Positions 1-64,000 of a DNA stretch of 64,000 bases are shown piece after piece; the first letter of the stretch is position 1, and each line of letters opens with the position of its first letter. The notes beneath the pieces were generated by a model. The model saw nothing but the letters and a program-made list of their open reading frames with translations, searched no databases and was not told the origin of the DNA. The stretch comes from Christiangramia portivictoriae DSM 23547 (lineage in GTDB: Bacteria > Bacteroidota > Bacteroidia > Flavobacteriales > Flavobacteriaceae): the NCBI RefSeq assembly GCF_000423045.1, contig NZ_AUHF01000001.1, positions 558,001-622,000 on the forward strand, in the 5' to 3' direction. The translations under genes and the position numbers were made by a program.

Positions 1-1533
1 TCCAACAGCATAAAGAGATAGTCCGTTATACTGAGATTCAGAGTTGATCTGTGCTCCGGCATCCTTCAGAATTAAATAAGAGATAGAACCTGAATTGTCT
101 TCAGCTTCAGAACCTCCGTAAACGATTCCACCAACTTCAGCGGTAGCGTTTACACCTTCAGTAGTTGCTGCGTTACCAGCGATCACAAGACCACCCCAGC
201 TTCCTGCCTGACCTGAGGTCGAAGCCATCACTACCGGGCTGGATGCTGTTCCCTGGATATCGATCATAGCTCCTTGTTGTACTACGATATAAATACTGGT
301 AGCATCGGTATCTGCGTCACTTCTCGCAGTTATTTTTGTTCCGGCTGGTATGGTAAGAGTTGCACCTGCGTTTACAGATACTACATCACTAATCACATAT
401 TCGCTGCCACCATCCAAAGTAAGATCACTATCGATATTATTTGGAAGTACAGATACCTGTCCACGATTGGAGATCCAGTCGAAAGTAGATTCCATCACAG
501 TAGGAGTTAAAGAATACGCATTATTAATATCAGCATCTTCACCATTCAACTGGATGTTAGAAAGATCTGTTCTGGTATCATCTGGAATATCAACTGAATT
601 GTCATAACCATTTAAAGAAAGGCCGTTGATGATCGCTCCAGAGTTCTTCTTGAACTGTAATGCAGTTCCACCAGTGGTAGAAACCGCTGTAAAATTATTG
701 ATAGTAGGTTGTTTGTCCTCACCATCTGCCTCAATTGCAGTAGAGAAATTTCCAATGGTATGAAGAACGTATACGTTATCGATAGTTCCATTCCAGCCTT
801 CAGTCCAGTCTACAGCATCATCCTCATTATTCTCTAGGTAAAGGTTGGTAGCATTGGCAGAACCTCCGAAGAATTCAACACCATCATCGGCTCCATTAAG
901 AAGTGCCACGTTCATGATTGAAGTTTCAGAACCAACTGCGTAAAGAGAAAGTCCGTTAAACTGTGATTCAGCATTGATCTGTGCACCAGCATCAGATAAT
1001 ACAAGGTAGTTGATAGAACCAGAATCATCTGCAGCGTCTGTTCCACCATAAAGAATTCCTCCTACTTCAGCAGTAGCATCGGTACCTTCGGTAGTAGCAG
1101 CATTACCTGCGATGATTAATCCTCCCCAGCTTCCTGCCTGTCCATTTGATGAACGCATGATCACAGGGGCAGAAGCGGTACCATTAATTTCGATATCACC
1201 GCCTTTTTGAACAACGATGTATACATTGGTAGCATCGCTATCATCCAGATCGGGATCTGCTACGATCTCTGTTCCGGCAGGAATTGTAAGAGTAACTCCA
1301 CTTTCCACGGAAAGAATTCCTGATAACTGGTAGGTGGTGTTTGCATCCAGCGTCATATCTTCATCAATGCTTCCGTTCAATACATTATCTGAAGGGTTTG
1401 GGTTCGGTGTACCAGCGTCGTCATCTGTAGGATTGATGATATCGATATCATTATCATCACTGCTACAACTGGTGATAAGCAGTCCGCCAAAAAGCGCGCT
1501 CATTAACAAAAAGTGTCTTGCTGTTTTTTTCAT
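1..1533 (-). CDS. Surface lipoprotein with tandem internal repeats (partial, C-terminus outside window)
   Basis: The reading frame is open from an ATG at 1533 to the window edge, 511 codons with no stop, so the C-terminus is missing. It begins with a lipoprotein signal peptide: a KK-containing start, a hydrophobic core, then LLITSCSSDD with the lipobox cysteine near residue 23, followed by an acidic linker. Two copies of a unit of about 308 residues follow; each opens with a D-x-D-x-TL segment, then LTIPAGT, then QAGSWGG(L) and IAGNAATTEG. Gly/Asn/Asp-rich, beta-strand-rich composition suggests a beta-helix-like or other all-beta extracellular fold (inference). It lies 51 nt downstream of the TonB receptor gene on the same strand, so probably one operon; a surface-exposed partner of that receptor is the simplest role. 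Not SusD-like by eye. Substrate unknown; proximity to phoB/phoR hints at phosphorus acquisition. Confidence 0.8.
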   Translation of the reverse strand, partial: MKKTARHFLLMSALFGGLLITSCSSDDNDIDIINPTDDDAGTPNPNPSDNVLNGSIDEDMTLDANTTYQLSGILSVESGVTLTIPAGTEIVADPDLDDSDATNVYIVVQKGGDIEINGTASAPVIMRSSNGQAGSWGGLIIAGNAATTEGTDATAEVGGILYGGTDAADDSGSINYLVLSDAGAQINAESQFNGLSLYAVGSETSIMNVALLNGADDGVEFFGGSANATNLYLENNEDDAVDWTEGWNGTIDNVYVLHTIGNFSTAIEADGEDKQPTINNFTAVSTTGGTALQFKKNSGAIINGLSLNGYDNSVDIPDDTRTDLSNIQLNGEDADINNAYSLTPTVMESTFDWISNRGQVSVLPNNIDSDLTLDGGSEYVISDVVSVNAGATLTIPAGTKITARSDADTDATSIYIVVQQGAMIDIQGTASSPVVMASTSGQAGSWGGLVIAGNAATTEGVNATAEVGGIVYGGSEAEDNSGSISYLILKDAGAQINSESQYNGLSLYAVG

Positions 1534-1584
1534 AATCTAAGGTTTGAATCTAAGTGGTTGTGTATATAAATTGTGGTTAAAAAA

Positions 1585-4386
1585 TTAGAAATTATAGCTT
1601 AGTCCCAGACTTAGTACCGCGCCTCTGGTGTAAGATCTTACGGTTTGCTCCGCTTCTACCGCATTACCCGATAAAGGTCTGATGGACTGATATCTTTCGA
1701 TCTCTGGATTTAAGAGGTTTTGTCCTTTGAATTCCAGTTCAAAGTTGTTTCCGAATTCCTTGGAAAGGATCAGATCAAGCGTTACAAAACCTTTTTCTAT
1801 GATTTCATCGTTGTACTGGATGTCTATAAAATCGAGGTTTTGAGTATCTGGTGAACCAAGCGCGTAAATTTTATCTGAAGCATAGTTCGCCACGATCGTT
1901 CCGCGGAACGGGTTTTCAGATTCTGTGCTGAAGTTGGCAGAGGCATTAAGGATCCAGTCTGATGCTCCCTGAAGTCCAATTTCATCGTTTCCATTATATC
2001 TGAAGGTTCTAACAAAGGAACCATCTTCAGCATATACATCTTTAAGATCCTGGCTGTGCCACATTCTGGTGATATTCCCGGATACACTCAGGTCAAGGCC
2101 TTCTTCATTCTCGTTTTCGATCACATCCATTCTGGCTTCCAGTTCAAGACCATAGATATTTGCCTCATCACTGGCGTTGAAGTATGAAAATACTCCTGAA
2201 GCTCCACGAGCCTGTGTTCGGTTAATTGGATCAAGGATCTTTTTATAGAAACCTGTAAGCGATAGCAGTTCACCTGAACTCGGGAACATTTCATACTTAA
2301 GATCCAGGTTATAGTTATTGGAAGCCTCCAGGTTTGGATTTCCTCGAGTGATCTGTCCAATTTGCGATACGTATTCAAAAGGTGCGATTTCTTTAAATTC
2401 AGGAAGAGAAATCGTCTTGCTAGCGGCAAGCCTAATGTTCGAATCTTCGTTAGGAGAATACTTGATGTTTAAACTTGGATAAATGTTGTCGTATTCCTTA
2501 AAGGTGAAATTTGGAAGGTTTTGAGGATAGTTGTTTACGTCAAAAATCACATCTACCTGATCCTTCTGGTACCTTGCACCTGCATTCACATTCCATTGCT
2601 CATTCCCAATATTAAAAACTGCGAAACCACCGTAAGACTCAAGCGTTCCATTGTAAACATCTGGCGTAAGACGATTAAATTGCAACAGCCTGTTGTTGAA
2701 ATTTTCAGTAGTAAAGATTGCTCCAAGATTATCGATAGATGGAGGGTTTACCGTGTTAAAGTCGGTTTCCTCAGCTCCAAAGAACTGGGAGAAGAAATCA
2801 CGTTCTTTATTTCTGTAGTTACCACCCAGGATAAGAGACACGTTCTTAGAGTCTTCGTTCTCCATACTTAGGAAATTATAGGTGTTCTCGATTCTGGCAT
2901 TAAATTCAGTATCATCAATCTCCTGAGTGGATTTTCTTTGCTGAAAACCACCAGTTCGTGCCAGTTGTACGAAGTTATTGTCACCAGTATTCACTTCATT
3001 TCGTATACGATTTGGCTCATCGGCGTTTACAAGGTTAAAACCTGCAGACCATTCCAGCTCGTTCTTTCCGTCAAGGAAATCATGAAAACCGTGTAACTGA
3101 TTTACCCATAATCTGGTTTGTTTGATGTTCTGATCTCGAATAAACTGGTTTAGGTTCTCACCTCTGTTGGTTTCCTCGAAAACAAAACCTTCTCCATTTC
3201 TTCCGGCTTCATAAACCTCATCGGTCACCTTGTTGATAAACAAACTCGTCGCCTTAAGACGGTGATTATCGTTGATCTCGAATCCAAGATCTGCCATCAA
3301 CGTGTTATTATCGGTCTTTCTGAAGTTTTCAGCATCTGTAAATTGATCCTCCAGAACATTAGTTCTGTAATTTCTGAAAAGTCCCTGATTGTATTCGAAA
3401 GCCACTGAATTGGAAGCGGTCACAAAAGCTCTAAGCGGTCCAAATTCTTTTCCTGCCGTGATGCTTATCTTTCTGTTCACCGGAGTGGCAGTTTGTGGAT
3501 TCCAGCTCTGATTGTTTAAAGTAAATTCTGTTGGAATGCTCTGGTCGTAAATACCAAAATAGACATCATCCTGGTTTGGAGAAACCTTAAAATTGCTGAA
3601 TTCTCCTGCAGCATTCGTATTTACACCACCCTGTACGCTAAAGCCCAGTTCGTCTTTTCCTCTTAGTTCCCGGGAAGATATGTCTACATTTCCTGAAGCC
3701 TGGTCTGCAGAACTAATCGCAGAGTAGGCTTTGCTAATCGACACATTTTGTATCACTCTTGTTGGGAATAATCCCAGGTCGATATTCTTTCTTTCCACAT
3801 CATCTGATGGGATTGGAAGGCCATTCATGGTACTATATAAGTAACGATCTCCAAGACCACGTACAAAAAGATCACCTGAAGCTTCACTGGTGGTAACTCC
3901 AGAAATTTTTGTGGTAGCCGTTGCCGCATCAGAAACTCCTAATTTGGCCAGTTCCTGTGCGCCGATGCTTTCTTTTATTTCTACGGAATTTTTTTGTTCT
4001 ACTAACAAAGCAACTTCAGAATCTCTTCTAGAGACAGTCGTAATCACTACTTCATCTAAAGATGCTGCACTGGATCCTAATTCTGTATTGATCTCAGTCA
4101 CTTTTCCAGCTTCCACAACTACATCTGGAATTTCCAGAGTTTCATATCCTACAAAACTAAAAACGACTGTATAGGTTCCTGGTTGTAGCTTGTCTAAAAG
4201 ATATATTCCGTCGTAATCTGAAGTGGTTCCCTTAGCAGAATCTTTCAGAAGAACATTGGCAAATGGAAGAGGTTCACCACCCATTTCCTTGTCTGTCAAT
4301 TTACCTCCAATTGCACCGCTGGTACTGTCCTGGGCTTGCATGTTTGCTGCGAAGAAAAGTAATGCGAGTAAGAATAATTTTTTCAT
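1585..4386 (-). CDS. TonB-dependent outer-membrane receptor, Pho-linked
   Basis: 933 residues. I chose the ATG at 4386 because it directly precedes a clean signal peptide (MKKLFLLALLFFAANMQAQ); an upstream start would add ten charged residues before it. After the signal comes a carboxypeptidase-regulatory-like beta-sandwich (about residues 25-105), then the plug (the VRGLGDRY motif near 185) and a long beta-barrel ending in the outer-membrane signature LSLGLSYNF with terminal Phe. Such receptors import bulky substrates across the outer membrane using TonB/ExbBD energy. The gene is divergent from a PhoB/PhoR-like pair and followed by a duplicated lipoprotein. Control by the neighbouring response regulator, and a phosphate-containing substrate, are inferences from location only. 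Confidence 0.9.
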   Translation of the reverse strand: MKKLFLLALLFFAANMQAQDSTSGAIGGKLTDKEMGGEPLPFANVLLKDSAKGTTSDYDGIYLLDKLQPGTYTVVFSFVGYETLEIPDVVVEAGKVTEINTELGSSAASLDEVVITTVSRRDSEVALLVEQKNSVEIKESIGAQELAKLGVSDAATATTKISGVTTSEASGDLFVRGLGDRYLYSTMNGLPIPSDDVERKNIDLGLFPTRVIQNVSISKAYSAISSADQASGNVDISSRELRGKDELGFSVQGGVNTNAAGEFSNFKVSPNQDDVYFGIYDQSIPTEFTLNNQSWNPQTATPVNRKISITAGKEFGPLRAFVTASNSVAFEYNQGLFRNYRTNVLEDQFTDAENFRKTDNNTLMADLGFEINDNHRLKATSLFINKVTDEVYEAGRNGEGFVFEETNRGENLNQFIRDQNIKQTRLWVNQLHGFHDFLDGKNELEWSAGFNLVNADEPNRIRNEVNTGDNNFVQLARTGGFQQRKSTQEIDDTEFNARIENTYNFLSMENEDSKNVSLILGGNYRNKERDFFSQFFGAEETDFNTVNPPSIDNLGAIFTTENFNNRLLQFNRLTPDVYNGTLESYGGFAVFNIGNEQWNVNAGARYQKDQVDVIFDVNNYPQNLPNFTFKEYDNIYPSLNIKYSPNEDSNIRLAASKTISLPEFKEIAPFEYVSQIGQITRGNPNLEASNNYNLDLKYEMFPSSGELLSLTGFYKKILDPINRTQARGASGVFSYFNASDEANIYGLELEARMDVIENENEEGLDLSVSGNITRMWHSQDLKDVYAEDGSFVRTFRYNGNDEIGLQGASDWILNASANFSTESENPFRGTIVANYASDKIYALGSPDTQNLDFIDIQYNDEIIEKGFVTLDLILSKEFGNNFELEFKGQNLLNPEIERYQSIRPLSGNAVEAEQTVRSYTRGAVLSLGLSYNF

Positions 4387-4454
4387 TTTGTTTTTTGCTA
4401 TAAAATCTCGCTGCAAATAAACATTAAGAAAGTCGCGGGGATGTTACCTCAGAT

Positions 4455-4547
4455 TTAATCCTTCGTCATTAAAGAGTTAGTTAATTGTTACCAATGGGTT
4501 AAGCGCCATGTTAATTCAAATTAATCCTTAATTTTATACATTCTTAA
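4455..4547. promoter_or_regulatory. Divergent control region rich in TTAA repeats between TonB receptor and phoB
   Basis: Eight TTAA tetramers occur in 93 nt (starts 4455, 4469, 4481, 4499, 4511, 4521, 4528, 4544), several as GTTAA(T/G). Some are spaced 10-12 nt, about one helical turn, as expected for a tandem-binding OmpR/PhoB-family regulator. No TAnnTTTG -7 box is visible on either strand here. The site assignment is tentative because this A/T-rich DNA yields TTAA by chance. Confidence 0.3.
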
Positions 4548-4562
4548 CCATAGTTATACACC

Positions 4563-5246
4563 ATGAAGAAAAAAGACATTCAGATTTTACTAGTAGATGA
4601 TGAGCCGGATATCCTGGAGATAGTAGGGTATAATCTTTCTTCGGAAGGTTACCAGGTGATCACTGCTGAAAATGGTGCCAAGGCAGTTAAACTTGCTCAA
4701 AAGCATAAACCGCATCTTATTATTCTGGATGTCATGATGCCTGAAATGGATGGTATTGAAGCTTGTGAACAAATCAGGAAGTCCCCAGATCTCGAACATA
4801 CCATTATTACCTTTCTAACGGCAAGAGGAGAAGATTACTCACAAATGGCCGGTTTCGATGCTGGGGCAGATGATTATATTACCAAGCCTATCAAGCCAAA
4901 AGTTCTGGTGAGCAAAGTAAAAGCCTTATTAAGACGCTACCGTGATGAAGAGGTAGGTTCTAATATTGTTAAACTTGCCGGGATCACGATTAATCGTGAC
5001 GAATACAAGATCGAACAGAACGGGGAAGAACGCAGTTTACCACGAAAAGAATTTGAGTTGTTATCTTTGTTAGCATCCAAACCGGGGAAAGTCTTTAAGA
5101 GAGAAGACATCCTTGACAAAGTATGGGGTAATGATATTGTAGTGGGTGGCAGAACGATTGATGTTCATATCCGGAAACTACGTGAAAAGATTGGCGACGA
5201 TAAGATCAAAACCATCAAAGGTGTTGGGTACAAGTTTGTAGTTTAA
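4563..5246 (+). CDS. phoB: OmpR/PhoB-family response regulator
   Basis: 227 residues: receiver domain (about 5-122) with acidic pocket V-D-D-E (residues 11-14), phospho-acceptor Asp56 in LDVMMPEMDG, the TARGED switch segment and Lys108 in ITKPIKP; then a winged-helix DNA-binding domain (about 130-227) ending in VGGRTIDVHIRKLREK and GVGYKF. It binds DNA as a phosphorylated dimer. The following kinase gene starts on the base after its stop codon, so the two are translationally coupled. The pairing with a short-loop kinase is typical of PhoB/PhoR in Bacteroidota; which regulon it serves is inferred. Confidence 0.85.
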   Translation: MKKKDIQILLVDDEPDILEIVGYNLSSEGYQVITAENGAKAVKLAQKHKPHLIILDVMMPEMDGIEACEQIRKSPDLEHTIITFLTARGEDYSQMAGFDAGADDYITKPIKPKVLVSKVKALLRRYRDEEVGSNIVKLAGITINRDEYKIEQNGEERSLPRKEFELLSLLASKPGKVFKREDILDKVWGNDIVVGGRTIDVHIRKLREKIGDDKIKTIKGVGYKFVV

Positions 5247-6326
5247 ATGGCACAACAGTTTAAGAGGTCTTATAGGTTTGCTATAAGGACAGCTTTATTT
5301 ATAAGCCTTTTCCTAACCGGAATTCTGGCAGTATTTTTATTTCTTGATCTCCAGACCTGGTGGGTCACTTTACTCCTTTTCGGAGGTCTGTGCTATCTGT
5401 TCTCTTTTCTAATCATTCAGTATAGGGTGGAGCGTTTTATTTATCGCCGCATCAAGAAGGTGTATGATAATGTATCGCTGCTGGATTCAAAAACTTTAAG
5501 CCCAAACCAGATCACTACAGATATGTCCAGTCTAACCCGGGAAGTGAAGAAATTCGCTGAGGACAAAAAACTGGAGATCGAAACTTTAAAAGTGAGAGAA
5601 GCTTATCGTAAAGAGTTTATGGGCAATGTCTCCCACGAATTAAAAACACCGTTATTTACCGTACAGGGTTATATTCTTACGCTCATTGATGGTGCGCATA
5701 AGGACAAGGTCATTCGCAAAAAATACCTGGCCAGAGCGAACAAAGGGGTAGAGCGTCTTATTTACATCGTAAAAGATCTGGACATGATCACCAAACTCGA
5801 AACGGGTGATCTGCATCTCAAATACGAAACTTTTGATATCGTAGAATTGATACAGGCATCTTTTGATCTACTCGAAATGAAGGCAGCAAAAAAGAATATT
5901 ACCCTAACTTTCGATCTGGATTATGATGAGCCTATCAAAGTGAGGGCAGATAGAGAACGTATTCAGCAGGTGCTTACCAACCTGATCGTTAATTCCATCA
6001 AGTATGGAAAACACGGCGGAACCACAGAAATTAGTATCGAAAACCTTATTAAGAACAAGGTCATCGTTCGGGTAACAGATAATGGAGAAGGTATCGCTAA
6101 AGAGAACATTCCCCGGTTATTTGAGAGATTCTACCGTGTAGATAAAAGTGGTAGCAGGAAAGAAGGTGGTTCCGGGCTTGGTCTATCAATTGTCAAACAT
6201 ATCCTGGAAGCACACGAGGAAAAGATCTATGTTGAAAGTGTGTTTGGTGTGGGTAGTGAATTTTCATTCACGCTCGAAAAACGTAAAGAAATCCCCGAGA
6301 ACTCTGCCATTACCGAAATTACGTAA
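5247..6326 (+). CDS. phoR: PhoR-like membrane sensor histidine kinase
   Basis: 359 residues. Two N-terminal membrane helices (about 13-30 and 35-55) are separated by a very short loop, so there is almost no extracytoplasmic sensor. A linker leads to the H box VSHELKTPLFTVQGY (phospho-acceptor His about residue 130), followed by an HATPase domain with the N box LIVNSIKYG, G1 DNGEGI, the F box RFYRVDKSGSR and G2 GSGLGLSIVKHI. The protein ends with a charged tail whose last 63 nt are also antisense coding sequence for the convergent glycosyltransferase gene. It should phosphorylate the regulator encoded immediately upstream. Lack of a sensor domain fits PhoR-type kinases that sense through the Pst transporter/PhoU, which are not in this window. 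Confidence 0.85.
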   Translation: MAQQFKRSYRFAIRTALFISLFLTGILAVFLFLDLQTWWVTLLLFGGLCYLFSFLIIQYRVERFIYRRIKKVYDNVSLLDSKTLSPNQITTDMSSLTREVKKFAEDKKLEIETLKVREAYRKEFMGNVSHELKTPLFTVQGYILTLIDGAHKDKVIRKKYLARANKGVERLIYIVKDLDMITKLETGDLHLKYETFDIVELIQASFDLLEMKAAKKNITLTFDLDYDEPIKVRADRERIQQVLTNLIVNSIKYGKHGGTTEISIENLIKNKVIVRVTDNGEGIAKENIPRLFERFYRVDKSGSRKEGGSGLGLSIVKHILEAHEEKIYVESVFGVGSEFSFTLEKRKEIPENSAITEIT

Positions 6327-7331
6327 GCCAGTATAATCATCAATTTTCTTCAGTTTTTCCAGGTTAAATTTATTTTGGGTGGAATAAGGTGCGACACCCT
6401 GGTTTTCCAGTTTTTTAGCGAGATATTCCTGTTCTTCCTGCCCTGGTGTTGGAATAAAAAACGCCTGTTTTTCTAATTTCGCCACATCCATCAGTGTAGT
6501 GTAACCTGATCTTGCAATGATGATATCGCTCTTGTTTATAGCATCTTCCAGTTCTTTTCCGAAGAGATAATTGCGAATATGCAGGTTTGGATTGATGGAA
6601 CTAAGCTTTTTTTCTTCTGAAATTACTCCGCGTACCAACAATATTTCATCACTGGAACTACTGAAGCATTCGAGCAATTTTTCTTCCAGAAGTTGGCGCT
6701 GAGGTTCCGGTCCGCTAAGCAACAGCAGGTATTTGTACTTTATTTTCAAGGCACGCTTTTCAAATCTACTTAGAGCACCTATATAGACACATTGCTCAGG
6801 CAAATTCTTTACGTGACTTAGTTTTCCACTCAAATTCCTTTCCACTGAAGCATAATCCGGAATCCAGATCTGGTCGAAATTCTGCAAATGCCGGCGGTTG
6901 ATATTAGAGGAAAGGAAACTGGTGATGCCACTTAACACCTGGATCTGGTGTGTGATAAATACATTGGTTCTGAGTTTCTCATCATATACTCCAAACCGAT
7001 TGTCTGAAATGATCCCTTCAATTTGATGCTCTTCCACGATCTTGCGGGTCATTTCTTTTTCCGCAGCGATGGTCTTACGAATATGCCTGGTTTGAGCTAT
7101 GATCTTCCAGTTTAGAAGCCAGCCATTTCTCGCATATTGAATATTATAGCCCGGTAATTCAAGATGGGTAAGCTCCGGGAATTCCTTTTTTAGTAATTCG
7201 AGGGCAGCGCCATCTGAAGCCAGGATAGGATCATATTCACTTTGCTGAAGCGCCTTTATAATGGGGACGCTTCGGGTGGCATGTCCCAATCCCCAGTTCA
7301 TTACAGCTACTAAAATTCGTTTCTTCGGCAT
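6264..7331 (-). CDS. Glycosyltransferase, MurG/UDP-GlcNAc transferase-like (GT-B fold)
   Basis: 355 residues from an ATG at 7331; a TTG six nt upstream is less likely. The N-terminal motif MNWGLGHATRSVPIIKAL and the C-terminal GYTTLMDVAKLEKQAFFIPTPGQEEQ are typical of GT-B nucleotide-sugar transferases related to MurG and the archaeal MJ1255 family. SDNRFG and ITHQIQVL lie in the acceptor domain. Acceptor and donor cannot be told. Convergent with phoR, with a 63-nt overlap of coding ends, and divergent from trmB. A CAAAnnTA (-7-like) string at 7335-7342 would place transcription start almost on the ATG, so either the message is leaderless or the hit is chance. Confidence 0.75.
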   Translation of the reverse strand: MPKKRILVAVMNWGLGHATRSVPIIKALQQSEYDPILASDGAALELLKKEFPELTHLELPGYNIQYARNGWLLNWKIIAQTRHIRKTIAAEKEMTRKIVEEHQIEGIISDNRFGVYDEKLRTNVFITHQIQVLSGITSFLSSNINRRHLQNFDQIWIPDYASVERNLSGKLSHVKNLPEQCVYIGALSRFEKRALKIKYKYLLLLSGPEPQRQLLEEKLLECFSSSSDEILLVRGVISEEKKLSSINPNLHIRNYLFGKELEDAINKSDIIIARSGYTTLMDVAKLEKQAFFIPTPGQEEQEYLAKKLENQGVAPYSTQNKFNLEKLKKIDDYTGLRNFGNGRVLGDFFTFFERE

Positions 7332-7370
7332 ATTCAAAACTATTCTTAGCCGCTCCTAAGCTAATTTCTT

Positions 7371-7378
7371 TAATTTTG
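7371..7378 (+). promoter_or_regulatory. -7 box of trmB promoter
   Basis: TAATTTTG matches the Bacteroidetes -7 consensus TAnnTTTG and would start transcription near 7382, giving a leader of about 15 nt before the GTG start. No clear TTG at -33. Confidence 0.5.
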
Positions 7379-7396
7379 CCAAAATATCGATTTTAA

Positions 7397-8071
7397 GTGG
7401 GAAGCAAGAATAAACTTAAGCGTTTTAGAGAGAACGAGCAGTTTGCCAATGTAATTCAGCCGTCAAGAGAGGAACTTACAGAGCAGGAATTTGCATTAAA
7501 AGGAAACTGGAGCAGGGATTTTTTTAAGAATGATCATCCCATCGTTCTGGAGCTTGGATGCGGTAAGGGAGAATATACCGTAGCCCTGGCAAGGCAGAAC
7601 CCGGATAAGAACTTTATTGGGGTGGATATCAAAGGTGCGCGTTTCTGGCGTGGTGCCAAAACTGCTCTGGAAGAAGGAATGGAAAACGTTGCCTTTATAA
7701 GAACGCAGATCGAATTGATTGAATATGTATTTGCTTCCGCAGAAGTTAGCGAGATCTGGATCACCTTTCCAGATCCCCAGATAAAATATAAGCGTACAAA
7801 ACATCGTTTGACCAATGCAGAGTTCTTAGTTCGGTATAAGAATATTCTGAAAGTTGACGGACTCATGCACCTTAAAACAGATTCAGAATTCATGCATGGT
7901 TACACATTGGGCTTATTGCACGGGCAGGGACAGGAAATTCTCTATGCTCATCATGATATTTACAGCAATGAGTATTCTCCAAAAGAAGTGACCGGGATTC
8001 AGACTTTTTATGAAAATCAGTATCTTGAAAAAGGTAAACCAATTACCTATATTCAATTCCGGATAAAATAA
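7397..8071 (+). CDS. trmB: tRNA (guanine-N7-)-methyltransferase
   Basis: 224 residues with a GTG start, supported by the -7 box 19 nt upstream. It makes m7G46 in the variable loop of tRNAs using SAM. Visible: SAM-binding motif I LELGCGKGEYTVALA (about residues 51-65), GVDIKGARFWRGAKTA, and the TrmB signature WITFPDPQIKYKRTKHRLT (catalytic Asp in FPDP). Length is normal for the monomeric bacterial enzyme. Six nt separate it from the LysE-like gene, which is probably cotranscribed. Confidence 0.92.
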   Translation: MGSKNKLKRFRENEQFANVIQPSREELTEQEFALKGNWSRDFFKNDHPIVLELGCGKGEYTVALARQNPDKNFIGVDIKGARFWRGAKTALEEGMENVAFIRTQIELIEYVFASAEVSEIWITFPDPQIKYKRTKHRLTNAEFLVRYKNILKVDGLMHLKTDSEFMHGYTLGLLHGQGQEILYAHHDIYSNEYSPKEVTGIQTFYENQYLEKGKPITYIQFRIK

Positions 8072-8077
8072 GCATTA

Positions 8078-8701
8078 TTGGAAGAAACTAAGATTTTTCT
8101 GATTACCTATTTTGCCGCCTTCATTGGCGTGGTTCCTCCAGGTCTGGTAAACATGACCGTGGCGAAGACCTGTGTGGAAAAAGGCAAAAGAAACGGACTC
8201 TATGTAGCCATTGGAGCTGGTATTATTGTTTTTATACAGGCTTTGATCGCGGTGCTACTCGCAGGGTATATTTTTGATCATCCGTTTGTCAAGAAAATGC
8301 TCTTACGGGCGGGACTGGTCGTTTTCTGTATTCTGGCCGTTTATTTTTTCATACAGGCACAAAAGAAGAAAAGAATAGACCCGAGTAATAGGAAAGCGAA
8401 CGCCAATAGTATTTATAAGGGTATACTTATAGCCGCGCTAAATGTATTTCCAATTCCCTATTTTGTGGCTATCGCGGGTGCCATGAATTTAAGTGGTGGT
8501 CTGGAATATGACTGGTCTCTTAACTCTTCCTTTTCCATCGCTGCCTGTCTAGGAAGTTTTACAGCCTTGTATCTTTACGTGGTGCTTTTTGATAAGATTG
8601 AAAAGAAAGCGGAGTCTTTCGCTAAATATTCCAACTATTTCATGACGGCCTTGATGGCAGTTCTTATTGTCATTGCGCTGGTAAGAATTCTGAACAATTG
8701 A
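8078..8701 (+). CDS. LysE-family membrane exporter
   Basis: 207 residues from a TTG start (no ATG is available until inside the first helix). About six hydrophobic segments; the first contains the family pattern FIGVVPPGLVNMTVAKTC, as in LysE/RhtB amino-acid or metabolite effluxers. Substrate unknown. It sits between trmB (6-nt gap) and the alkyltransferase-like gene, whose TTG start overlaps its stop by four bases, implying one transcript. Confidence 0.75.
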   Translation: MEETKIFLITYFAAFIGVVPPGLVNMTVAKTCVEKGKRNGLYVAIGAGIIVFIQALIAVLLAGYIFDHPFVKKMLLRAGLVVFCILAVYFFIQAQKKKRIDPSNRKANANSIYKGILIAALNVFPIPYFVAIAGAMNLSGGLEYDWSLNSSFSIAACLGSFTALYLYVVLFDKIEKKAESFAKYSNYFMTALMAVLIVIALVRILNN

Positions 8702-9030
8702 GTTTGAAAGATAATTCAGGTTTTTTCGCGAAAGTTTACGAAGTCTGCAGGCAGATTCCTGAAGGACGGGTTACTTCCTATGGAGCCATCGCAAAATCGC
8801 TTGGTGCTGCGCGCAGTGCAAGAATGGTGGGCTGGGCAATGAACAATTCTCATGATAAGGATGTTCCGGCACACCGGGTAGTGAATAGAAATGGAATGCT
8901 TTCCGGGAAACATCACTTCTCCGGAACCAACGCCATGCAGCAACTTCTCGAAGCTGAAGGCGTTGAGGTAAAAGAACTACACGTGGTCAATTTCAAGAAG
9001 CTGTTCTGGGATCCCAAGGAAGAGCTTTAA
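8698..9030 (+). CDS. Alkyltransferase-like (ATL) DNA-repair protein lacking the active-site cysteine
   Basis: 110 residues, TTG start overlapping the upstream stop codon. It is the C-terminal DNA-binding half of O6-methylguanine-DNA methyltransferase: SYGAIAKSLGAARSARMVGWA contains the helix-turn-helix and the arginine finger (about Arg42). The usual PCHR active site reads PAHR (residues 57-60), so alkyl transfer to cysteine is impossible. Known ATL proteins flip O6-alkylguanine and recruit nucleotide excision repair; that is the likely role. The window contains no methyltransferase with an intact cysteine. Confidence 0.88.
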   Translation: MSLKDNSGFFAKVYEVCRQIPEGRVTSYGAIAKSLGAARSARMVGWAMNNSHDKDVPAHRVVNRNGMLSGKHHFSGTNAMQQLLEAEGVEVKELHVVNFKKLFWDPKEEL

Positions 9031-9113
9031 GCGAATCTCAATTACCATAAATTACTGCTATCCAGCGATCGATCTAATATTCCTAAATTCTTCGTATTCT
9101 TAGCTTTTACCTT

Positions 9114-9121
9114 TATATTTG
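9114..9121 (+). promoter_or_regulatory. -7 box of mrp operon promoter
   Basis: TATATTTG is a perfect TAnnTTTG; the -33 region (about 9091-9094, TTCG) is imperfect. Predicted transcription start near 9125, leader about 48 nt. Confidence 0.5.
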
Positions 9122-9172
9122 CGTTTAGAATCAGTCTAATTAAGCTGTAAAAAATCTGATTAAAATCAGTCT

Positions 9173-10306
9173 ATGAAATTGAACAGAAAAGAAATTTTAA
9201 CTGCATTAGAATCTATTTCCGTGGCGGGCGAAGGCTCAAATATGGTCGAAAGTGGTGCGGTTCAAAATGTAATGACCTTTGGCGACGAAGTGGTGGTGGA
9301 TCTTGTACTAAGCACGCCGGCACTGCATATAAAAAAACGTGCTGAGGTTGATGTGATGAAAGCCATTCATGAAAAAGTGTATGAAAAGGCGAAAGTTAAA
9401 GTAAACATCAAAGTTGAAGCTCCTGAGAAGAAGCCTGAGATCAAGGGAAAGCAAATCCCTGGAATCAAAAATATCATCGCCGTAGCTTCAGGAAAAGGTG
9501 GCGTTGGGAAATCTACTGTAACTTCGAATCTAGCGGTGACCCTGGCGAAAATGGGGTTTAAGGTAGGGATTCTGGATGCCGACATCTATGGACCTTCCAC
9601 ACCAATCATGTTTGATGTGGAGGCTGAAAGGCCACTATCGGTAACCGTGGATGGAAAATCCAAAATGAAACCGGTGGAAAATCACGGAGTTAAGATTCTT
9701 TCCATTGGATTTTTTACCAAACCTAACCAGGCTGTGGTCTGGAGAGGTCCTATGGCCGCCAAAGCCCTGAACCAGATGATCTTTGATGCTGCATGGGGAG
9801 AACTGGACTTTATGTTGATCGATCTGCCTCCTGGAACTGGAGATATTCATTTATCGATCATGCAATCACTGCCTATTACAGGTTCAGTAATTGTAAGTAC
9901 TCCACAGAATGTAGCCCTGGCCGATGCTAAGAAAGGAGTTGCAATGTTCCAGCAGGAGAGTATTAATGTGCCTGTTCTTGGGATCGTAGAAAACATGGCT
10001 TATTTCACTCCGGAAGAGCTTCCTGAAAATAAATATTATATCTTCGGAAAAGAAGGTGCCAAAAATCTTGCTGAAGATCTTGAGGTGCCATTCCTGGGAG
10101 AAATACCATTAGTGCAAAGTTTAAGGGAGTCTGGAGATATTGGAAGACCAGCAGCCTTACAAACAGCAACACCGTTGGAATCTGCTTTCGAGGAGATTAC
10201 CAGAAACATGGTACAGGAAACGGTGAATAGAAATAAAAATTTACCACCTACAGAAGCTATCAAGATTACGACCATGGCTGGCTGTAGTGCGGTTAAGAAA
10301 AAATAA
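9173..10306 (+). CDS. mrp: Mrp/NBP35-family P-loop ATPase (iron-sulfur carrier type)
   Basis: 377 residues. An N-terminal MIP18/DUF59 domain (about 4-80) is followed by the ATPase with deviant Walker A GKGGVGKS (107-114), DADIYGPSTP, and LIDLPPGTGDIH. Family members bind and deliver Fe-S clusters. The loop that carries CxxC in ApbC/Mrp of proteobacteria (after ENM) reads ENMAYFTPEELPENK here and has no cysteine; the only late cysteine is in the C-terminal tail AGCSAV. Immediately followed (0 nt) by an Nfu-like gene that does carry CxxC, then a reductase and ferredoxin. An Fe-S maturation role is inferred from family and neighbours. Confidence 0.88.
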   Translation: MKLNRKEILTALESISVAGEGSNMVESGAVQNVMTFGDEVVVDLVLSTPALHIKKRAEVDVMKAIHEKVYEKAKVKVNIKVEAPEKKPEIKGKQIPGIKNIIAVASGKGGVGKSTVTSNLAVTLAKMGFKVGILDADIYGPSTPIMFDVEAERPLSVTVDGKSKMKPVENHGVKILSIGFFTKPNQAVVWRGPMAAKALNQMIFDAAWGELDFMLIDLPPGTGDIHLSIMQSLPITGSVIVSTPQNVALADAKKGVAMFQQESINVPVLGIVENMAYFTPEELPENKYYIFGKEGAKNLAEDLEVPFLGEIPLVQSLRESGDIGRPAALQTATPLESAFEEITRNMVQETVNRNKNLPPTEAIKITTMAGCSAVKKK

Positions 10307-10561
10307 ATGACAAGCGAAGAAGTTAAAATAAATGTTGAAAAGGCACTTGCCGAGATTCGTCCATTTCTTGAAAGTGATGGAGGGAATATTTCCCTTGTAT
10401 CCATAGAAGACAATGATCGATTGGTAAAAGTACAGCTTGAAGGAGCTTGTGTTGGCTGTTCTGTGAATCAAATGACCCTGAAAAGTGGTGTGGAGATGAC
10501 GATCAAGAAATATGTGCCTCAAATAGAAAAAGTGGTAAACATAGACCGGTCTACCCTTTAA
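10307..10561 (+). CDS. NifU-like C-terminal (Nfu) Fe-S scaffold protein
   Basis: 84 residues, a stand-alone Nfu domain. The pair Cys48-x-x-Cys51 in EGACVGCSVNQMTLK would bridge a [4Fe-4S] cluster between two subunits; FLESDGGNISLV is the conserved N-terminal strand region. ATG starts on the base after the mrp stop, so translational coupling is expected. It may supply the cysteines missing from the adjacent Mrp. Confidence 0.9.
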   Translation: MTSEEVKINVEKALAEIRPFLESDGGNISLVSIEDNDRLVKVQLEGACVGCSVNQMTLKSGVEMTIKKYVPQIEKVVNIDRSTL

Positions 10562-10575
10562 AATTTTGCTGAAGA

Positions 10576-11637
10576 ATGATTAAAACTGATATGCTCATCA
10601 TTGGTGCAGGTCCTACCGGACTATTCGCCGTTTTTGAAGCCGGACTCTTAAAAATGAAATGCCACCTGATCGATGCTCTTCCGCAGCCCGGAGGACAGTG
10701 TTCAGAGATTTACCCGAAAAAGCCAATTTATGATATTCCTGGTTTTCCTGAAGTACTGGCAGGAGACCTGGTAGATAATTTAATGGAGCAGATCAAACCT
10801 TTTGAGCCTGGATTCACTTTAGGAGAAAGAGCGGAGACCATAGACAAACAGGAAGATGGAAGTTTTATCGTTACCACCAGCAGGGGTACGAAGCATCATG
10901 CTCCCGTTGTTGTAATTGCTGGAGGTTTAGGTAGTTTTGAACCAAGGAAACCGCCAATTCCTTCTATCAAAGACTATGAAGATAAAGGAGTAGCTTACAT
11001 CATTCGTGATCCTGAAGTTTATCGCGATCGCAAAGTAGTAATTGCTGGCGGTGGAGATTCAGCTTTGGACTGGAGTATATTTTTAGCAGATGTAGCTTCA
11101 GAAGTTTCCCTTGTGCACAGAAGAAAGGATTTTCGTGGAGCTTTAGATTCCGTAGAGAAAGTGGAAGAGCTTTCAAAAATTGGGAAGATAAATTTAATTA
11201 CAGATGCTGAAGTTGTAGATCTTCAGGGAGAAGATGAACTTAGTGCAGTAGTTATAAGGCATAAGGATGAGGCCCGGGGAGAAGAGATCAAGGAAGTTGA
11301 TGATTTTATTCCACTTTTTGGGCTATCACCTAAACTTGGTCCAATAGGAGACTGGGGACTGGAGATAGAAAAAAATGCCATCAAAGTTGATAATACGTAT
11401 GATTATCAAACAAATATCCCTGGAGTGTACGCTATTGGAGATGTGAACACGTATAAAGGGAAATTAAAGCTTATTCTTTGCGGTTTTCATGAAGCTGCGA
11501 TCATGTGCCAAAGTGCTTACCAGCGAATCAATCCAGACAAGAAATACGTGATGAAATATACTACGGTAAGTGGAGTTAGTGGGTTTGATGGCAGTAAGAA
11601 GGAAGCCAAAAGAGAAGTTGTAAAAAGTATAAATTAG
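10576..11637 (+). CDS. Thioredoxin reductase-like ferredoxin--NADP+ reductase (type 2)
   Basis: 353 residues with FAD-binding GAGPTGLFAVFEA near the N-terminus, NAD(P)-binding GGGDSALDWSIFLA (about 155-168) followed by VHRRKDFRG (suited to NADPH), and the late FAD motif GVYAIGDVNTY. The dithiol CxxC of thioredoxin reductase is absent, as in the FNR-like subgroup; the C-terminal helix is extended past the FAD site as in bacterial FNR2. It would pass electrons between NADPH and ferredoxin; a ferredoxin gene follows 10 nt later. Confidence 0.88.
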   Translation: MIKTDMLIIGAGPTGLFAVFEAGLLKMKCHLIDALPQPGGQCSEIYPKKPIYDIPGFPEVLAGDLVDNLMEQIKPFEPGFTLGERAETIDKQEDGSFIVTTSRGTKHHAPVVVIAGGLGSFEPRKPPIPSIKDYEDKGVAYIIRDPEVYRDRKVVIAGGGDSALDWSIFLADVASEVSLVHRRKDFRGALDSVEKVEELSKIGKINLITDAEVVDLQGEDELSAVVIRHKDEARGEEIKEVDDFIPLFGLSPKLGPIGDWGLEIEKNAIKVDNTYDYQTNIPGVYAIGDVNTYKGKLKLILCGFHEAAIMCQSAYQRINPDKKYVMKYTTVSGVSGFDGSKKEAKREVVKSIN

Positions 11638-11647
11638 AAACAGTTCG

Positions 11648-11983
11648 ATGTCTGACGTTAAGATCACTATAATAGACCGGGAAGGCGAGGCACATGTTAT
11701 CGATGCCCCAACAGATATGAATATGAACCTGATGGAAGTTATTCGTTCCTACGAGCTAGCTCCGGAAGGTACCATTGGGATATGTGGTGGAATGGCGATG
11801 TGTGCTTCTTGCCAGTGTTATATGCTCAATTACCAGCACATGCTGCCTGAGATGAGCTACGAGGAGGAAGATATGCTGGATCAGGCATTTCATGTAGAAG
11901 ATAACAGCAGGCTAAGCTGCCAGATTCCTATTACAGATGAACTTGAAGGACTGGAGATTCGAATAGCTCCAACAACCGAATAA
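11648..11983 (+). CDS. [2Fe-2S] ferredoxin, adrenodoxin-like
   Basis: 111 residues. Cluster ligands Cys46-x5-Cys52-x2-Cys55 and Cys91 (RLSCQIPI) match vertebrate/ISC-type ferredoxins; an additional cysteine (57) sits beside the motif. The acidic face (EEEDMLDQ) would dock the reductase encoded directly upstream. Last gene of mrp-nfu-FNR-fdx; a strong terminator follows at once. Confidence 0.9.
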   Translation: MSDVKITIIDREGEAHVIDAPTDMNMNLMEVIRSYELAPEGTIGICGGMAMCASCQCYMLNYQHMLPEMSYEEEDMLDQAFHVEDNSRLSCQIPITDELEGLEIRIAPTTE

Positions 11984-11984
11984 C

Positions 11985-12018
11985 AAAAAAGCCTGAAGAT
12001 AATTCTTCAGGCTTTTTT
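11985..12018. terminator. Bidirectional intrinsic terminator
   Basis: A perfect 15-bp inverted repeat (11985-11999 with 12004-12018), 4-nt loop, core AGCCTGAAG, flanked by A6 and T6. It serves the ferredoxin operon (+) and the DUF3050 gene (-), which converge here. Confidence 0.92.
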
Positions 12019-12037
12019 AGTACAAATTTTTCTAATT

Positions 12038-12826
12038 CTAGATTGTTTGAAGCGATTTACGCTCTTCAATTTCAGCTTCGATACCGTCCCAGAATTCGAT
12101 TCTGCTTTGCAATGACTTTTCAGCGACGGCTTTTACTTCCTGCCACTTCTTATCATCATTTCCGCACAATTGCTCGACCATTCTAAATGCCATTGGACCA
12201 TGTTCATCTTCATCCAGTTCGATATGGCGATCAAAGTAGTATTTGAAAAGACTTAGATCTTCTTGAGGGAACTTTTGCTGCACCTTACTTATAATAGAGG
12301 TGAACATAGCTGGAATCAGACCTTCGCGTCCAAATGTGAATGCCGACGCGATTTTATGAGGTTCCCGACTATAAACAACTTCAAATGTATGCTTCAGGAA
12401 CTGTTTGATGCTTACTGGTAATTTGCTAGTCGCAATAATCAGGAATATATCAGTTCCATGAGTTACCTGCATTAAAAGATCCTCAATTGCAGATTTATTG
12501 GCCCCGGCGGCGCTCATCGCGTCGAGATACATTTCAAAATGGCTCTGGCGTTCACCCTGCATGTTGATATCGGTTTCTTCGGCAAGAACAATTTCATTGA
12601 TCAGATATCTCGTTTCCGGATCTCCTACCGGTAACCAGGGATTGGTGGTTTTAGTAAGTTTTTCCTGAAGGGCAGTTAGTAAAGACATAAAGTCCCATAC
12701 CGCAAACACATGATGTTCCATAAACAATTGCAGATGTTCAGGACTATCTATTTTCTGGTAAAGTGAATGATTAATTAACTGGTTGGTTAGAGGTTTTAAA
12801 CTTTCGTTTATCTCTTTAATCATCAT
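12038..12826 (-). CDS. DUF3050 family protein (heme-oxygenase-like helical fold)
   Basis: 262 residues from the ATG at 12826 (MMIKEINESLKPL). A longer frame to 12844 would start inside the -7 box at 12842-12849, so it is rejected. All-helical, with conserved-looking His and Glu residues (MEHHVFAVWDFM, EETDIN, DRHIELDEDEHGP) that could ligate metal, as in heme-oxygenase-like diiron proteins; that is inference. Function of DUF3050 is not known to me. It converges on the ferredoxin operon. Confidence 0.75.
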   Translation of the reverse strand: MMIKEINESLKPLTNQLINHSLYQKIDSPEHLQLFMEHHVFAVWDFMSLLTALQEKLTKTTNPWLPVGDPETRYLINEIVLAEETDINMQGERQSHFEMYLDAMSAAGANKSAIEDLLMQVTHGTDIFLIIATSKLPVSIKQFLKHTFEVVYSREPHKIASAFTFGREGLIPAMFTSIISKVQQKFPQEDLSLFKYYFDRHIELDEDEHGPMAFRMVEQLCGNDDKKWQEVKAVAEKSLQSRIEFWDGIEAEIEERKSLQTI

Positions 12827-12841
12827 AAGGTAATTTTCTTG

Positions 12842-12849
12842 CAAATTTA
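12842..12849 (-). promoter_or_regulatory. -7 box deciding the DUF3050 start
   Basis: Reads TAAATTTG on the minus strand, placing transcription start near 12838 and leaving a 12-nt leader before the ATG at 12826. Confidence 0.5.
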
Positions 12850-12935
12850 AGAGCTAGCATACATACTATAAAAACATTAGCCAGTTTTTACAGCTTGTTT
12901 AACTAAATCCTGTGCTGAAATCTGTATTTTGAACT

Positions 12936-13100
12936 ATGCTGTTAAGTGTTGTGCTAATTTTCTATTCTGAAAAATCTGTAGAGTATTTGCAGGTGGACGG
13001 AGTAGTGGCTAAAAAGCCGAAACCTCTAAAATCGAAATGCTGCGATAAATATAAAAAGGGCAAACGCTGTAAGCGCTGCCCTTGCTTCGATTTGTTATAA
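12936..13100 (+). CDS. Small Cys/Lys-rich protein, 54 residues
   Basis: ATG at 12936, TAA at 13098-13100. The N-terminus is hydrophobic (LLSVVLIFY), the middle is EYLQVDGVVAKKPKP, and the C-terminus is densely basic with five cysteines: SKCCDKYKKGKRCKRCPCF. The ordered Cys pattern (CC-x9-C-x2-C-x-C), sensible codon use and sharp end make it look like a real gene rather than chance. It resembles short conserved hypothetical proteins I recall from Flavobacteriaceae, unchecked. Could bind metal or nucleic acid. It sits between the DUF3050 promoter and a large REP-like array. Confidence 0.65.
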   Translation: MLLSVVLIFYSEKSVEYLQVDGVVAKKPKPLKSKCCDKYKKGKRCKRCPCFDLL

Positions 13101-13161
13101 AGATTGATATTTATCCTGCGTATGGGTTTAATAAATAACTAGATGTTTTAGACGCAAATCG

Positions 13162-14160
13162 CCGGACTGAGACTGTCGAAAGCCATTTTACTGCAAGTGC
13201 TAACTAAAAACACAAAACTTTATCTCTTCGATCAATGCCAGAATGAGCCTGTCGAAGGCCGTTTCAAGATCAAAGCGCTTCGACAAGCTCAGCGCGACAA
13301 TTCTAAGTTTTGGAGAGTATAATTTGTATAACTATTTTCTTCCGGACTGAGCCTGTCGAAGGCAGTTTGAAGATCAAAGCGCTACTAAAAGCACAGTGCG
13401 ACAATTCAAAGTTGTCAATGGTATTAATTTGCGTGGCTGGTTACTGTCAGACTGAGCCAGTCGAAGGCACTCATGCACGACTATCGGACTGAGCCTGTAG
13501 AAGGTCGTTTTACTGCAAGTGTTAACTGAAAACACAATACTTTATCTCTTCGATCAATGCGGACTGAGCCTGTCGAAGGCAGTTTGAAGATCAAAGCGCT
13601 TCGACAAGCTCAGCGCAGCAATTCTAAGTTTTGGAGAGTATAATTTGTATAACTAATTTCAGCCGGACAGAGACTGTCGAAGTCCACTTGAATATAAAAG
13701 TGCTTCGACAAGCTCAGCGCAGCAATTCTAAGTTTCGGAGAGTATAAATTTGTATAACTATTTTCAGCAGGACAGAGACTGTCGAAAACCTTTCATGGTA
13801 CGACTGCCGGACTGAGCCTGTCGAAGGCCCTCATTGCATGACTACCGGACTGAGCCCGTCGAAGTCCGCTTCAAGATGAATGCGCTTCGACAAGCTCAGC
13901 GCAGCAATTCTAAGTTTCGGAGAGTATAAATTTGTATAACTATTTTCAGCCGGACAGAGACTGTCGAAAACCTTTTATGGTATGACTGTCGGACTGAGCC
14001 TGTTGAAGTCCGCTTGAATATAAAAGCGCTTCGACAAGCTCAGCGCAGCACTGTAAAGTGTAACAAGAGCATAATTTTGCATAGATGGTCTTTGCCGGAA
14101 TGGGCCTGTCTAAAGCCACTCCTAGCACGACTGCCGGACTGAGCCTGTCGAAGGCCGTAT
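13162..14160. repeat. REP-like array A (14 forward and 5 reverse palindromic units)
   Basis: About 1 kb without genes. The forward unit core CTGAGCCTGTCGAAG or close variants occurs near 13164, 13243, 13344, 13450, 13487, 13563, 13666, 13772, 13811, 13849, 13953, 13993, 14099 and 14138. The reverse unit core CTTCGACAAGCTCAG occurs at about 13277, 13598, 13702, 13884 and 14028, and a decayed one near 13381. Adjacent forward/reverse pairs can fold into hairpins with about 20-nt loops. Four longer composites share one A/T-rich spacer (13275-13363, 13596-13683, 13701-13789, 13882-13971). Similar palindromes are common in many bacterial genomes; no transposase is nearby. Confidence 0.92.
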
Positions 14161-14196
14161 TAAAGTAAAAGCGTTTTGTATGTTTATATTACCAGT

Positions 14197-15372
14197 TTAG
14201 AAAGCTGCATGTCCTGTGATATCAAGCCCGGTGATTAACAGATGGATGTCATGAGTTCCTTCATAGGTGATCACGCTTTCCAGGTTCATCATATGTCGCA
14301 TAATACTATATTCACCGGTAATTCCCATACCTCCTAAGATCTGTCTTGATTCTCGTGCTATCCTGATAGCCATTTCCACATTGTTTCTTTTCGCCATGGA
14401 AATTTGTGCTGAAGTAGCTTTGCCTTCATTTTTCAGAGTTCCGAGTCTCCAGGCCATTAGTTGTGCTTTGGTGATCTCGGTAATCATTTCGGCCAGCTTT
14501 TTCTGTTGTAATTGTTTGGCTGCAATGGGTACTCCAAATTGTTCTCTTTCCTTGGCGTAACGCAATGCAGTATCATAGCAATCCATGGCAGCACCTATGG
14601 CACCCCAGGCAATTCCATATCGCGCCGAATCCAGGCAGCCAAGCGGTGCTCCCAGTCCAGATTTATTTGGTAGTAAATTATCTTTTGGCACCTTCACATT
14701 GTCGAAGATCAATTCACCGGTGGCGCTGGCACGAAGAGACCATTTGTTATGAGTTTCAGGAGTACTGAAACCTTCCATCCCACGTTCTACGATGAGCCCG
14801 TGTATACGACCTTCCTCATTTTTTGCCCAAACCACACCAATATCTGCAAATGGTGAGTTGGAGATCCACATTTTGGCTCCATTTAATAGGTAGTGATCCT
14901 CCATATCCTTGAAATTTGTGGTCATGCCTCCAGGATTGGAACCGTGATCCGGCTCTGTAAGACCAAAGCAGCCAATCATTTCTCCGGAAGCCAGTTTTGG
15001 AAGATATTTCTTTCTTTGTTCCTCAGTTCCATACTGGAAAATTGGGTACATCACCAGTGAAGACTGTACGGAAGCTGTAGATCTAATCCCGCTATCACCA
15101 CGCTCTATTTCCTGCATGATGAGTCCGTAAGAGATTTGGTCAAGACCGGCCCCTCCATACTCTTCAGGAATATATGGGCCAAAGGCGCCAATTTCAGCAA
15201 GACCTTTTAAAATCTGTTTGGGGAATGTGGCAGTTTGTGCTGCCTCTTCTATGATAGGAGAGACTTCCCTCTTTACAAATTCTCGAGTAGCGTCGCGAAC
15301 CATTTTATGTTCATTGGAGAGCAGGTCGTCAATCTGGTAATAATCAGGAGCCTGGAATAAATCTGGTTTCAT
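14197..15372 (-). CDS. gcdH: Acyl-CoA dehydrogenase, glutaryl-CoA dehydrogenase type
   Basis: 391 residues, normal length. FAD/acyl-CoA dehydrogenase signatures: CFGLTEPDHGSNPGGM, KMWISNSPFADIGVVWAKN, and the catalytic Glu in TYEGTHDIH close to the C-terminus. The C-terminal TYEGTHDIHLLI and LDITGHAAF match glutaryl-CoA dehydrogenases (oxidative decarboxylation to crotonyl-CoA, lysine/tryptophan breakdown) better than short-chain enzymes. No other lysine-degradation gene is adjacent, so the exact substrate is not certain. It appears monocistronic: own promoter upstream, REP array downstream. Confidence 0.85.
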   Translation of the reverse strand: MKPDLFQAPDYYQIDDLLSNEHKMVRDATREFVKREVSPIIEEAAQTATFPKQILKGLAEIGAFGPYIPEEYGGAGLDQISYGLIMQEIERGDSGIRSTASVQSSLVMYPIFQYGTEEQRKKYLPKLASGEMIGCFGLTEPDHGSNPGGMTTNFKDMEDHYLLNGAKMWISNSPFADIGVVWAKNEEGRIHGLIVERGMEGFSTPETHNKWSLRASATGELIFDNVKVPKDNLLPNKSGLGAPLGCLDSARYGIAWGAIGAAMDCYDTALRYAKEREQFGVPIAAKQLQQKKLAEMITEITKAQLMAWRLGTLKNEGKATSAQISMAKRNNVEMAIRIARESRQILGGMGITGEYSIMRHMMNLESVITYEGTHDIHLLITGLDITGHAAF

Positions 15373-15388
15373 TGTGTAGTGTTTCTAA

Positions 15389-15419
15389 CAAATGTAACCA
15401 AGTCTTTAGTGAGAAGCAA
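15389..15419 (-). promoter_or_regulatory. gcdH promoter
   Basis: On the minus strand TTG (15419-15417) and TACATTTG (15396-15389) are 20 nt apart, close to the Bacteroidetes consensus; predicted leader about 13 nt. The rest of the 314-nt gap to trmN6 shows nothing I recognise. Confidence 0.65.
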
Positions 15420-15686
15420 TCTTATTTTTTAAGAATAAAGCTGTGAAATTGTAAAATTTTAAGTGGTTTTTCCACTAGAAAGTTAAGCTGATTGTTATTC
15501 AGTATAATTAAATAACATATAGGCGAACGAAAATCGAACTGAATTTTGGTAAACTCGCTCAATATGATCTAACAGAATGCCACATTTTAGTTCGCTGATA
15601 AAAATCAGAATTTTACCTGGTCTTCACTTAAATTTGCGTGACTATTTTGGTATTCTATTTATAAGGAATTGAAATAGTAAGCGGAC

Positions 15687-16409
15687 TTACATTTTCAGGT
15701 AGAAATCCTTGACCAGATTGATGTATTCCGGAGTATAATTATGTCTGGAAATTTCAATGATAAGATCTTCAATTTCAGCTGAAGTTTTTTCAAACCCAAA
15801 GCTAATCAGGGATCTTTTAGTGGGAGCTTCAGCAGTTCCTTTAACCCGCATAATTTTTGAAGGGTACAATTGATAGGTTTCTGCGATCTTAATTGCTGTT
15901 TCCTCTTCAGAAAAAGGAAGAATTACATCAAAATGTCCGGTTTTGGAAAGCAGGAGGGAAGCGCCTTCCATCAACTGCCCAAGTGGTAAGGCATCAGCAA
16001 AACGGGCCTGGTCTCGATTTTCATTACCTGATTTATAATCCTCAGTATAAAAAGGCGGATTGGAAAGAATGAGATCATATTTTTCTTCATCCTGCATTTC
16101 TTCCACGAACTCATCAAACGCAGCATGATAACAAAACAAGCGATCGCCCCAATCGCTGTTTTCAAAGTTTTCTACAGCCTGTTCGTATGCATTTTCCTCT
16201 ATTTCCAATGCATCAATGAGTTCTGCATCAGATCGCTGTGCGATCATTAATGCGATAAGCCCGGTTCCTGTTCCAATATCCAGAACACTTTCCGGTTCCT
16301 GTGCGAGGGAAGACCACGCGCCCAGCAATACACCGTCTGTTCCAATTTTCATGGCGCAACGATCCTGTTCTATGGTAAATTGCTTGAATTTAAACGGGCT
16401 GGCAGACAT
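15687..16409 (-). CDS. trmN6: tRNA1(Val) (adenine37-N6)-methyltransferase
   Basis: 240 residues. SAM-binding motif I is VLDIGTGTGLIALMIAQRS and motif IV is LILSNPPFY, the N-P-P-F/Y signature of N6-adenine methyltransferases; the N-terminal FKFKQFTIEQDRCAMKIGTDG is characteristic of the TrmN6/YfiC group. It methylates A37 of tRNA1(Val) in E. coli. Stands alone between gcdH and tsf. Confidence 0.85.
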   Translation of the reverse strand: MSASPFKFKQFTIEQDRCAMKIGTDGVLLGAWSSLAQEPESVLDIGTGTGLIALMIAQRSDAELIDALEIEENAYEQAVENFENSDWGDRLFCYHAAFDEFVEEMQDEEKYDLILSNPPFYTEDYKSGNENRDQARFADALPLGQLMEGASLLLSKTGHFDVILPFSEEETAIKIAETYQLYPSKIMRVKGTAEAPTKRSLISFGFEKTSAEIEDLIIEISRHNYTPEYINLVKDFYLKM

Positions 16410-16485
16410 AACTAATAGTTTTTCAGATTAGAAGAATTCTCTTCAGAATTCATACAATTTCAGAAGGTTTAGTAAAATAAACGTA

Positions 16486-16520
16486 TAAAAAAAGAGGTTT
16501 TAAATGCATAAAACCTCTTT
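16486..16520 (-). terminator. Terminator of the rplM-rpsI-rpsB-tsf cluster
   Basis: Perfect 12-bp stem (16491-16502 with 16509-16520), 6-nt loop, followed on the minus strand by a run of Ts. It lies 22 nt after the tsf stop. Confidence 0.9.
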
Positions 16521-16541
16521 CAATATATTATTCAGAATAAA

Positions 16542-17366
16542 TTATCCTAGAGCAACTCTTTCAAAAGCAACTACTTCAAGTTCGCTGTCTACAGACTTCA
16601 CGTACTCAGCAACGCTTTGCTTGTTCTCTTTGATATAAGCCTGGTGAACCAAAGTGTTGTCTTTGAAGAAACGCTGAAGTTTTCCCTGAGCGATCTTGTC
16701 CAGCATATTTTCTGGCTTTCCTTCCTGTCTCAAAGTATCTTTAGCGATTTCGATCTCTTTATCGATAGTTTGCTGATCAACTCCAGATTCATTAAGTGCA
16801 ACCGGGTTCATTGCTGCAGCCTGCATAGAGACGTTCTTTGCAGCCTCATCTGCACCTTCAACATTCTTAGAAAGACCTGTAAGAACAGCAATTTTGTTTC
16901 CAGCGTGGATGTAAGAACCAACGAAAGGAGCTTCCAGAGTTTTGAAGGCACCAATCTCAATCTTCTCACCAATAACTCCTGTTTGCTCGGTAAGTTTATC
17001 TTCTACAGTGATTCCTTTGTAATCAGCTTTAAGAAATTCCTCTTTAGAAGAATAGTTAAGAGCGATTTCAGCGAAATCGTTAGCCATCTTGATAAAATCA
17101 TCATTCTTAGCAACGAAATCTGTCTCACAGTTCAGGGAAATAATAACACCTCTGGTATTTTCAGTATTCACCTGAGCAATTGCAGCACCTTCAGAAGAAT
17201 CTCTGTCGGCTCTCTTTGCAGCTACTTTCTGACCTTTCTTACGAAGCAATTCGATTGCAGCGTCAAAATCACCATCAGCTTCCACTAATGCTTTCTTGCA
17301 GTCCATCATTCCTGCACCGGTAGCTTTTCTTAATTTATTTACTTCAGCGGCGGATATCTTAGCCAT
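16542..17366 (-). CDS. tsf: Elongation factor Ts
   Basis: 274 residues. The guanine-nucleotide exchange factor for EF-Tu. N-terminal UBA-like domain AAEVNKLRKATGAGMMDCKKAL, then the EF-Tu contact motif SLNCETDFVAKNDDF, and the second signature CETDFV-flanked core region; C-terminal dimerisation domain follows. Encoded after rpsB, the order conserved across bacteria, with an 89-nt gap containing a long hairpin. Confidence 0.97.
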   Translation of the reverse strand: MAKISAAEVNKLRKATGAGMMDCKKALVEADGDFDAAIELLRKKGQKVAAKRADRDSSEGAAIAQVNTENTRGVIISLNCETDFVAKNDDFIKMANDFAEIALNYSSKEEFLKADYKGITVEDKLTEQTGVIGEKIEIGAFKTLEAPFVGSYIHAGNKIAVLTGLSKNVEGADEAAKNVSMQAAAMNPVALNESGVDQQTIDKEIEIAKDTLRQEGKPENMLDKIAQGKLQRFFKDNTLVHQAYIKENKQSVAEYVKSVDSELEVVAFERVALG

Positions 17367-17386
17367 AATATTGTTTTTTTATTGAA

Positions 17387-17434
17387 AAAAGTCGTTTAGA
17401 AACTCACTATAAAGAAAGAAACTAAACGACTTTT
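17387..17434 (-). other. Intercistronic hairpin between rpsB and tsf
   Basis: A perfect 13-bp inverted repeat (17387-17399 with 17422-17434; arm CTAAACGACTTTT on the plus strand) enclosing 22 nt. On the minus strand it is followed by TTCAATAAAAAAAC rather than a U-run, so it looks more like an RNA-processing or stability element, or a leaky attenuator, than a full terminator. Confidence 0.6.
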
Positions 17435-17455
17435 AGAATTTATGTAAACGTTATT

Positions 17456-18352
17456 TTATTCTTCTTCGTTAGATGATTTAGCTTTATCTAAAGTTTCACT
17501 TTTAGATTCAAGCTTTACATCATTCTTAGCTTCTTTCATAGCCTTTTTGTCTTCGGCATCTTTTGAAGGAACTTCAGCTTTTTCTGCCTTTGGAGCGGCA
17601 GCTTTGGCTTTTTTCTCTCCTGAAGCATTAGAATCCTCCTTTTTCTTAGCTGGCTTCTCAGATTTTCTTTCTGAAAGACCTTCTACGATAGAGTCTGCAA
17701 CGTAAGAAACAACTTTGCTAATAGATTTAGAAGCATCGTCATTTGATGGAATTAGATAATCAACCTCACGTGGATCTGAGTTGGTATCTACCATCGCAAA
17801 AATTGGAATGTTTAGTTTTTGTGCTTCTTTGATCGCAATATGCTCACGTGTAGTGTCTACAACGAAAAGCGCAGCTGGAAGTCTTGACATGTCTGAGATT
17901 GAACCTAAGTTCTTTTCTAGCTTAGCTCTTAGACGATCTACCTGCAAACGCTCTTTTTTGGAAAGAGAGTTGAAAGTTCCATCTTTCTTCATTCTATCGA
18001 TAGAAGCCATTTTCTTCACAGCTTTACGGATAGTAACGAAGTTTGTTAGCATACCACCAGGCCAACGCTCAGTGATATAAGGCATGTTTGCCTTTTCAGC
18101 CTGCTCAGCAACGATCTCTTTCGCTTGTTTCTTTGTAGCTACGAAAAGGATCTTTCTTCCGCTTGCTGCGATCTTTGCAAGAGCATCACCTGCTTCCTGC
18201 ATTTTAGCAGCACTTTTATATAGGTTGATGATGTGGATCCCGTTACGTTCCATATAAATATATGGAGCCATATTTGGATTCCAACGTCTGGTTAAGTGTC
18301 CAAAATGAACACCAGCATCAAGTAATTCTTTTACTTCTACTTTGTTTGCCAT
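17456..18352 (-). CDS. rpsB: 30S ribosomal protein S2 with extended acidic/basic C-terminal tail
   Basis: 298 residues. The S2 core covers about 1-235 (MANKVEVKELLDAGVHFGHL, TRRWNPNMAPYIY, ITERWPGGMLTNF, DTNSDPREVDYLIPSNDDA). From about residue 235 a low-complexity Lys/Ala/Glu/Ser tail of some 60 residues is added (KPAKKKEDSNASGEKKAKA and on), absent from E. coli S2. S2 binds the 30S body-head junction late in assembly. The 166-nt space upstream holds a three-way-junction-like RNA that could be an S2 autoregulatory site. Confidence 0.96.
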   Translation of the reverse strand: MANKVEVKELLDAGVHFGHLTRRWNPNMAPYIYMERNGIHIINLYKSAAKMQEAGDALAKIAASGRKILFVATKKQAKEIVAEQAEKANMPYITERWPGGMLTNFVTIRKAVKKMASIDRMKKDGTFNSLSKKERLQVDRLRAKLEKNLGSISDMSRLPAALFVVDTTREHIAIKEAQKLNIPIFAMVDTNSDPREVDYLIPSNDDASKSISKVVSYVADSIVEGLSERKSEKPAKKKEDSNASGEKKAKAAAPKAEKAEVPSKDAEDKKAMKEAKNDVKLESKSETLDKAKSSNEEE

Positions 18353-18369
18353 TTTTGTAATAGTTTACG

Positions 18370-18461
18370 TTCTGTTGAGATAGCAACAACCAGGTGGCTA
18401 CTTAATAGTATGGCCCTGACTGTTTAGATGCTAAACTAACTTCTGCCCGGCATGAACAGAA
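18370..18461 (-). promoter_or_regulatory. Structured rpsB leader: possible three-way junction
   Basis: In the transcript a closing stem pairs 18455-18461 with 18370-18376 (TTCTGTT/AACAGAA). It encloses two hairpins: 18422-18436 (perfect 6-bp stem, 3-nt loop) and 18391-18418 (CAG/CTG, GGC/GCC, bulge, TACT/AGTA, 4-nt loop). No promoter consensus is visible in this interval. Position suggests autogenous control of rpsB-tsf; seen structure, inferred function. Confidence 0.5.
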
Positions 18462-18518
18462 TAACAACAAAAAATTAATTTTTTTATGAACTCCCCGGAA
18501 ATCAATCCGGTAATAAGA

Positions 18519-18905
18519 TTAACGTTTAGAGAACTGGAATTTCTTACGGGCTTTCTTCTGTCCGTATTTCTTACGTTCTACCATACGTGGATCTCTGGTA
18601 AGAAGACCTTCTGGCTTAAGTGCGCCATGGTTTTCCTGGTCTAGCGCTACCATAGCTCTGGATAGGGCCAGACGAATTGCTTCAGCCTGTCCAGTGATAC
18701 CTCCACCGTAAACGTTAATTTTAACGTCGAAGTTTCCTTCATTTTCGGTAAGCATCATTGGCTGGTTCACTTTGTAAAGAAGTGGTCCAGTTGTGAAGTA
18801 ATCTTTAAGGTCTTTCTTGTTTACGGTAATGTTTCCACTTCCTTGTGAAACATATACACGGGCCACAGCAGTTTTTCTACGGCCAATTTTGTGAATTACC
18901 TCCAT
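18519..18905 (-). CDS. rpsI: 30S ribosomal protein S9
   Basis: 128 residues, standard length. Starts [19 protein letters not shown] and ends with the invariant basic tail KKYGQKKARKKFQFSKR, whose final Lys-Arg reaches the P-site tRNA. Its ATG overlaps the last base of the rplM stop codon, so translation is coupled to L13. Confidence 0.97.
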   Translation of the reverse strand: MEVIHKIGRRKTAVARVYVSQGSGNITVNKKDLKDYFTTGPLLYKVNQPMMLTENEGNFDVKINVYGGGITGQAEAIRLALSRAMVALDQENHGALKPEGLLTRDPRMVERKKYGQKKARKKFQFSKR

Positions 18906-19360
18906 TACTTAATGTCGTTTAAGTTAATAGTTTTAGGTTTTTGAGCATCATGATCGTGTTCAGATCCTACGTAAACCTTTAAATTTCTGAATAGTTCAGC
19001 TCCAAGTTTGTTCTTAGGAAGCATCCCTTTAATAGACTTTTCTACAAGTCTCTCAGGACTTTTTGCGAAAAGTTCTGAAGCTGTCAGACTTCTTTGACCA
19101 CCTGGATAGCCCGTGTGACGGATGTACTCTTTAGAGTCCCATTTCTTTCCAGTTAAGTTGATTCCCTGCGCATTCAATACAATAACATTGTCTCCGCAAT
19201 CAACATGTGGGGTGAAGTTAGGCTTGTGCTTCCCTCTAAGTAGATATGCTACTTTTGAAGCAAGACGACCTAAATTTTGTCCGTCAGCATCTACCACAAC
19301 CCATTCTTTGGTTCTGGTGGCTTTGTTAGCCGATACTGTTTTGTAACTTAATGTGTCCAC
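18905..19360 (-). CDS. rplM: 50S ribosomal protein L13
   Basis: 151 residues. Contains [24 protein letters not shown] (written here only in part: [15 protein letters not shown]), [13 protein letters not shown] and [13 protein letters not shown], all L13 signatures. First gene of rplM-rpsI-(leader)-rpsB-tsf, the usual order in Bacteroidota. A promoter with both boxes lies 70-100 nt upstream. Confidence 0.97.
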
Positions 19361-19432
19361 ACCAATTGATTTTACTAATTATTAAACATTCCAATCCCAT
19401 TTACCCGAATCTCAATCGGGAAAACAGGGGTG

Positions 19433-19462
19433 CAAATGTACAATTATAAATTCATATAGCAA
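19433..19462 (-). promoter_or_regulatory. rplM operon promoter
   Basis: Minus-strand TTG (19462-19460) and TACATTTG (19440-19433) with the ideal 19-nt spacing. Predicted start near 19429. A small hairpin (CCCGA 19404-19408 with TCGGG 19416-19420) lies in the leader of about 69 nt. The rest of 19463-19682 shows nothing recognisable. Confidence 0.8.
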
Positions 19463-19682
19463 ATAGCACTATCAAAATTTAATCCATGGTAAATCAGCTG
19501 GTTCTCAGGATTATAAATGAGCGGAATTTATTTGCGATGTTCAGACATCAATTCTGGTAAAAAGGTAGGAAACGGACTTCAAATAGCGAAAAACTTAAAT
19601 TAATCTACCGATAAAGTGCATTTTTGTGCGATTAAGATTAATTTTTCATGTTAAGAATTCCTTAATTTTCTGGATTCTAGTG

Positions 19683-19690
19683 TATGTTTG
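19683..19690 (+). promoter_or_regulatory. -7 box of lipocalin-like lipoprotein gene
   Basis: TATGTTTG matches TAnnTTTG; predicted leader about 16 nt. The -33 region is poor. Confidence 0.5.
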
Positions 19691-19709
19691 TAGTCCCTAA
19701 ATCTATAAT

Positions 19710-20279
19710 ATGAAACGATTAATGCACCTGAGGTTGTTTGTAAGCTTGGCACTTGCAGGATTATTTTTACAAAGTTGTAGTACTGATGACATTGCACAGG
19801 AATCAAACCTGAAGATTAGTAACGCTACTACCGTGACTACTGCAGATATGGTTGGTAGCTGGAATCTTAGCAAAATGATGGCAGATGTGGAAGTGGATCT
19901 TGATTCTCTGCCGGGAGGAAGTCAGAACCTTTTGGATGAAACTGATTGTTTTAACACAATGAGTATAACATTTAATGCTGATAGCTCGTTTGTAAGTAAC
20001 AATGCCATGATGACCTTTGAAGATGGAGATGGAAATGATTTTACCTGTCTCTCAGATAGAATGGATTCAGGACTATGGTATGTAAGTGACAACAAACTTG
20101 TTCTGGAGCTAACCATCAATGAGGAGACTTTTATACATGAGAAAGAGATCGATCTTGGAGCTGATACTTTTGCATTCGACGTGACCAAAATTGAATCAGA
20201 TCAATATGTGAACGATCCAGGGAATACAAGGGCTTCAGAAATCAGAATTTTAATGCTGGAGTATACCAGGGTCAAATAA
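19710..20279 (+). CDS. Lipocalin-like lipoprotein
   Basis: 189 residues. Signal peptide with lipobox LFLQSCSTDD (Cys about residue 23). The mature part opens with VGSWNLSKMM, has a mid-protein MSITFNADSSFV strand and a GLWYVSDNKLVLEL strand: the pattern of the lipocalin-like (THAP4/DUF4923-type) small beta-barrels common as Bacteroidota lipoproteins. Two cysteines (FNTMS-flanking DC and FTC) may form a disulfide. Ligand and role unknown. Monocistronic, with its own promoter and a shared terminator with polA. Confidence 0.75.
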   Translation: MKRLMHLRLFVSLALAGLFLQSCSTDDIAQESNLKISNATTVTTADMVGSWNLSKMMADVEVDLDSLPGGSQNLLDETDCFNTMSITFNADSSFVSNNAMMTFEDGDGNDFTCLSDRMDSGLWYVSDNKLVLELTINEETFIHEKEIDLGADTFAFDVTKIESDQYVNDPGNTRASEIRILMLEYTRVK

Positions 20280-20307
20280 TATGAAGAAGTAGTTTATAGT
20301 GTTAGTC

Positions 20308-20342
20308 AAAAAACCTCGTTAGTATTGCTAACGAGGTTTTTT
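20308..20342. terminator. Bidirectional terminator between lipoprotein gene and polA
   Basis: Perfect 15-bp stem (20308-20322 with 20328-20342), loop TATTG, A6 on one side and T6 on the other. Serves both convergent genes. Confidence 0.93.
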
Positions 20343-20364
20343 AGTTCAGAATTCTTGTTTTCTT

Positions 20365-23190
20365 CTAATGAGCTTCCAGCCAGTTCTGTCCAATTCCAAT
20401 TTCCACTTCCAACGGCACCTCTAACTTATAAGCGTTTTCCATCTCTGTTTGAATCATGCTTTTCACCTCTTCCAGTTCATCTTTAAAAGCGTCGAACACC
20501 AGTTCATCATGAACCTGTAACAGCATTCGAGTTTTATAGTGACCTTCCTTCAGTTTTTTATGGATATTGATCATGGCGAGTTTAATGATATCTGCTGCGC
20601 TACCCTGTATAGGTGCATTTACCGCATTTCTTTCGGCAGCGCCCCTAACTACCTGGTTCCGGGAATTGATGTCCTTTAAATATCGTCTTCGGCCTAGTAC
20701 GGTGCTCACGTAACCATGCTGTCTTGCAAACTCCACCTGCTCTGCGATATAACTGCTCAGTTTGGGGTAGGTCTTATAATAGGTGTCAATCAAATCTTTT
20801 GCTTCACTTCTGGAAAGTGATGTCTGGTTACTCAATCCAAAAGCCGAAACACCATAGATGATCCCGAAATTTACCGTTTTGGCATTGCTTCGTTGTTCCC
20901 TGGTAACTTCTTCCAGTGGCACGTTGAAAACTTTTGCGGCGGTAGAGGCATGGATATCCTCGCCTTCCTGGAAAGCCTTGATCATATTTTCCTCTTTACT
21001 TAAAGCGGCTATGATACGCAATTCTATCTGGGAGTAATCGGCGGCAAGCAGGACATAATTTTCATCTCGGGGCACGAAAGCTTTTCTAACCTGTCTCCCT
21101 CTTTCTGTTCTAATCGGGATATTCTGTAAGTTCGGGTTGTTGGAGCTTAACCTTCCCGTTGCTGCAATGGTTTGCACATATTCGGTATGTACGCGACCGG
21201 TCGTTTTTTCTACCTGATTAGGCAAGGCATCGACGTAGGTGTTTTGAAGTTTTACGAGTCCGCGGTAATCCAGTACATGCTGAACGATCGGGTTTTCCTC
21301 AGCCAGAACAGATAGCACGTCTTCGCTGGTGCTGTATTGTCCCGTTTTCGTTTTCTTGGGTTTTTTGGAAAGTTCCAGTTTTTCAAAAAGAATAATCCCC
21401 AGTTGCTTGGGAGAACTAATCAGGAATTCTTCGCCTGCTTCCTTATAAATTTTAGCTTCCAGGTCCTTAATATCATTGCTTAAGGCTTCAGAAAGGGATT
21501 GCAGATAATTTTCGTCCAGTTTGATACCTTCCAGTTCCATATCTGCCAGTACTTCCACCAGCGGAATTTCTATTTCATTGAATAATTTTCTGGTGTTGGC
21601 TTCCTCCAGCTCTTTTTCGAAAAGCGTTTTAAGCTGAAAGGTGATATCGGCATCTTCTACGCCATATTCAGTTTGAGCCTTCAAATCAACATCCCGCATG
21701 CTTTTTTGATTCTTTCCTTTCTTCCCGATAAGTTCAGTAATTGGCTGCGGAGTATAATTGAGATAGGTTTCTGCCAGAACATCCATATTGTGACGCATGT
21801 CTGGATTGATTAGATAATGCGCGATCATGGTATCAAATACCGGTGCTTTTACCTCGATATTGTATTTGTCCAGTACCTTGATGTCGTATTTAAGATTCTG
21901 ACCAATCTTCTCTATAGCCTCATTCTCGAAAAATGGTCTTAATTTTTCAATTAAACTTTGAGCTGCCTCACGATCTTCCGGGAATGGAAGGTAATAGCCT
22001 TTTCCCGCTTCCCAGGAGAATGCAATTCCTACTAATTCTGCTTCAAGCGGATTTAATCCCGTGGTTTCAGTATCAAAACAAACGCTCTTCTGCATTTGTA
22101 ATCGCTCAAAAAATAATCTTTGTGACATTTCTGTCTCAAGCAGCTGATAAAAATGCGGAGTATCGGCAAGATTGGTTCTGGAAGAAGTTCGCTCTATCTC
22201 CTCTCCATCTCCTCCGAACAGGGAAAACTGTCCGGCTCCAGCCGTCTGGGCATTTTGTTTTGCTGAAGGTGAATTGGTGACCTGGGTAGGGGTGCTTTCT
22301 TCTTCTCCTGAAAACAGCTTTAGAAACTGATCCTTTAGCCTTCTGAATTCGAGATCATCAAAGATCTCCTGTACTTTATCACCATCTGGCATGGAAAGCT
22401 CATAATCTTCAGCATGAAATTTCACATCACAGTCTACGAAGATGGTGGCCAGTTTTTTAGATAAAAGTCCTAATTCCGCATTTTCAATGACCTTTTCCTT
22501 CATTTTCCCTTTAAGATCATCGGTATTTGCCAGTAAACCTTCCATGCTTCCGTATTTCTTCAGAAACTTTTTGGCAGTCTTTTCACCAACTCCCGGTAAT
22601 CCCGGAATATTATCTACAGAGTCACCCATCATTCCAAGGAAATCAATCACCTGCTCGGGGCGCTCTACCTCAAATTTCTTCTGAACTTCCGGAATTCCCC
22701 AGATCTCTATGCCATTTCCCATTCTTGCCGGGCGGTACATAAAGATGTTTTCAGAAACCAGCTGGGCAAAATCCTTATCTGGCGTTACCATATATACTTT
22801 ATAGTTCTCCTTTTCTGCCTGTTTGGCAAGAGTTCCAATAATATCATCTGCTTCCATTCCGGCACATTCCACTACTGGAATAAGCATGGCGCGAAGAATA
22901 TCCTGGATTACAGGAATAGATTCGCGTATAGGTTCAGGAGTTTCATCCCGGTTCGCTTTATAGTCTGAAAACATTTCAGTTCGGGCCTCACTCCCATCCT
23001 TATCGAAACAAACCGCCAGGTGATCTGGTTTTTCTCTTCTTATAACATCAAAGAGTGAATTTGTAAAACCCATGATCGCAGAGGTATTGAAACCTTTGGA
23101 GTTGATTCTGGGGTTTTTAATAAATGCATAATATCCACGGAAAATTAATGCGTATGCGTCCAGTAAAAAAAGGCGTTTTTGATCGGCCAT
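20365..23190 (-). CDS. polA: DNA polymerase I
   Basis: 941 residues with all three domains. 5'-3' exonuclease (about 1-300: LFLLDAYALIFRGYYAF, DNIPGLPGVGEKTAKKFL), 3'-5' proofreading exonuclease intact (CFDTETTGL with the DxE pair near 375), and polymerase with motif A AADYSQIELRIIAALS, the O helix RSNAKTVNFGIIYGVSAFGL and motif C LQVHDELVFD. Functions in Okazaki-fragment maturation and repair. A TAATTTTG box (23230-23223, minus) may be its promoter. No relation to the neighbours is evident. Confidence 0.97.
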   Translation of the reverse strand: MADQKRLFLLDAYALIFRGYYAFIKNPRINSKGFNTSAIMGFTNSLFDVIRREKPDHLAVCFDKDGSEARTEMFSDYKANRDETPEPIRESIPVIQDILRAMLIPVVECAGMEADDIIGTLAKQAEKENYKVYMVTPDKDFAQLVSENIFMYRPARMGNGIEIWGIPEVQKKFEVERPEQVIDFLGMMGDSVDNIPGLPGVGEKTAKKFLKKYGSMEGLLANTDDLKGKMKEKVIENAELGLLSKKLATIFVDCDVKFHAEDYELSMPDGDKVQEIFDDLEFRRLKDQFLKLFSGEEESTPTQVTNSPSAKQNAQTAGAGQFSLFGGDGEEIERTSSRTNLADTPHFYQLLETEMSQRLFFERLQMQKSVCFDTETTGLNPLEAELVGIAFSWEAGKGYYLPFPEDREAAQSLIEKLRPFFENEAIEKIGQNLKYDIKVLDKYNIEVKAPVFDTMIAHYLINPDMRHNMDVLAETYLNYTPQPITELIGKKGKNQKSMRDVDLKAQTEYGVEDADITFQLKTLFEKELEEANTRKLFNEIEIPLVEVLADMELEGIKLDENYLQSLSEALSNDIKDLEAKIYKEAGEEFLISSPKQLGIILFEKLELSKKPKKTKTGQYSTSEDVLSVLAEENPIVQHVLDYRGLVKLQNTYVDALPNQVEKTTGRVHTEYVQTIAATGRLSSNNPNLQNIPIRTERGRQVRKAFVPRDENYVLLAADYSQIELRIIAALSKEENMIKAFQEGEDIHASTAAKVFNVPLEEVTREQRSNAKTVNFGIIYGVSAFGLSNQTSLSRSEAKDLIDTYYKTYPKLSSYIAEQVEFARQHGYVSTVLGRRRYLKDINSRNQVVRGAAERNAVNAPIQGSAADIIKLAMINIHKKLKEGHYKTRMLLQVHDELVFDAFKDELEEVKSMIQTEMENAYKLEVPLEVEIGIGQNWLEAH

Positions 23191-23264
23191 TTGAAATGTT
23201 TAATAAAGATTGGTGATTCATTCAAAATTACAAAGATTATCTCGTTCCGCAGAATGATATCATG

Positions 23265-24242
23265 CTAAGAATCCAAATATGAAGGGCTGAGGTTATCACT
23301 GCTAAGGCCATCCTGAAACTTGGCGTAACTAAAGCCTTTATGGATACAGTAAGAGCCAATTTCCCCGGCCTTGTTCAGGGCTACGTAAGCAATCTGGAAA
23401 TCTTTGTGATTAGGAGCTTTACGAACGGTTCTCATGACCGCTTCCTTGCAGGCATCCTGTGGAGACATTCCCTGTCGCATCAGTTCCACGATCAGGAAGC
23501 TGCCCACACTTTTCATGATCGCTTCTCCCATCCCTGTGCCAACAGCTCCACCAACTTCATTATCAAGAAAAAGTCCTGCACCAATGATTGGAGAGTCTCC
23601 CACGCGACCATTCATTTTGTACGAAAGTCCTGAAGTGGTACAGGCGCCTGCGATATCACCTTTTTCATCCATACATAACATTCCAATGGTATCATGATTT
23701 TCAATATTGATGATGGGGCGATATTCTTTATGCTCCAGCCAATCCTTCCATGCCTTTTCAGAACTTTCAGTTAGCAGATTTTTCTTTTTAAAACCCTGTT
23801 GAATGGCAAATTGTAAAGCACCTTCACCAGCGAGCATCACATGTGGGGTATCTTCCATCACCTTTCTGGCAACCTGTACGGGATGTGCGATTTCTTTGAG
23901 GTAGACCACTGCACCGGCATCGCCATTGGGGGACATTATACAGGCATCCAGAGTGACATTTCCATCCCGGTCTGGTGCTCCGCCATCTCCCACGGTCGTA
24001 TTTTTGAGGTTGGCCTCTTCTACCATCACTCCTTGCTCCACGGCATCGAGAGCATTGGCGCCGTTTTCCAGCATAGATCCTGCTTTTTTGGTGGCATTTT
24101 GAAAATTCCAGGTTGCGACCGCAACAGGTTTCGGTTGGTTGTTCATAGGTTCCAGTATATTATTTGGGAACAGGCTGGAACTTACACTAAGTGCTCCTAC
24201 GCTGATCCCGGTTTTCTGAATAAATTGTCGACGTTTCATCAT
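23265..24242 (-). CDS. Glycosylasparaginase / isoaspartyl peptidase (Ntn hydrolase), exported
   Basis: 325 residues. The N-terminus MMKRRQFIQKTGISVGALS has an RR-x-F-x-x-K Tat-type motif with a hydrophobic stretch, so export through Tat is likely. The autocleavage site is NHDTIGMLCMDEKGDIAGAC: Thr after Asp becomes the N-terminal nucleophile of the beta subunit. SGLSYKMNGRVGDSPIIGAG and GTGMGEAIMKSVGS form the substrate pocket as in N4-(beta-N-acetylglucosaminyl)-L-asparaginases. It would remove Asn-linked GlcNAc remnants or hydrolyse isoAsp/Asn amides in the periplasm. Start at 24242 or the next Met at 24239. Confidence 0.88.
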   Translation of the reverse strand: MMKRRQFIQKTGISVGALSVSSSLFPNNILEPMNNQPKPVAVATWNFQNATKKAGSMLENGANALDAVEQGVMVEEANLKNTTVGDGGAPDRDGNVTLDACIMSPNGDAGAVVYLKEIAHPVQVARKVMEDTPHVMLAGEGALQFAIQQGFKKKNLLTESSEKAWKDWLEHKEYRPIINIENHDTIGMLCMDEKGDIAGACTTSGLSYKMNGRVGDSPIIGAGLFLDNEVGGAVGTGMGEAIMKSVGSFLIVELMRQGMSPQDACKEAVMRTVRKAPNHKDFQIAYVALNKAGEIGSYCIHKGFSYAKFQDGLSSDNLSPSYLDS

Positions 24243-24445
24243 AAATGGATTAATACTGCCCTAAATGTATCAAAAAGCCTGATGAAAATCTGTATACAAA
24301 AAGTCGCACTTTGATGAAGTCTTTGTTGGTAATGGCTTATGAATAAAATTCTTTTATTATGGTTTAAGTCTTACTTTTTATTTCATAAATTCATGTTAAT
24401 CTGTTCATGTAGAGTTCTACATTCACATTTTGTAATCAATCATAT

Positions 24446-25927
24446 ATGTTCGCTTCAGAAACCTGGTCACTTTACGTTACTATTCTTCTAGTTGTCTATG
24501 CTCTTATCATCCTTTTTTTCGTGATAAGGGGAAATCTGAAAACGAAGAATATGGATGACTTTGCAATTGGAAGTAATGGCTTTCCCGCATGGGCGGTTGG
24601 ATTGAGTCTTGCTGCTTCCATGACGAGTGCCGCAACATTCATTATAAATCCTGGCTTTATAGCTTTATATGGTTTCTCCGGGATTATATCTTTCGGTGTA
24701 GTGATGCCCATTGCAATTTTTGCTTCTCTCATATTCTTTACCAAAGCATTTCAAAAACATGGTTCTACTGTCAAAGCCTTAACCATGGCACAATGGATAG
24801 GTAAGCGTTATGATTCCAAAGCACTCACAATTTTCTTTGCAATGCTGTCTTTATTATTAATCACTTTCATCGTTCTCATTTGCGTGGGACTTACCCAAAT
24901 CGTTTCGAAGTCATTGAATCTTGAGCCTTTCTATGTTCTAATGGGGTTGATCACCTTTGTCTTTGGATATACCATGTTTGGTGGAGCCAATTCCATGGTG
25001 TATACCAATACCGTACAGGCGATTATCATGTTTGTGGTAGCAGTGATCCTGTTAGCTTCAGGATCAGAGTATTCTTCTAATGGTTTCGAAGGGTTTGCCA
25101 GTCTGCTAAGTGAGATCGATCCTAATTTGACGAAAACCACAAACCCTGAAAGTTTTCTTTTCCGGGATTATTTTGAGATCATCGTATGCCAGATTATCAT
25201 TGGGATCGCTATAGTTTGCCAGCCACATATAATTACAAAGACATTATTTCTTAGAAGTGAGAAGTCCATCAATCAATATCTTACCGTAGCAATTGGTTGC
25301 ATGAGTATCTTCTTCCTGGTAGTAGTGGTTGGTCTTTATGCAAGACTCACTTTTCCAGATCTAAGCCTTGATGGAACTGCCTTGAAGATGGACGAATTGG
25401 TTTCGGCTTATGTAGTGAAAACTTTTACAGCGGGAATCGGAGTAATAATCGTTGCTGGTTTGATTTCAGCTGGGCTTTCTACTTTAGAAGCTTTGATACA
25501 GTCCCTTTCCACCACGATCACAACAGATCTAATAGCACCATTAAGTAAAAAGGAGACTTTTAATCAAGTAGGATTAAATAAAATTGTGATCATTATACTG
25601 GCAATCGTGAGCTTCTTTCTAAGTTACGACCAGATCGTAGATCCAAATGTAAGTGTGGCGATTTTTGCACAGAATGGGGTCTATGCCTATTTCGCTGCTG
25701 CCTTCGTGCCGGTGCTTTTTGGGATCTATTTCAAGAAAGTTAGCAAGAATGCAGTATTCATCGCAAGTTTTTCAGCAGTAGCACTTCATTTTATTATTTA
25801 CTACGGAAGGATTACCCCGTATATGCAGGAGCCGGTGAACAACCCGGGAGTTTCAGCAGCAATCGCTGTTGTCGCATCTTTTATTATTGGTAATTCTCTA
25901 TATTTAATTAGTAGAAAGAAAACATGA
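24446..25927 (+). CDS. Sodium:solute symporter (SSS family)
   Basis: 493 residues with about 13 hydrophobic segments. LSLAASMTSAATFIINPGF is the SSS substrate/Na+ site region of helix 1-2, GGANSMVYTNTVQAIIMF matches the GG-x-x-x-VV-x-TD-type helix 6 region, and GLISAGLSTLEALIQSLST is the Na2-site helix 8. The stop overlaps the start of an acyl-CoA synthetase gene by four bases, so the transported solute is probably a carboxylic acid that is then CoA-activated; with the downstream dehydrogenase, 3-hydroxybutyrate or acetoacetate are plausible (inference). Confidence 0.88.
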   Translation: MFASETWSLYVTILLVVYALIILFFVIRGNLKTKNMDDFAIGSNGFPAWAVGLSLAASMTSAATFIINPGFIALYGFSGIISFGVVMPIAIFASLIFFTKAFQKHGSTVKALTMAQWIGKRYDSKALTIFFAMLSLLLITFIVLICVGLTQIVSKSLNLEPFYVLMGLITFVFGYTMFGGANSMVYTNTVQAIIMFVVAVILLASGSEYSSNGFEGFASLLSEIDPNLTKTTNPESFLFRDYFEIIVCQIIIGIAIVCQPHIITKTLFLRSEKSINQYLTVAIGCMSIFFLVVVVGLYARLTFPDLSLDGTALKMDELVSAYVVKTFTAGIGVIIVAGLISAGLSTLEALIQSLSTTITTDLIAPLSKKETFNQVGLNKIVIIILAIVSFFLSYDQIVDPNVSVAIFAQNGVYAYFAAAFVPVLFGIYFKKVSKNAVFIASFSAVALHFIIYYGRITPYMQEPVNNPGVSAAIAVVASFIIGNSLYLISRKKT

Positions 25928-27441
25928 ATTATTTTGATTGGATAGGAAAATGGTCTGTCTATACTCCAGATAAGAAAGCGGTAGCATCTGTAGACACGGG
26001 TACAGCTTATACTTACAGGGAGCTGAATGATCTTTCGGTTCGGCTCGAGAATCACTTGAGAATTGAATATTCTATTGAGAAAGGAGATAGAATTGCAGTG
26101 CTTGCCTCTCATTCGCCAGAATACCTCATACTTTTTATCGCTGCTCAAAGAATGGGAGCAATACTTGTTCCGCTTAATTACAGAGCTTCAGTTTCAGAAC
26201 TGGAATACTGCATTAAGGACGTAGAATCATCATTGGTCATTTATGAAAAGGTATATCAGCCGAAAAAAGTTCAACTAAGAGAAAAAGTATTTTTTAATCA
26301 GGTCGAAATAAGCCAAATCTATGAAGCGGCATCCAGAGAAAATTCAGAAGCAATACCTGCTGAAATTGAACCTGAGCAACCGGTCTTTATCTTTTATACT
26401 TCAGGAACAACCGGAAAACCAAAAGGTGTTTTATACACCAACCGAATGCTCTTCTGGAATAGTTTAAATACTTCGGTACAATTAGAAATCACTTCCGCAG
26501 ATTTTACACTGAATGCGTTGCCGCCTTACCATACTTCCGGTTGGAATGTATTGCTGTTACCAATGTTGCATCGCGGTGCAAGGGTAGATTTTCTGAAAGC
26601 TTTTAAGCCTAAAAAAGTGCTGGATTATATTCAGAATAATTCCATAAGTCTGTTTCTTGCTATTCCCACCATGCTTAGAATGATGGTTCAACACCAGGCT
26701 TTTCAGGGTTTTAAAGCACCAGAGCTAAAATATATTGTGGTAGGAGGAGAAGATCTCTCCATTTCAATTATTGATAAATGGGCAGAAAAAGGGATTCTTT
26801 TACGGCAGGGCTACGGACTCACCGAAGCGGGGCCTTGTATCACCTCCCTGCATCATCATGATGCTCTATGGAAAAAAGGTTCGATTGGGAAACCAAATTT
26901 TTACGTGGACTATAAAATTATAAATGATGAAGATCGGGAAGTGCTGGCTGGTGAAGCTGGAGAGCTGTACCTGCGTGGAAATATTGTCACTCCCGGTTAC
27001 TGGAACAATTCAGCTTATACTCTTGAAAAAATAAAAGATGGCTGGTTTCAAACCGGTGATATTGTAAGAATAGATCCTGAAGGTTTTCTATATATGGTGG
27101 GAAGAAAGAACCAGATGTTTATCTCGGGAGGAGAGAATATTTATCCTTTGGAGATCGAAAATGTATTGCTGAAGAAGAATCTCGTTAAAGAGGCGGCAGT
27201 TATAGGTGTTGAAGATGAAAACTGGGGGGAAGCTGGAGTAGCTTTTCTGGTTGGAAATATTCAGAATTTAAACGAAGAAGAACTGCAGGAAAAGCTTAAA
27301 GACTATCTAGCATCTTACAAGATTCCCAGGCATATTGTATTTCTCAATTCCTTACCTAAGTCCGGGATCGGGAAAATTGACCGTAAACAATTAAAGAAAA
27401 TGTATAAGTTTCTACAAGATGAAAAAAGGAATATTATTTAG
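25924..27441 (+). CDS. AMP-forming acyl-CoA synthetase (class I adenylate-forming)
   Basis: 505 residues. P-loop FYTSGTTGKPKGVLYTNRM (about 157-175), LPPYHTSGWN, A5 motif GYGLTEAGP, A7 GWFQTGDIVRIDPEGF, GRKNQMFISGGENIYPLEIE and the catalytic C-terminal lysine in PKSGIGKIDRK. It activates a carboxylate to the acyl-CoA with ATP. It is shorter than classical acetoacetyl-CoA synthetases (about 650 residues) and belongs to the medium/long-chain FadD/MenE-like branch, so substrate is open. Overlaps symporter and hydrolase genes on both sides, hence one operon. Confidence 0.88.
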   Translation: MNYFDWIGKWSVYTPDKKAVASVDTGTAYTYRELNDLSVRLENHLRIEYSIEKGDRIAVLASHSPEYLILFIAAQRMGAILVPLNYRASVSELEYCIKDVESSLVIYEKVYQPKKVQLREKVFFNQVEISQIYEAASRENSEAIPAEIEPEQPVFIFYTSGTTGKPKGVLYTNRMLFWNSLNTSVQLEITSADFTLNALPPYHTSGWNVLLLPMLHRGARVDFLKAFKPKKVLDYIQNNSISLFLAIPTMLRMMVQHQAFQGFKAPELKYIVVGGEDLSISIIDKWAEKGILLRQGYGLTEAGPCITSLHHHDALWKKGSIGKPNFYVDYKIINDEDREVLAGEAGELYLRGNIVTPGYWNNSAYTLEKIKDGWFQTGDIVRIDPEGFLYMVGRKNQMFISGGENIYPLEIENVLLKKNLVKEAAVIGVEDENWGEAGVAFLVGNIQNLNEEELQEKLKDYLASYKIPRHIVFLNSLPKSGIGKIDRKQLKKMYKFLQDEKRNII

Positions 27442-28345
27442 TCTGTTTAGTATTGTTCTCAGCTCCTTAAGTGCACAGCAAACTATTAGTGAATTAGCAA
27501 CCTACGAACTTCCAGTGAAAACTATCAAAATCAATCAGGAAACAATTGCCTATACCGATGAAGGTAATGGAGACAAAACTCTAGTTTTCGTTCATGGTTT
27601 GTCCAGTAATCTGGATTCGTGGAAGAAGAACCTTCAGGGACTAACTGGAAATTACCGCTGTATAGCAATAGATCTTCCGGGATATGGAAAATCTTCCCGT
27701 AGCAAAACTGATTATAGCTTAGCTGAATATGCCAAGGTTCTAAATGATCTGGTTGATAAGATGGAATTATCGAATGTTGTGCTTATTGGTCATTCCATGG
27801 GCGGGCAGATCTCGATGCATTCGGTATTGGAATATCCACAGACTTATGAAAAATTGATACTTATCGCACCAGCCGGAATTGAAACTTTTACAGAGCAGGA
27901 GGCTGCAGTCATGAAATCTGCATACACTCCAGCGATGGTTGTAAATACTTCAGATGATCAGATTCTGGCAAATTACAAGCTGAATTTTTACAGTTTTCCT
28001 GAAGAAGCTCAATCTATGGTAGATGATAGGATCGCCATGAAAGAGGCAGAAGATTTTCCAGATTATGCTGAAACAGTAGTCAATAACATTCATGCAATGC
28101 TGGAAGAGCCGGTGATCGATGAGATTCAGAGCATTGAAATCCCTGTTCTAATGATCTTCGGAAAGAATGATATGCTGATTCCAAACAAATATTTTCATCC
28201 TTCAGAAAGTATAGAAGGTTTGATAGAAACTTCCGGAGAAAAATTTCAGCATCTGGAAGTTGAGGTGATCGATGAAGCGGGACATTTTGTGAATTTTGAA
28301 AAAGCTGAAGCTGTTAACGCACAAATAAAAACTTTTCTTGATTGA
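27419..28345 (+). CDS. Secreted alpha/beta hydrolase (esterase-like)
   Basis: 308 residues. A signal peptide (MKKGILFSLFSIVLSSLSAQ) predicts periplasmic or outer location. Oxyanion HG motif FVHGLSSNLDSW (about 58-68), nucleophile elbow GHSMGG (Ser126), acidic residue in IFGKNDMLIP and the catalytic His in DEAGHFVNFE (about 293). The start lies 23 nt inside the synthetase gene, and its stop overlaps the next start. It would cleave an ester outside the cytoplasm; the released acid could be taken up by the symporter of the same operon. Confidence 0.85.
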   Translation: MKKGILFSLFSIVLSSLSAQQTISELATYELPVKTIKINQETIAYTDEGNGDKTLVFVHGLSSNLDSWKKNLQGLTGNYRCIAIDLPGYGKSSRSKTDYSLAEYAKVLNDLVDKMELSNVVLIGHSMGGQISMHSVLEYPQTYEKLILIAPAGIETFTEQEAAVMKSAYTPAMVVNTSDDQILANYKLNFYSFPEEAQSMVDDRIAMKEAEDFPDYAETVVNNIHAMLEEPVIDEIQSIEIPVLMIFGKNDMLIPNKYFHPSESIEGLIETSGEKFQHLEVEVIDEAGHFVNFEKAEAVNAQIKTFLD

Positions 28346-29781
28346 TGAAGTCTAAACTTAAAATATTCACCGACTTTTCTGAAGGGGTCTTGCCTCATGA
28401 AGCGTCATTTCTTCAGAAGGCCAACAGGATACGTGATGAAGAGAAGGAGGAAATTTTAAATAAGGTTTGTAGAAATGCCGAACGCTTTTTTACTTCAGAA
28501 GACTTTGATGAAGAGATTGATAAACGCAAATATGCTTATATCAAAAAGTGGATAGCACATAAACTCGAGAGAGCCGATGTCGATGCACATCTCGAATACC
28601 TGAGTTTTATAGAAAAACAGGTATTGACAGATACTATTACTTCCATAGAAGAAAAGGAACTGCTGGAGAATATTAATGTCTACGATCAAACCTCGTTCTA
28701 TTTCCAGAAATTCTATGAACTTGTTCGTGAATACCAGGATTATTTGCTGGTAAGATTCAGATATCAGGATTGTGAGCTTACCGAAGCTTTTTTAAAACAA
28801 AACCTGGAAGCCTATCAGCGCTCTTTAGCTGTAAAAGATGAAATTTTTCATGCAACCAAGGATCTGACCCGACAATACACCTCACAAAAGATCAATACAA
28901 AGCATTGGGAGTCCAGATTACTGGAGTATCTCTATGATGATAAGCTAGATGGTCGCAATAAATATCATGCCTTTATCAGGCTGGTTTTTCTCTATTTTAA
29001 TTACAAGGAATATGAGAAAGCACGCAAGGTTTTCGATTATATCGATGATTGCTTTAAACATGGATTGATGTATTCCAGGCGTGTGCTTTTTAATTATTAT
29101 GCAAACCGGGTGATCCTGCATTCGAATTTAAAGGATTTGGATCAGGCTGAGTATTATGCCCATCTGTCGGTGAAACAGGATAATAGCGACAAGCTTTTCT
29201 ACCTGAATAATCTCGTAGCGATCCTGCTGAAAAAGAATAAGAACAGGGAAGCGCTGGATCTTCTGACTGAAAATTATAAACTTTTTAAAAGTTCCTATAA
29301 CCATCATCAAAAACTTGGATTCGCCACGCATTACGTTCGTACCCTGGTGAGGAATAAACGACTGAATATTGCAGAAACCTTTGCGGGTAACTTCCTGTAT
29401 GAGAATCGCAAGCACGTTTTTGAACATCGTTGGGGCAGGTTTTTCTCAAACTACCTCATGTTGCTAACTACGGCAGAGAAGCCTGCTGAAGTGATCAAGA
29501 TCACCAAAAAGTATAATCTTCTTGAGCGTGAAACAGAGGAAATGGGTCGGGAAAATCTTGTACCCAAGATTCACTGGTACTATTATCTGGCTAACTACCT
29601 CAATGGTCAGTATTCTGAGGATAAATTATTCGAAAGGCTGGTGGAAAGCATTGAGGCTTCCAATCTCAATACAGAAGGATTAGAAAGGCTAAATGAATTT
29701 ATAGATCGACTGGCTTTTTCTCTTCCAGGCTTCTTTTCAAAACTAAAGTCGCACTTTGAGGAGAGTTCCCTTAATTACTAA
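28345..29781 (+). CDS. Unknown cytoplasmic helical-repeat (TPR-like) protein
   Basis: 478 residues from the ATG at 28345, which overlaps the upstream TGA (a TTG three nt earlier is less likely). No signal peptide or membrane helix. Strongly helical with many Tyr/Leu/Lys; segments such as YFNYKEYEKARKVFDYID, DLDQAEYYAHLSVKQ and LNNLVAILLKKNKNREAL look like degenerate tetratricopeptide helices. I do not recognise the family. Being last in the symporter-synthetase-hydrolase operon it may be a regulator or scaffold, or simply a passenger. Confidence 0.7.
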   Translation: MKSKLKIFTDFSEGVLPHEASFLQKANRIRDEEKEEILNKVCRNAERFFTSEDFDEEIDKRKYAYIKKWIAHKLERADVDAHLEYLSFIEKQVLTDTITSIEEKELLENINVYDQTSFYFQKFYELVREYQDYLLVRFRYQDCELTEAFLKQNLEAYQRSLAVKDEIFHATKDLTRQYTSQKINTKHWESRLLEYLYDDKLDGRNKYHAFIRLVFLYFNYKEYEKARKVFDYIDDCFKHGLMYSRRVLFNYYANRVILHSNLKDLDQAEYYAHLSVKQDNSDKLFYLNNLVAILLKKNKNREALDLLTENYKLFKSSYNHHQKLGFATHYVRTLVRNKRLNIAETFAGNFLYENRKHVFEHRWGRFFSNYLMLLTTAEKPAEVIKITKKYNLLERETEEMGRENLVPKIHWYYYLANYLNGQYSEDKLFERLVESIEASNLNTEGLERLNEFIDRLAFSLPGFFSKLKSHFEESSLNY

Positions 29782-29852
29782 AACTCTGCGATTTTTTAAT
29801 ACTGGTGGTAGCCAGAATTTTTAACGGTCATACTTCACAATCTTGACTCAGC

Positions 29853-29884
29853 CCACCCAGTACTGCATTCTCTTGTTAATTTCG
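29853..29884 (+). promoter_or_regulatory. Probable promoter of the TonB receptor-hydrolase-bdh operon
   Basis: TTG at 29853-29855 and TAATTTCG at 29877-29884 (one mismatch to TAnnTTTG), 21 nt apart; leader about 24 nt. It separates the two operons of the 3-hydroxybutyrate-type locus. Confidence 0.4.
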
Positions 29885-29911
29885 TCTTAAAACAATCAAA
29901 AACTATCTTTT

Positions 29912-32389
29912 ATGAAGATCAGACTTTTCACCATTATGAGCATGCTATTCGGCGTTTTTGCATACGCTCAAACGGGAAGCATTAGCGGGACAGTTACAGA
30001 TGCCGCTACCGGGGAACCTTTACTGGGAACTAATATTGTAGTAAGAGGAACCAACACCGGTGCTACCACCAACGAGAATGGAAATTATAAACTGGATCTT
30101 GAACCAGATGATTATACCATTGAGGTTTTCTTTATGGGTTACGAAACTCTTACCAGGGATATTAGCATCGCTGAAGGGCAGAACATGACCATGGATTTTA
30201 GTTTAAATCCATCATCCTCGGTAATGGATGAAGTTGTGGTTTCAGCAAATAGAAGACCACAGAAGATCACTAAAGCACCGGCAACAGTCAATGTAATCTC
30301 TGCAAAGCAGATCGCTGATTTTCCTGGTCCCAATCCGGGTGAATTAGCCGCCAGACAAAAAGGAGTGGATTTTATTAGAACAGGAGTGCAGGGAACCGGA
30401 ATCAATATTCGAGGATTCAATTCGGCTTTCAACTCTAAAAACCTTCAGATAGAAGATGGGAGAATTTCTTCGCTGGTAGCTACAGGTTTGCCGCTTGGCT
30501 CTTTTACGACGATCACTAAGGAGGATATTGAAAGAGTCGAGATCATTTTAGGTCCTAATGCAGCTCTTTATGGTCCTAATGCGCATAACGGACTCGTAAA
30601 CACACTTACCAAAGACCCAAGAACTTCTGAAGGTCTGGACCTTGTGGTTGGAGCTGGTAACCAGAAGCAGTTCACAGTTCGTGGGCGCTATGCCATGGAG
30701 GTGAGCGATAAATTTGCTTTTAAAGTCTGGGCAGAAAGAACTCAGGGAGAGGAATTTGATTATGTAGATTCAGTTTACGTGGGAACTACAGCATATAATG
30801 AACTGGATCTGGATAGAGACTTTTCGACAACAAAATATGGTGCAGCTACTTATTTCAGTCTTAATGAAACCAGTGATTTGATCGCTTCTTACGGGCACAG
30901 TAATAACTCAAACCTTGGAGTTACGAATGCTGGTAGAAACCAGATTAAGGACTGGTCTATAGATTATTTACAGTTAAAATATGTCTCCCCGCATTTCTAC
31001 GGAAACTTATATCACACCTGGAGTAAAACTGAAGATACCTACGCGATCAATCAGCGTACACAAAACTATGTTTCTTTTATCAATAATGGATTTACAGATG
31101 AGGAAGCAAGAGCAAGATCTTTTACCGAGCAGTGGTTCCCAATTGAAGGAGCTCCGAATGGAGGAATTAGCCTTCCAAGAGGATCTGTCTTTGAGGATGC
31201 TTCTACAAGGTTGAATGCAGAAGCGCAGTATAATAATAACTTCGGAAATCTTACTTACGTGGTTGGCGCTCAATACCAGAAAGATAATGCTGATTCTAAT
31301 GGTACTTATCTTTTAGATGAAGAAGGAACCATTGAAATTGATCAGGTTGGAGTTTATGGCCAGTTGGAATATAGTTTTGAGGATGCAGGAGTGGATCTTT
31401 TATTCGTAGGTAGATATGATGATCATGAACTATATGGAGGAAACTTTATTCCGAAAGCAGCGATCGTGAAGAACTTTGACTTTGGTAGTTTCAGGCTAAC
31501 TTATGGAAAAGGTATTGCAGCTCCATCGATATTAAACCTTAGCGGAAACCTTTTTGGGGGTCTTGTGCTGGGTAATGGAGAAGGTTTCACGTTACAGGAT
31601 GGTACAGAAATTCCTGAGCTAAAAGTTGAAACTATAAAATCCTGGGAAATGGGATATAAAGGAAAATTGTTTGGAGAAAAGACATTTTTCGAAGCGAATG
31701 CATACTACAATAAATCTGAAGATTTCTTAAGTCCGCTTATCAACATTTCAGCGACTTCTCCGGTTGCGACCAGGGGAGAGACTCCAATTGGAGATGTGAT
31801 CGCAGGTTCAGATGGTTCTTTTGTACTTACATATCTCAACTTCGGGCAAGTGGATACTTATGGTGCAGATCTTGGAATCAACTACTTCCTTAATGATAAA
31901 AACCGACTCTCATTTAACTACTCATATTTTGGATATGAACTGGATGAGAATGATCCGGCAAACGATGCAAACAGAGATGGACAGGTACTGGAGACAGATC
32001 TTCCTATCAATACTCCAGAAAATAAATTTGGGATTGGATATTACTATACCGGAGCTAAATTCTTTGGATCTCTATATGGCCGTTATGTACAGGAATACGA
32101 CTTCTTTTCAGGAATCAATATCGCTGCTGAAACTCAGGACCTGAATGGTGATGGAGTAGATGACGTCATCGAAAATGCGAGAAACGGTAGAACCTGGAAT
32201 TATGGTCCACTAGGAGGATTCTTCAATATGGATCTTAACGCTGGTTACCACGTGAACGATAACTGGACCGTTGGAGTTTCTGTAACCAATCTTTTTGATT
32301 CTGAAGTAAGACAATTTGTGGCTTCTCCGGAAATTGGAAGACTGTTTATGGTAGAGCTGAAATATCACCTGCCAATAGGAAAGAATTAA
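29912..32389 (+). CDS. TonB-dependent outer-membrane receptor
   Basis: 825 residues. Signal peptide (MSMLFGVFAYAQ), carboxypeptidase-regulatory-like domain (about 22-105: GSISGTVTDAATGEPLLGTN), plug with TITKEDIERVEIILGPNAAL and GPNAHNGLVN, then the barrel ending VGVSVTNLFDSEVRQF and a C-terminal strand. No SusD homologue follows; instead an alpha/beta hydrolase (20 nt downstream) and a 3-hydroxybutyrate dehydrogenase. It is not obviously a siderophore or starch receptor; import of an ester or oligo-ester is inferred from the operon. Confidence 0.9.
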   Translation: MKIRLFTIMSMLFGVFAYAQTGSISGTVTDAATGEPLLGTNIVVRGTNTGATTNENGNYKLDLEPDDYTIEVFFMGYETLTRDISIAEGQNMTMDFSLNPSSSVMDEVVVSANRRPQKITKAPATVNVISAKQIADFPGPNPGELAARQKGVDFIRTGVQGTGINIRGFNSAFNSKNLQIEDGRISSLVATGLPLGSFTTITKEDIERVEIILGPNAALYGPNAHNGLVNTLTKDPRTSEGLDLVVGAGNQKQFTVRGRYAMEVSDKFAFKVWAERTQGEEFDYVDSVYVGTTAYNELDLDRDFSTTKYGAATYFSLNETSDLIASYGHSNNSNLGVTNAGRNQIKDWSIDYLQLKYVSPHFYGNLYHTWSKTEDTYAINQRTQNYVSFINNGFTDEEARARSFTEQWFPIEGAPNGGISLPRGSVFEDASTRLNAEAQYNNNFGNLTYVVGAQYQKDNADSNGTYLLDEEGTIEIDQVGVYGQLEYSFEDAGVDLLFVGRYDDHELYGGNFIPKAAIVKNFDFGSFRLTYGKGIAAPSILNLSGNLFGGLVLGNGEGFTLQDGTEIPELKVETIKSWEMGYKGKLFGEKTFFEANAYYNKSEDFLSPLINISATSPVATRGETPIGDVIAGSDGSFVLTYLNFGQVDTYGADLGINYFLNDKNRLSFNYSYFGYELDENDPANDANRDGQVLETDLPINTPENKFGIGYYYTGAKFFGSLYGRYVQEYDFFSGINIAAETQDLNGDGVDDVIENARNGRTWNYGPLGGFFNMDLNAGYHVNDNWTVGVSVTNLFDSEVRQFVASPEIGRLFMVELKYHLPIGKN

Positions 32390-32409
32390 GATTAAATCCT
32401 GTATAACAG

Positions 32410-33201
32410 ATGATCTGTAAAGCAGAATTAGAAAATGGGATTAGCCTTGAATATCTTGATCGGGGAGAAGGAGAAGTAATTCTTTTTATTCACGGATTGG
32501 GATCTACAAAGGCAGATTGGGATCTTCAGAAGGAATTGTTTTCAGAAGAATTTAGGATCATAGCGCCAGATCTTCGGGGACACGGAAACTCTTCAAAACC
32601 TAAGCTAAAAGAGGATTACGGAGTTCAAAAGTGTGCAGAAGACATGAAGCTGTTGTTGGATAAATTGAAGATAGCAGATTGCATCATAGTAGGTTTTTCA
32701 ATGGGTGGCGCGATCGCATTTGAGATGGCTACCAGGTTCAGTGAAAGAATCTCGAAAATTGTCATTGTGAATACCGCGCCAGATTTTAATGCGCTAGGAG
32801 AGATGGGAGAGCAAATGGTCGCAGAACGAACTGAAATGTTGAGGTCCCGGGGGATGGATGCCATGGCACAAAAAGTAGCTGAAGGAATGTTTCCTGAAAA
32901 GGATCAGAAAGATCTGAGAACAGCTTTTTATTCGAGAGCAAAAGAGAACGATCTGGAGGCTTATTACAATTCTTTTATCACACTTATGGAGTGGGGAATT
33001 GGAGATAAGATTAAAACTATAAAGACACCAACTCTGGTAGTTGCATCAGAACTGGATTATACACCGGTGACTTTAAAGCAATCTTACACTTCAGAAATGA
33101 TAAATGCAAAATTGGAAGTAATTAATGATTCCAGGCATGGAGTAACCATGGATCAGCCAGAAAAATTTAATAAAGCACTTCTAAAATTTTTTAGATCATG
33201 A
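32410..33201 (+). CDS. Cytoplasmic alpha/beta hydrolase
   Basis: 263 residues, no signal peptide. LFIHGLGSTKADWDLQ gives the oxyanion hole, GFSMGG the nucleophile elbow (Ser97), ELDYTP the acid region and SRHGVTMDQP the catalytic His (about 245). Most like 3-oxoadipate enol-lactonase/short-ester hydrolases. Its last bases overlap the dehydrogenase start, so the two act in one pathway; a dimer or short-oligomer hydroxy-ester hydrolase would fit (inference). Confidence 0.85.
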   Translation: MICKAELENGISLEYLDRGEGEVILFIHGLGSTKADWDLQKELFSEEFRIIAPDLRGHGNSSKPKLKEDYGVQKCAEDMKLLLDKLKIADCIIVGFSMGGAIAFEMATRFSERISKIVIVNTAPDFNALGEMGEQMVAERTEMLRSRGMDAMAQKVAEGMFPEKDQKDLRTAFYSRAKENDLEAYYNSFITLMEWGIGDKIKTIKTPTLVVASELDYTPVTLKQSYTSEMINAKLEVINDSRHGVTMDQPEKFNKALLKFFRS

Positions 33202-33968
33202 ACAGAGTAGCTTTGATAACCGGAAGTACCAGTGGAATTGGCAAGTCTATTGCGATTGCATTTGCTGATGCTGGATACGATATTATGTTTCATGGACTGG
33301 AAAAGAATGGCGCAGAGATCGCCGGTAAAATTTGTGAAAAACATTCGGTACGAACAAATTTTTCCAATGCTAACCTGAAGGATCAGGAGGCTATTAAAGA
33401 ACTTATTGCAACAACAATAAATGAATTTGGAAAGATCGATATACTCGTAAATAATGCCGGAATTCAATATGTCTCCAAAGTAGAAGAATTTCCACTGGAT
33501 AAATGGAATGATATCATAGCCATCAACCTGAGTTCTGTTTTTGTTGCTTCCAGAGCCGTCTGGCCTTCTATGAAAAGTAATGGATTTGGCAGGATCATCA
33601 ATATTTCCTCTGTACACGGCATCCGGGCTTCAGAATATAAGTCGGCTTATGTCTCTGCAAAACACGGGGTTATAGGTCTAACGAAAGTTCTGGGTCTGGA
33701 AGGTGCAGGCCATAATATTACCTGTAATGCTATTTGCCCTGGTTACGTCAAAACTCCTTTGGTGGAAGGGCAGATCCAAGACCAGGCGAAAGCTCATGGT
33801 CTTACCGAAGATGAGGTAGTAAAACAGGTGATGCTTAAGAAGCAGGCCGTCAAAGAATTCATCCCGGAAAGAAAGATCGCAGAATTAGCTCTTTTCTTAG
33901 CGAAGGAAGATGCTTCAGCAATTACAGGATCAGCCTACGTGTTGGACGGCGGCTGGAGCGCACAGTAA
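33198..33968 (+). CDS. bdhA: D-3-hydroxybutyrate dehydrogenase (SDR)
   Basis: 256 residues. NAD-binding TGSTSGIG (8-15), NNAG (85-88), catalytic Ser138, Tyr151 and Lys155. Family knowledge: in the Pseudomonas fragi enzyme the substrate carboxylate is held by Gln94, His144, Lys152 and Gln196. With a constant offset of four, all are present here as Gln90 (NNAGIQ), His140 (SVHG), Lys148 (YKSAY) and Gln192 (EGQI). That is much stronger than a general SDR call. It oxidises (R)-3-hydroxybutyrate to acetoacetate with NAD+. Its ATG overlaps the hydrolase stop, and a terminator follows. Confidence 0.93.
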   Translation: MNRVALITGSTSGIGKSIAIAFADAGYDIMFHGLEKNGAEIAGKICEKHSVRTNFSNANLKDQEAIKELIATTINEFGKIDILVNNAGIQYVSKVEEFPLDKWNDIIAINLSSVFVASRAVWPSMKSNGFGRIINISSVHGIRASEYKSAYVSAKHGVIGLTKVLGLEGAGHNITCNAICPGYVKTPLVEGQIQDQAKAHGLTEDEVVKQVMLKKQAVKEFIPERKIAELALFLAKEDASAITGSAYVLDGGWSAQ

Positions 33969-33984
33969 ATTTAATAGTTTGTTG

Positions 33985-34027
33985 GACAGAGGTAGGATAT
34001 TTATTTATTCTGCCTTTGTCTTTATTA
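33985..34027 (+). terminator. Terminator after bdhA
   Basis: 11-bp stem (33985-33995 with 34010-34020, two G-U pairs in RNA), 14-nt loop, then TTTATTA. Marks the end of the receptor-hydrolase-dehydrogenase operon. Confidence 0.6.
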
Positions 34028-34092
34028 GTTAAAATGAACTAAAAATCTGTGGCAACCGCAGGATTCCCAATATCTTCGCAAAAAACTACTTA

Positions 34093-35319
34093 ATGCGCTG
34101 GTTGATTCTTGCCGTTATCTACATTATCGTAGATCTTTACGCTTTTCAGGCTTTACGGATATTTTCAAAGAATGTTTGGGTAACCTCGTTCTATTTCCTG
34201 ATTTCGATCATAGTAATTGCTAATCTTTTCTATCAATTCAATCAGCCAAATCCTAACGATGGTTTTGGAGGTGGAAGAGGCTATGCCATAGGAATATTTC
34301 TGGCATTTTTTGTAGCTAAAATTGTACTTGCCCTGGTACTTCTGGGTGAAGATTTCTTGAGGCTTCCATTCGCAGGTTTCCAGAAACTATTTGGTTCTTC
34401 AGAAAGTTTTTCCATTCCGTCAAGAAGAAAATTTATAAGTACTGTTGCTCTGGGTCTTGCAGCTATTCCATTTGCCGGATTGCTGTATGGGATGGTCAAG
34501 GGGCGATACAACTTCAGGGTGTTGCGATATACACTTTATTTCGATGATCTTCCCGAGGCTTTTGATGGTTATACCATCAGCCAGATTAGTGATGTACATA
34601 GTGGAAGTTTCGATAATAAAGAAAAGATACAGTATGGTGTTGACCTCTTGAAAGAGCAGGAAAGTGATCTGGTGGTTTTTACCGGAGATCTTGTAAATAA
34701 CAAAGCTTCGGAGATGGAGAACTGGAAAGATGTATTTTCACAGGTAAATGCCAGGGACGGTGTATATTCTATTCTTGGGAATCATGATTATGGAGATTAT
34801 ACGCAGTGGGAAAGTCCGGAAGCAAAAAAGCAGAATTTACAACGCCTGAAGGATACTCATGCAGAAATGGGTTGGAAGCTAATGCTGAACGATCACAGTC
34901 TTATTGAGAGAAACGGAGAAAAGATAGCGCTGGTTGGAGTAGAGAATTGGGGAATTGGCGGATTCAAAAAAGCCGGTGATCTTCAAAAAGCCGGAAACGG
35001 ACTCTCCAGCAAAGATTTTAAAGTTTTGCTGAGCCACGATCCTTCGCATTGGGAAGAAGAAGTGAAGAAAGACGAAAAACTTTATCATTTAACCCTTAGT
35101 GGCCATACCCATGGAATGCAATTTGGGATCGAGATCCCGGGCTGGCTAAAATGGAGTCCTGTGCAGTATCGTTACAAGCACTGGGCTGGAATTTATGAAG
35201 AAGCAGGACGCTATATTAATGTAAACAGGGGCTTCGGATTTCTGGCGTATCCTGGTAGAATAGGAATATGGCCTGAAATTAGCGTAATCGAACTGAAAAA
35301 AGGACCTAAACCAGCTTAA
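34093..35319 (+). CDS. Membrane-anchored metallophosphoesterase (YkuE-like)
   Basis: 408 residues. Three N-terminal membrane helices (about 1-20, 28-45, 65-90), then SRRKFISTVALGLAAIPFAG, a Tat-like motif in front of a fourth helix. The catalytic domain follows with SDVHSG, VFTGDLVNN, LGNHDYGDY and LSGHTHGMQFG, the four metal-binding blocks of calcineurin-like phosphoesterases. Substrate unknown; related enzymes act on phospholipid or lipid-A-type pyrophosphates. A TATCTTCG box at 34071-34078 could be its promoter. Confidence 0.85.
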   Translation: MRWLILAVIYIIVDLYAFQALRIFSKNVWVTSFYFLISIIVIANLFYQFNQPNPNDGFGGGRGYAIGIFLAFFVAKIVLALVLLGEDFLRLPFAGFQKLFGSSESFSIPSRRKFISTVALGLAAIPFAGLLYGMVKGRYNFRVLRYTLYFDDLPEAFDGYTISQISDVHSGSFDNKEKIQYGVDLLKEQESDLVVFTGDLVNNKASEMENWKDVFSQVNARDGVYSILGNHDYGDYTQWESPEAKKQNLQRLKDTHAEMGWKLMLNDHSLIERNGEKIALVGVENWGIGGFKKAGDLQKAGNGLSSKDFKVLLSHDPSHWEEEVKKDEKLYHLTLSGHTHGMQFGIEIPGWLKWSPVQYRYKHWAGIYEEAGRYINVNRGFGFLAYPGRIGIWPEISVIELKKGPKPA

Positions 35320-35333
35320 ACCAAAGATTTTCC

Positions 35334-35341
35334 TATATTTG
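35334..35341 (+). promoter_or_regulatory. -7 box of thioredoxin-like gene
   Basis: TATATTTG, perfect TAnnTTTG, about 47 nt before the ATG; no clear -33 TTG. Confidence 0.45.
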
Positions 35342-35388
35342 ATGATGGCTGGCAAACACGGTAAACAACCGAAATTAAATACTGAATT

Positions 35389-35685
35389 ATGTCTAAATTT
35401 GGTGAACTAGTAGATCTTAATATTCCGGTACTTCTGGATTTTTATGCTGAATGGAGCGAAGCTTCCGAAGCCATGCATCCGGTATTGAGGGATGTCGCGG
35501 CAGCATTAGGTGACAAAGCCAAAGTGATCAAGATCGATGTGGATAAGAATTCACAGCTGGCTGAAGCACTGAGAGTAAAAGGTTTGCCCACGCTTATGAT
35601 CTACAAGGATGGTGAAATGAAATGGCGACAAAGCGGCGAGCAGAATGCAAATACGCTTATTGGCCTTCTAAAGGAACATCAGTAA
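35389..35685 (+). CDS. Thioredoxin-fold protein without active-site cysteines
   Basis: 98 residues, normal thioredoxin length. The fold is clear: DFYAEW (17-22), IDVDKNSQLAEALRVKGLPTLMIYKDGE with the cis-proline at about 67. But the WCGPC site reads W22-SEAS-26: both redox cysteines are gone and the protein contains no cysteine at all. It cannot act as a dithiol reductant; a binding, chaperone or complex-stabilising role is likely. Its 3' end overlaps the convergent deacetylase gene by 29 nt. Confidence 0.85.
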   Translation: MSKFGELVDLNIPVLLDFYAEWSEASEAMHPVLRDVAAALGDKAKVIKIDVDKNSQLAEALRVKGLPTLMIYKDGEMKWRQSGEQNANTLIGLLKEHQ

Positions 35686-36316
35686 GACTTTTGAAGGTGA
35701 AGCCCTTTTCAGAATAATACCTCAGCACCCGCGGTAGTACTTCCCGAAGGTTTTTAAACGCCTTTTCTGAATCATGGAAGACAATCGTACTTCCAGAGGC
35801 AGCATTTTCTATAACGTTCTGGTAGCATTTTTCTGCTGAAAGATTGTGGTCGTAATCACCACTTATCACATCCCACATCACTATTTTATACCCACTTTCC
35901 ACAAGTGCGCTTGCCTGGGAATTTTTGATTCTGCCATATGGCGGCCTGAAAAACCTGGTTTCTGGATGATAATGATTGTCTTTGAAAGCCTGCTGGGTTT
36001 TTTCTGTATTTTGAGTATAAACAGCCTTACTGGATTTCCAGCCGTTCAAATGATTATAGGTATGATTTCCTACAGCATGTCCATTCTTTAAAATGCTTTG
36101 GAAAATGTTTGGATTTTTTACGACATTCTCTCCAATGCAGAAAAAGGTGGCTTTCGCGGAATAGTCATCCAACAGATCCAGTACCCATGGGGTGATTTCT
36201 GGAATCGGGCCATCATCGAAAGTCAGATAGATGGCATTTTCATCCTGTATCCTGGAAATGCGTTTTGGATAAAGAAGTTTTAGGAGGGAAGGATATTTGG
36301 GCAGGAATAGATTCAT
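35657..36316 (-). CDS. Polysaccharide deacetylase (NodB domain, CE4)
   Basis: 219 residues. Motif 1 LTFDDGP (catalytic base and metal Asp), motif 2 HAVGNHTYNH (two metal His), motif 3 RFFRPPYGRIK, motif 4 WDVISGDYD, motif 5 IVFHDSEKA: a complete CE4 set. No signal peptide; a hydrophobic N-terminus may associate with membrane. Removes N-acetyl groups from peptidoglycan or another GlcNAc polymer; target unknown. A terminator separates it from the DUF2723 gene upstream. Confidence 0.9.
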   Translation of the reverse strand: MNLFLPKYPSLLKLLYPKRISRIQDENAIYLTFDDGPIPEITPWVLDLLDDYSAKATFFCIGENVVKNPNIFQSILKNGHAVGNHTYNHLNGWKSSKAVYTQNTEKTQQAFKDNHYHPETRFFRPPYGRIKNSQASALVESGYKIVMWDVISGDYDHNLSAEKCYQNVIENAASGSTIVFHDSEKAFKNLREVLPRVLRYYSEKGFTFKSLTDVPLEGQ

Positions 36317-36330
36317 CAGAATTCAAAAAT

Positions 36331-36358
36331 AAAAAACCCGGCGCAATTGGCCGGGTTT
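36331..36358 (-). terminator. Terminator of the DUF2723 gene
   Basis: Perfect 9-bp stem AAACCCGGC/GCCGGGTTT (36334-36342 with 36350-36358), 7-nt loop, followed on the minus strand by TTTTTTATTTTT; 5 nt after the stop codon at 36363. Confidence 0.88.
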
Positions 36359-36362
36359 CATT

Positions 36363-39300
36363 TTATTGCTGGTCACCTTCCAGCGAAACCGAATCCCCGG
36401 GTTGCTGTATAGGCATTGCCCCGTCCAGCGCTTCCAGTATTTCCTGTTGAGGAGATCTGGCTTCGGCATCTATTTCTTCATCTTCGCGGTAGAAATGCCT
36501 GAATTTTTTAAGGTAGCTGTTAAATTCTTCGGCCTTCTTCCGTGCGGTCTCACGATCTTCGTAAACCATCATGATGTCTACCAGGCCGCGGTAACGTTCC
36601 ATATCGGTAATGATCTCATCAGCATACCTGTATTGACGCTCTACTTCCCAGCTGCTATAAAATTCCAGGTTCTCCTGGTACTTTTTGGTCACTTTCTCCC
36701 AGATCTCTCGTGCTTTCTGAGGTTTATTCACTTCGTAATAACCGGTAATAAAGGGTTCAAGAAGGGTGTAATACTCGTAATACTCTACCGGCATATGCTT
36801 CATTCCCAGGTCAAGAATCTCTTCCGCATGGATCGTGTCACCTTCGTTTAAAAGATTTTCAGTAAGCCTGGCCAGGTTGCTTCTATAGGTAATGGAGTTT
36901 TTCCTGGTTTCCGGATCATGATAGATTTCTGAAGATCCCATATTACCCCAGTCCCAGTTCTTAACGATATTGTACATCTTCTCTGTATTCACGCGTCCCA
37001 TATCGAATGGATTTCGAGGGTCTAGAGGTGTCCTAATAGGCACCAGTTTATAAGTAACTCCTTCCAGTTGAAGATAATCCTTCATCCAGAGATAATCATC
37101 ATCACCAAAACTTCCACCGGTAAAATAAATAGGCCTTTTCCAGTCGTTATTGGCGATGATATCCAGCATTAACAGTCTGTTCTTGTAAAGCACCTGGTCA
37201 CCAATCTCGATATCTATATGATCAACGATTTCATCGGCTTCAGAGCGATCTACGATATTATTATCCAGAACATTTTGCTTGTCTACCGGAATTCGAACAA
37301 ATTTAGAAGGGAAAGTGTTGATCATGGAGCCACTTTGCAATTCAGCCATCGTTCTTGGATCTTCATTCTGAATATAATTCATCCAGGTTTTGATGCCCAC
37401 AGTGTCCTGGGTCACTTCGCGCAGGAAGATCGCGTCATTTTTCCCATTATACCAGTCCTGTGGTAATTGGGACGGGATCGCATCACTGTCAAAAGCCTTT
37501 CGTTTCATCTGGTCAATATACCAGTCGGTAGCCAGTAAGCTGGTATTGATCACACGAACATCGGTTCGGTATTTTTCAATCTGCTGTACATACCAGAGCG
37601 CAAAAGTATCATTATCCCCAATGGTAAATATAATGGCATTTTCATCGATGGAATCCAGGTACATCCGGGCCATGGTAAGCGCTGTGTCTCTGCCAGAGCG
37701 ATCATGGTCGTCCCAGTTTTCCGAAGCAAGCAGTGTAGGCACAGCCAGCAAACTTGCGATCACTACAGCCGGAGCCAGAATTTTAGGACCTATTTTACCT
37801 TTTAATTTATCGAAGATCGCATAGACTCCAAAACCTATCCAGATCGCAAATACATAAAAGGATCCTACCAGCGCATAGTCTCTTTCTCTAGGCTCAAAAG
37901 GTCTTTCATTCAAATAGACTTTTAGCGCAATTCCAGTGAAAAGATAGAACACCATAAGCACCCAGAAATTCTTCTGATCTCTTTTCAGCTGAAAAATGAG
38001 TCCGATGAGTCCGAGTAGGAGCGGCAGGAAATAATAGGTATTTCGGCCTTTGTTATTTTTTACATCTGAAGGTAAATTTTCCTGAGAACCAATATGCCAT
38101 TCATCAATGAAATCGATGCCGCTAATCCAGTTGCCATGAAGATCACCAAATTTACCTTGGATATCATCCTGTCTTCCGGTGAAATTCCACATAAAATAGC
38201 GCCAATACATATAGCCCACCTGGTATTCCAGGAAGTAACTGATGTTGGACGAGAAGGAGGGTTTCTCCACATTGATATAATCGCTGAATTGTCGCAGGAA
38301 ATTATGGTAATCCTCCATATCCCTTTCACCACGTGCAAACTGGGTGCGGAATGCATTTACCGCGCTTATCAGTCTTTCTTCGCTCTGGAATTCTGGTTTG
38401 ATGGTAAATTCCAAAGGACCGGTGAATTCCATGTAATTGGTGGCATGTTCAGTACTCCACATTCTTGGGAGAACAGCCTTATGATCATCGTCCAGGTTCT
38501 GGCGTGCGTTCTTGTATTCATTTACGATCACGTATTTACCAAGTTCCTCGTCTTTCTCATATTGAGGTTTTCCATCGCGATAAGGATTGTTTTCATCCAG
38601 CCCGGAATACATTTCAGACCATTGCGGGCCGTAAAACAAATGCGTTTCCCCGTATTGCTCACGGTTATAATAGGCTAGCAGCTCACGCGCATTATCCGGA
38701 CTGTTTTCGTTGATCACGGTAGGCGCATTACTTCGTACCGGAAGCATCACCCAACTGGAAAAACCAATCAAAACGAATAAAACACAGAGCAAAAGCGTAT
38801 TGTACTGGTACAGGTTACGCTTGCGAGTGAAATTAATGAGGAAATAAAATACGGCGATAATCGCCAGAAGAGCGATCACTGTTCCCGTATTAAACGGCAT
38901 TCCCAGCGAATTGGTAAAAAATAATTCAGAAGCAGAAAAGAACGTAAGAGTGTATGGTAAAAGAAGTTTGAAGATAAACATCAGAACTGCGACCACGACC
39001 ACATTGGCGATGATAAAGTTTTTAACGGTTACCTTTTTGTAGTTTTTAAAGAAATAAAGGAATCCGATGGCCGGTAAGGTTAGCAGACCCATGAAGTGAA
39101 CCCCGAAAGAGAGTCCGATGACCAAAGATATAAGAATGATCCAGCGGTTGCCTCGGGGAGTAAACATATCCCGCTCCCAGAGCAGGCCTAAGTAGAACAT
39201 GACAGACATGAAGCATGCGGCCATGGCATAAACTTCGGCTTCCACAGCATTAAACCAGAAACTATCGGTAAAAGTAAATGCAAGCGAGCCAACCAGCGCA

Positions 39301-39671
39301 CTACCCAGCACGGCTATTTTTTTGGAATCGGTAAGAGTTTCACGAGGTCCGGCAATCTTTAGAACGAGCAGGCTGATAGACCAGAACATGAACATGATAG
39401 CTACAGCACTGGCAAAACCAGACATAAAATTGACCATGAGGGCAACCTGGGTATTGTCTGCGGCAAAAGTGGCGAAAAATGCGCCCATCATTTGATAGAA
39501 TGGAGCTCCCGGCGGGTGACCAACTTCCAGGTTGGCAGAGGTAGCAATATATTCACCGGCATCCCAGAAACTTGCCGTTGGTTCCAGAGTAAGTGTATAG
39601 GTGGTTAAGGCAATAAGAAATACCAGCCATCCCAGGATCTTATTCCACTTACTAAAGTTGAAATCTGTCAT
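36363..39671 (-). CDS. DUF2723 membrane protein, probable protein O-glycosyltransferase (GT-C type)
   Basis: 1102 residues. The N-terminal half carries about 12 membrane helices with an early WDAGEYIATSANLEVGHPPG motif, which holds the Asp-Glu pair expected of a GT-C catalytic loop and is diagnostic of DUF2723. The C-terminal third (from about 690) is soluble, with ENAIIFTIGDNDTFALWYVQ and helical repeats. In Bacteroidota the family is linked to glycosylation of exported proteins (GT117-type). Length and layout are typical. Stands alone between tRNA-Gln and the deacetylase. Confidence 0.85.
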   Translation of the reverse strand: MTDFNFSKWNKILGWLVFLIALTTYTLTLEPTASFWDAGEYIATSANLEVGHPPGAPFYQMMGAFFATFAADNTQVALMVNFMSGFASAVAIMFMFWSISLLVLKIAGPRETLTDSKKIAVLGSALVGSLAFTFTDSFWFNAVEAEVYAMAACFMSVMFYLGLLWERDMFTPRGNRWIILISLVIGLSFGVHFMGLLTLPAIGFLYFFKNYKKVTVKNFIIANVVVVAVLMFIFKLLLPYTLTFFSASELFFTNSLGMPFNTGTVIALLAIIAVFYFLINFTRKRNLYQYNTLLLCVLFVLIGFSSWVMLPVRSNAPTVINENSPDNARELLAYYNREQYGETHLFYGPQWSEMYSGLDENNPYRDGKPQYEKDEELGKYVIVNEYKNARQNLDDDHKAVLPRMWSTEHATNYMEFTGPLEFTIKPEFQSEERLISAVNAFRTQFARGERDMEDYHNFLRQFSDYINVEKPSFSSNISYFLEYQVGYMYWRYFMWNFTGRQDDIQGKFGDLHGNWISGIDFIDEWHIGSQENLPSDVKNNKGRNTYYFLPLLLGLIGLIFQLKRDQKNFWVLMVFYLFTGIALKVYLNERPFEPRERDYALVGSFYVFAIWIGFGVYAIFDKLKGKIGPKILAPAVVIASLLAVPTLLASENWDDHDRSGRDTALTMARMYLDSIDENAIIFTIGDNDTFALWYVQQIEKYRTDVRVINTSLLATDWYIDQMKRKAFDSDAIPSQLPQDWYNGKNDAIFLREVTQDTVGIKTWMNYIQNEDPRTMAELQSGSMINTFPSKFVRIPVDKQNVLDNNIVDRSEADEIVDHIDIEIGDQVLYKNRLLMLDIIANNDWKRPIYFTGGSFGDDDYLWMKDYLQLEGVTYKLVPIRTPLDPRNPFDMGRVNTEKMYNIVKNWDWGNMGSSEIYHDPETRKNSITYRSNLARLTENLLNEGDTIHAEEILDLGMKHMPVEYYEYYTLLEPFITGYYEVNKPQKAREIWEKVTKKYQENLEFYSSWEVERQYRYADEIITDMERYRGLVDIMMVYEDRETARKKAEEFNSYLKKFRHFYREDEEIDAEARSPQQEILEALDGAMPIQQPGDSVSLEGDQQ

Positions 39672-39836
39672 AAATACTCGTGTAATTCTACTAAAGTGGC
39701 GAATTTAATAATAATATGCTGAATGCTTTACAAACGGAATGGAAAAGCAAATATTTTGGAAGTGCCTGGAAATGAATGTAAATAATATCTGCTCAGAAAA
39801 AAATCGAAATTTTAATAAAAATCTTTTTGAAAAAGT

Positions 39837-39866
39837 TTGTGCGATAGAAATTTTGTCTTAAATTTG
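39837..39866 (+). promoter_or_regulatory. tRNA-Gln promoter
   Basis: TTG (39837-39839) and TAAATTTG (39859-39866), 19 nt apart: a textbook Bacteroidetes sigma-A promoter. Predicted start near 39870, 14 nt before the mature tRNA. Confidence 0.85.
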
Positions 39867-39883
39867 CATCCGCATTTAAGCAT

Positions 39884-39956
39884 TGGCCTATGGTGTAACT
39901 GGCAACACGTCTGGTTTTGGTCCAGAAGAGTCTAGGTTCGAGCCCTAGTAGGCCAA
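39884..39956 (+). tRNA. tRNA-Gln (UUG)
   Basis: 73 nt with a full cloverleaf: acceptor TGGCCTA/TAGGCCA plus discriminator A, anticodon stem TCTGG/CCAGA around loop TTTTGGT (anticodon TTG), T arm CTAGG-TTCGAGC-CCTAG. The U1-A72 pair at the acceptor end is typical of tRNA-Gln. CCA is not encoded. Confidence 0.96.
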
Positions 39957-39966
39957 CTAAAATGTT

Positions 39967-40000
39967 AAAAACCCAAACTGAAAAGTTTGGGTTTTTTTTG
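39967..40000 (+). terminator. Terminator after tRNA-Gln
   Basis: Stem AACCCAAACT/AGTTTGGGTT (39970-39979 with 39984-39993), loop GAAA, extended by flanking A/T and followed by a T-run. Confidence 0.92.
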
Positions 40001-40045
40001 TTTACAAATTTTCAGGATGATAAGCTTATTCTGAGCTTATTCCAG

Positions 40046-40670
40046 CAAGCCTGTCGAGCGAAGCTTAAGTACGTCAACAGCGTGTTATCCAATCATTCTT
40101 ATGGTCGGTTTATTTAAAAGTAAAGTACTTCACCTCAAATCCTGATCCAATCTCGATCCCACCAGCTCTTTAGTAATTAGTCTTATCGCAAAATTTGTAA
40201 TGGACAATCTAATGCCATCCTGAGCCTGTCTAAGGGAGCCTGTCGAAGGGTGTATTTGGAAGAATGTCTTTTTTCAAACAAGCTTATCATATATAAAAAG
40301 TATCCGATTAACCTATTACCACCCTGAGCCTGTCGATGGATGTTTATCCTTAAAAAATCCAAAAGTATAATTCTAATGTGCTTCCGATTTAATTATGCAT
40401 AAATCTGTACTGAGAAATATTTTCAGTTTTCTCAATATCATATTAATGCCACCCTGAGCCTGTCGAAGGGTGGATTTGGAAGATTGTCTTGTTTAAACAA
40501 GTTCACCATACATAAAAGTATAAGACTAATCTGTTACCACCCTGGCTTGTCGAAGGGTTTGGAAGAATGTCATGTTTTAAACTAGCTCATCATAGATAAA
40601 AAGTAAAAAGACTAATCTGTTACCACCCTGAGCCTGTCGAAGAGAGCCTGTCGAAAGGTGCTGTCGAAGT
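40046..40670 (+). repeat. REP-like array B (forward units only) with composite tandem copies
   Basis: CCTGTCGAAG-type units occur near 40046, 40219, 40237, 40324, 40456, 40543, 40631, 40645 and 40662, all in one orientation. The best unit (40449-40473) is a perfect 7-bp hairpin, CCACCCT/AGGGTGG, around an 11-nt loop. A longer element (TTTGGAAGA, TGTCTT, an A/T-rich part, then TTACCACCCTG) recurs at 40254-40340, 40473-40557 and 40557-40650. The last two are direct tandem repeats with a period of about 85 nt. Of 40001-40973, the part from 40671 shows no further recognisable element. Confidence 0.88.
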
Positions 40671-40973
40671 CAAAAAAATAATGCAGATTAACCAATCTAT
40701 CAAAATTCTTCTTCTTACTTCTTCGGAAGGAGTCGAATGCTGAACTTTTATAGACATTCTATAGAAGCTTCAGGTTGAGGCAAATTCGTTTTTTTAACTC
40801 TGAAAATTTCTGCTAAATATCCATTTAGAATCAATCATTTAATAACCGCTGTTCTGAGGCAATGGGATTCAGACTTATAAAAAATTGTTCCGCAGATTTA
40901 AAATGCCGAACTTGCATACTCATAATTTAATGACCCTACTGTGAAATCGAACAATCTTTAAATCTATCGCAGT

Positions 40974-41447
40974 ATGCCGTGGTATGTAGCCAGAACAAAA
41001 TCACAACATGAGATCAAAACTTCAGAATATCTATCCAGAACAGGAGTAGAGGTATTCTGTCCCACCATCGTGGAAGTCCGCCAATGGAGCGATCGCAAGA
41101 AGAAAGTAACCGTTCCGTTATTCAGGTCTTATATTTTCGTAAAGGTCAGTGAAAGTGAAAGGTCAAGGGTGTTCGATGCTCCCGGGGTTCTTGGTTTCTT
41201 AAACTGGCTCAATAAACCGGCCATTGCCAGGGATGCAGAGATCGAAGCCATAAGATCCTGGCTTAATAATGATAAACTATCAGATCTACAGGTCAGCGAT
41301 TTTAAACCCGGAGACCAGGTAAAGCTAAAATCGGGTAAAATGGCGAATCAAACCGCAGTGATCAAAGAGGTAGGAGACAAAAAACTGAAACTTATCCTGG
41401 AAGAACTGGGCTGGATACTAACCGCCAGTGTTCACGACGTGGTTTAG
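40974..41447 (+). CDS. NusG-like antiterminator, UpxY/RfaH type
   Basis: 157 residues. NGN domain begins PWYVARTKSQHEIKTSEYL and includes VFCPTIVEVRQWSDRKKK and PLFRSYIFVKV; a KOW-type C-terminus has FKPGDQVKLKSGKMANQTAV. The specialised NusG paralogs that head polysaccharide operons in Bacteroidota look like this, and a sugar-nucleotide operon follows 114 nt later. It probably suppresses premature termination in that operon through its long leader. It is distinct from housekeeping NusG (no rpl genes nearby). Confidence 0.85.
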   Translation: MPWYVARTKSQHEIKTSEYLSRTGVEVFCPTIVEVRQWSDRKKKVTVPLFRSYIFVKVSESERSRVFDAPGVLGFLNWLNKPAIARDAEIEAIRSWLNNDKLSDLQVSDFKPGDQVKLKSGKMANQTAVIKEVGDKKLKLILEELGWILTASVHDVV

Positions 41448-41561
41448 GAATACTAAGTTCCTTAAAATTATAAATTATCGGTTAATTCCAATATTTTAGC
41501 AGCCAGCTGGCAGTAAACGCGTTATTACTCTGGTTTCTTAATATATGAGCTTATAATCTTT

Positions 41562-42578
41562 ATGAAGATATTAGTTACCGGAGCAGCCGGATTTATTGGA
41601 TTTCATCTGTGTAAAAAACTTTTACAGGAAGGTCATACCGTAATTGGCCTGGATAATTTGAATGATTATTACTGCACTTCCTTAAAATTAGCAAGACTGG
41701 CAGAACTGGGAATCATTACAAAAGCAGACTCCGGGTATCATCTGCCAGTAAAGAGTCAGCAGTATCCCAATTTTACTTTTCATAAGATGGATCTTCAGGA
41801 TCGGGAAAATTTGCCTGCGCTTTTTAAAACCTATCAGTTTGACCTGGTGTGCAATCTGGCTGCTCAGGCTGGAGTGCGCTACAGCATCGAAAATCCCCAG
41901 GCATACATAGACAGCAATCTTGTGGGTTTTGCAAACATTCTGGAATGCTGCCGACTTTATAATATCAAAGATTTTGTGTATGCCAGTTCTTCCAGCGTTT
42001 ACGGACAGAATAAAAAAATTCCCTTTTCCGAAGAAGACAGGGTAGACGAGCCCGTAAGTCTGTATGCGGCAACAAAACGCAGCAGTGAACTAATGGCATA
42101 TACCTATAGTCATCTCTACGGAATACGCTGCACGGGACTACGATTTTTTACGGTCTACGGACCCTGGGGAAGGCCAGATATGGCGATGTTCTTATTTGTG
42201 AATGCGATCAAAAATGAGGAGCCTATTCGCGTTTTTAACGAAGGAAAGCTGGAAAGGGATTTCACCTTTGTGGAGGATATCATTCATGGAGTGAGCGCAG
42301 TGATCAATGATGCTGCTGCAGATAAAAATTCCTTATGCCGCATCTTTAATATTGGTAATAGTCAGCCGGTAAAACTGCTTGATTTTATCGAGGAGATCGA
42401 AAAACAGCTGGGAGTAACGGCTAAAAAGAATTTAATGCCCATGCAGCAGGGAGATGTGAACAGAACCTGGGCAGATTCCCGGCCGCTCATGGAACGTTAT
42501 GGATATCAACCCAGGGTGGATATCAAAGAAGGAATCAAACAATACCTGCAATGGTTTGAGATATTTTATGACAATTAA
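41562..42578 (+). CDS. NAD-dependent sugar epimerase, UDP-glucuronate 4-epimerase type
   Basis: 338 residues, SDR extended family. GAAGFIGFHLCKKL (NAD site), YASSSSVYG (catalytic Ser/Thr region), Y-x-x-x-K in SLYAATKRSSELMAY, and FFTVYGPWGRPDMAMF, a stretch typical of UDP-GlcA/UDP-Gal 4-epimerases. It would supply UDP-galacturonate or a related sugar for surface polysaccharide. Two nt separate it from cysQ. Confidence 0.85.
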   Translation: MKILVTGAAGFIGFHLCKKLLQEGHTVIGLDNLNDYYCTSLKLARLAELGIITKADSGYHLPVKSQQYPNFTFHKMDLQDRENLPALFKTYQFDLVCNLAAQAGVRYSIENPQAYIDSNLVGFANILECCRLYNIKDFVYASSSSVYGQNKKIPFSEEDRVDEPVSLYAATKRSSELMAYTYSHLYGIRCTGLRFFTVYGPWGRPDMAMFLFVNAIKNEEPIRVFNEGKLERDFTFVEDIIHGVSAVINDAAADKNSLCRIFNIGNSQPVKLLDFIEEIEKQLGVTAKKNLMPMQQGDVNRTWADSRPLMERYGYQPRVDIKEGIKQYLQWFEIFYDN

Positions 42579-42580
42579 AG

Positions 42581-43387
42581 ATGCTTGAAAAAAAAGATAT
42601 GCAGAAGAATTTAGAGCTTGCGATCAAAGCATCCCTGGAAGCGGGAAAAAGGGTCATGGAGATCTACGAGCATGAAGATTTTGAAGTGGACTTTAAAGGA
42701 GATGACTCTCCGCTTACAAAAGCTGACCTGGCTTCACACAAGATCATTATGCAACATCTTTCTGCGACAGATATTCCGGTGATTTCAGAAGAAGGCAGAG
42801 ATCTTTCGTATGAGGAACGTAAGAACTGGTCCAGCTTATGGATCGTGGATCCCATCGATGGCACCAAAGAATTCATCAAAAAGAATGGTGAGTTTACCGT
42901 GAATATAGCCCTGGTAAGAGATCAGAAACCTGTGCTGGGAGTCATTTATGTTCCCGTACTTCAGGAATTGTATTATGCTTCAGAAGATGTTGGCTCATTC
43001 AAGGTAGAGAGCATTATTGATTTTGACGGAATGGAAAGTCTGGAAGCTTCCGCAGCAAAACTTCCGAAGAAAAATGAGAATAAAAGGTTTACGGTGGTCG
43101 CGAGTAAATCCCATCTTTCCGAAGAAACCAAAGACTATATCGAAAAGCTGAAAAACGAGCATGGAGAAGTAGAAAGCATCTCCAAAGGAAGTTCTTTGAA
43201 ACTTTGTATGGTCGCAGAGGGCAAGGCCGATGAATATCCTCGTTTTGCTCCTACCATGGAGTGGGATACAGCTGCGGGACAGGCGATCTGTACTTTTGCC
43301 GGCAAGACCGTATACGATCATAAAACCGGAGAGGAAATGTTGTACAATCGCGAAAACCTGCTGAATAACTGTTTTCTCGTGAAATAA
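42581..43387 (+). CDS. cysQ: 3'(2'),5'-bisphosphate nucleotidase
   Basis: 268 residues, inositol-monophosphatase superfamily: PLTKADLASHKII, ISEEG, WIVDPIDGTKEFIKKNGEF (metal-binding DPIDGT) and late WDTAAGQAICTFAG. It removes the 3' phosphate from PAP released when PAPS donates sulfate. Its place inside a polysaccharide operon may mean that the polymer is sulfated, though no sulfotransferase is in the window. A Met six codons downstream is an alternative start. Confidence 0.88.
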   Translation: MLEKKDMQKNLELAIKASLEAGKRVMEIYEHEDFEVDFKGDDSPLTKADLASHKIIMQHLSATDIPVISEEGRDLSYEERKNWSSLWIVDPIDGTKEFIKKNGEFTVNIALVRDQKPVLGVIYVPVLQELYYASEDVGSFKVESIIDFDGMESLEASAAKLPKKNENKRFTVVASKSHLSEETKDYIEKLKNEHGEVESISKGSSLKLCMVAEGKADEYPRFAPTMEWDTAAGQAICTFAGKTVYDHKTGEEMLYNRENLLNNCFLVK

Positions 43388-43422
43388 CTAGCTTTGCAGC
43401 GAGGCGATCTAAAATATAGAAA

Positions 43423-44298
43423 ATGAAAGGAATTATTCTTGCCGGAGGTTCAGGCACCCGATTGTATCCTATTACCAAAGGGGTTTCCAAGCAACTGCTG
43501 AATGTGTATGACAAACCCATGATCTATTATCCATTATCAGTATTGATGCTGGCCGGGATCAGGGAAGTTTTGATTATTACGACCCCTGAGGATCGCAGCA
43601 ATTTCGAAAAACTGCTGGGTGATGGAAAAGATCTCGGCATGGACTTTCAATATGCGGTACAGGAATCACCAGATGGTCTTGCACAGGCTTTTGTCATTGG
43701 AGAAAAATTTATTGCTGGCGATGATGTTGCTTTGATCCTTGGAGATAATATTTTCTATGGGCATGGATTTACCAGCTTGCTACGGAAGTCGGTTGCTACG
43801 GTGGAGCAGGAGCAGAAAGCCGGGGTATTTGGATATTATGTCAACGAGCCTTCCAGGTATGGAGTGGCAGAATTTGATGCTGAAGGAAATGTACTCAGCG
43901 TGGAGGAGAAGCCGGAATTACCAAAATCCAATTATGCGATCGTAGGTCTGTATTTTTTCCCAAATTCGGTCGTGGAAGTCGCAAAAAATGTAAAGCCCAG
44001 CAAAAGAGGTGAACTGGAAATCACTTCCGTGATTCAGTCATATCTGGAGGATCAAAATTTGAAAATGGAGATCATGCATCGTGGTTACGCCTGGCTGGAT
44101 ACAGGGACCCATGAATCTATGCTGGAAGCAGGGAATTTTATTCATACCCTTGAAAAAAGACAGGGACTTAAAGTAGCCTGTCTGGAAGAGATCGCCTATG
44201 AAAAAGGCTATATAAGCAAGCAGGATCTGGCGCAACTGGCAGAAAAGCTGGGGAAATCATCTTACGGAGAGTATTTGTTAAAAAGAGCAGGAAAATGA
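43423..44298 (+). CDS. rfbA: Glucose-1-phosphate thymidylyltransferase
   Basis: 291 residues. [18 protein letters not shown] is the nucleotidyltransferase signature; [43 protein letters not shown] and [14 protein letters not shown] are RmlA-specific. Makes dTDP-glucose, the substrate of the enzyme encoded next; the two genes overlap by four bases. Confidence 0.95.
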
Positions 44299-45311
44299 AT
44301 GATTTAGAGCAGAAGGTCCTGGTGACGGGTGGTGCCGGTTTTATTGGTTCCAATTTTATAGCCTATTATCTGGAGGAATATCCGGAGGTGGAGATCATCA
44401 ACCTGGATGCGCTTACCTACGCCGGGAATCTGGAGAATCTTAGTGAAGTGGAAGCCAATCCCCGTTATACATTTATAAAAGGAGATATTCGTAACCGTGA
44501 ACTGCTGGAAAAGATCTTTCAGGAATATCATATTATTGGAGTCATACATTTCGCTGCGGAATCCCATGTGGATAATTCGATCAATAACCCGGGAGTTTTT
44601 ATAGAGACGAATGTGAATGGAACTTTTAATCTACTGGACGTGGCATTCAAGACCTGGATGAAAGGGCCGTTCGAATATAAAGAAGAATACGAGAATAGCC
44701 GTTTCCATCATATTTCCACAGATGAAGTATATGGAAGTCTTGGTGAAACAGGTCATTTTACAGAAGAAACTCCGTATGCACCGAATTCCCCGTATTCAGC
44801 CAGCAAGGCAGCATCAGACATGGTTGTACGTAGCTATCACCATACCTATGGCATGAATACGGTGATCACCAATTGCTCCAATAATTACGGACCAAAACAG
44901 CATGCTGAAAAACTGATTCCTACCATCGTTAGCAAAGCCCTTAGCGGGGAGGAGATTCCCATCTATGGTAATGGAAAAAATGTGCGTGACTGGTTGTTCG
45001 TACTGGATCATGTAAAAGCGATCAGTCTGGTTTATGCGGAAGGGAAAGCCGGAGAAGTTTACAACATCGGCGGGGACCAGGAAATGCGTAACATCGATAT
45101 TGCTCACAAAATATGTAGCCTGTTGGATGAATTGCAGCCAAAGGCTTCGGGTAGTTACAGCGACCAGATCACCTTTGTAAAGGATAGGGCGGGTCATGAT
45201 CTAAGATATGCCATCGATGCCAGTAAAATTAAATCCCAGTTGAACTGGAAAGCTACATCTGGTTTTGAGGAAGCGTTGAGAATAACTTTGGATTGGTATT
45301 TTGGGTCGTAG
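44295..45311 (+). CDS. rfbB: dTDP-glucose 4,6-dehydratase
   Basis: 338 residues. [40 protein letters not shown] (catalytic Thr-Asp-Glu), Y-x-x-x-K in [14 protein letters not shown] and [14 protein letters not shown]. Converts dTDP-glucose to dTDP-4-keto-6-deoxyglucose. rfbC and rfbD do not follow; the next gene is a sensor kinase, so the later step to rhamnose or another deoxysugar is encoded elsewhere. Confidence 0.95.
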
Positions 45312-45353
45312 ATCAGCCATCAACCTCCAGCAAAAAAGTTATTCATATTTGGT

Positions 45354-45361
45354 TATATTTG
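45354..45361 (+). promoter_or_regulatory. -7 box of the sensor kinase gene
   Basis: TATATTTG, perfect TAnnTTTG, predicted leader about 43 nt. It suggests that the kinase has its own promoter rather than being the end of the sugar operon. Confidence 0.5.
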
Positions 45362-45407
45362 AATCTTAACATTTCAAAGCCTCGTTCAGCTGGCTTGAAC
45401 TTACTGA

Positions 45408-47759
45408 ATGTCAAAAACTAACCACAACCCGAACCTGTCAGGTTTAAACCTGAAGCTTTTGCTGATCTCCCTGTTGAGTGCTTTCGTACTGGTGGTGCTT
45501 GGCTTTTTTATTCTCTGGCAGCGCTACCAGATCCTGCTGGATGACCGGCAGACAGAAATGTCTCATATGATCGATGTGGTAGGCCAGAATATTGACCAGT
45601 CTCTTAAATATTCTTACTCTGCAGCGCTGTCTCTGGCCTTGCAGATCGATGAAGAAGGAGAGATAGACAATTTTGAGTTGATCGCTTCGCAGCTTGTGGA
45701 TAATAACCCAAATATCGATGCGATCCAGATCGTACCCGACGGCGTTATTACCAAAGTGTATCCGTTTGAAGAGAACAGGAACGTCATTAATTACAATATT
45801 CTCGAAGATCCGGCCAGGAATGAAGAAGCTTTTGAAGCCATCGAACGCAAGCGCATGTTCTTTGCCGGGCCTTTTGAATTAAAACAGGGTGGTCTTGCGG
45901 TGGTTGGTCGGCTCCCGGTTTTTATAAGTAATGAATTCTGGGGTTTTGTGGCGGTCATCATCAAATTCGATAATCTCATCCATCAATCAGGAATCCATGA
46001 ATTATCAGGGGACGCTTATGAGTTTCAGTTTTCCAAGATAAACCCGGTTTCAGACCAAGAAGAATTTTTCCTGGAATCACGGCCAGATCTGCATGAAAGT
46101 TATTCCGAAGTAATTACTTTGCCAGATGGCGAGTGGCGTTTGTACATTATTCCGCAGTCACAACATCAGCCATTCCTACGACTTATTCCGGTGGCTTTGC
46201 TTATCATTTTTCTGGGAGGCGCCATAGCTTATATTGTTTACCAGGTGCTAAAAAGACCTGTGATCATGCAGGAGCAAATGAAGTCCCAGGCCGGGGAGCT
46301 TGCTGAAAGTGAACAACGGTTCAGAACGATCTTTAACCAGGCGGCGATTGGGATGGCCCGTCTCGATACCAATACCGGGATCATTCTTGAAACCAATAAG
46401 AAATTCCAGCAATTACTGGGTTATCCTGAAGATGACCTGGTAGGAAAGTCTCATATAGACATTACACATCCAGATGATAATGAGAAAAACATTGAACTCA
46501 TTGAGAAACTTCGAAATAATGAGATCAATCATTACAGCCTTCAAAAACGCCTGATAAGAAGCGATGGAAAGATCATCTGGATCAACCTGAGCGTATCTCC
46601 ACTATGGGCAGAAGGTGAACAGGCCACGTCTCAGATCGCGCTTATAGAAGATATCTCTGCCAGGATGGAGGCAAAGCAATTATTGATCGATAATGAAAAT
46701 CGCTTTCGAGCGCTCGTGGAAAACAGCGACGAGATCATTCTAATTGTTGATACTGAAAATAGTGTTCGCTATTACTCTCCGTCTCTGGCCAAGGTTTCCA
46801 AATATGAGCAGATCGATTTTACTGCAAATGGCGTATTACACTATATTCATCCGGAAGATCATGATCTTTTACGGCAGAAGATCGAATATTCTTATACGAA
46901 ACCCAATATGCCTATCGCAGATATTATTCTGCGCGTAAAGAACGCTGAAGATCAATGGTTCTGGGTAAATGCGACACTTACCAATATGCTGGATGTGCAG
47001 AATGTAAATGGTTTCGTGGTGAATCTTCGGGATATTACCGAAAAGCGTGAGGCAGAACTGAACCTGGTGAAATCCTACGAGCTGGTGATGGAACAGAACA
47101 AACGACTGCTGAATTTTGCGTATATCGTATCCCACAACCTGCGATCACACGCCAGTAACATGCAGTCTATTCTGGAATTGTATGCTGAAGAAGATTCTGT
47201 AGAAGAAAAAGATCATTATATACAATTGCTTCAGAAGGTATCGGGGAACCTTGACCAGTCGCTGCATGATCTCAATGAGGTGGTTTCCATTAGTACGAAC
47301 ATGGACATTGGGGTACAGAATATCAATGTGCGCAAAACACTGGCGAAAACATTGGAAATTCTGATTCCGCAGATCAATCGAAAAGATGCCAGGATACGCA
47401 ATAATGTTCCAGAAACCATGCAGGTTTCCTTTAATGCTGCATATATGGAAAGTGTATTGCTGAATTTTCTAACCAACGCATTGCGTTATACCGATAGTTC
47501 AAGAACTCCCGAAATCGTTATTTCAGGATACCAGGAGAATAAGCGATGGGTGCTGGAAGTAAAGGATAACGGGATTGGAATAGACCTGGATGCCTACGGT
47601 GATAAGATTTTTGGCCTTTATAAAACATTTTCAAGTAGAAAGGACGGTCGTGGCGTTGGCCTCTTTATTACTAAAAATCAGATCGAAGCGATGGGTGGGT
47701 CGGTAGCAGTAACCAGTACGCCCGGAGTGGGGTCAACTTTTAAAGTTTATTTTAAATGA
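45408..47759 (+). CDS. PAS-domain membrane sensor histidine kinase
   Basis: 783 residues. Membrane helices at about 17-37 and 263-283 flank a periplasmic domain of some 225 residues (CHASE-like by layout). Two PAS domains follow (about 300-420, with GYPEDDLVGKSHIDITHPDD; and about 430-550). The H box is FAYIVSHNLRSHASNM (His about 570), a variant with N-L-R in place of E-L-K/R that is common in Bacteroidota. HATPase motifs: NFLTNALRYTD, DNGIGIDL, GRGVGLFITKNQIEAMGG. Its partner is the receiver gene that overlaps the stop codon. Confidence 0.88.
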   Translation: MSKTNHNPNLSGLNLKLLLISLLSAFVLVVLGFFILWQRYQILLDDRQTEMSHMIDVVGQNIDQSLKYSYSAALSLALQIDEEGEIDNFELIASQLVDNNPNIDAIQIVPDGVITKVYPFEENRNVINYNILEDPARNEEAFEAIERKRMFFAGPFELKQGGLAVVGRLPVFISNEFWGFVAVIIKFDNLIHQSGIHELSGDAYEFQFSKINPVSDQEEFFLESRPDLHESYSEVITLPDGEWRLYIIPQSQHQPFLRLIPVALLIIFLGGAIAYIVYQVLKRPVIMQEQMKSQAGELAESEQRFRTIFNQAAIGMARLDTNTGIILETNKKFQQLLGYPEDDLVGKSHIDITHPDDNEKNIELIEKLRNNEINHYSLQKRLIRSDGKIIWINLSVSPLWAEGEQATSQIALIEDISARMEAKQLLIDNENRFRALVENSDEIILIVDTENSVRYYSPSLAKVSKYEQIDFTANGVLHYIHPEDHDLLRQKIEYSYTKPNMPIADIILRVKNAEDQWFWVNATLTNMLDVQNVNGFVVNLRDITEKREAELNLVKSYELVMEQNKRLLNFAYIVSHNLRSHASNMQSILELYAEEDSVEEKDHYIQLLQKVSGNLDQSLHDLNEVVSISTNMDIGVQNINVRKTLAKTLEILIPQINRKDARIRNNVPETMQVSFNAAYMESVLLNFLTNALRYTDSSRTPEIVISGYQENKRWVLEVKDNGIGIDLDAYGDKIFGLYKTFSSRKDGRGVGLFITKNQIEAMGGSVAVTSTPGVGSTFKVYFK

Positions 47760-48142
47760 CAGATAAAATTGCAGTGATAGACGATGACGAGGTCTATCAA
47801 ATGATCATTAGCAGGTATATTGACAAATCTGGTGTTTACAGGCAGGCAGAATATTACCAGTTTCCGCAAGAGGCTCTAAAATACTATACTGACACAAAAG
47901 ATAACTTACCTTCCGTAATGTTACTGGATATCAATATGCCCTTGATGGATGGCTGGCAGTTCCTGGAAGCGCTACAATCCAGATTTCCTGATGTTTATGA
48001 ACATACCAGGATTTATATAGTTACTTCCTCGATCGCTTTTTCAGACAAGGAGCGTTTTGAAAATTTTCCGGGACTAGCAGGTTTTCTTTCGAAACCTTTG
48101 AATGTAGATAAATTAAGAGAACTGGGAAGAAATGAAGAATAA
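47756..48142 (+). CDS. Single-domain response regulator receiver
   Basis: 128 residues: receiver only. Acidic pair in IDDDEVYQM, phospho-acceptor Asp in VMLLDINMPLMDGWQF (about residue 62) and Lys in GFLSKPLNV. No output domain, so it signals by protein contact or passes phosphate on. The ATG overlaps the kinase stop by four bases; the two form a phosphorelay pair. Confidence 0.9.
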   Translation: MTDKIAVIDDDEVYQMIISRYIDKSGVYRQAEYYQFPQEALKYYTDTKDNLPSVMLLDINMPLMDGWQFLEALQSRFPDVYEHTRIYIVTSSIAFSDKERFENFPGLAGFLSKPLNVDKLRELGRNEE

Positions 48143-48190
48143 AAAGTCCGGTGTAGGGACCGAAACTTTATAAATAACAGGGGAACGTTA

Positions 48191-48562
48191 TTAGGCTGCT
48201 GAGGTAATATTGTAATGAGATAAAATGCTTTCATAGAAAAAGATGCTTTTTTGATCTTTCTTCAGGCAGGACTTCAAAAATCTCTCCAGGTCCATGCACT
48301 CGAAAGTGATATTGGTATATTTTCTCTGTCCAACCGGTAGTTGTAGCTCGATGGTTTGCTCAGCGTAATTAATCTTTACGTTTTTAGCTTCAAAATACTT
48401 TTTGACGATGGCTCTGTGCATTAGTTCAAAGTTCGAACCATCCTGATTTTTATTGGAAATGCTAAAAGAAATAAGATTTTTTACTTCATCAATTAACTCC
48501 GGGGTAGTAAAATTGTTCATTTTAAGCATGTTGTTTAGGTGTATTGTTGTACTGACTTCCAT
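48191..48562 (-). CDS. Unknown small protein
   Basis: 123 residues, soluble, mixed alpha/beta, no signal peptide and no motif I recognise. Methionines at residues 12 and 15 are alternative starts. Codon use looks like the neighbours, and the frame spans most of the gap between convergent genes, which supports it as a real gene. It stands opposite to the kinase-receiver pair. Confidence 0.5.
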   Translation of the reverse strand: MEVSTTIHLNNMLKMNNFTTPELIDEVKNLISFSISNKNQDGSNFELMHRAIVKKYFEAKNVKINYAEQTIELQLPVGQRKYTNITFECMDLERFLKSCLKKDQKSIFFYESILSHYNITSAA

Positions 48563-48668
48563 GGCTAAATTACTATTAGACAGCCTAAAAGCTGTTAATA
48601 AAAATCTAATACTTGTCTTATTAATAAATTTTTAACCTTCGCTCCCTGTTTCTGCTAAGGATCATAGC

Positions 48669-49286
48669 TTATAAATCCATAACTATCGGTGAACGCATGA
48701 TGCGGCCGGCCTCGTCAAGAATGGAAAGATTGTAAAAAGAAGTGTTCTCTCTTTTCAGGTAGCCGGAAGAGTAATGAATATGTCCAAACAAATGGATTTG
48801 AGGCTGAACGATGTGTAATGTTTTCAACAATTCTTCGCAACCAAGACGCTCTCCGGAAGCAATTTGGTCCATAATGCCGTAAGGAGGCGTATGAGTAATA
48901 AGAACATCTGTATCTTTCGGGATCTTATTCCAGTGCCTGCGCATTGAAACGCCTCTTTCGCGATTGAAAGCCCAGTTTTGCATCCCTGGAGTTACCGGGG
49001 ATCCCCAGAATTTTTTTTCTTCGATGATTAATTCCTGGTCCAGTAATACGTCTATGCCCTCAGGAATTGCTTTTAATAAGTCTTTTTTCTCAAAATAGAA
49101 ATCATGATTCCCAGGGACGAGAATCTTTCGTGGATGAGGTTGTTCATTCATCCATTTTAAAAAATCGTTGGTCTCATTTCTAGTACCGCCGTCGGTACAA
49201 TCACCGGCATGTATGAGGATATCTCCTTCCGGAATCGGGAGATGATGATGCAAATTATGGGTGTCTGCGAGACAAACCAGTCTCAT
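48669..49286 (-). CDS. Calcineurin-like metallophosphoesterase
   Basis: 205 residues from the ATG at 49286 (MRLVCLADTHNLHHHL). A frame extended to 49334 would start inside the upstream gene's terminator, so it is rejected. Metal-binding blocks: ADTHN, HAGDCTDGG, VPGNHDFYF, THTPPYGIMD and FGHIHYSSG. Soluble and cytoplasmic. Family members hydrolyse phosphodiesters, including cyclic nucleotides; substrate unknown. Confidence 0.85.
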   Translation of the reverse strand: MRLVCLADTHNLHHHLPIPEGDILIHAGDCTDGGTRNETNDFLKWMNEQPHPRKILVPGNHDFYFEKKDLLKAIPEGIDVLLDQELIIEEKKFWGSPVTPGMQNWAFNRERGVSMRRHWNKIPKDTDVLITHTPPYGIMDQIASGERLGCEELLKTLHIVQPQIHLFGHIHYSSGYLKRENTSFYNLSILDEAGRIMRSPIVMDL

Positions 49287-49313
49287 GTTTTTTCGATTGG
49301 TTGAGTTATAAAC

Positions 49314-49346
49314 AAAAAAAATCCGTTGATGCAAATCAACGGATTT
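49314..49346 (-). terminator. Terminator of the small membrane protein gene
   Basis: 12-bp perfect stem (49319-49330 with 49335-49346), loop GCAA, followed on the minus strand by a T7 run. Confidence 0.88.
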
Positions 49347-49365
49347 AATTCTTCTTTCTCAATTA

Positions 49366-49578
49366 TTATTCTTCATCTTCCGATCCAAACTGGAGCGTCT
49401 CTCCATTGATTGGTAAGACTTTATTGATCGTTTTCAAAATTCCAAAGGCGACAATCGCAGCTGTAACTACGAAAAATATAAATTTCACCAGCAAACTTTC
49501 ACTGATTACAAGACTGTAAAACCCGAGGAATAACTCGACCATTACAAATAATACTTTTACACCGACCTTTAAAAACAT
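49366..49578 (-). CDS. Small membrane protein, unknown
   Basis: 70 residues from the ATG at 49578 (MFLKVGVKVLF). The longer frame would need a TTG that overlaps the -7 box. Two hydrophobic helices (about 5-25 and 30-50), then an acidic tail NGETLQFGSEDEE. No family recognised; monocistronic with promoter and terminator. Confidence 0.65.
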   Translation of the reverse strand: MFLKVGVKVLFVMVELFLGFYSLVISESLLVKFIFFVVTAAIVAFGILKTINKVLPINGETLQFGSEDEE

Positions 49579-49599
49579 TTTTTTCTGATTATTACTCTG

Positions 49600-49607
49600 C
49601 AAATATA
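49600..49607 (-). promoter_or_regulatory. -7 box deciding the start of the small membrane protein
   Basis: Reads TATATTTG on the minus strand; transcription would start near 49596, 18 nt before the ATG at 49578. Confidence 0.5.
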
Positions 49608-49726
49608 GCTTCAGAAAAGCTTAGGTTGAAAGTTTGGAAGCAAGTTTGACGAATATTTAACTTTGGTAACTTCTGGCTCACAATCTTTTAAGTTAAATAT
49701 TCTTAATTCAGGTAGAATCATGCTTC

Positions 49727-51286
49727 ATGAATAGTATTTTGGCGCACCTAAATCCTGGTAAATTGAAGAAGTCAAACAAAATCGCTCTTGGAGTTTTGAT
49801 AGGAATTGGTGTTCTGGCTATCCTTTTAATCGTGGCAAACAATATTCTGGAGAGCAGGATCAAAAAAGGTATTGAGAAAAATCTGGACTCTGCCAACGCT
49901 GTGTATGAAAAGGTGGACGTAAAACTCCTGGATCGCTCTGCGGAAGTGATCAATGCCGCGATTGATATTCGTGGTAAGATGCTGAAAGTGGATACGATCA
50001 GGCTTAATGATATAGAGATCCTCGAATATCTTACGAAAAAGAATATCATCATTGGTGATCTGAAAATCGCCAATCCTGAAGTTAAGATCTTTAAACTTCA
50101 GAAGAAAGACCAGGATTCTTCCAATTCCAAAAAACAGAGTAGTTTAAAAAATAAGATCAGGATCAAATCTGTAAAAGTTTCCGGAGGAAGACTTAAGATC
50201 TTTGAGAAAGATAGTGCTAACCATAGGTTCTACTCCAAACTTCGGGACATCAGCATGGAGCAGGTACGTATCGATTCTTCTTCCTTAAAGGAATCGGTTC
50301 CTTTTAATTATGATCTCATCCTTCTTAATATTGACAGCCTGTATTACGACCTGAATGATCTTCAGAAATTATATGTTGGCGATCTGGTGATACGAAACAA
50401 TGATGTAAAGGTGGCAGATCTTCAGTTAAAGCCTAAGTTTTCCAGAAGTGAACATCAGCAAAACATCAGCAAGGAAACAGATTGGTATGATCTCGAGATC
50501 GATAGTATTGGCATCAGTGATTTTACATGGAGTCTGCAAAATGACAGTTTGAAAATTGGAAATTCCCTTACCCGCATAGATAAGTTCAATTTTGTGATCT
50601 ACCGGGACAAACTGCAATCAGACGATACCAGTATCAAGCCTTTATATAGTGAAATGCTGCGTAAGATGCCTGTACTTATTGAAATTGACAGTATGAGTCT
50701 GACTAATGGATATCTTAAGTATGAGGAGAAGATCCATGCAGACCGCGAACCGGGTACTGTAGATTTCTCCAATATGAATTTCCAGATCAATCATATTTCC
50801 AATGTAGGAATGGACAGCAAGGATTTCCCCGAAACCATGATCAGGGCACAGGCAGATTTTATGGAGTCTGCTTCCCTGAATGTTCGCTGGACTTTTAATA
50901 TTGCAGATACTCAGGATCGATTTAATATTCGCGGGGAACTTGGCAGGATCGCAGCAGAACAGATCAATGAATTTATGAAACCAGCCATGAACGTACAGGC
51001 ACACGGGGAAATTGAAGATCTGTATTTCAATTTTTCAGGAGGTCCTTATACTGCCAAAGGTGATATGCGCCTGGAGTATAAAGATTTTAAGATTGAAGTG
51101 CTTCAAAAGGATGGCCAGGAGAAGAATAAAGTGGTTTCTGCCCTGGCAAATCTCATTGTGAAAAACAAAGCGCAGAATAGCAAGGCCAATCATAAGGATA
51201 TCACTGTGGAGCGAGATCGAACAAAATCTTTCTGGAATTATCTGTGGAATATGATCAAGAACGGAGCTTTAAAAGCGTTTATTTAA
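49727..51286 (+). CDS. Membrane-anchored AsmA/DUF748-like protein
   Basis: 519 residues: a cytoplasmic Lys-rich start, one membrane helix (about 19-40, IALGVLIGIGVLAILLIVAN), then a large extracytoplasmic beta-rich domain with repeated D-S-I/L and L-x-I-x-x-P strand patterns (IGDLKIANPEVKIF; ADLQLKP; MNFQINHISNV). Architecture and strand rhythm resemble AsmA-like/DUF748 proteins implicated in lipid transport to the outer membrane, but this is a resemblance by eye only. Convergent with the universal stress gene, with a 4-nt overlap. Confidence 0.6.
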   Translation: MNSILAHLNPGKLKKSNKIALGVLIGIGVLAILLIVANNILESRIKKGIEKNLDSANAVYEKVDVKLLDRSAEVINAAIDIRGKMLKVDTIRLNDIEILEYLTKKNIIIGDLKIANPEVKIFKLQKKDQDSSNSKKQSSLKNKIRIKSVKVSGGRLKIFEKDSANHRFYSKLRDISMEQVRIDSSSLKESVPFNYDLILLNIDSLYYDLNDLQKLYVGDLVIRNNDVKVADLQLKPKFSRSEHQQNISKETDWYDLEIDSIGISDFTWSLQNDSLKIGNSLTRIDKFNFVIYRDKLQSDDTSIKPLYSEMLRKMPVLIEIDSMSLTNGYLKYEEKIHADREPGTVDFSNMNFQINHISNVGMDSKDFPETMIRAQADFMESASLNVRWTFNIADTQDRFNIRGELGRIAAEQINEFMKPAMNVQAHGEIEDLYFNFSGGPYTAKGDMRLEYKDFKIEVLQKDGQEKNKVVSALANLIVKNKAQNSKANHKDITVERDRTKSFWNYLWNMIKNGALKAFI

Positions 51287-52110
51287 ATTCTAAAGGTCAC
51301 CACCGGGCGGTTGGCATGGTTTACAAGATCCTCGCTAATGCTTCCATTAAAAAAGTGAGCGAGACCTTTGCGACCGTGAGTGCCAATTCCAAGAAGATCT
51401 GCTCCGCGCTTGCGTGCGAAATTCAGGATGCCCTTTTCTACGCTTAAGTCATTATAGATATGAATATTGGGTTCCAGTTCAGGAAATGCTTCGGTAAGTT
51501 TCAATATCCTTTTGGTGGCTTCCGCAGTACTTAAAAAATCATTGGGTGTATTTACAAATAAAAGATGCATTTGTGTGTCGATCGCACGCGCAAATTTCAT
51601 TGCTCTGGAAAGCACATTTTGCTGGTCTGTGGTCGCATCTGTAGCAAATACAAAGTTTTCGATTCTAAAGTCGGGGATTTCGTTTTTTATCACCAGTACA
51701 GGAATTTCAGAATTACGAACGACCTTCTCTGTATTCGATCCAATAAACATCTCCTGATAGCCGCTTGCACCATGGGAACCCATCACGATCATTTCACAAT
51801 TCTTCTCCTGGCTAATTTCAATGATACCTTCGAAAGCCCGGTGGAACTGTACCGTTTCGTGAACGCGGATTCCTTCAAGGTAGTCTGCTTTTTTCAGGCT
51901 TGAAAATCGTTGATGCGCCAGTTTCATGAAAAACAAGGCTTCAGGCACGTTATGGCTGCTGCCGTGGACTGGGTCTATAAGCATCATGGGCAGTTCCAGC
52001 ATGTGCAGCAGATAGATCTCACTGTCGAATTTTCGAGCCAGCTGCGCCGCGACCTTGAGGGCTTTTTCAGCCTGATCGCTAAAATCTGTGGGAACCAGGA
52101 TATTTTTCAT
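51283..52110 (-). CDS. Universal stress protein, tandem UspA domains
   Basis: 275 residues, two Usp domains. N-terminal ILVPTDFSDQAEKALKVAA; the first ATP-binding loop GSHGASGYQEMFIGSNTEKVV is split as GSHGASG and GS; the second is GTHGRKGLAHFFNGSIS. Both keep the G-x2-G-x9-G(S/T) pattern, so both may bind ATP. Common layout in Bacteroidota. Divergent from the rimP operon. Confidence 0.9.
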   Translation of the reverse strand: MKNILVPTDFSDQAEKALKVAAQLARKFDSEIYLLHMLELPMMLIDPVHGSSHNVPEALFFMKLAHQRFSSLKKADYLEGIRVHETVQFHRAFEGIIEISQEKNCEMIVMGSHGASGYQEMFIGSNTEKVVRNSEIPVLVIKNEIPDFRIENFVFATDATTDQQNVLSRAMKFARAIDTQMHLLFVNTPNDFLSTAEATKRILKLTEAFPELEPNIHIYNDLSVEKGILNFARKRGADLLGIGTHGRKGLAHFFNGSISEDLVNHANRPVVTFRI

Positions 52111-52202
52111 AATTCGAAGTAATAGATTGAAGATGAAGTCTCTATTAAATTTACGAAGAATATTTCATTTCCCCTGGCGTTTTTATACTTGAAAAATATT
52201 GC

Positions 52203-52210
52203 TATATTTG
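52203..52210 (+). promoter_or_regulatory. -7 box of the rimP-nusA-infB promoter
   Basis: TATATTTG, perfect TAnnTTTG. Transcription would start near 52214, giving a leader of about 59 nt that contains the hairpin at 52240-52264. Confidence 0.65.
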
Positions 52211-52239
52211 CAGCGTTGAAACTAAAATTTTGGTACAGC

Positions 52240-52264
52240 GAGGGGACAGAAGTCCCCTCTTTTT
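52240..52264 (+). promoter_or_regulatory. Terminator-like hairpin in the rimP leader (candidate attenuator)
   Basis: A perfect GC-rich 8-bp stem GAGGGGAC/GTCCCCTC, loop AGAA, then T5, ending 8 nt before the rimP ATG. In form it is an intrinsic terminator placed inside a leader, so full-length operon mRNA requires readthrough. Confidence 0.7.
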
Positions 52265-52272
52265 ATAAACAT

Positions 52273-52734
52273 ATGCTGAAGGATAAAGTAGAAAAATTAG
52301 CAGAGCAGGTTTTTGAAGAAAATAAAAACTTATTTTTAATAAGCCTTGAGATAAACTCCGCTAATCACATTAAGATCGTAATAGACGGTGATGAAGGAGT
52401 TTCAGTAAATGATTGTATCACAGTAAGTCGCGGTATCGAGCACAATCTCGACAGGGAAGAGGAGGATTTTTCTCTGGAAGTGACTTCTGCAGGGGTTTCT
52501 GAACCTCTGAGCATGCCAAGGCAATACAGCAAAAACATAGGTCGCAGGCTTAAGGTGAAAACTGAGAACGATAAGTTTGAAGGGGATCTTATCGCTGCAG
52601 ACGAAAAGGAGATCAAGCTAGCCTGGAAAGCCAGGGAGCCCAAGCCGGTAGGCAAAGGGAAGGTCACAGTGGATAAAGAGGCAACATTGTCTTATGATGA
52701 AATTGTGGAAGCGAAAGTTAAAATAACATTTTAA
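52273..52734 (+). CDS. rimP: Ribosome maturation factor RimP
   Basis: 153 residues from the ATG at 52273 (MLKDKVEKLAEQV). The frame is open further upstream, but that would translate the leader hairpin, so it is rejected. Contains IVIDGDEGVSVNDCITVSR and LEVTSAGVSEPLSMPRQY, the RimP signatures. Assists 30S maturation. First gene of rimP-nusA-infB, 12 nt before nusA. Confidence 0.93.
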   Translation: MLKDKVEKLAEQVFEENKNLFLISLEINSANHIKIVIDGDEGVSVNDCITVSRGIEHNLDREEEDFSLEVTSAGVSEPLSMPRQYSKNIGRRLKVKTENDKFEGDLIAADEKEIKLAWKAREPKPVGKGKVTVDKEATLSYDEIVEAKVKITF

Positions 52735-52746
52735 TCACAAATTGAT

Positions 52747-53979
52747 ATGGAAAATATCGCGTTGATTGAATCATTCTCAGAATTCAAGGATGATAAGCTT
52801 ATAGACAGGGTAACGCTCATGGCGATCCTGGAAGACGTTTTCAGAAATGCTTTAAAGAAAAAGTATGGAGAGGACGATAATTTTGATATTATTGTAAACC
52901 CTGACAAAGGAGATCTTGAGATCTGGAGAAACCGGATCGTCGTTGCAGATGGTGAAGTGGAAGATTCCAACAGGGAAATTTCTCTTACTCAGGCCAGAAG
53001 GATCGAACCCGATTTTGAAGTTGGTGAAGATGTTTCAGAAGAAGTAAAGCTTATTGATCTTGGAAGAAGAGCTATTTTGGCATTACGCCAGAACCTCATC
53101 TCAAAGATTCATGAGCATGACAACACGAATATTTACAAGCAGTTTAAAGATCTTGAAGGAGAAATTTACACTGCAGAAGTTCATCATATAAGGCACAGAG
53201 CCATTATTCTCCTTGATGACGAGGGGAATGAGATCGTGCTTCCTAAAGACCGCCAGATTCCTTCAGATTTCTTCAGAAAAGGAGAAAATGTACGCGGGAT
53301 CATTGAAAGCGTGGAATTAAAGGGTAACAAGCCAACCATTATCATGTCGCGAACCGCACCAGGTTTCCTTGAGAAGTTATTCGAACAGGAAATCCCTGAA
53401 GTTTTTGATGGTTTAATTACTATCAAAAAGGTTGTTCGTGTTCCTGGTGAAAAAGCGAAAGTAGCGGTAGATTCTTATGATGATAGAATCGATCCTGTTG
53501 GTGCTTGTGTAGGTATGAAAGGTTCCAGAATTCATAGTATCGTACGTGAACTGGGGAATGAGAATATTGATGTGATCAATTTCACCAATAATGAGCAGTT
53601 ATTTATCACCCGTGCACTGAGTCCGGCGAAAATAACTTCCATTAAGATGGATGAAGAAGCTAAGACTGCTGAGGTTATGCTGAAGCCGGAAGAAGTTTCC
53701 AAAGCGATTGGTAGAGGTGGGCATAATATTAGATTAGCTGGTCAATTGACGGGTTATGAAATTGATGTTTATCGTGAAGGTGTTGAAGAAGATGTGGAAT
53801 TAAAGGAGTTTACAGATGAAATTGAAGATTGGGTAATAGCCGAATTTTCAAAAATTGGTCTGGATACTGCGAAGGCTGTACTGGAACAGGATGTTGATGA
53901 TCTTGTGCGTCGTACAGATCTTGAGGAAGAAACCATCAAAGACGTCATGTCGGTTCTTCGCTCAGAATTTGAAGAATAA
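52747..53979 (+). CDS. nusA: Transcription termination/antitermination factor NusA
   Basis: 410 residues: N-terminal RNA-polymerase-binding domain (about 1-125), S1 domain (about 130-200), KH1 and KH2 (DPVGACVGMKGSRIHSI; SKAIGRGGHNIRLA) and a short acidic C-terminus. The long repeated AR domains of E. coli NusA are absent, as in most non-gamma-proteobacteria. It controls pausing and hairpin-dependent termination, and so could act on the hairpin in its own operon leader. Confidence 0.96.
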   Translation: MENIALIESFSEFKDDKLIDRVTLMAILEDVFRNALKKKYGEDDNFDIIVNPDKGDLEIWRNRIVVADGEVEDSNREISLTQARRIEPDFEVGEDVSEEVKLIDLGRRAILALRQNLISKIHEHDNTNIYKQFKDLEGEIYTAEVHHIRHRAIILLDDEGNEIVLPKDRQIPSDFFRKGENVRGIIESVELKGNKPTIIMSRTAPGFLEKLFEQEIPEVFDGLITIKKVVRVPGEKAKVAVDSYDDRIDPVGACVGMKGSRIHSIVRELGNENIDVINFTNNEQLFITRALSPAKITSIKMDEEAKTAEVMLKPEEVSKAIGRGGHNIRLAGQLTGYEIDVYREGVEEDVELKEFTDEIEDWVIAEFSKIGLDTAKAVLEQDVDDLVRRTDLEEETIKDVMSVLRSEFEE

Positions 53980-54030
53980 TATTTTTTTAATATAGAATAC
54001 ATTAAAAGAGGTTAATTTAGAGGGCAATTT

Positions 54031-56850
54031 ATGGCAGAAGCGAAAACAACGCGATTAAATAAAGTTCTACGTGAGTTCAATATCTCGTTAGACAGGGCTG
54101 TGGAATATCTTACTTCCAAAGGCTACGAGATTGATGCACGTCCAACTACCAAGATCTCGGGAGAAATCTACGAGGTGCTTTCTGACGAGTTCCAGACCGA
54201 TAAGAGTAAGAAGGTTGCTTCCAAAGAGGTAGGAGAAGAGAGAAAGAAGGAGAAGGAAGAACTTCGCAAGGAAATTGAGGAAAAGCGTAAAGCGGAAGAG
54301 GTGAAGAAAGAAGAAGTTTCTACTTCCAGAGCCAAGCTTGCTGGTCCTAAAACTGTTGGTAAGATCGACCTGGACAAGAAGCCTGGAGAACAAACTCCGG
54401 TGGAAGAAACCTCTAAAGAGACCAAGGAAAAAGAAACTCCGGCTGAACCTGTCAAAGAAACGGAGAAGACCACGCCAGAAAAAGAAGAACCAGCAAAATC
54501 TGCAGAGAAACCTAAAGAGGTTCCTGCGGAAAAACCTGCTGAGAAAAAAGAAGCTCCCGCTCCTAAACAAGAGGAAGCTCCAGTAGCGAAGAAACAGGAA
54601 ACTAAGGCTGAAGTCAAAGCTGAGTCGAAAGCTCCAGCTGAAAAAGCTCCTGAAGCGACCGAAGAGAAGAAAGACGAAGGTTCAGACACGATCAAGACCA
54701 ACTATACCAAGCTCGACGGACCTAATTTTACCGGTAAAAAAATTGACCTTTCGCAGTTCAAGAAGCCTGTAAAGAAGAAGGACGAGAAGAAAAACGAATC
54801 CAAAGACGATAAGGATAAGCGTAAGAAACGCCGTCGCCGCATTAGCAAAGATGTAAAAGGCGGTGGTAATAACCCACGTGGTGGAGCTGCTAAGAAAGGC
54901 GGAAGAGCAAGAAGCAAACCAATTACCAAAGAAGAGCCTACCGAAGAGGAAGTACAGAAACAGGTACGTGAAACGCTTGAAAAACTTCAGGGGAAATCAT
55001 CTAAAGGTAAGGGTGCAAAATACAGAAGACAGAAGAGAGACGAACACAGGCAGCGTTCTGCAGACGATCTTGCACAGCAGGAGTCTGATGATAAGATCTT
55101 AAAAGTAACCGAATTTGTTACGGTAAGTGAAGTCGCTACCATGATGGATGTTCAGGTGACCAAGATCATTTCGGCATGTATGTCTCTTGGAATGATGGTA
55201 ACCATGAATCAACGTCTGGATGCTGAAACATTAAGCATTGTAGCGGAAGAATTTGGTTACGAAGTAGAATTTACAACGGCAGATGTTGAGGAAACTGTTG
55301 AAGAAGTAGAAGAGAATCCGGAGGATCTGGTAACCAGAGCTCCTATCGTAACCGTTATGGGTCACGTTGACCACGGTAAGACATCTTTACTGGATTATGT
55401 TCGTAAAGAGAATGTTATTGCCGGTGAGAGTGGAGGGATCACTCAGCATATTGGTGCGTACGGAGTGGAACTTGAAGGCGGACAAAAAATTGCATTCCTG
55501 GATACTCCAGGTCACGAAGCCTTTACGGCGATGCGAGCCCGTGGTGCCCAGGTGACAGATATCGCGATTATTGTAATTGCGGCAGATGATGATGTGATGC
55601 CTCAAACAAAAGAGGCGATCTCCCATGCACAGGCAGCAGGAGTTCCAATTATCTTCGCAATCAACAAATCTGATCTTCCAACAGCGAATCCGGAAAAGAT
55701 CAAAGAGAAACTTGCTCAAATGGATCTTCTGGTAGAAGACTGGGGTGGTAAGATACAGTCACACGATATTTCTGCAAAGACCGGAGCTGGAGTGAAAGAA
55801 TTGCTTGAAAAAGTGCTTCTGGAAGCTGAGATTCTGGAGCTGAAGGCGAATCCTAAGAAACTTGCCAAAGGTACTGTAGTAGAGGCATTCCTTGATAAAG
55901 GACGTGGTTATGTTGCGACGATCCTTGTTCAGGCAGGAACGCTCAAAGTAGGAGATTATGTACTTGCCGGTAGAAATAGTGGTAAGGTAAAAGCAATGCA
56001 CGACGAACGTGGTCATGAGGTTAAAGAAGCAGGTCCTTCTACCCCGGTATCTATTTTAGGACTGGACGGTGCTCCTCAGGCGGGTGATACTTTCAAAGTG
56101 ATGGAAGATGAGCGTGAGGCTAAAGATATCGCAGCAAGAAGAACCCAGCTGCAACGTGAGCAGAATGTTCGAACTCAGCGTCATATTACGCTGGATGAAA
56201 TTGGTAGACGTATCGCACTTGGAGACTTTAAAGAACTTAATATCATCCTGAAAGGGGATGTGGATGGTTCAGTTGAAGCACTTACAGATAGCTTCCAGAA
56301 GCTTTCCACGGAAGAGATTCAGGTAAATATCATACATAAAGGAGTTGGTGCCATTACTGAAAGTGATGTGCTCTTAGCTTCAGCATCAGATGCGGTGATC
56401 ATAGGATTTAATGTAAGACCAGCAGGAAATGCAAGAATGGTTGCCGATAAGGAAGAAATCGATATCAGAACGTACTCGATCATCTACGATGCGATCAATG
56501 ATCTGAAAGATGCGATGGAAGGAATGCTTTCTCCAGAGCTTAAAGAAGAGATCACCGGTACCGCGGAAATTAGAGAGACTTTCAAGATATCTAAAGTTGG
56601 TACCATTGCAGGTTGTATGGTTACAGCAGGAACTATTTATAGAAATGCCGGAATACGACTTATCAGAGATGGTGTGGTTGTTTATACAGGTGAATTAGCC
56701 TCATTGAAACGTTTCAAAGACGATGTGAAGGAAGTTAAGAAAGGTTACGATTGTGGACTTCAGATAAAGAACTACAATGACATCAAAGAAGGTGACGTGG
56801 TAGAAGCCTTTAGAGAAGTAGAGGTGAAGAAAACCTTGAAATCAAAATAG
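54031..56850 (+). CDS. infB: Translation initiation factor IF-2
   Basis: 939 residues. The N-terminal 340 residues are a low-complexity Lys/Glu/Pro/Ala region (for example [18 protein letters not shown]) with a basic [10 protein letters not shown] patch. GTPase domain from about residue 435: [18 protein letters not shown] (G1), DTPGHEAF (G3), NKSDLP (G4); then domains II-IV, which place fMet-tRNA on the 30S. The antisense Ser/Phe-rich frames are shadows of the Lys/Glu repeats. A terminator follows. Confidence 0.97.
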
Positions 56851-56875
56851 TCTGTCCATTCGATCAGATAAATTT

Positions 56876-56904
56876 AAAGCGGCTCAATGAGCCGCTTTTT
56901 TTAT
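56876..56904 (+). terminator. Terminator of rimP-nusA-infB
   Basis: Perfect 10-bp stem AAAGCGGCTC/GAGCCGCTTT (56876-56885 with 56889-56898), loop AAT, followed by TTTT-A-TTTT. Confidence 0.93.
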
Positions 56905-57430
56905 TTTAATTCCGGATATACTTGATTCAGGTCGATAGTGAGAGCCTCAAATTGAAAGCTTCTAAGATTGGTTTATAATTGCAGCAGTCAGAATCTGTGA
57001 AAAGAGCTTTTTTGTTGTCTTATTCTGAAAGTTCAGATTAAAGCATGTAAATGTAAAGACAGCCAAAGTTCGCAGTTATCAGGCTTGAATCTGAATCATT
57101 AGCACAAGTGCTGAAGTACTCCCGACTTGGTTCTGCAGCTCTTGCAGAATGGCATTTGGTCGCTGGTAAAATTCTGTGTCTTATAGTGGTTCAGAGATTT
57201 AAATTTCCTGCGGGCTATCTTAATGGATGAAAGCGGTTCTGAGCTTTAAATTATAAATATGAAGATTTCCCTATCAGATTCCGTAGTGTGCGATGCTGGT
57301 GGACTCGAAACCTTACAAGCTTATTGGTAAGTTGCTCTAAATATTATATAATATCTCAGAACACTGATGGTTTTAGGCTACACAGAATGGTAACTAAGAA
57401 TCTTTGGTCTGTAGGTTTGAAGTTTGCGCA
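56905..57430. other. Non-coding gap without recognised content
   Basis: About 525 nt between two convergent terminators. No promoter consensus, tRNA, REP unit or convincing reading frame seen. The one plus-strand frame of 72 codons (57288-57506) runs through the SPOR terminator into the SPOR gene and has unremarkable codon use. Confidence 0.5.
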
Positions 57431-57431
57431 T

Positions 57432-57457
57432 AAAAAAGCGACTCTTGGAGCCGCTTT
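57432..57457 (-). terminator. Terminator of the SPOR gene
   Basis: Minus-strand stem AAAGCGGCTC/GAGTCGCTTT (57457-57448 with 57444-57435; one G-U pair), 3-nt loop, then TTTTTTA. The arm is nearly identical to that of the infB terminator. Confidence 0.8.
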
Positions 57458-57480
57458 GATTATTTGTTTGATCCGGGAAT

Positions 57481-57870
57481 TTATTTTCGCTGTGGCTTCG
57501 GAATAAAAGCTGACGGAAAATCATCTTTCAGCGTTAAAAGCGCTCTGTCTGCTTCCAGTCTGTTTCTGAAATTACCTACCCAGACTTTATAATTTGGTGC
57601 TTCGTAGGCAATTTTGGAAGGATATTCATATAGGTTGCGGTATTTCTGAATCACCTCATTGGCCTGGCCATTATCACCATAAAATAACTGTATCACAAAG
57701 CGATCACCTATTTTGTTATTTTCACTTAATTCTTTCTTAATTTCCACGAGTTTATCGATCTTTTTGCTTTGTTGAATCTGTACAGTTGCCTGTTGGGCAA
57801 ATGTGTCGATATGGAAAAGAAGGAAAAAGGCTGCAATTGCGTAGGTGTACTTAACAGTGGATTTTTTCAT
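57481..57870 (-). CDS. Exported SPOR-domain protein
   Basis: 129 residues. Signal peptide (core AIAAFFLLFHIDTFA, cleavage after FA-Q). The remaining protein is essentially one SPOR domain (about 57-125): RFVIQLFYGDNGQANEVI, then PNYKVWVGNFRNRLEADRAL. SPOR domains bind denuded glycan strands of peptidoglycan at the septum; a cell-wall or division role is likely. It precedes the act operon but points away from it. Confidence 0.88.
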   Translation of the reverse strand: MKKSTVKYTYAIAAFFLLFHIDTFAQQATVQIQQSKKIDKLVEIKKELSENNKIGDRFVIQLFYGDNGQANEVIQKYRNLYEYPSKIAYEAPNYKVWVGNFRNRLEADRALLTLKDDFPSAFIPKPQRK

Positions 57871-57887
57871 AGCTAATGATCTTTTGA

Positions 57888-57895
57888 CAAATGTA
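57888..57895 (-). promoter_or_regulatory. -7 box of the SPOR gene
   Basis: Reads TACATTTG on the minus strand; leader about 14 nt. Confidence 0.5.
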
Positions 57896-57993
57896 AAATA
57901 TAATAACTTAAACAGCTTGTAAAATATTATTTAGAACAATTATAAATTACCCATTAACACTTATGTAACATTCCTAGAATCGTCTATAAGTAT

Positions 57994-58001
57994 TACTTTT
58001 G
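57994..58001 (+). promoter_or_regulatory. -7 box of the act operon
   Basis: TACTTTTG matches TAnnTTTG; the -33 position is TTC. Predicted start near 58005, leader about 90 nt. Confidence 0.5.
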
Positions 58002-58095
58002 TGCCTGAATTTAAAGGTACCTTTTTAGGTATTTAGCCCTAAAATACTGAGTGTAAAAACCGTACCAAAGTTTAGACGTTAATCGAACTTAAAAT

Positions 58096-59451
58096 ATGAA
58101 AAAGGTGATTTTCCGCCATTCAATTTCGCGACAACTACTCTTAAGCGTAGCTTTCTTATTTACATTTTCTCTGTTCGCGCAAGCACAGGATCAGATGGCG
58201 CAGGATAGCACAGCTCAGGCTGAGACTGCCCAGACAGCTGATGCCGGTGCTGCGGCCGCTTCCTCACTAGGGGATGCTGCTGCTGGTAAAGAGTTGTTTA
58301 ATTCATTGTGTGCAGCCTGTCACAAACCCTATTCTAATTCTATTGGTCCTGCTCTTAATGGTGCGACAGATAGGCATGAAATGGAGTGGTTGTATGACTG
58401 GATCCAGAATTCTGCTGCTTTGATCGCCAGTGGTGATGCAGAAGCCAATGCGGTTTACAATGAATGGAATCAAACGGCGATGCCTGCTTTCCCTCAGTTG
58501 ACAGAAAGTGACATCGATAACATTCTTGCTTATGTTGAGCAGCCAAAACCAGAGCCAACTGCGGCTACAACTGGTGCTGCTCAGTCAGGTGGAGGTGAAG
58601 GCTCAGGAGGTGTTTCTGTAAATATCATTTTAGGGATTCTGGCTTTCGTACTGGTATTGCTACTCGTAGTGCTATTCCTTGTGAATAAAACTTTAAGAAA
58701 TTTTGCTACTGCGTCCGGAATTACTATTCCTGAAAAGCCTAAAACAAAACCTTTATATCAGTCTTTCGTAGAAAATCAATTCCTTATGGTGGTAACATCT
58801 ATTGTTGTGTTGCTTACTGTGGGTTACTTCGCTTACGGATTCCTGATGCAGGTTGGTGTTGATCAGGGTTATCAGCCAATTCAGCCAATTCATTATTCAC
58901 ACAGAATCCATGCAGGTGATAACCAGATCGAGTGTAAATACTGTCACTCTTCTGCACGCACCTCAAAGCATTCCGGTATTCCTTCTTTAAATGTGTGTAT
59001 GAACTGTCACAAAGCTATTGCTGAAGTCTCTCCTGAAACGGCTACTGAAGAATATTCTAAAGAATTTTACGATAAAGAAATCGCTAAGCTGTATGAAGCG
59101 ACCGGTTGGGATCCTGCTTCCAGGACGTATTCTGGAGAAGAGAAGCCAGTTAAATGGGTTCGAATTCATAACCTGCCAGATTTCGCTTACTTCAATCACT
59201 CACAGCACGTAAGTGTTGCTGGTATCGAATGTCAGAAATGTCATGGTCCTATCGAGGAAATGGAGGTTGTTTACCAGAATGCCCCTTTAACGATGGGATG
59301 GTGTATCAACTGTCACCGTGAAACAAATATCAGAATTGAGGGCAATGAGTACTATGAAAAGATTCACGAAGAGTTGTCTAAAAAATATGGTGTAGAAGAG
59401 CTTACAGCTGCTCAAATGGGTGGTCTCGAATGTGGTAAGTGTCACTATTAA
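58096..59451 (+). CDS. actA: Alternative complex III multiheme cytochrome c subunit ActA, with an extra monoheme domain
   Basis: 451 residues. Signal peptide (core LLLSVAFLFTFSLFAQA), then a class-I-type cytochrome c domain with CAACH (72-76). After a Gly/Ala linker come two membrane helices (about 176-198 and 231-254), and a C-terminal periplasmic domain with five CxxCH sites: CKYCH (280), CMNCH (301), CQKCH (379), CINCH (403) and CGKCH (446). Five hemes are what is known for ActA; the N-terminal monoheme domain is an addition. ACIII is a quinol oxidase that replaces bc1 and feeds a terminal oxidase. First gene of the operon, 48 nt before actB. Confidence 0.92.
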   Translation: MKKVIFRHSISRQLLLSVAFLFTFSLFAQAQDQMAQDSTAQAETAQTADAGAAAASSLGDAAAGKELFNSLCAACHKPYSNSIGPALNGATDRHEMEWLYDWIQNSAALIASGDAEANAVYNEWNQTAMPAFPQLTESDIDNILAYVEQPKPEPTAATTGAAQSGGGEGSGGVSVNIILGILAFVLVLLLVVLFLVNKTLRNFATASGITIPEKPKTKPLYQSFVENQFLMVVTSIVVLLTVGYFAYGFLMQVGVDQGYQPIQPIHYSHRIHAGDNQIECKYCHSSARTSKHSGIPSLNVCMNCHKAIAEVSPETATEEYSKEFYDKEIAKLYEATGWDPASRTYSGEEKPVKWVRIHNLPDFAYFNHSQHVSVAGIECQKCHGPIEEMEVVYQNAPLTMGWCINCHRETNIRIEGNEYYEKIHEELSKKYGVEELTAAQMGGLECGKCHY

Positions 59452-59499
59452 AACCCTGAGATTCAGGTTTAATTTAAGAAGCTAATATCTAGATATAAT

Positions 59500-62400
59500 A
59501 TGTCATCAAACAAGAAATACTGGAAAAGTGTTGAAGAGCTGGAAGATAAAAGCTCTGTTGTTGAGACGCTCCAGCAAAAGGAATTCGCCGAGGAAATCCC
59601 GGTGGAAGACTTCCTTGGGGATAAAGAAAATCTTGCAGACTCTAAAACTTCAAGACGTGATTTCCTTAAGTATGTTGGTTTCAGTACAGCAGCGGCATCA
59701 CTGGCTGCCTGTGAAGGCCCGGTGGTAAAGTCCATTCCTTACGTGGTTCAGCCAGACAGGATCGTTCCTGGTGTTGCTAACTATTATGCGACAACTATTG
59801 CTGATGGTTTTGACTTCGCAAGTGTGTTGGTTAAAACACGTGAAGGTCGTCCGGTAAAAATTGAAAATAATGATCTTTCGAAGTTTAAGGGTGGAGTAAA
59901 TGCCCGTGTTCATGCTTCGGTACTTTCATTGTATGATACAAAAAGGGTTAAGCGCCCAATGATTGAAGGAAGAAACGTTTCCTGGGAAGAGTTCGACCGT
60001 CAGGTAGTTTCTGAGCTTGAAAACGTCAATGGTGAGATCGTACTGCTTACGCAAACATTTGCCAGTCCTTCAACTACAAAATTAATTCAGGAGTTTTCTT
60101 CGAAATTTGGGAATGTACGCCACGTGGTGTACGATACTGTTTCAGAAGATGCTGCACTGAATGCTTTCCAGTCTAAATATGGAAGACGAGCACTGCCTCA
60201 CTACGATTTCTCCAAAGTAGAAACAGTTGTTGGTGTTGGTGCAGATTTCCTTGGTGACTGGCAGGGTGGTGGTTTTGATGCTGCTTTTGCGAAAACCAGA
60301 ATTCCTGAAAACGGAAAGATGTCACGTCATATTCAGTTTGAATCGAATATGTCATTAACTGGGGCGAATGCAGATAAGCGTGTTCCGGTTAAACCATCTG
60401 AGCAGAAAGCTGTGCTGGCTGCTCTTAAGGGTTATATCGCGGGTGGTTCTACCAGTAGTCTTTCAGAAAAAGTAGATGACGCGGTGGTTAAAGCTGCCAG
60501 ACAATTAAGAAAAGCAGGAAGTGCTGCAGTAGTTGTTTGTGGAATTCCAGATGAAGAGGCACAGGGTTGGGCGTTGGAGATTAACGAAGCTTTGGGTAGC
60601 CAGGTGATGGATACTTCAAATGCACGTGTAACTCGCCAGGGTAATGCCGGTGAAGTGGCGCAACTGGTTAAGGATATGAATAATGGAAGTATCGGCGCTC
60701 TTGTGATCGCTGGTCTGAACCCGGTTCATACACTTCCAAACTCAAAAGATTTTGTAGAAGGTCTAAAGAAAGTGAAAACTGTAGTAGATTTTGCTACGAG
60801 AACAGATGAGACTTCTAAATTAAGTAAATATGTTGCTGCAACTCCGCACTACCTTGAAAGCTGGGGAGATATTCAGTATAGCGAAAAGGCTTTCAGTCTT
60901 ATGCAGCCAACAATAAGACCGTTATTTGATACCAGACAATTTCAGGATGCGTTATTGAAATGGACAGATAATGACCAGTCTTACTACGAATATATTCAGG
61001 AAACCTGGTCTGGCGGCCTTGGAGATCGTAACTGGAGCGAGGTGCTTCATGATGGTGTTTTTGAAGCCAGTTCACCAGTAGCACTCCCAGCTTCAACTGG
61101 AAGTAGTGGGTCTTCTCTTACGTATAGCATTGATGATCTTGATGGTGAAGGATTTGAATTGAGTCTTTATACCAATACTGCGATTGGAGATGGGCAGCAG
61201 GCAAACAACCCCTGGTTGCAGGAAATGCCAGATCCGTTAACCAGAGCAAGTTGGGATAATTACATTACCATGTCTAAGGCAGATGCCGAGGCAATGGGTG
61301 TAATGAATGAGCATGTTGCAAATGGCGGACTTAACGGTAGCTATGTAAACGTTAGCGTTGGCGATATGGTGGTTCAGAATGTTCCTGTATACATCATGCC
61401 AGGACAAGCTAAAGGATCTGTAGGTCTTGCACTTGGATATGGTAGAAAAGCTGGTGTTCAGGAAGAAATGCAAACAGGTGTGAATGCTTATCCTTTATAT
61501 AAGGACTTCAGATCTGTTCAGAAAGTTAAGATAGAAAAAGCACCGGGTGTTCATGAGTTCGCCTGTGTTCAGCTTCATAATACATTGATGGGTCGTGGGG
61601 ATATCATCAAGGAAACAACGCTTGAGATCTTCAATACCAAAGATGCTCACGTATGGAATGCTCTTCCAGAAGTTTCTTTGGATCACCAGGAAACAGCGGT
61701 TACTTCTCCAGAAGTTGATATCTGGGAGAGTTTCGACAGGTCTACAGGTCCTCACTTTAATTTAAGTATCGACCTCAATGCATGTACCGGATGTGGTGCT
61801 TGTGTGATTGCCTGTCATTCTGAAAACAACGTTCCTGTAGTAGGGAAGGATGAAGTAAGAAAGTCCAGAGATATGCACTGGTTGCGTATTGACCGTTATT
61901 TCTCTTCTGAAAATAGCTTTACTGAAGACCTTGAGAAGAAAGAGAGTATAGAAGGTCTGGGAAGTTCCCTTTCTGAGTTTGGTGAACTGGAAGTTGCTGC
62001 AGATAATCCTCAGGTTATCTTCCAGCCGGTAATGTGCCAGCATTGTAACCATGCTCCATGTGAAACAGTATGTCCTGTAGCGGCAACTTCTCATGGTAGA
62101 CAGGGTCAGAATCAAATGATCTATAACAGATGTGTTGGTACTAGATACTGTGCAAACAACTGTCCTTATAAAGTACGTCGTTTCAACTGGTTCAACTACG
62201 CTCAGAATGATGAGTTTGATTATCATATGAACAACGACCTAGGTAGAATGGTTCTTAATCCTGATGTTACTGTACGTTCCAGAGGGGTCATGGAGAAATG
62301 TTCTATGTGTATTCAAAAAACTCAGAAAACCATTCTTGATGCGAAGAGAGAAGGTAGAACGATCGAAGATGGGGAATTCCAGACTGCTTGTTCTGCTGCA

Positions 62401-62559
62401 TGTGATAAAGGTGCAATGGTCTTTGGGGATGTGAATAACAAAGACTCAAAAGTTCTTGAAAAGAAAAATGATGACAGGATGTATCATCTTCTTGAATATC
62501 TGGGTACAAAACCAAACGTGATGTACCAGACGAAAGTTAGAAATACAACCGAAGCTTAA
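59500..62559 (+). CDS. actB: Alternative complex III iron-sulfur subunit ActB
   Basis: 1019 residues. A Tat-type motif SRRDFLK (51-57) leads a hydrophobic stretch ending SLAACEGP, where Cys71 could be lipidated. Next is a large molybdopterin-oxidoreductase-like domain (about 80-740), which in ACIII carries no cofactor. Then a ferredoxin-like domain: CTGCGACVIACH (from about 762), CQHCNHAPCETVCP, CVGTRYCANNCPYK, CSMCIQK and CSAACDKGA. These can ligate three [4Fe-4S] and one [3Fe-4S] cluster. This B1-B2 fusion is the standard form in Bacteroidota. 33 nt before actC. Confidence 0.94.
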   Translation: MSSNKKYWKSVEELEDKSSVVETLQQKEFAEEIPVEDFLGDKENLADSKTSRRDFLKYVGFSTAAASLAACEGPVVKSIPYVVQPDRIVPGVANYYATTIADGFDFASVLVKTREGRPVKIENNDLSKFKGGVNARVHASVLSLYDTKRVKRPMIEGRNVSWEEFDRQVVSELENVNGEIVLLTQTFASPSTTKLIQEFSSKFGNVRHVVYDTVSEDAALNAFQSKYGRRALPHYDFSKVETVVGVGADFLGDWQGGGFDAAFAKTRIPENGKMSRHIQFESNMSLTGANADKRVPVKPSEQKAVLAALKGYIAGGSTSSLSEKVDDAVVKAARQLRKAGSAAVVVCGIPDEEAQGWALEINEALGSQVMDTSNARVTRQGNAGEVAQLVKDMNNGSIGALVIAGLNPVHTLPNSKDFVEGLKKVKTVVDFATRTDETSKLSKYVAATPHYLESWGDIQYSEKAFSLMQPTIRPLFDTRQFQDALLKWTDNDQSYYEYIQETWSGGLGDRNWSEVLHDGVFEASSPVALPASTGSSGSSLTYSIDDLDGEGFELSLYTNTAIGDGQQANNPWLQEMPDPLTRASWDNYITMSKADAEAMGVMNEHVANGGLNGSYVNVSVGDMVVQNVPVYIMPGQAKGSVGLALGYGRKAGVQEEMQTGVNAYPLYKDFRSVQKVKIEKAPGVHEFACVQLHNTLMGRGDIIKETTLEIFNTKDAHVWNALPEVSLDHQETAVTSPEVDIWESFDRSTGPHFNLSIDLNACTGCGACVIACHSENNVPVVGKDEVRKSRDMHWLRIDRYFSSENSFTEDLEKKESIEGLGSSLSEFGELEVAADNPQVIFQPVMCQHCNHAPCETVCPVAATSHGRQGQNQMIYNRCVGTRYCANNCPYKVRRFNWFNYAQNDEFDYHMNNDLGRMVLNPDVTVRSRGVMEKCSMCIQKTQKTILDAKREGRTIEDGEFQTACSAACDKGAMVFGDVNNKDSKVLEKKNDDRMYHLLEYLGTKPNVMYQTKVRNTTEA

Positions 62560-62592
62560 AATAACGAATAACTAAGAATCAATTAGAAGGAT

Positions 62593-64000
62593 ATGTCTCA
62601 TTACGAAGCACCTATACGAAAGCCTCTAGTTACCGGGAACAAAAGCTATCACGATGTGACGGTGGATGTTGCTGCTCCGGTGGAAGGACGGGCTAACAAA
62701 TCCTGGTGGATAGTTTTCTCTATTGCCCTTGTTGCCTTTCTTTGGGGTGTAGGATGTATAGTTTACACAATTTCTACAGGTATTGGTACCTGGGGATTAA
62801 ACAAAACCGTAGGTTGGGCCTGGGATATTACCAACTTCGTATGGTGGGTAGGTATTGGTCACGCCGGTACACTTATTTCTGCGGTACTCTTACTTTTCCG
62901 TCAAAAGTGGAGAATGGCTATTAACAGGTCTGCAGAGGCAATGACTATTTTCTCTGTAATGCAGGCAGGTCTTTTCCCGCTAATTCACATGGGTCGTCCA
63001 TGGCTGGCATATTGGGTGCTTCCAATTCCAAACCAGTTTGGATCACTGTGGGTAAACTTTAACTCGCCCCTTCTCTGGGATGTATTTGCGATCTCTACTT
63101 ATCTTTCTGTTTCACTGGTATTCTGGTGGACTGGATTGCTACCTGATTTCGCGATGATTCGTGACAGAGCAATTACGCCCTTTACAAAAAGAGTTTACGG
63201 AATTCTATCTTTTGGATGGAGTGGACGTGCCAAGGACTGGCAACGTTTTGAGGAAGTATCTCTTGTTCTTGCAGGTCTTGCAACACCACTTGTACTTTCT
63301 GTACACACGATTGTATCTTTTGACTTTGCAACTTCAGTAATACCGGGATGGCATACGACTATTTTCCCTCCTTACTTCGTTGCGGGTGCGATCTTCTCTG
63401 GATTTGCCATGGTAAATACTCTGCTTATCATCATGAGAAAGGTTTCCAATCTTGAAGATTATATTACTATTCAGCATATCGAATTAATGAACATCGTGAT
63501 CATGATCACAGGTTCTATCGTTGGTACTGCTTATATTACTGAGCTGGTGATCGCATGGTACTCTGGTGTGGAGTACGAACAGTATGCATTCCTTAACAGG
63601 GCTACCGGACCTTACTGGTGGGCGTACTGGAGTATGATGACCTGTAACGTATTCTCTCCGCAGTTCATGTGGTTTAAGAAATTGCGTACCAGCATCATGT
63701 TCTCTTTCTTTATCTCGATCGTTGTAAACATTGGGATGTGGTTTGAACGTTTTGTAATTATTGTGACTTCGCTTCACCGTGATTACCTTCCATCTTCATG
63801 GACGATGTTCTCGCCTACTTTTGTAGATATTGGAATCTTTATAGGCACCATTGGATTCTTCTTTGTATTGTTCCTTTTATATGCCCGTTCGTTCCCAGTA
63901 ATCGCTCAGGCAGAGGTGAAGACAATTCTGAAGGCTTCCGGAGAGAAGTATAAAAAACTAAGAGCTCAGCATGGTGATGATGTATTGCATTACGACCCTC
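62593..64000 (+). CDS. actC: Alternative complex III quinol-binding membrane subunit ActC (partial)
   Basis: ATG at 62593; 469 complete codons remain in the window, and the 3' end lies outside. NrfD/PsrC-like polytopic protein with about ten helices: SWWIVFSIALVAFLWGVGC, VWWVGIGHAGTLISAVLLL, SVHTIVSFDFA and FFPPYF-type loops. The conserved His and Asp/Glu in helices (GHAGT, SVHT, SFDF) mark the quinol pocket and proton path seen in NrfD-type subunits. actD, actE and actF are expected next, off the window. Confidence 0.92.
   Translation, partial: MSHYEAPIRKPLVTGNKSYHDVTVDVAAPVEGRANKSWWIVFSIALVAFLWGVGCIVYTISTGIGTWGLNKTVGWAWDITNFVWWVGIGHAGTLISAVLLLFRQKWRMAINRSAEAMTIFSVMQAGLFPLIHMGRPWLAYWVLPIPNQFGSLWVNFNSPLLWDVFAISTYLSVSLVFWWTGLLPDFAMIRDRAITPFTKRVYGILSFGWSGRAKDWQRFEEVSLVLAGLATPLVLSVHTIVSFDFATSVIPGWHTTIFPPYFVAGAIFSGFAMVNTLLIIMRKVSNLEDYITIQHIELMNIVIMITGSIVGTAYITELVIAWYSGVEYEQYAFLNRATGPYWWAYWSMMTCNVFSPQFMWFKKLRTSIMFSFFISIVVNIGMWFERFVIIVTSLHRDYLPSSWTMFSPTFVDIGIFIGTIGFFFVLFLLYARSFPVIAQAEVKTILKASGEKYKKLRAQHGDDVLHYDP

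Follow-up and report, generated by a model that had tools for sequence, protein, structure and literature searches.

A seven-gene TonB receptor locus of Bacteroidota with a probable role in the use of 3-hydroxybutyrate esters

In marine Bacteroidota, glycans are the best-known substrates of TonB-fed loci. In polysaccharide utilisation loci (PULs) of the SusC/SusD type, outer-membrane TonB uptake, hydrolases and an inner-membrane transporter are encoded in one block, and the imported material enters sugar metabolism. A second relevant system is the assimilation of 3-hydroxybutyrate (3HB) in bacteria that cycle poly-3-hydroxybutyrate (PHB), which employs bdhA together with acetoacetyl-CoA synthetase or 3-oxoacid CoA-transferase. 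The locus described here resembles the former in layout and shares with the latter the conversion of 3HB through acetoacetate to acetoacetyl-CoA. Unlike PULs, it encodes CoA chemistry; unlike the bdhA route, it adds TonB import, an exported esterase and a family-less candidate regulator. In the open-licence literature, no paper was recognised that describes this locus or any Bacteroidota locus pairing 3HB/PHB genes with a TonB receptor.

The locus is situated in a 64,000-nucleotide stretch of the Christiangramia portivictoriae DSM 23547 genome (the window) and consists of seven ORFs:

24446..25927, + strand: SSF, sodium:solute symporter (PF00474), putative importer of 3HB or a short acid
25924..27441, + strand: ACS, ANL acyl-CoA synthetase, FadD13/MenE-like (PF00501 and PF13193)
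27419..28345, + strand: ABH1, exported alpha/beta hydrolase (PF00561), presumed triad Ser126-Asp251-His289
28345..29781, + strand: ORF4, family-less protein, predicted all-helical and possibly TPR-like, candidate regulator or scaffold, with an alternative TTG start at 28342
29912..32389, + strand: TBDR, TonB-dependent outer-membrane receptor without a SusD partner (PF00593, PF07715, PF13715)
32410..33201, + strand: ABH2, cytoplasmic alpha/beta hydrolase (PF00561), presumed triad Ser97-Asp216-His243
33198..33968, + strand: BDH, (R)-3-hydroxybutyrate dehydrogenase (TIGR01963 above cut-off and conserved residues)

The initial annotation had described two tandem operons of seven genes, and our own ORF coordinates and family assignments agree with it in position (24446–33968) and gene families; all seven ORFs lie on the + strand. 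The boundary between the operons is the 130 nt gap separating ORF4 from TBDR. The overlaps, given earlier as 1–23 nt, measure 4 nt (SSF/ACS), 23 nt (ACS/ABH1), 1 nt (ABH1/ORF4 with the ATG at 28345; 4 nt with the TTG at 28342) and 4 nt (ABH2/BDH); TBDR and ABH2 are 20 nt apart. According to Pfam, TBDR is a TonB-dependent receptor with a carboxypeptidase-regulatory domain, BDH belongs to adh_short, and ABH1 and ABH2 each belong to Abhydrolase_1. ACS exceeds no cut-off among the best 25 of 110 matching NCBIfam models and resembles FadD13, feruloyl and MenE ligases. The label 'PUL-like' proved loose: Pfam and NCBIfam scans of the seven proteins and two neighbours found no SusD family member or carbohydrate enzyme, and TBDR scores 110 bits on the SusC model TIGR04056 against a cut-off of 368. 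An Rfam search of positions 23900–34200 at E up to 1 found no known RNA element, its sole match being a flavivirus hairpin model on the opposite strand, below the gathering score.

With a probability of roughly 0.6, this is a dedicated locus for importing and consuming (R)-3-hydroxybutyrate esters, most likely soluble 3HB oligomers freed from PHB by other microbes, with both operons co-switched via AGTCNYA sites. TBDR would carry the ester through the outer membrane and exported ABH1 would cleave it; SSF would import 3HB or short oligomers, and ABH2 would finish the oligomers in the cytoplasm. BDH would then oxidise 3HB to acetoacetate, which ACS or the genome's 3-oxoacid CoA-transferase would turn into acetoacetyl-CoA, and a thiolase encoded elsewhere would yield acetyl-CoA. 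With the CoA-transferase at hand, ACS would be redundant. We infer the substrate, the direction of transport, the order of the steps and the role of ORF4 from sequence. A route of import, hydrolysis, oxidation and CoA activation centred on 3HB had been proposed before, and it is backed by observed features (the gene set, the BDH family cut-off, synteny, joint occurrence and shared sites); the accompanying proposal that the ester may be PHB or its oligomer is less well backed, both hydrolases scoring far under the PHA depolymerase cut-offs.

Among six cluster genomes, PF01144 CoA-transferase genes are present in five and a thiolase above cut-off in all six. The PHB synthase PhaC, in which these hosts differ from PHB-cycling bacteria, and the PF10503 depolymerase were each found in 0/6. 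The pattern suits a scavenger without PHB storage that does not use this depolymerase family on solid PHB. One published result is less favourable: for Tenacibaculum mesophilum fLL, growth was reported on 5 of 25 substrates, and PHB was not one of the five (PMC12565237). Four other Tenacibaculum loci carry the block. If a conserved, co-regulated TonB locus serves a hydroxy-acid ester, this would show that members of the phylum scavenge products released when PHA bioplastics and the storage polyester of bacteria break down.

The objection that the two operons might lack synteny in relatives fails, since the seven genes are contiguous and in order at 57 of 72 ORF4 loci from many genera. The 72 loci were found by two peptide patterns, which miss diverged ORF4s (e.g. 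G011 and G080). One of the 57 duplicates another (L037 and L038 are identical over 21,419 bases, one contig); the loci are related, so the counts refer to sequences, not independent events. SSF (E ≤ 1e-80), ABH1 (1e-50; 15 best first-look candidates scored per genome) and ORF4 (1e-20) occur in the same 8 of 149 family genomes, the source genome included. BDH (E ≤ 1e-50) is present in six of these eight and in none of the other genomes of the sample, and all five BDH-bearing genomes besides the source contain the full block; four of the five apparently also contribute to the 72 ORF4 loci, so the samples overlap. The block looks all-or-none in some marine Bacteroidota. Its core is patchy and recognisable, making it a trait marker; which strains should respond to 3HB oligomers can be predicted from it and put to the test. 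Among plasmids, no relatives were found for SSF at 1e-30 or for ORF4 at 1e-3; ACS matched 134 records, all below 60% identity (at most 35.7% in the best 15 of 134). A regulator or depolymerase gene recurring next to the block was also considered and rejected: the flanks, taken as at most four ORFs per side and 427 ORFs in total, contain no group that occurs in more than 10 of the 57 loci (16 largest groups judged by eye, not family-scanned).

The upstream regions of both operons contain operator-like sites:

24301..24311, + strand: site AAGTCGCACTT upstream of the SSF operon (motif scan)
24366..24376, + strand: second site of the SSF pair, AAGTCTTACTT, 65 bp downstream (motif scan)
29746..29756, + strand: site AAGTCGCACTT upstream of the TBDR operon, within the 3′ end of ORF4 (motif scan)
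29825..29835, + strand: second, weaker site of the TBDR pair, CGGTCATACTT, 79 bp downstream (score 4.8 versus 21.2 for the first)

The exact sequence AAGTCRCACTT occurs only three times in the source genome, once at 24301..24311. Across the loci, AGTCNYA sites are sense-oriented ahead of both operons and mostly paired, with a spacing of 65–66 bp (SSF) or 78–79 bp (TBDR). They precede SSF and TBDR in 20/20 representatives, hand-chosen from 16 named genera and four unclassified members, and the other five genes in 0–2/20. A second site above a low threshold at the usual spacing is missing in 10/58 type A loci for SSF and 9/58 for TBDR; the matrix also matches ahead of ACS (1/58), ABH1 (3/57) and BDH (5/57). 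The matrix was trained on the same regions in which it was counted; the exact pattern, the genome-wide count (exact sites only), and spacing with orientation depend on it less. A Bacteroidetes-type promoter, TTG-N16-22-TAnnTTTG, was tried and rejected, being present in 1/57 SSF and 0/57 TBDR upstream regions, not above shuffles that preserve base composition only. Similar pairs are found in six of nine Saprospiraceae-type loci and one Bacteroidales locus (L086 and L089 are near-identical by eye); the exact pair was not found in L081, L083 and L087 of the Saprospiraceae type. The pair is absent from two type B loci (L109 lacks a GTCNYA core, L110 has one). Of the type D loci, L145 has no site, and the only sites of L146 form a weak pair with a spacing of 82 bp ahead of a thiolase-like gene.

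Synteny, co-occurrence and shared cis sites indicate that the two operons form one unit. It is highly improbable, and already disfavoured, that the genes are adjacent by inheritance only and serve two tasks, one operon for acid uptake and the other for receptor, hydrolase and BDH. The division into two operons and the joint absence of BDH and ABH2 from variant clusters would suit such a split, but contiguity across many genera with flanking genes common to 10/57 loci at most, the identical distribution of SSF, ABH1 and ORF4 and the sites common to both upstream regions argue against it. As part of the proposed 3HB-ester route, the operons would be switched together via these sites, plausibly by or with ORF4.

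At E 0.001, ORF4 matches nothing in Pfam or NCBIfam, hence no recognised DNA-binding domain, and at E up to 1 it matches no PDB sequence. Its AF2 model is confident (pLDDT 92.4) and all-helical. Foldseek ranks mostly TPR or other helical solenoid structures of the PDB first, but no match reaches E ≤ 0.001 and the TM-scores are low. ORF4 is the sole common gene that encodes neither an enzyme nor a transporter, which makes it a candidate regulator; it may be the switch of both operons. More tentatively, ORF4 could possibly represent a new class of regulator, a one-piece, all-helical, TPR-like protein devoid of a known DNA-binding domain, which senses 3HB, free or as the CoA ester, and turns on both operons through two sense-oriented AGTCNYA sites 65–66 or 78–79 bp apart. 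Such a regulator–site module would have stayed with the 3HB-ester cassette over two or three Bacteroidota orders while catabolic enzymes were swapped. With ORF4 constant and the sites shared, the regulator can be sought by direct experiment.

BDH scores 350.3 bits on the 3-hydroxybutyrate dehydrogenase model TIGR01963 (cut-off 307.05); its next best match within the source genome has 33% identity. Gln90, His140, Lys148 and Gln192 had been matched to the Pseudomonas fragi enzyme at a constant offset, and they do align, at an offset of 4, to PDB 1wmb, which we take to be that enzyme and whose residues presumably bind the carboxylate. These four and Trp253, the equivalent of P. fragi Trp257, are invariant in 58/58 cluster BDHs (57 contiguous loci and the window). 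BDH has in common with 1wmb and 3v2h the TIGR01963 membership, the Gln/His/Lys/Gln/Trp acid-binding set and the Ser-Tyr-Lys catalytic set; it differs from 1wmb in having Tyr183 in place of Trp187 (58/58), and 3v2h, deposited as a 3HB dehydrogenase, likewise has Tyr there. Trp187 is a property of the P. fragi enzyme, not of the curated TIGR01963 definition. BDH differs from these enzymes in its genetic setting too, with genes for a TonB receptor and an exported hydrolase close to its own.

The ABH1 triad is invariant in 58/58 loci; in ABH2, Ser97 and His243 are present in 58/58 and Asp216 in 57/58, the remaining residue being unreadable. A hydrophobic N-terminus, called by a simple hydropathy rule rather than a signal-peptide program, was found in 58/58 ABH1 and 1/58 ABH2 proteins, in line with the earlier statement that only one hydrolase has a signal peptide. 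The same source recognised no classical PHB depolymerase in either, and this holds: PF10503 is absent from the Pfam matches of both, and on the intracellular short-chain PHA depolymerase model NF050089 (i_nPHAscl; cut-off 300 bits) ABH1 reaches 117 and ABH2 97 bits. Both nevertheless lie above eight tested paralogs, from 23 other PF00561 matches in the source genome (58–80 bits or not listed). The top NCBIfam model is NF011457 (148 bits) for ABH1, the PHA model ranking second, and PcaD enol-lactonase (136.5 bits) for ABH2, the PHA model ranking sixth. Profile comparison with PDB sequences placed a PHB depolymerase first for ABH1 and other esterases first for ABH2. In the suggested structural comparison, Foldseek placed the PHB depolymerase at rank 10 for the ABH1 model (pLDDT 92.6), behind matches that include a phospholipase, a hydrolase from Pseudomonas and a feruloyl esterase. 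ABH1 shares the alpha/beta-hydrolase fold and Ser-Asp-His with Bacillus thuringiensis PhaZ (8ynv; about 20% identity) and the NF050089 family and is distinguished from them by its export-like N-terminus.

These sub-threshold scores would also suit an ester in which 3HB is borne by another molecule, such as an exopolysaccharide with 3HB substituents or some small ester of natural origin, from which the locus trims and eats the 3HB part only. 3HB-substituted polymers exist in nature, TBDR is a generic TonB receptor, and a SusC-like receptor was seen by eye no more than four ORFs away from the block at 5/57 loci. We consider this unlikely: the seven genes include no glycan enzyme or SusD, the flanks, compared without a family scan, have no group recurring in more than 10/57 loci, and exported plus cytoplasmic hydrolases suit the proposed 3HB oligomer, cut at two sites.

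New relative to the initial annotation are the constancy of family-less ORF4, the site pairs common to both operons and a set of variant clusters with other catabolic enzymes. The variants retain SSF and ORF4, and also ABH1 where the contig extends far enough; BDH and ABH2 are missing together, with a FabG-like SDR and KAS III-like protein(s) in their place. ACS or a CoA-transferase-like protein is also present, as is a thiolase in Bacteroidales variants. A different 3-hydroxy acid could be the substrate of these clusters. For the locus as a whole, it is quite improbable that the ester contains a different 3-hydroxy acid (3-hydroxyvalerate, branched or longer), or that ACS activates its acid independently of BDH, with 3HB a mere by-product. 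The ligases that ACS resembles and the KAS III-like proteins point that way, as does the L077 thiolase, which scores high on BktB models, yet below cut-off; BktB thiolases accept longer chains. Against this stands BDH, which by family is a 3HB dehydrogenase and has the complete acid-binding set apart from Trp187, which is Tyr here. The variant and BDH routes would both end in an acetoacetyl unit, through a different order of steps. The acid-binding residues are lacking in 13/13 variant SDRs examined, as expected of enzymes acting after CoA activation; the two scanned, while not over the acetoacetyl-CoA reductase cut-off, exceed that for 3-oxoacyl-ACP reductase.

The seven ORFs described earlier in the window were confirmed. 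They form two operons. The first comprises the symporter (SSF), acyl-CoA synthetase (ACS), exported hydrolase (ABH1) and ORF4; the second comprises the TonB receptor (TBDR), cytoplasmic hydrolase (ABH2) and 3-hydroxybutyrate (3HB) dehydrogenase (BDH).

24446-33968, + strand: seven-gene block with an SSF symporter, an ANL acyl-CoA synthetase, two alpha/beta hydrolases, a TonB receptor and a short-chain dehydrogenase
28345-29781, + strand: ORF4, unmatched by Pfam or NCBIfam models at E 0.001 and by PDB sequences at E up to 1

The nearest named relatives of ORF4, up to 90% identical, belong to Christiangramia species, which points to Flavobacteriaceae as the window's family. BDH passes the curated cut-off of the 3-hydroxybutyrate dehydrogenase family, and its next best match within its own genome has 33% identity. 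All four residues named in the initial annotation (Gln90, His140, Lys148 and Gln192) are retained.

There is good support for the gene block, for its unity and for a connection with 3HB, and the identity of the ester is inferred. In a family-wide sample of 149 genomes (a single genome for each genus, including the window's own), BDH was found in six at E<=1e-50, and all five other BDH-bearing genomes have the same seven genes in the same order on one strand. ORF4 (1e-20), SSF (1e-80) and ABH1 (1e-50) each occur in 8/149 genomes; these eight are identical for the three genes and take in all six with BDH. Scanning GTDB genomes with an alignment of ORF4 yielded 72 loci, each containing at least one further cluster gene, where an SDR related to BDH was also counted as such. 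The seven genes are contiguous and ordered in 57 of them; the remaining 15 consist of 13 variants and two loci, L067 and L078, that are interrupted by contig ends. The commonest flanking gene groups reach 10/57 loci. The initial annotation named a lack of synteny between the operons in relatives as evidence against the proposed utilisation locus; given this contiguity, the co-occurrence and the limited sharing of flanks, the two operons are syntenic. Two copies of the locus in Mangrovimonas sp. TPBH4 (L037 and L038, NZ_LBIO01000037.1) are identical over 21,419 bases and lie in opposite orientation on one contig, representing either a large duplication or an assembly artefact.

SSF and TBDR are both preceded by a site with the core AGTCNYA, often AAGTCRCACTT or near it. 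In 20 representatives (16 named genera and four unclassified; 220 nt upstream scanned), the site precedes SSF in 20/20 (39 sense, 3 antisense) and TBDR in 20/20 (35 sense, 0 antisense); the counts for the other genes are two for ABH1, one for ABH2 and zero for ACS, ORF4 and BDH. A weight matrix applied to 58 loci found the site upstream of SSF and TBDR in 58/58 each, ACS in 1/58, ABH1 in 3/57, ORF4 in 0/57, ABH2 in 0/58 and BDH in 5/57. Two sites exceed a low threshold upstream of SSF in 48/58 loci, with a spacing of 65-66 bp in 45, and upstream of TBDR in 49/58, with a spacing of 78-79 bp in 43. Counting exact sites only, the window's own genome has three copies of the 11-mer: one ahead of each operon and a third within another ORF, read by eye as a probable glutamine tRNA-ligase; the reversed control pattern occurs twice. 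The paired sites common to both operons are a novel part of this description.

PF01144 CoA-transferase genes are present in 5/6 cluster genomes (missing in G057, an assembly of 670 contigs) and a thiolase above the cut-off in 6/6, so the hosts are plausibly able to use 3HB. PHB synthase (PF07167) and the depolymerase family PF10503 were each found in 0/6 at E 0.001, giving no sign of PHB storage or of attack on solid PHB by PF10503 enzymes. Taken together, this makes soluble oligomers the best guess for the substrate. In line with the initial annotation, which saw a signal peptide on one hydrolase only, a hydrophobic N-terminus is present on ABH1 in 58/58 loci and on ABH2 in 1/58. The presumed Ser-Asp-His is retained in both, save one unreadable Asp in one ABH2. 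With the ABH1 profile, a PHB depolymerase heads the PDB sequence matches; with the ABH2 profile it comes fifth, after other esterases. By fold, PhaZ ranks 10 for ABH1. On the short-chain PHA depolymerase model, ABH1 scores 117 bits and ABH2 97 (cut-off 300), and eight paralogs, taken from 23 further PF00561 matches of the same genome, either reach 58-80 bits or do not appear among the matches listed; each hydrolase has a different NCBIfam model as its best match. Alpha/beta hydrolases all tend to score on such models, and the scores point weakly towards a PHA depolymerase.

The literature searched contained no recognised description of this locus. According to the passages available, Tenacibaculum mesophilum fLL grew on 5/25 substrates, PHB not among them, and F. 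kasyanovii used 31/34 and was grown on PHB (PMC12565237); Tenacibaculum was isolated from PBSA and PCL films and is unnamed in the PHB passages (PMC11944904); Flavobacteriaceae rank third in a PHBV biofilm (PMC8321090); and Flavobacterium is linked to PHBH in a network (PMC10317964). These passages do not mention the locus.

The variant clusters have a FabG-like SDR in place of BDH and ABH2, and catabolic modules exchanged around a constant core are the other novel part. Type B (L109, L110) occurs in two family members without BDH (G080, G011), in which one side carries ORF4 and the SDR, and the opposite side SSF, ABH1, TBDR, a KAS III-like protein and ACS. Type C comprises nine loci named Saprospiraceae, Chitinophagales or Bacteroidetes; SSF, SDR and ORF4 are common to all nine, ACS, KAS III-like, lipoprotein-like and 524-545 aa proteins to 8/9, and ABH1 to 7/9, the two without it ending at contig ends. 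Type D, from Bacteroidales (L071, L073), has two KAS III-like proteins, SDR and ABH1, with a CoA-transferase-like protein where other variants have ACS; that of L071 (2387-3694), with a relative in L073, resembles butyryl-CoA:acetate CoA-transferase (264 bits vs a cut-off of 675). Upstream in both lies a 393-aa protein, whose N-terminal sequence reads by eye as a putative thiolase like that of L077. L077 contains ORF4, a thiolase above the cut-off, SDR, KAS III-like protein, SSF and ACS, within which the contig ends; ABH1 was not seen on this contig. On the 3,155 bases of L075, ABH1 and ORF4 are the only cluster genes seen. A 524-540 aa protein without Pfam or NCBIfam match (L083:2766-4337, L071:6874-8493) occurs with its lipoprotein-like neighbour in clusters lacking a TonB receptor; by eye, it looks like an outer-membrane barrel.

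The four dehydrogenase residues and Trp253 are kept in 58/58 cluster BDHs and replaced in 13/13 variant SDRs (a set that leaves out the SDR of L073); both groups retain Ser138, Tyr151 and Lys155. Such a pattern would be expected if BDH oxidises the acid in its free form and the variant SDRs oxidise an already activated CoA (or carrier) ester. Two variant SDRs scanned lie above the cut-off of 3-oxoacyl-ACP reductase and below that of acetoacetyl-CoA reductase. The KAS III-like protein of L083 (6485-7474) retains the nucleophile Cys, and Thr and Tyr replace the His and Asn of solved FabH relatives (alignment for L083 only), which we take to belong to the catalytic set; this makes an ordinary decarboxylating condensing enzyme unlikely. 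Relatives were recognised by eye in L077, L080, L109 and L110, all clusters with a FabG-like SDR.

Sites also accompany the variants. Outside the family, 6/9 type C loci carry a same-strand pair of the shorter core GTCNYA ahead of SSF, spaced 66-67 bp; in 2000 shuffles the count never exceeded 1/9. In L077 there are two strong sites, the first inside the end of ORF4 and the second, 78 bp away, beyond that gene. The pair in L146 is weak, with a spacing of 82 bp; no pair was found in L145, L109 or L110. By eye, L109 and L110 share AAAAAGTCCATATCATAA between SSF and SDR, which may be a diverged form of the site.

ORF4 is predicted by AlphaFold to be all-helical, with a confident model (pLDDT 92.4). 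Helical solenoids, TPR-type or other, made up most of the first Foldseek rows, with none of the rows reaching E 0.001. ORF4 has no recognised DNA-binding domain, and a regulator of the shared sites encoded elsewhere is a possible alternative. As far as the contigs reach, the genes shared by the variants are all enzymes or transporters except ORF4, and similar sites are found with it in more than one taxonomic order; we therefore propose ORF4 as a candidate cognate regulator or part of one. Inside the coding end of ORF4 (window 29746-29756) lies a conserved operator-like site, where codons and DNA site may be selected jointly.
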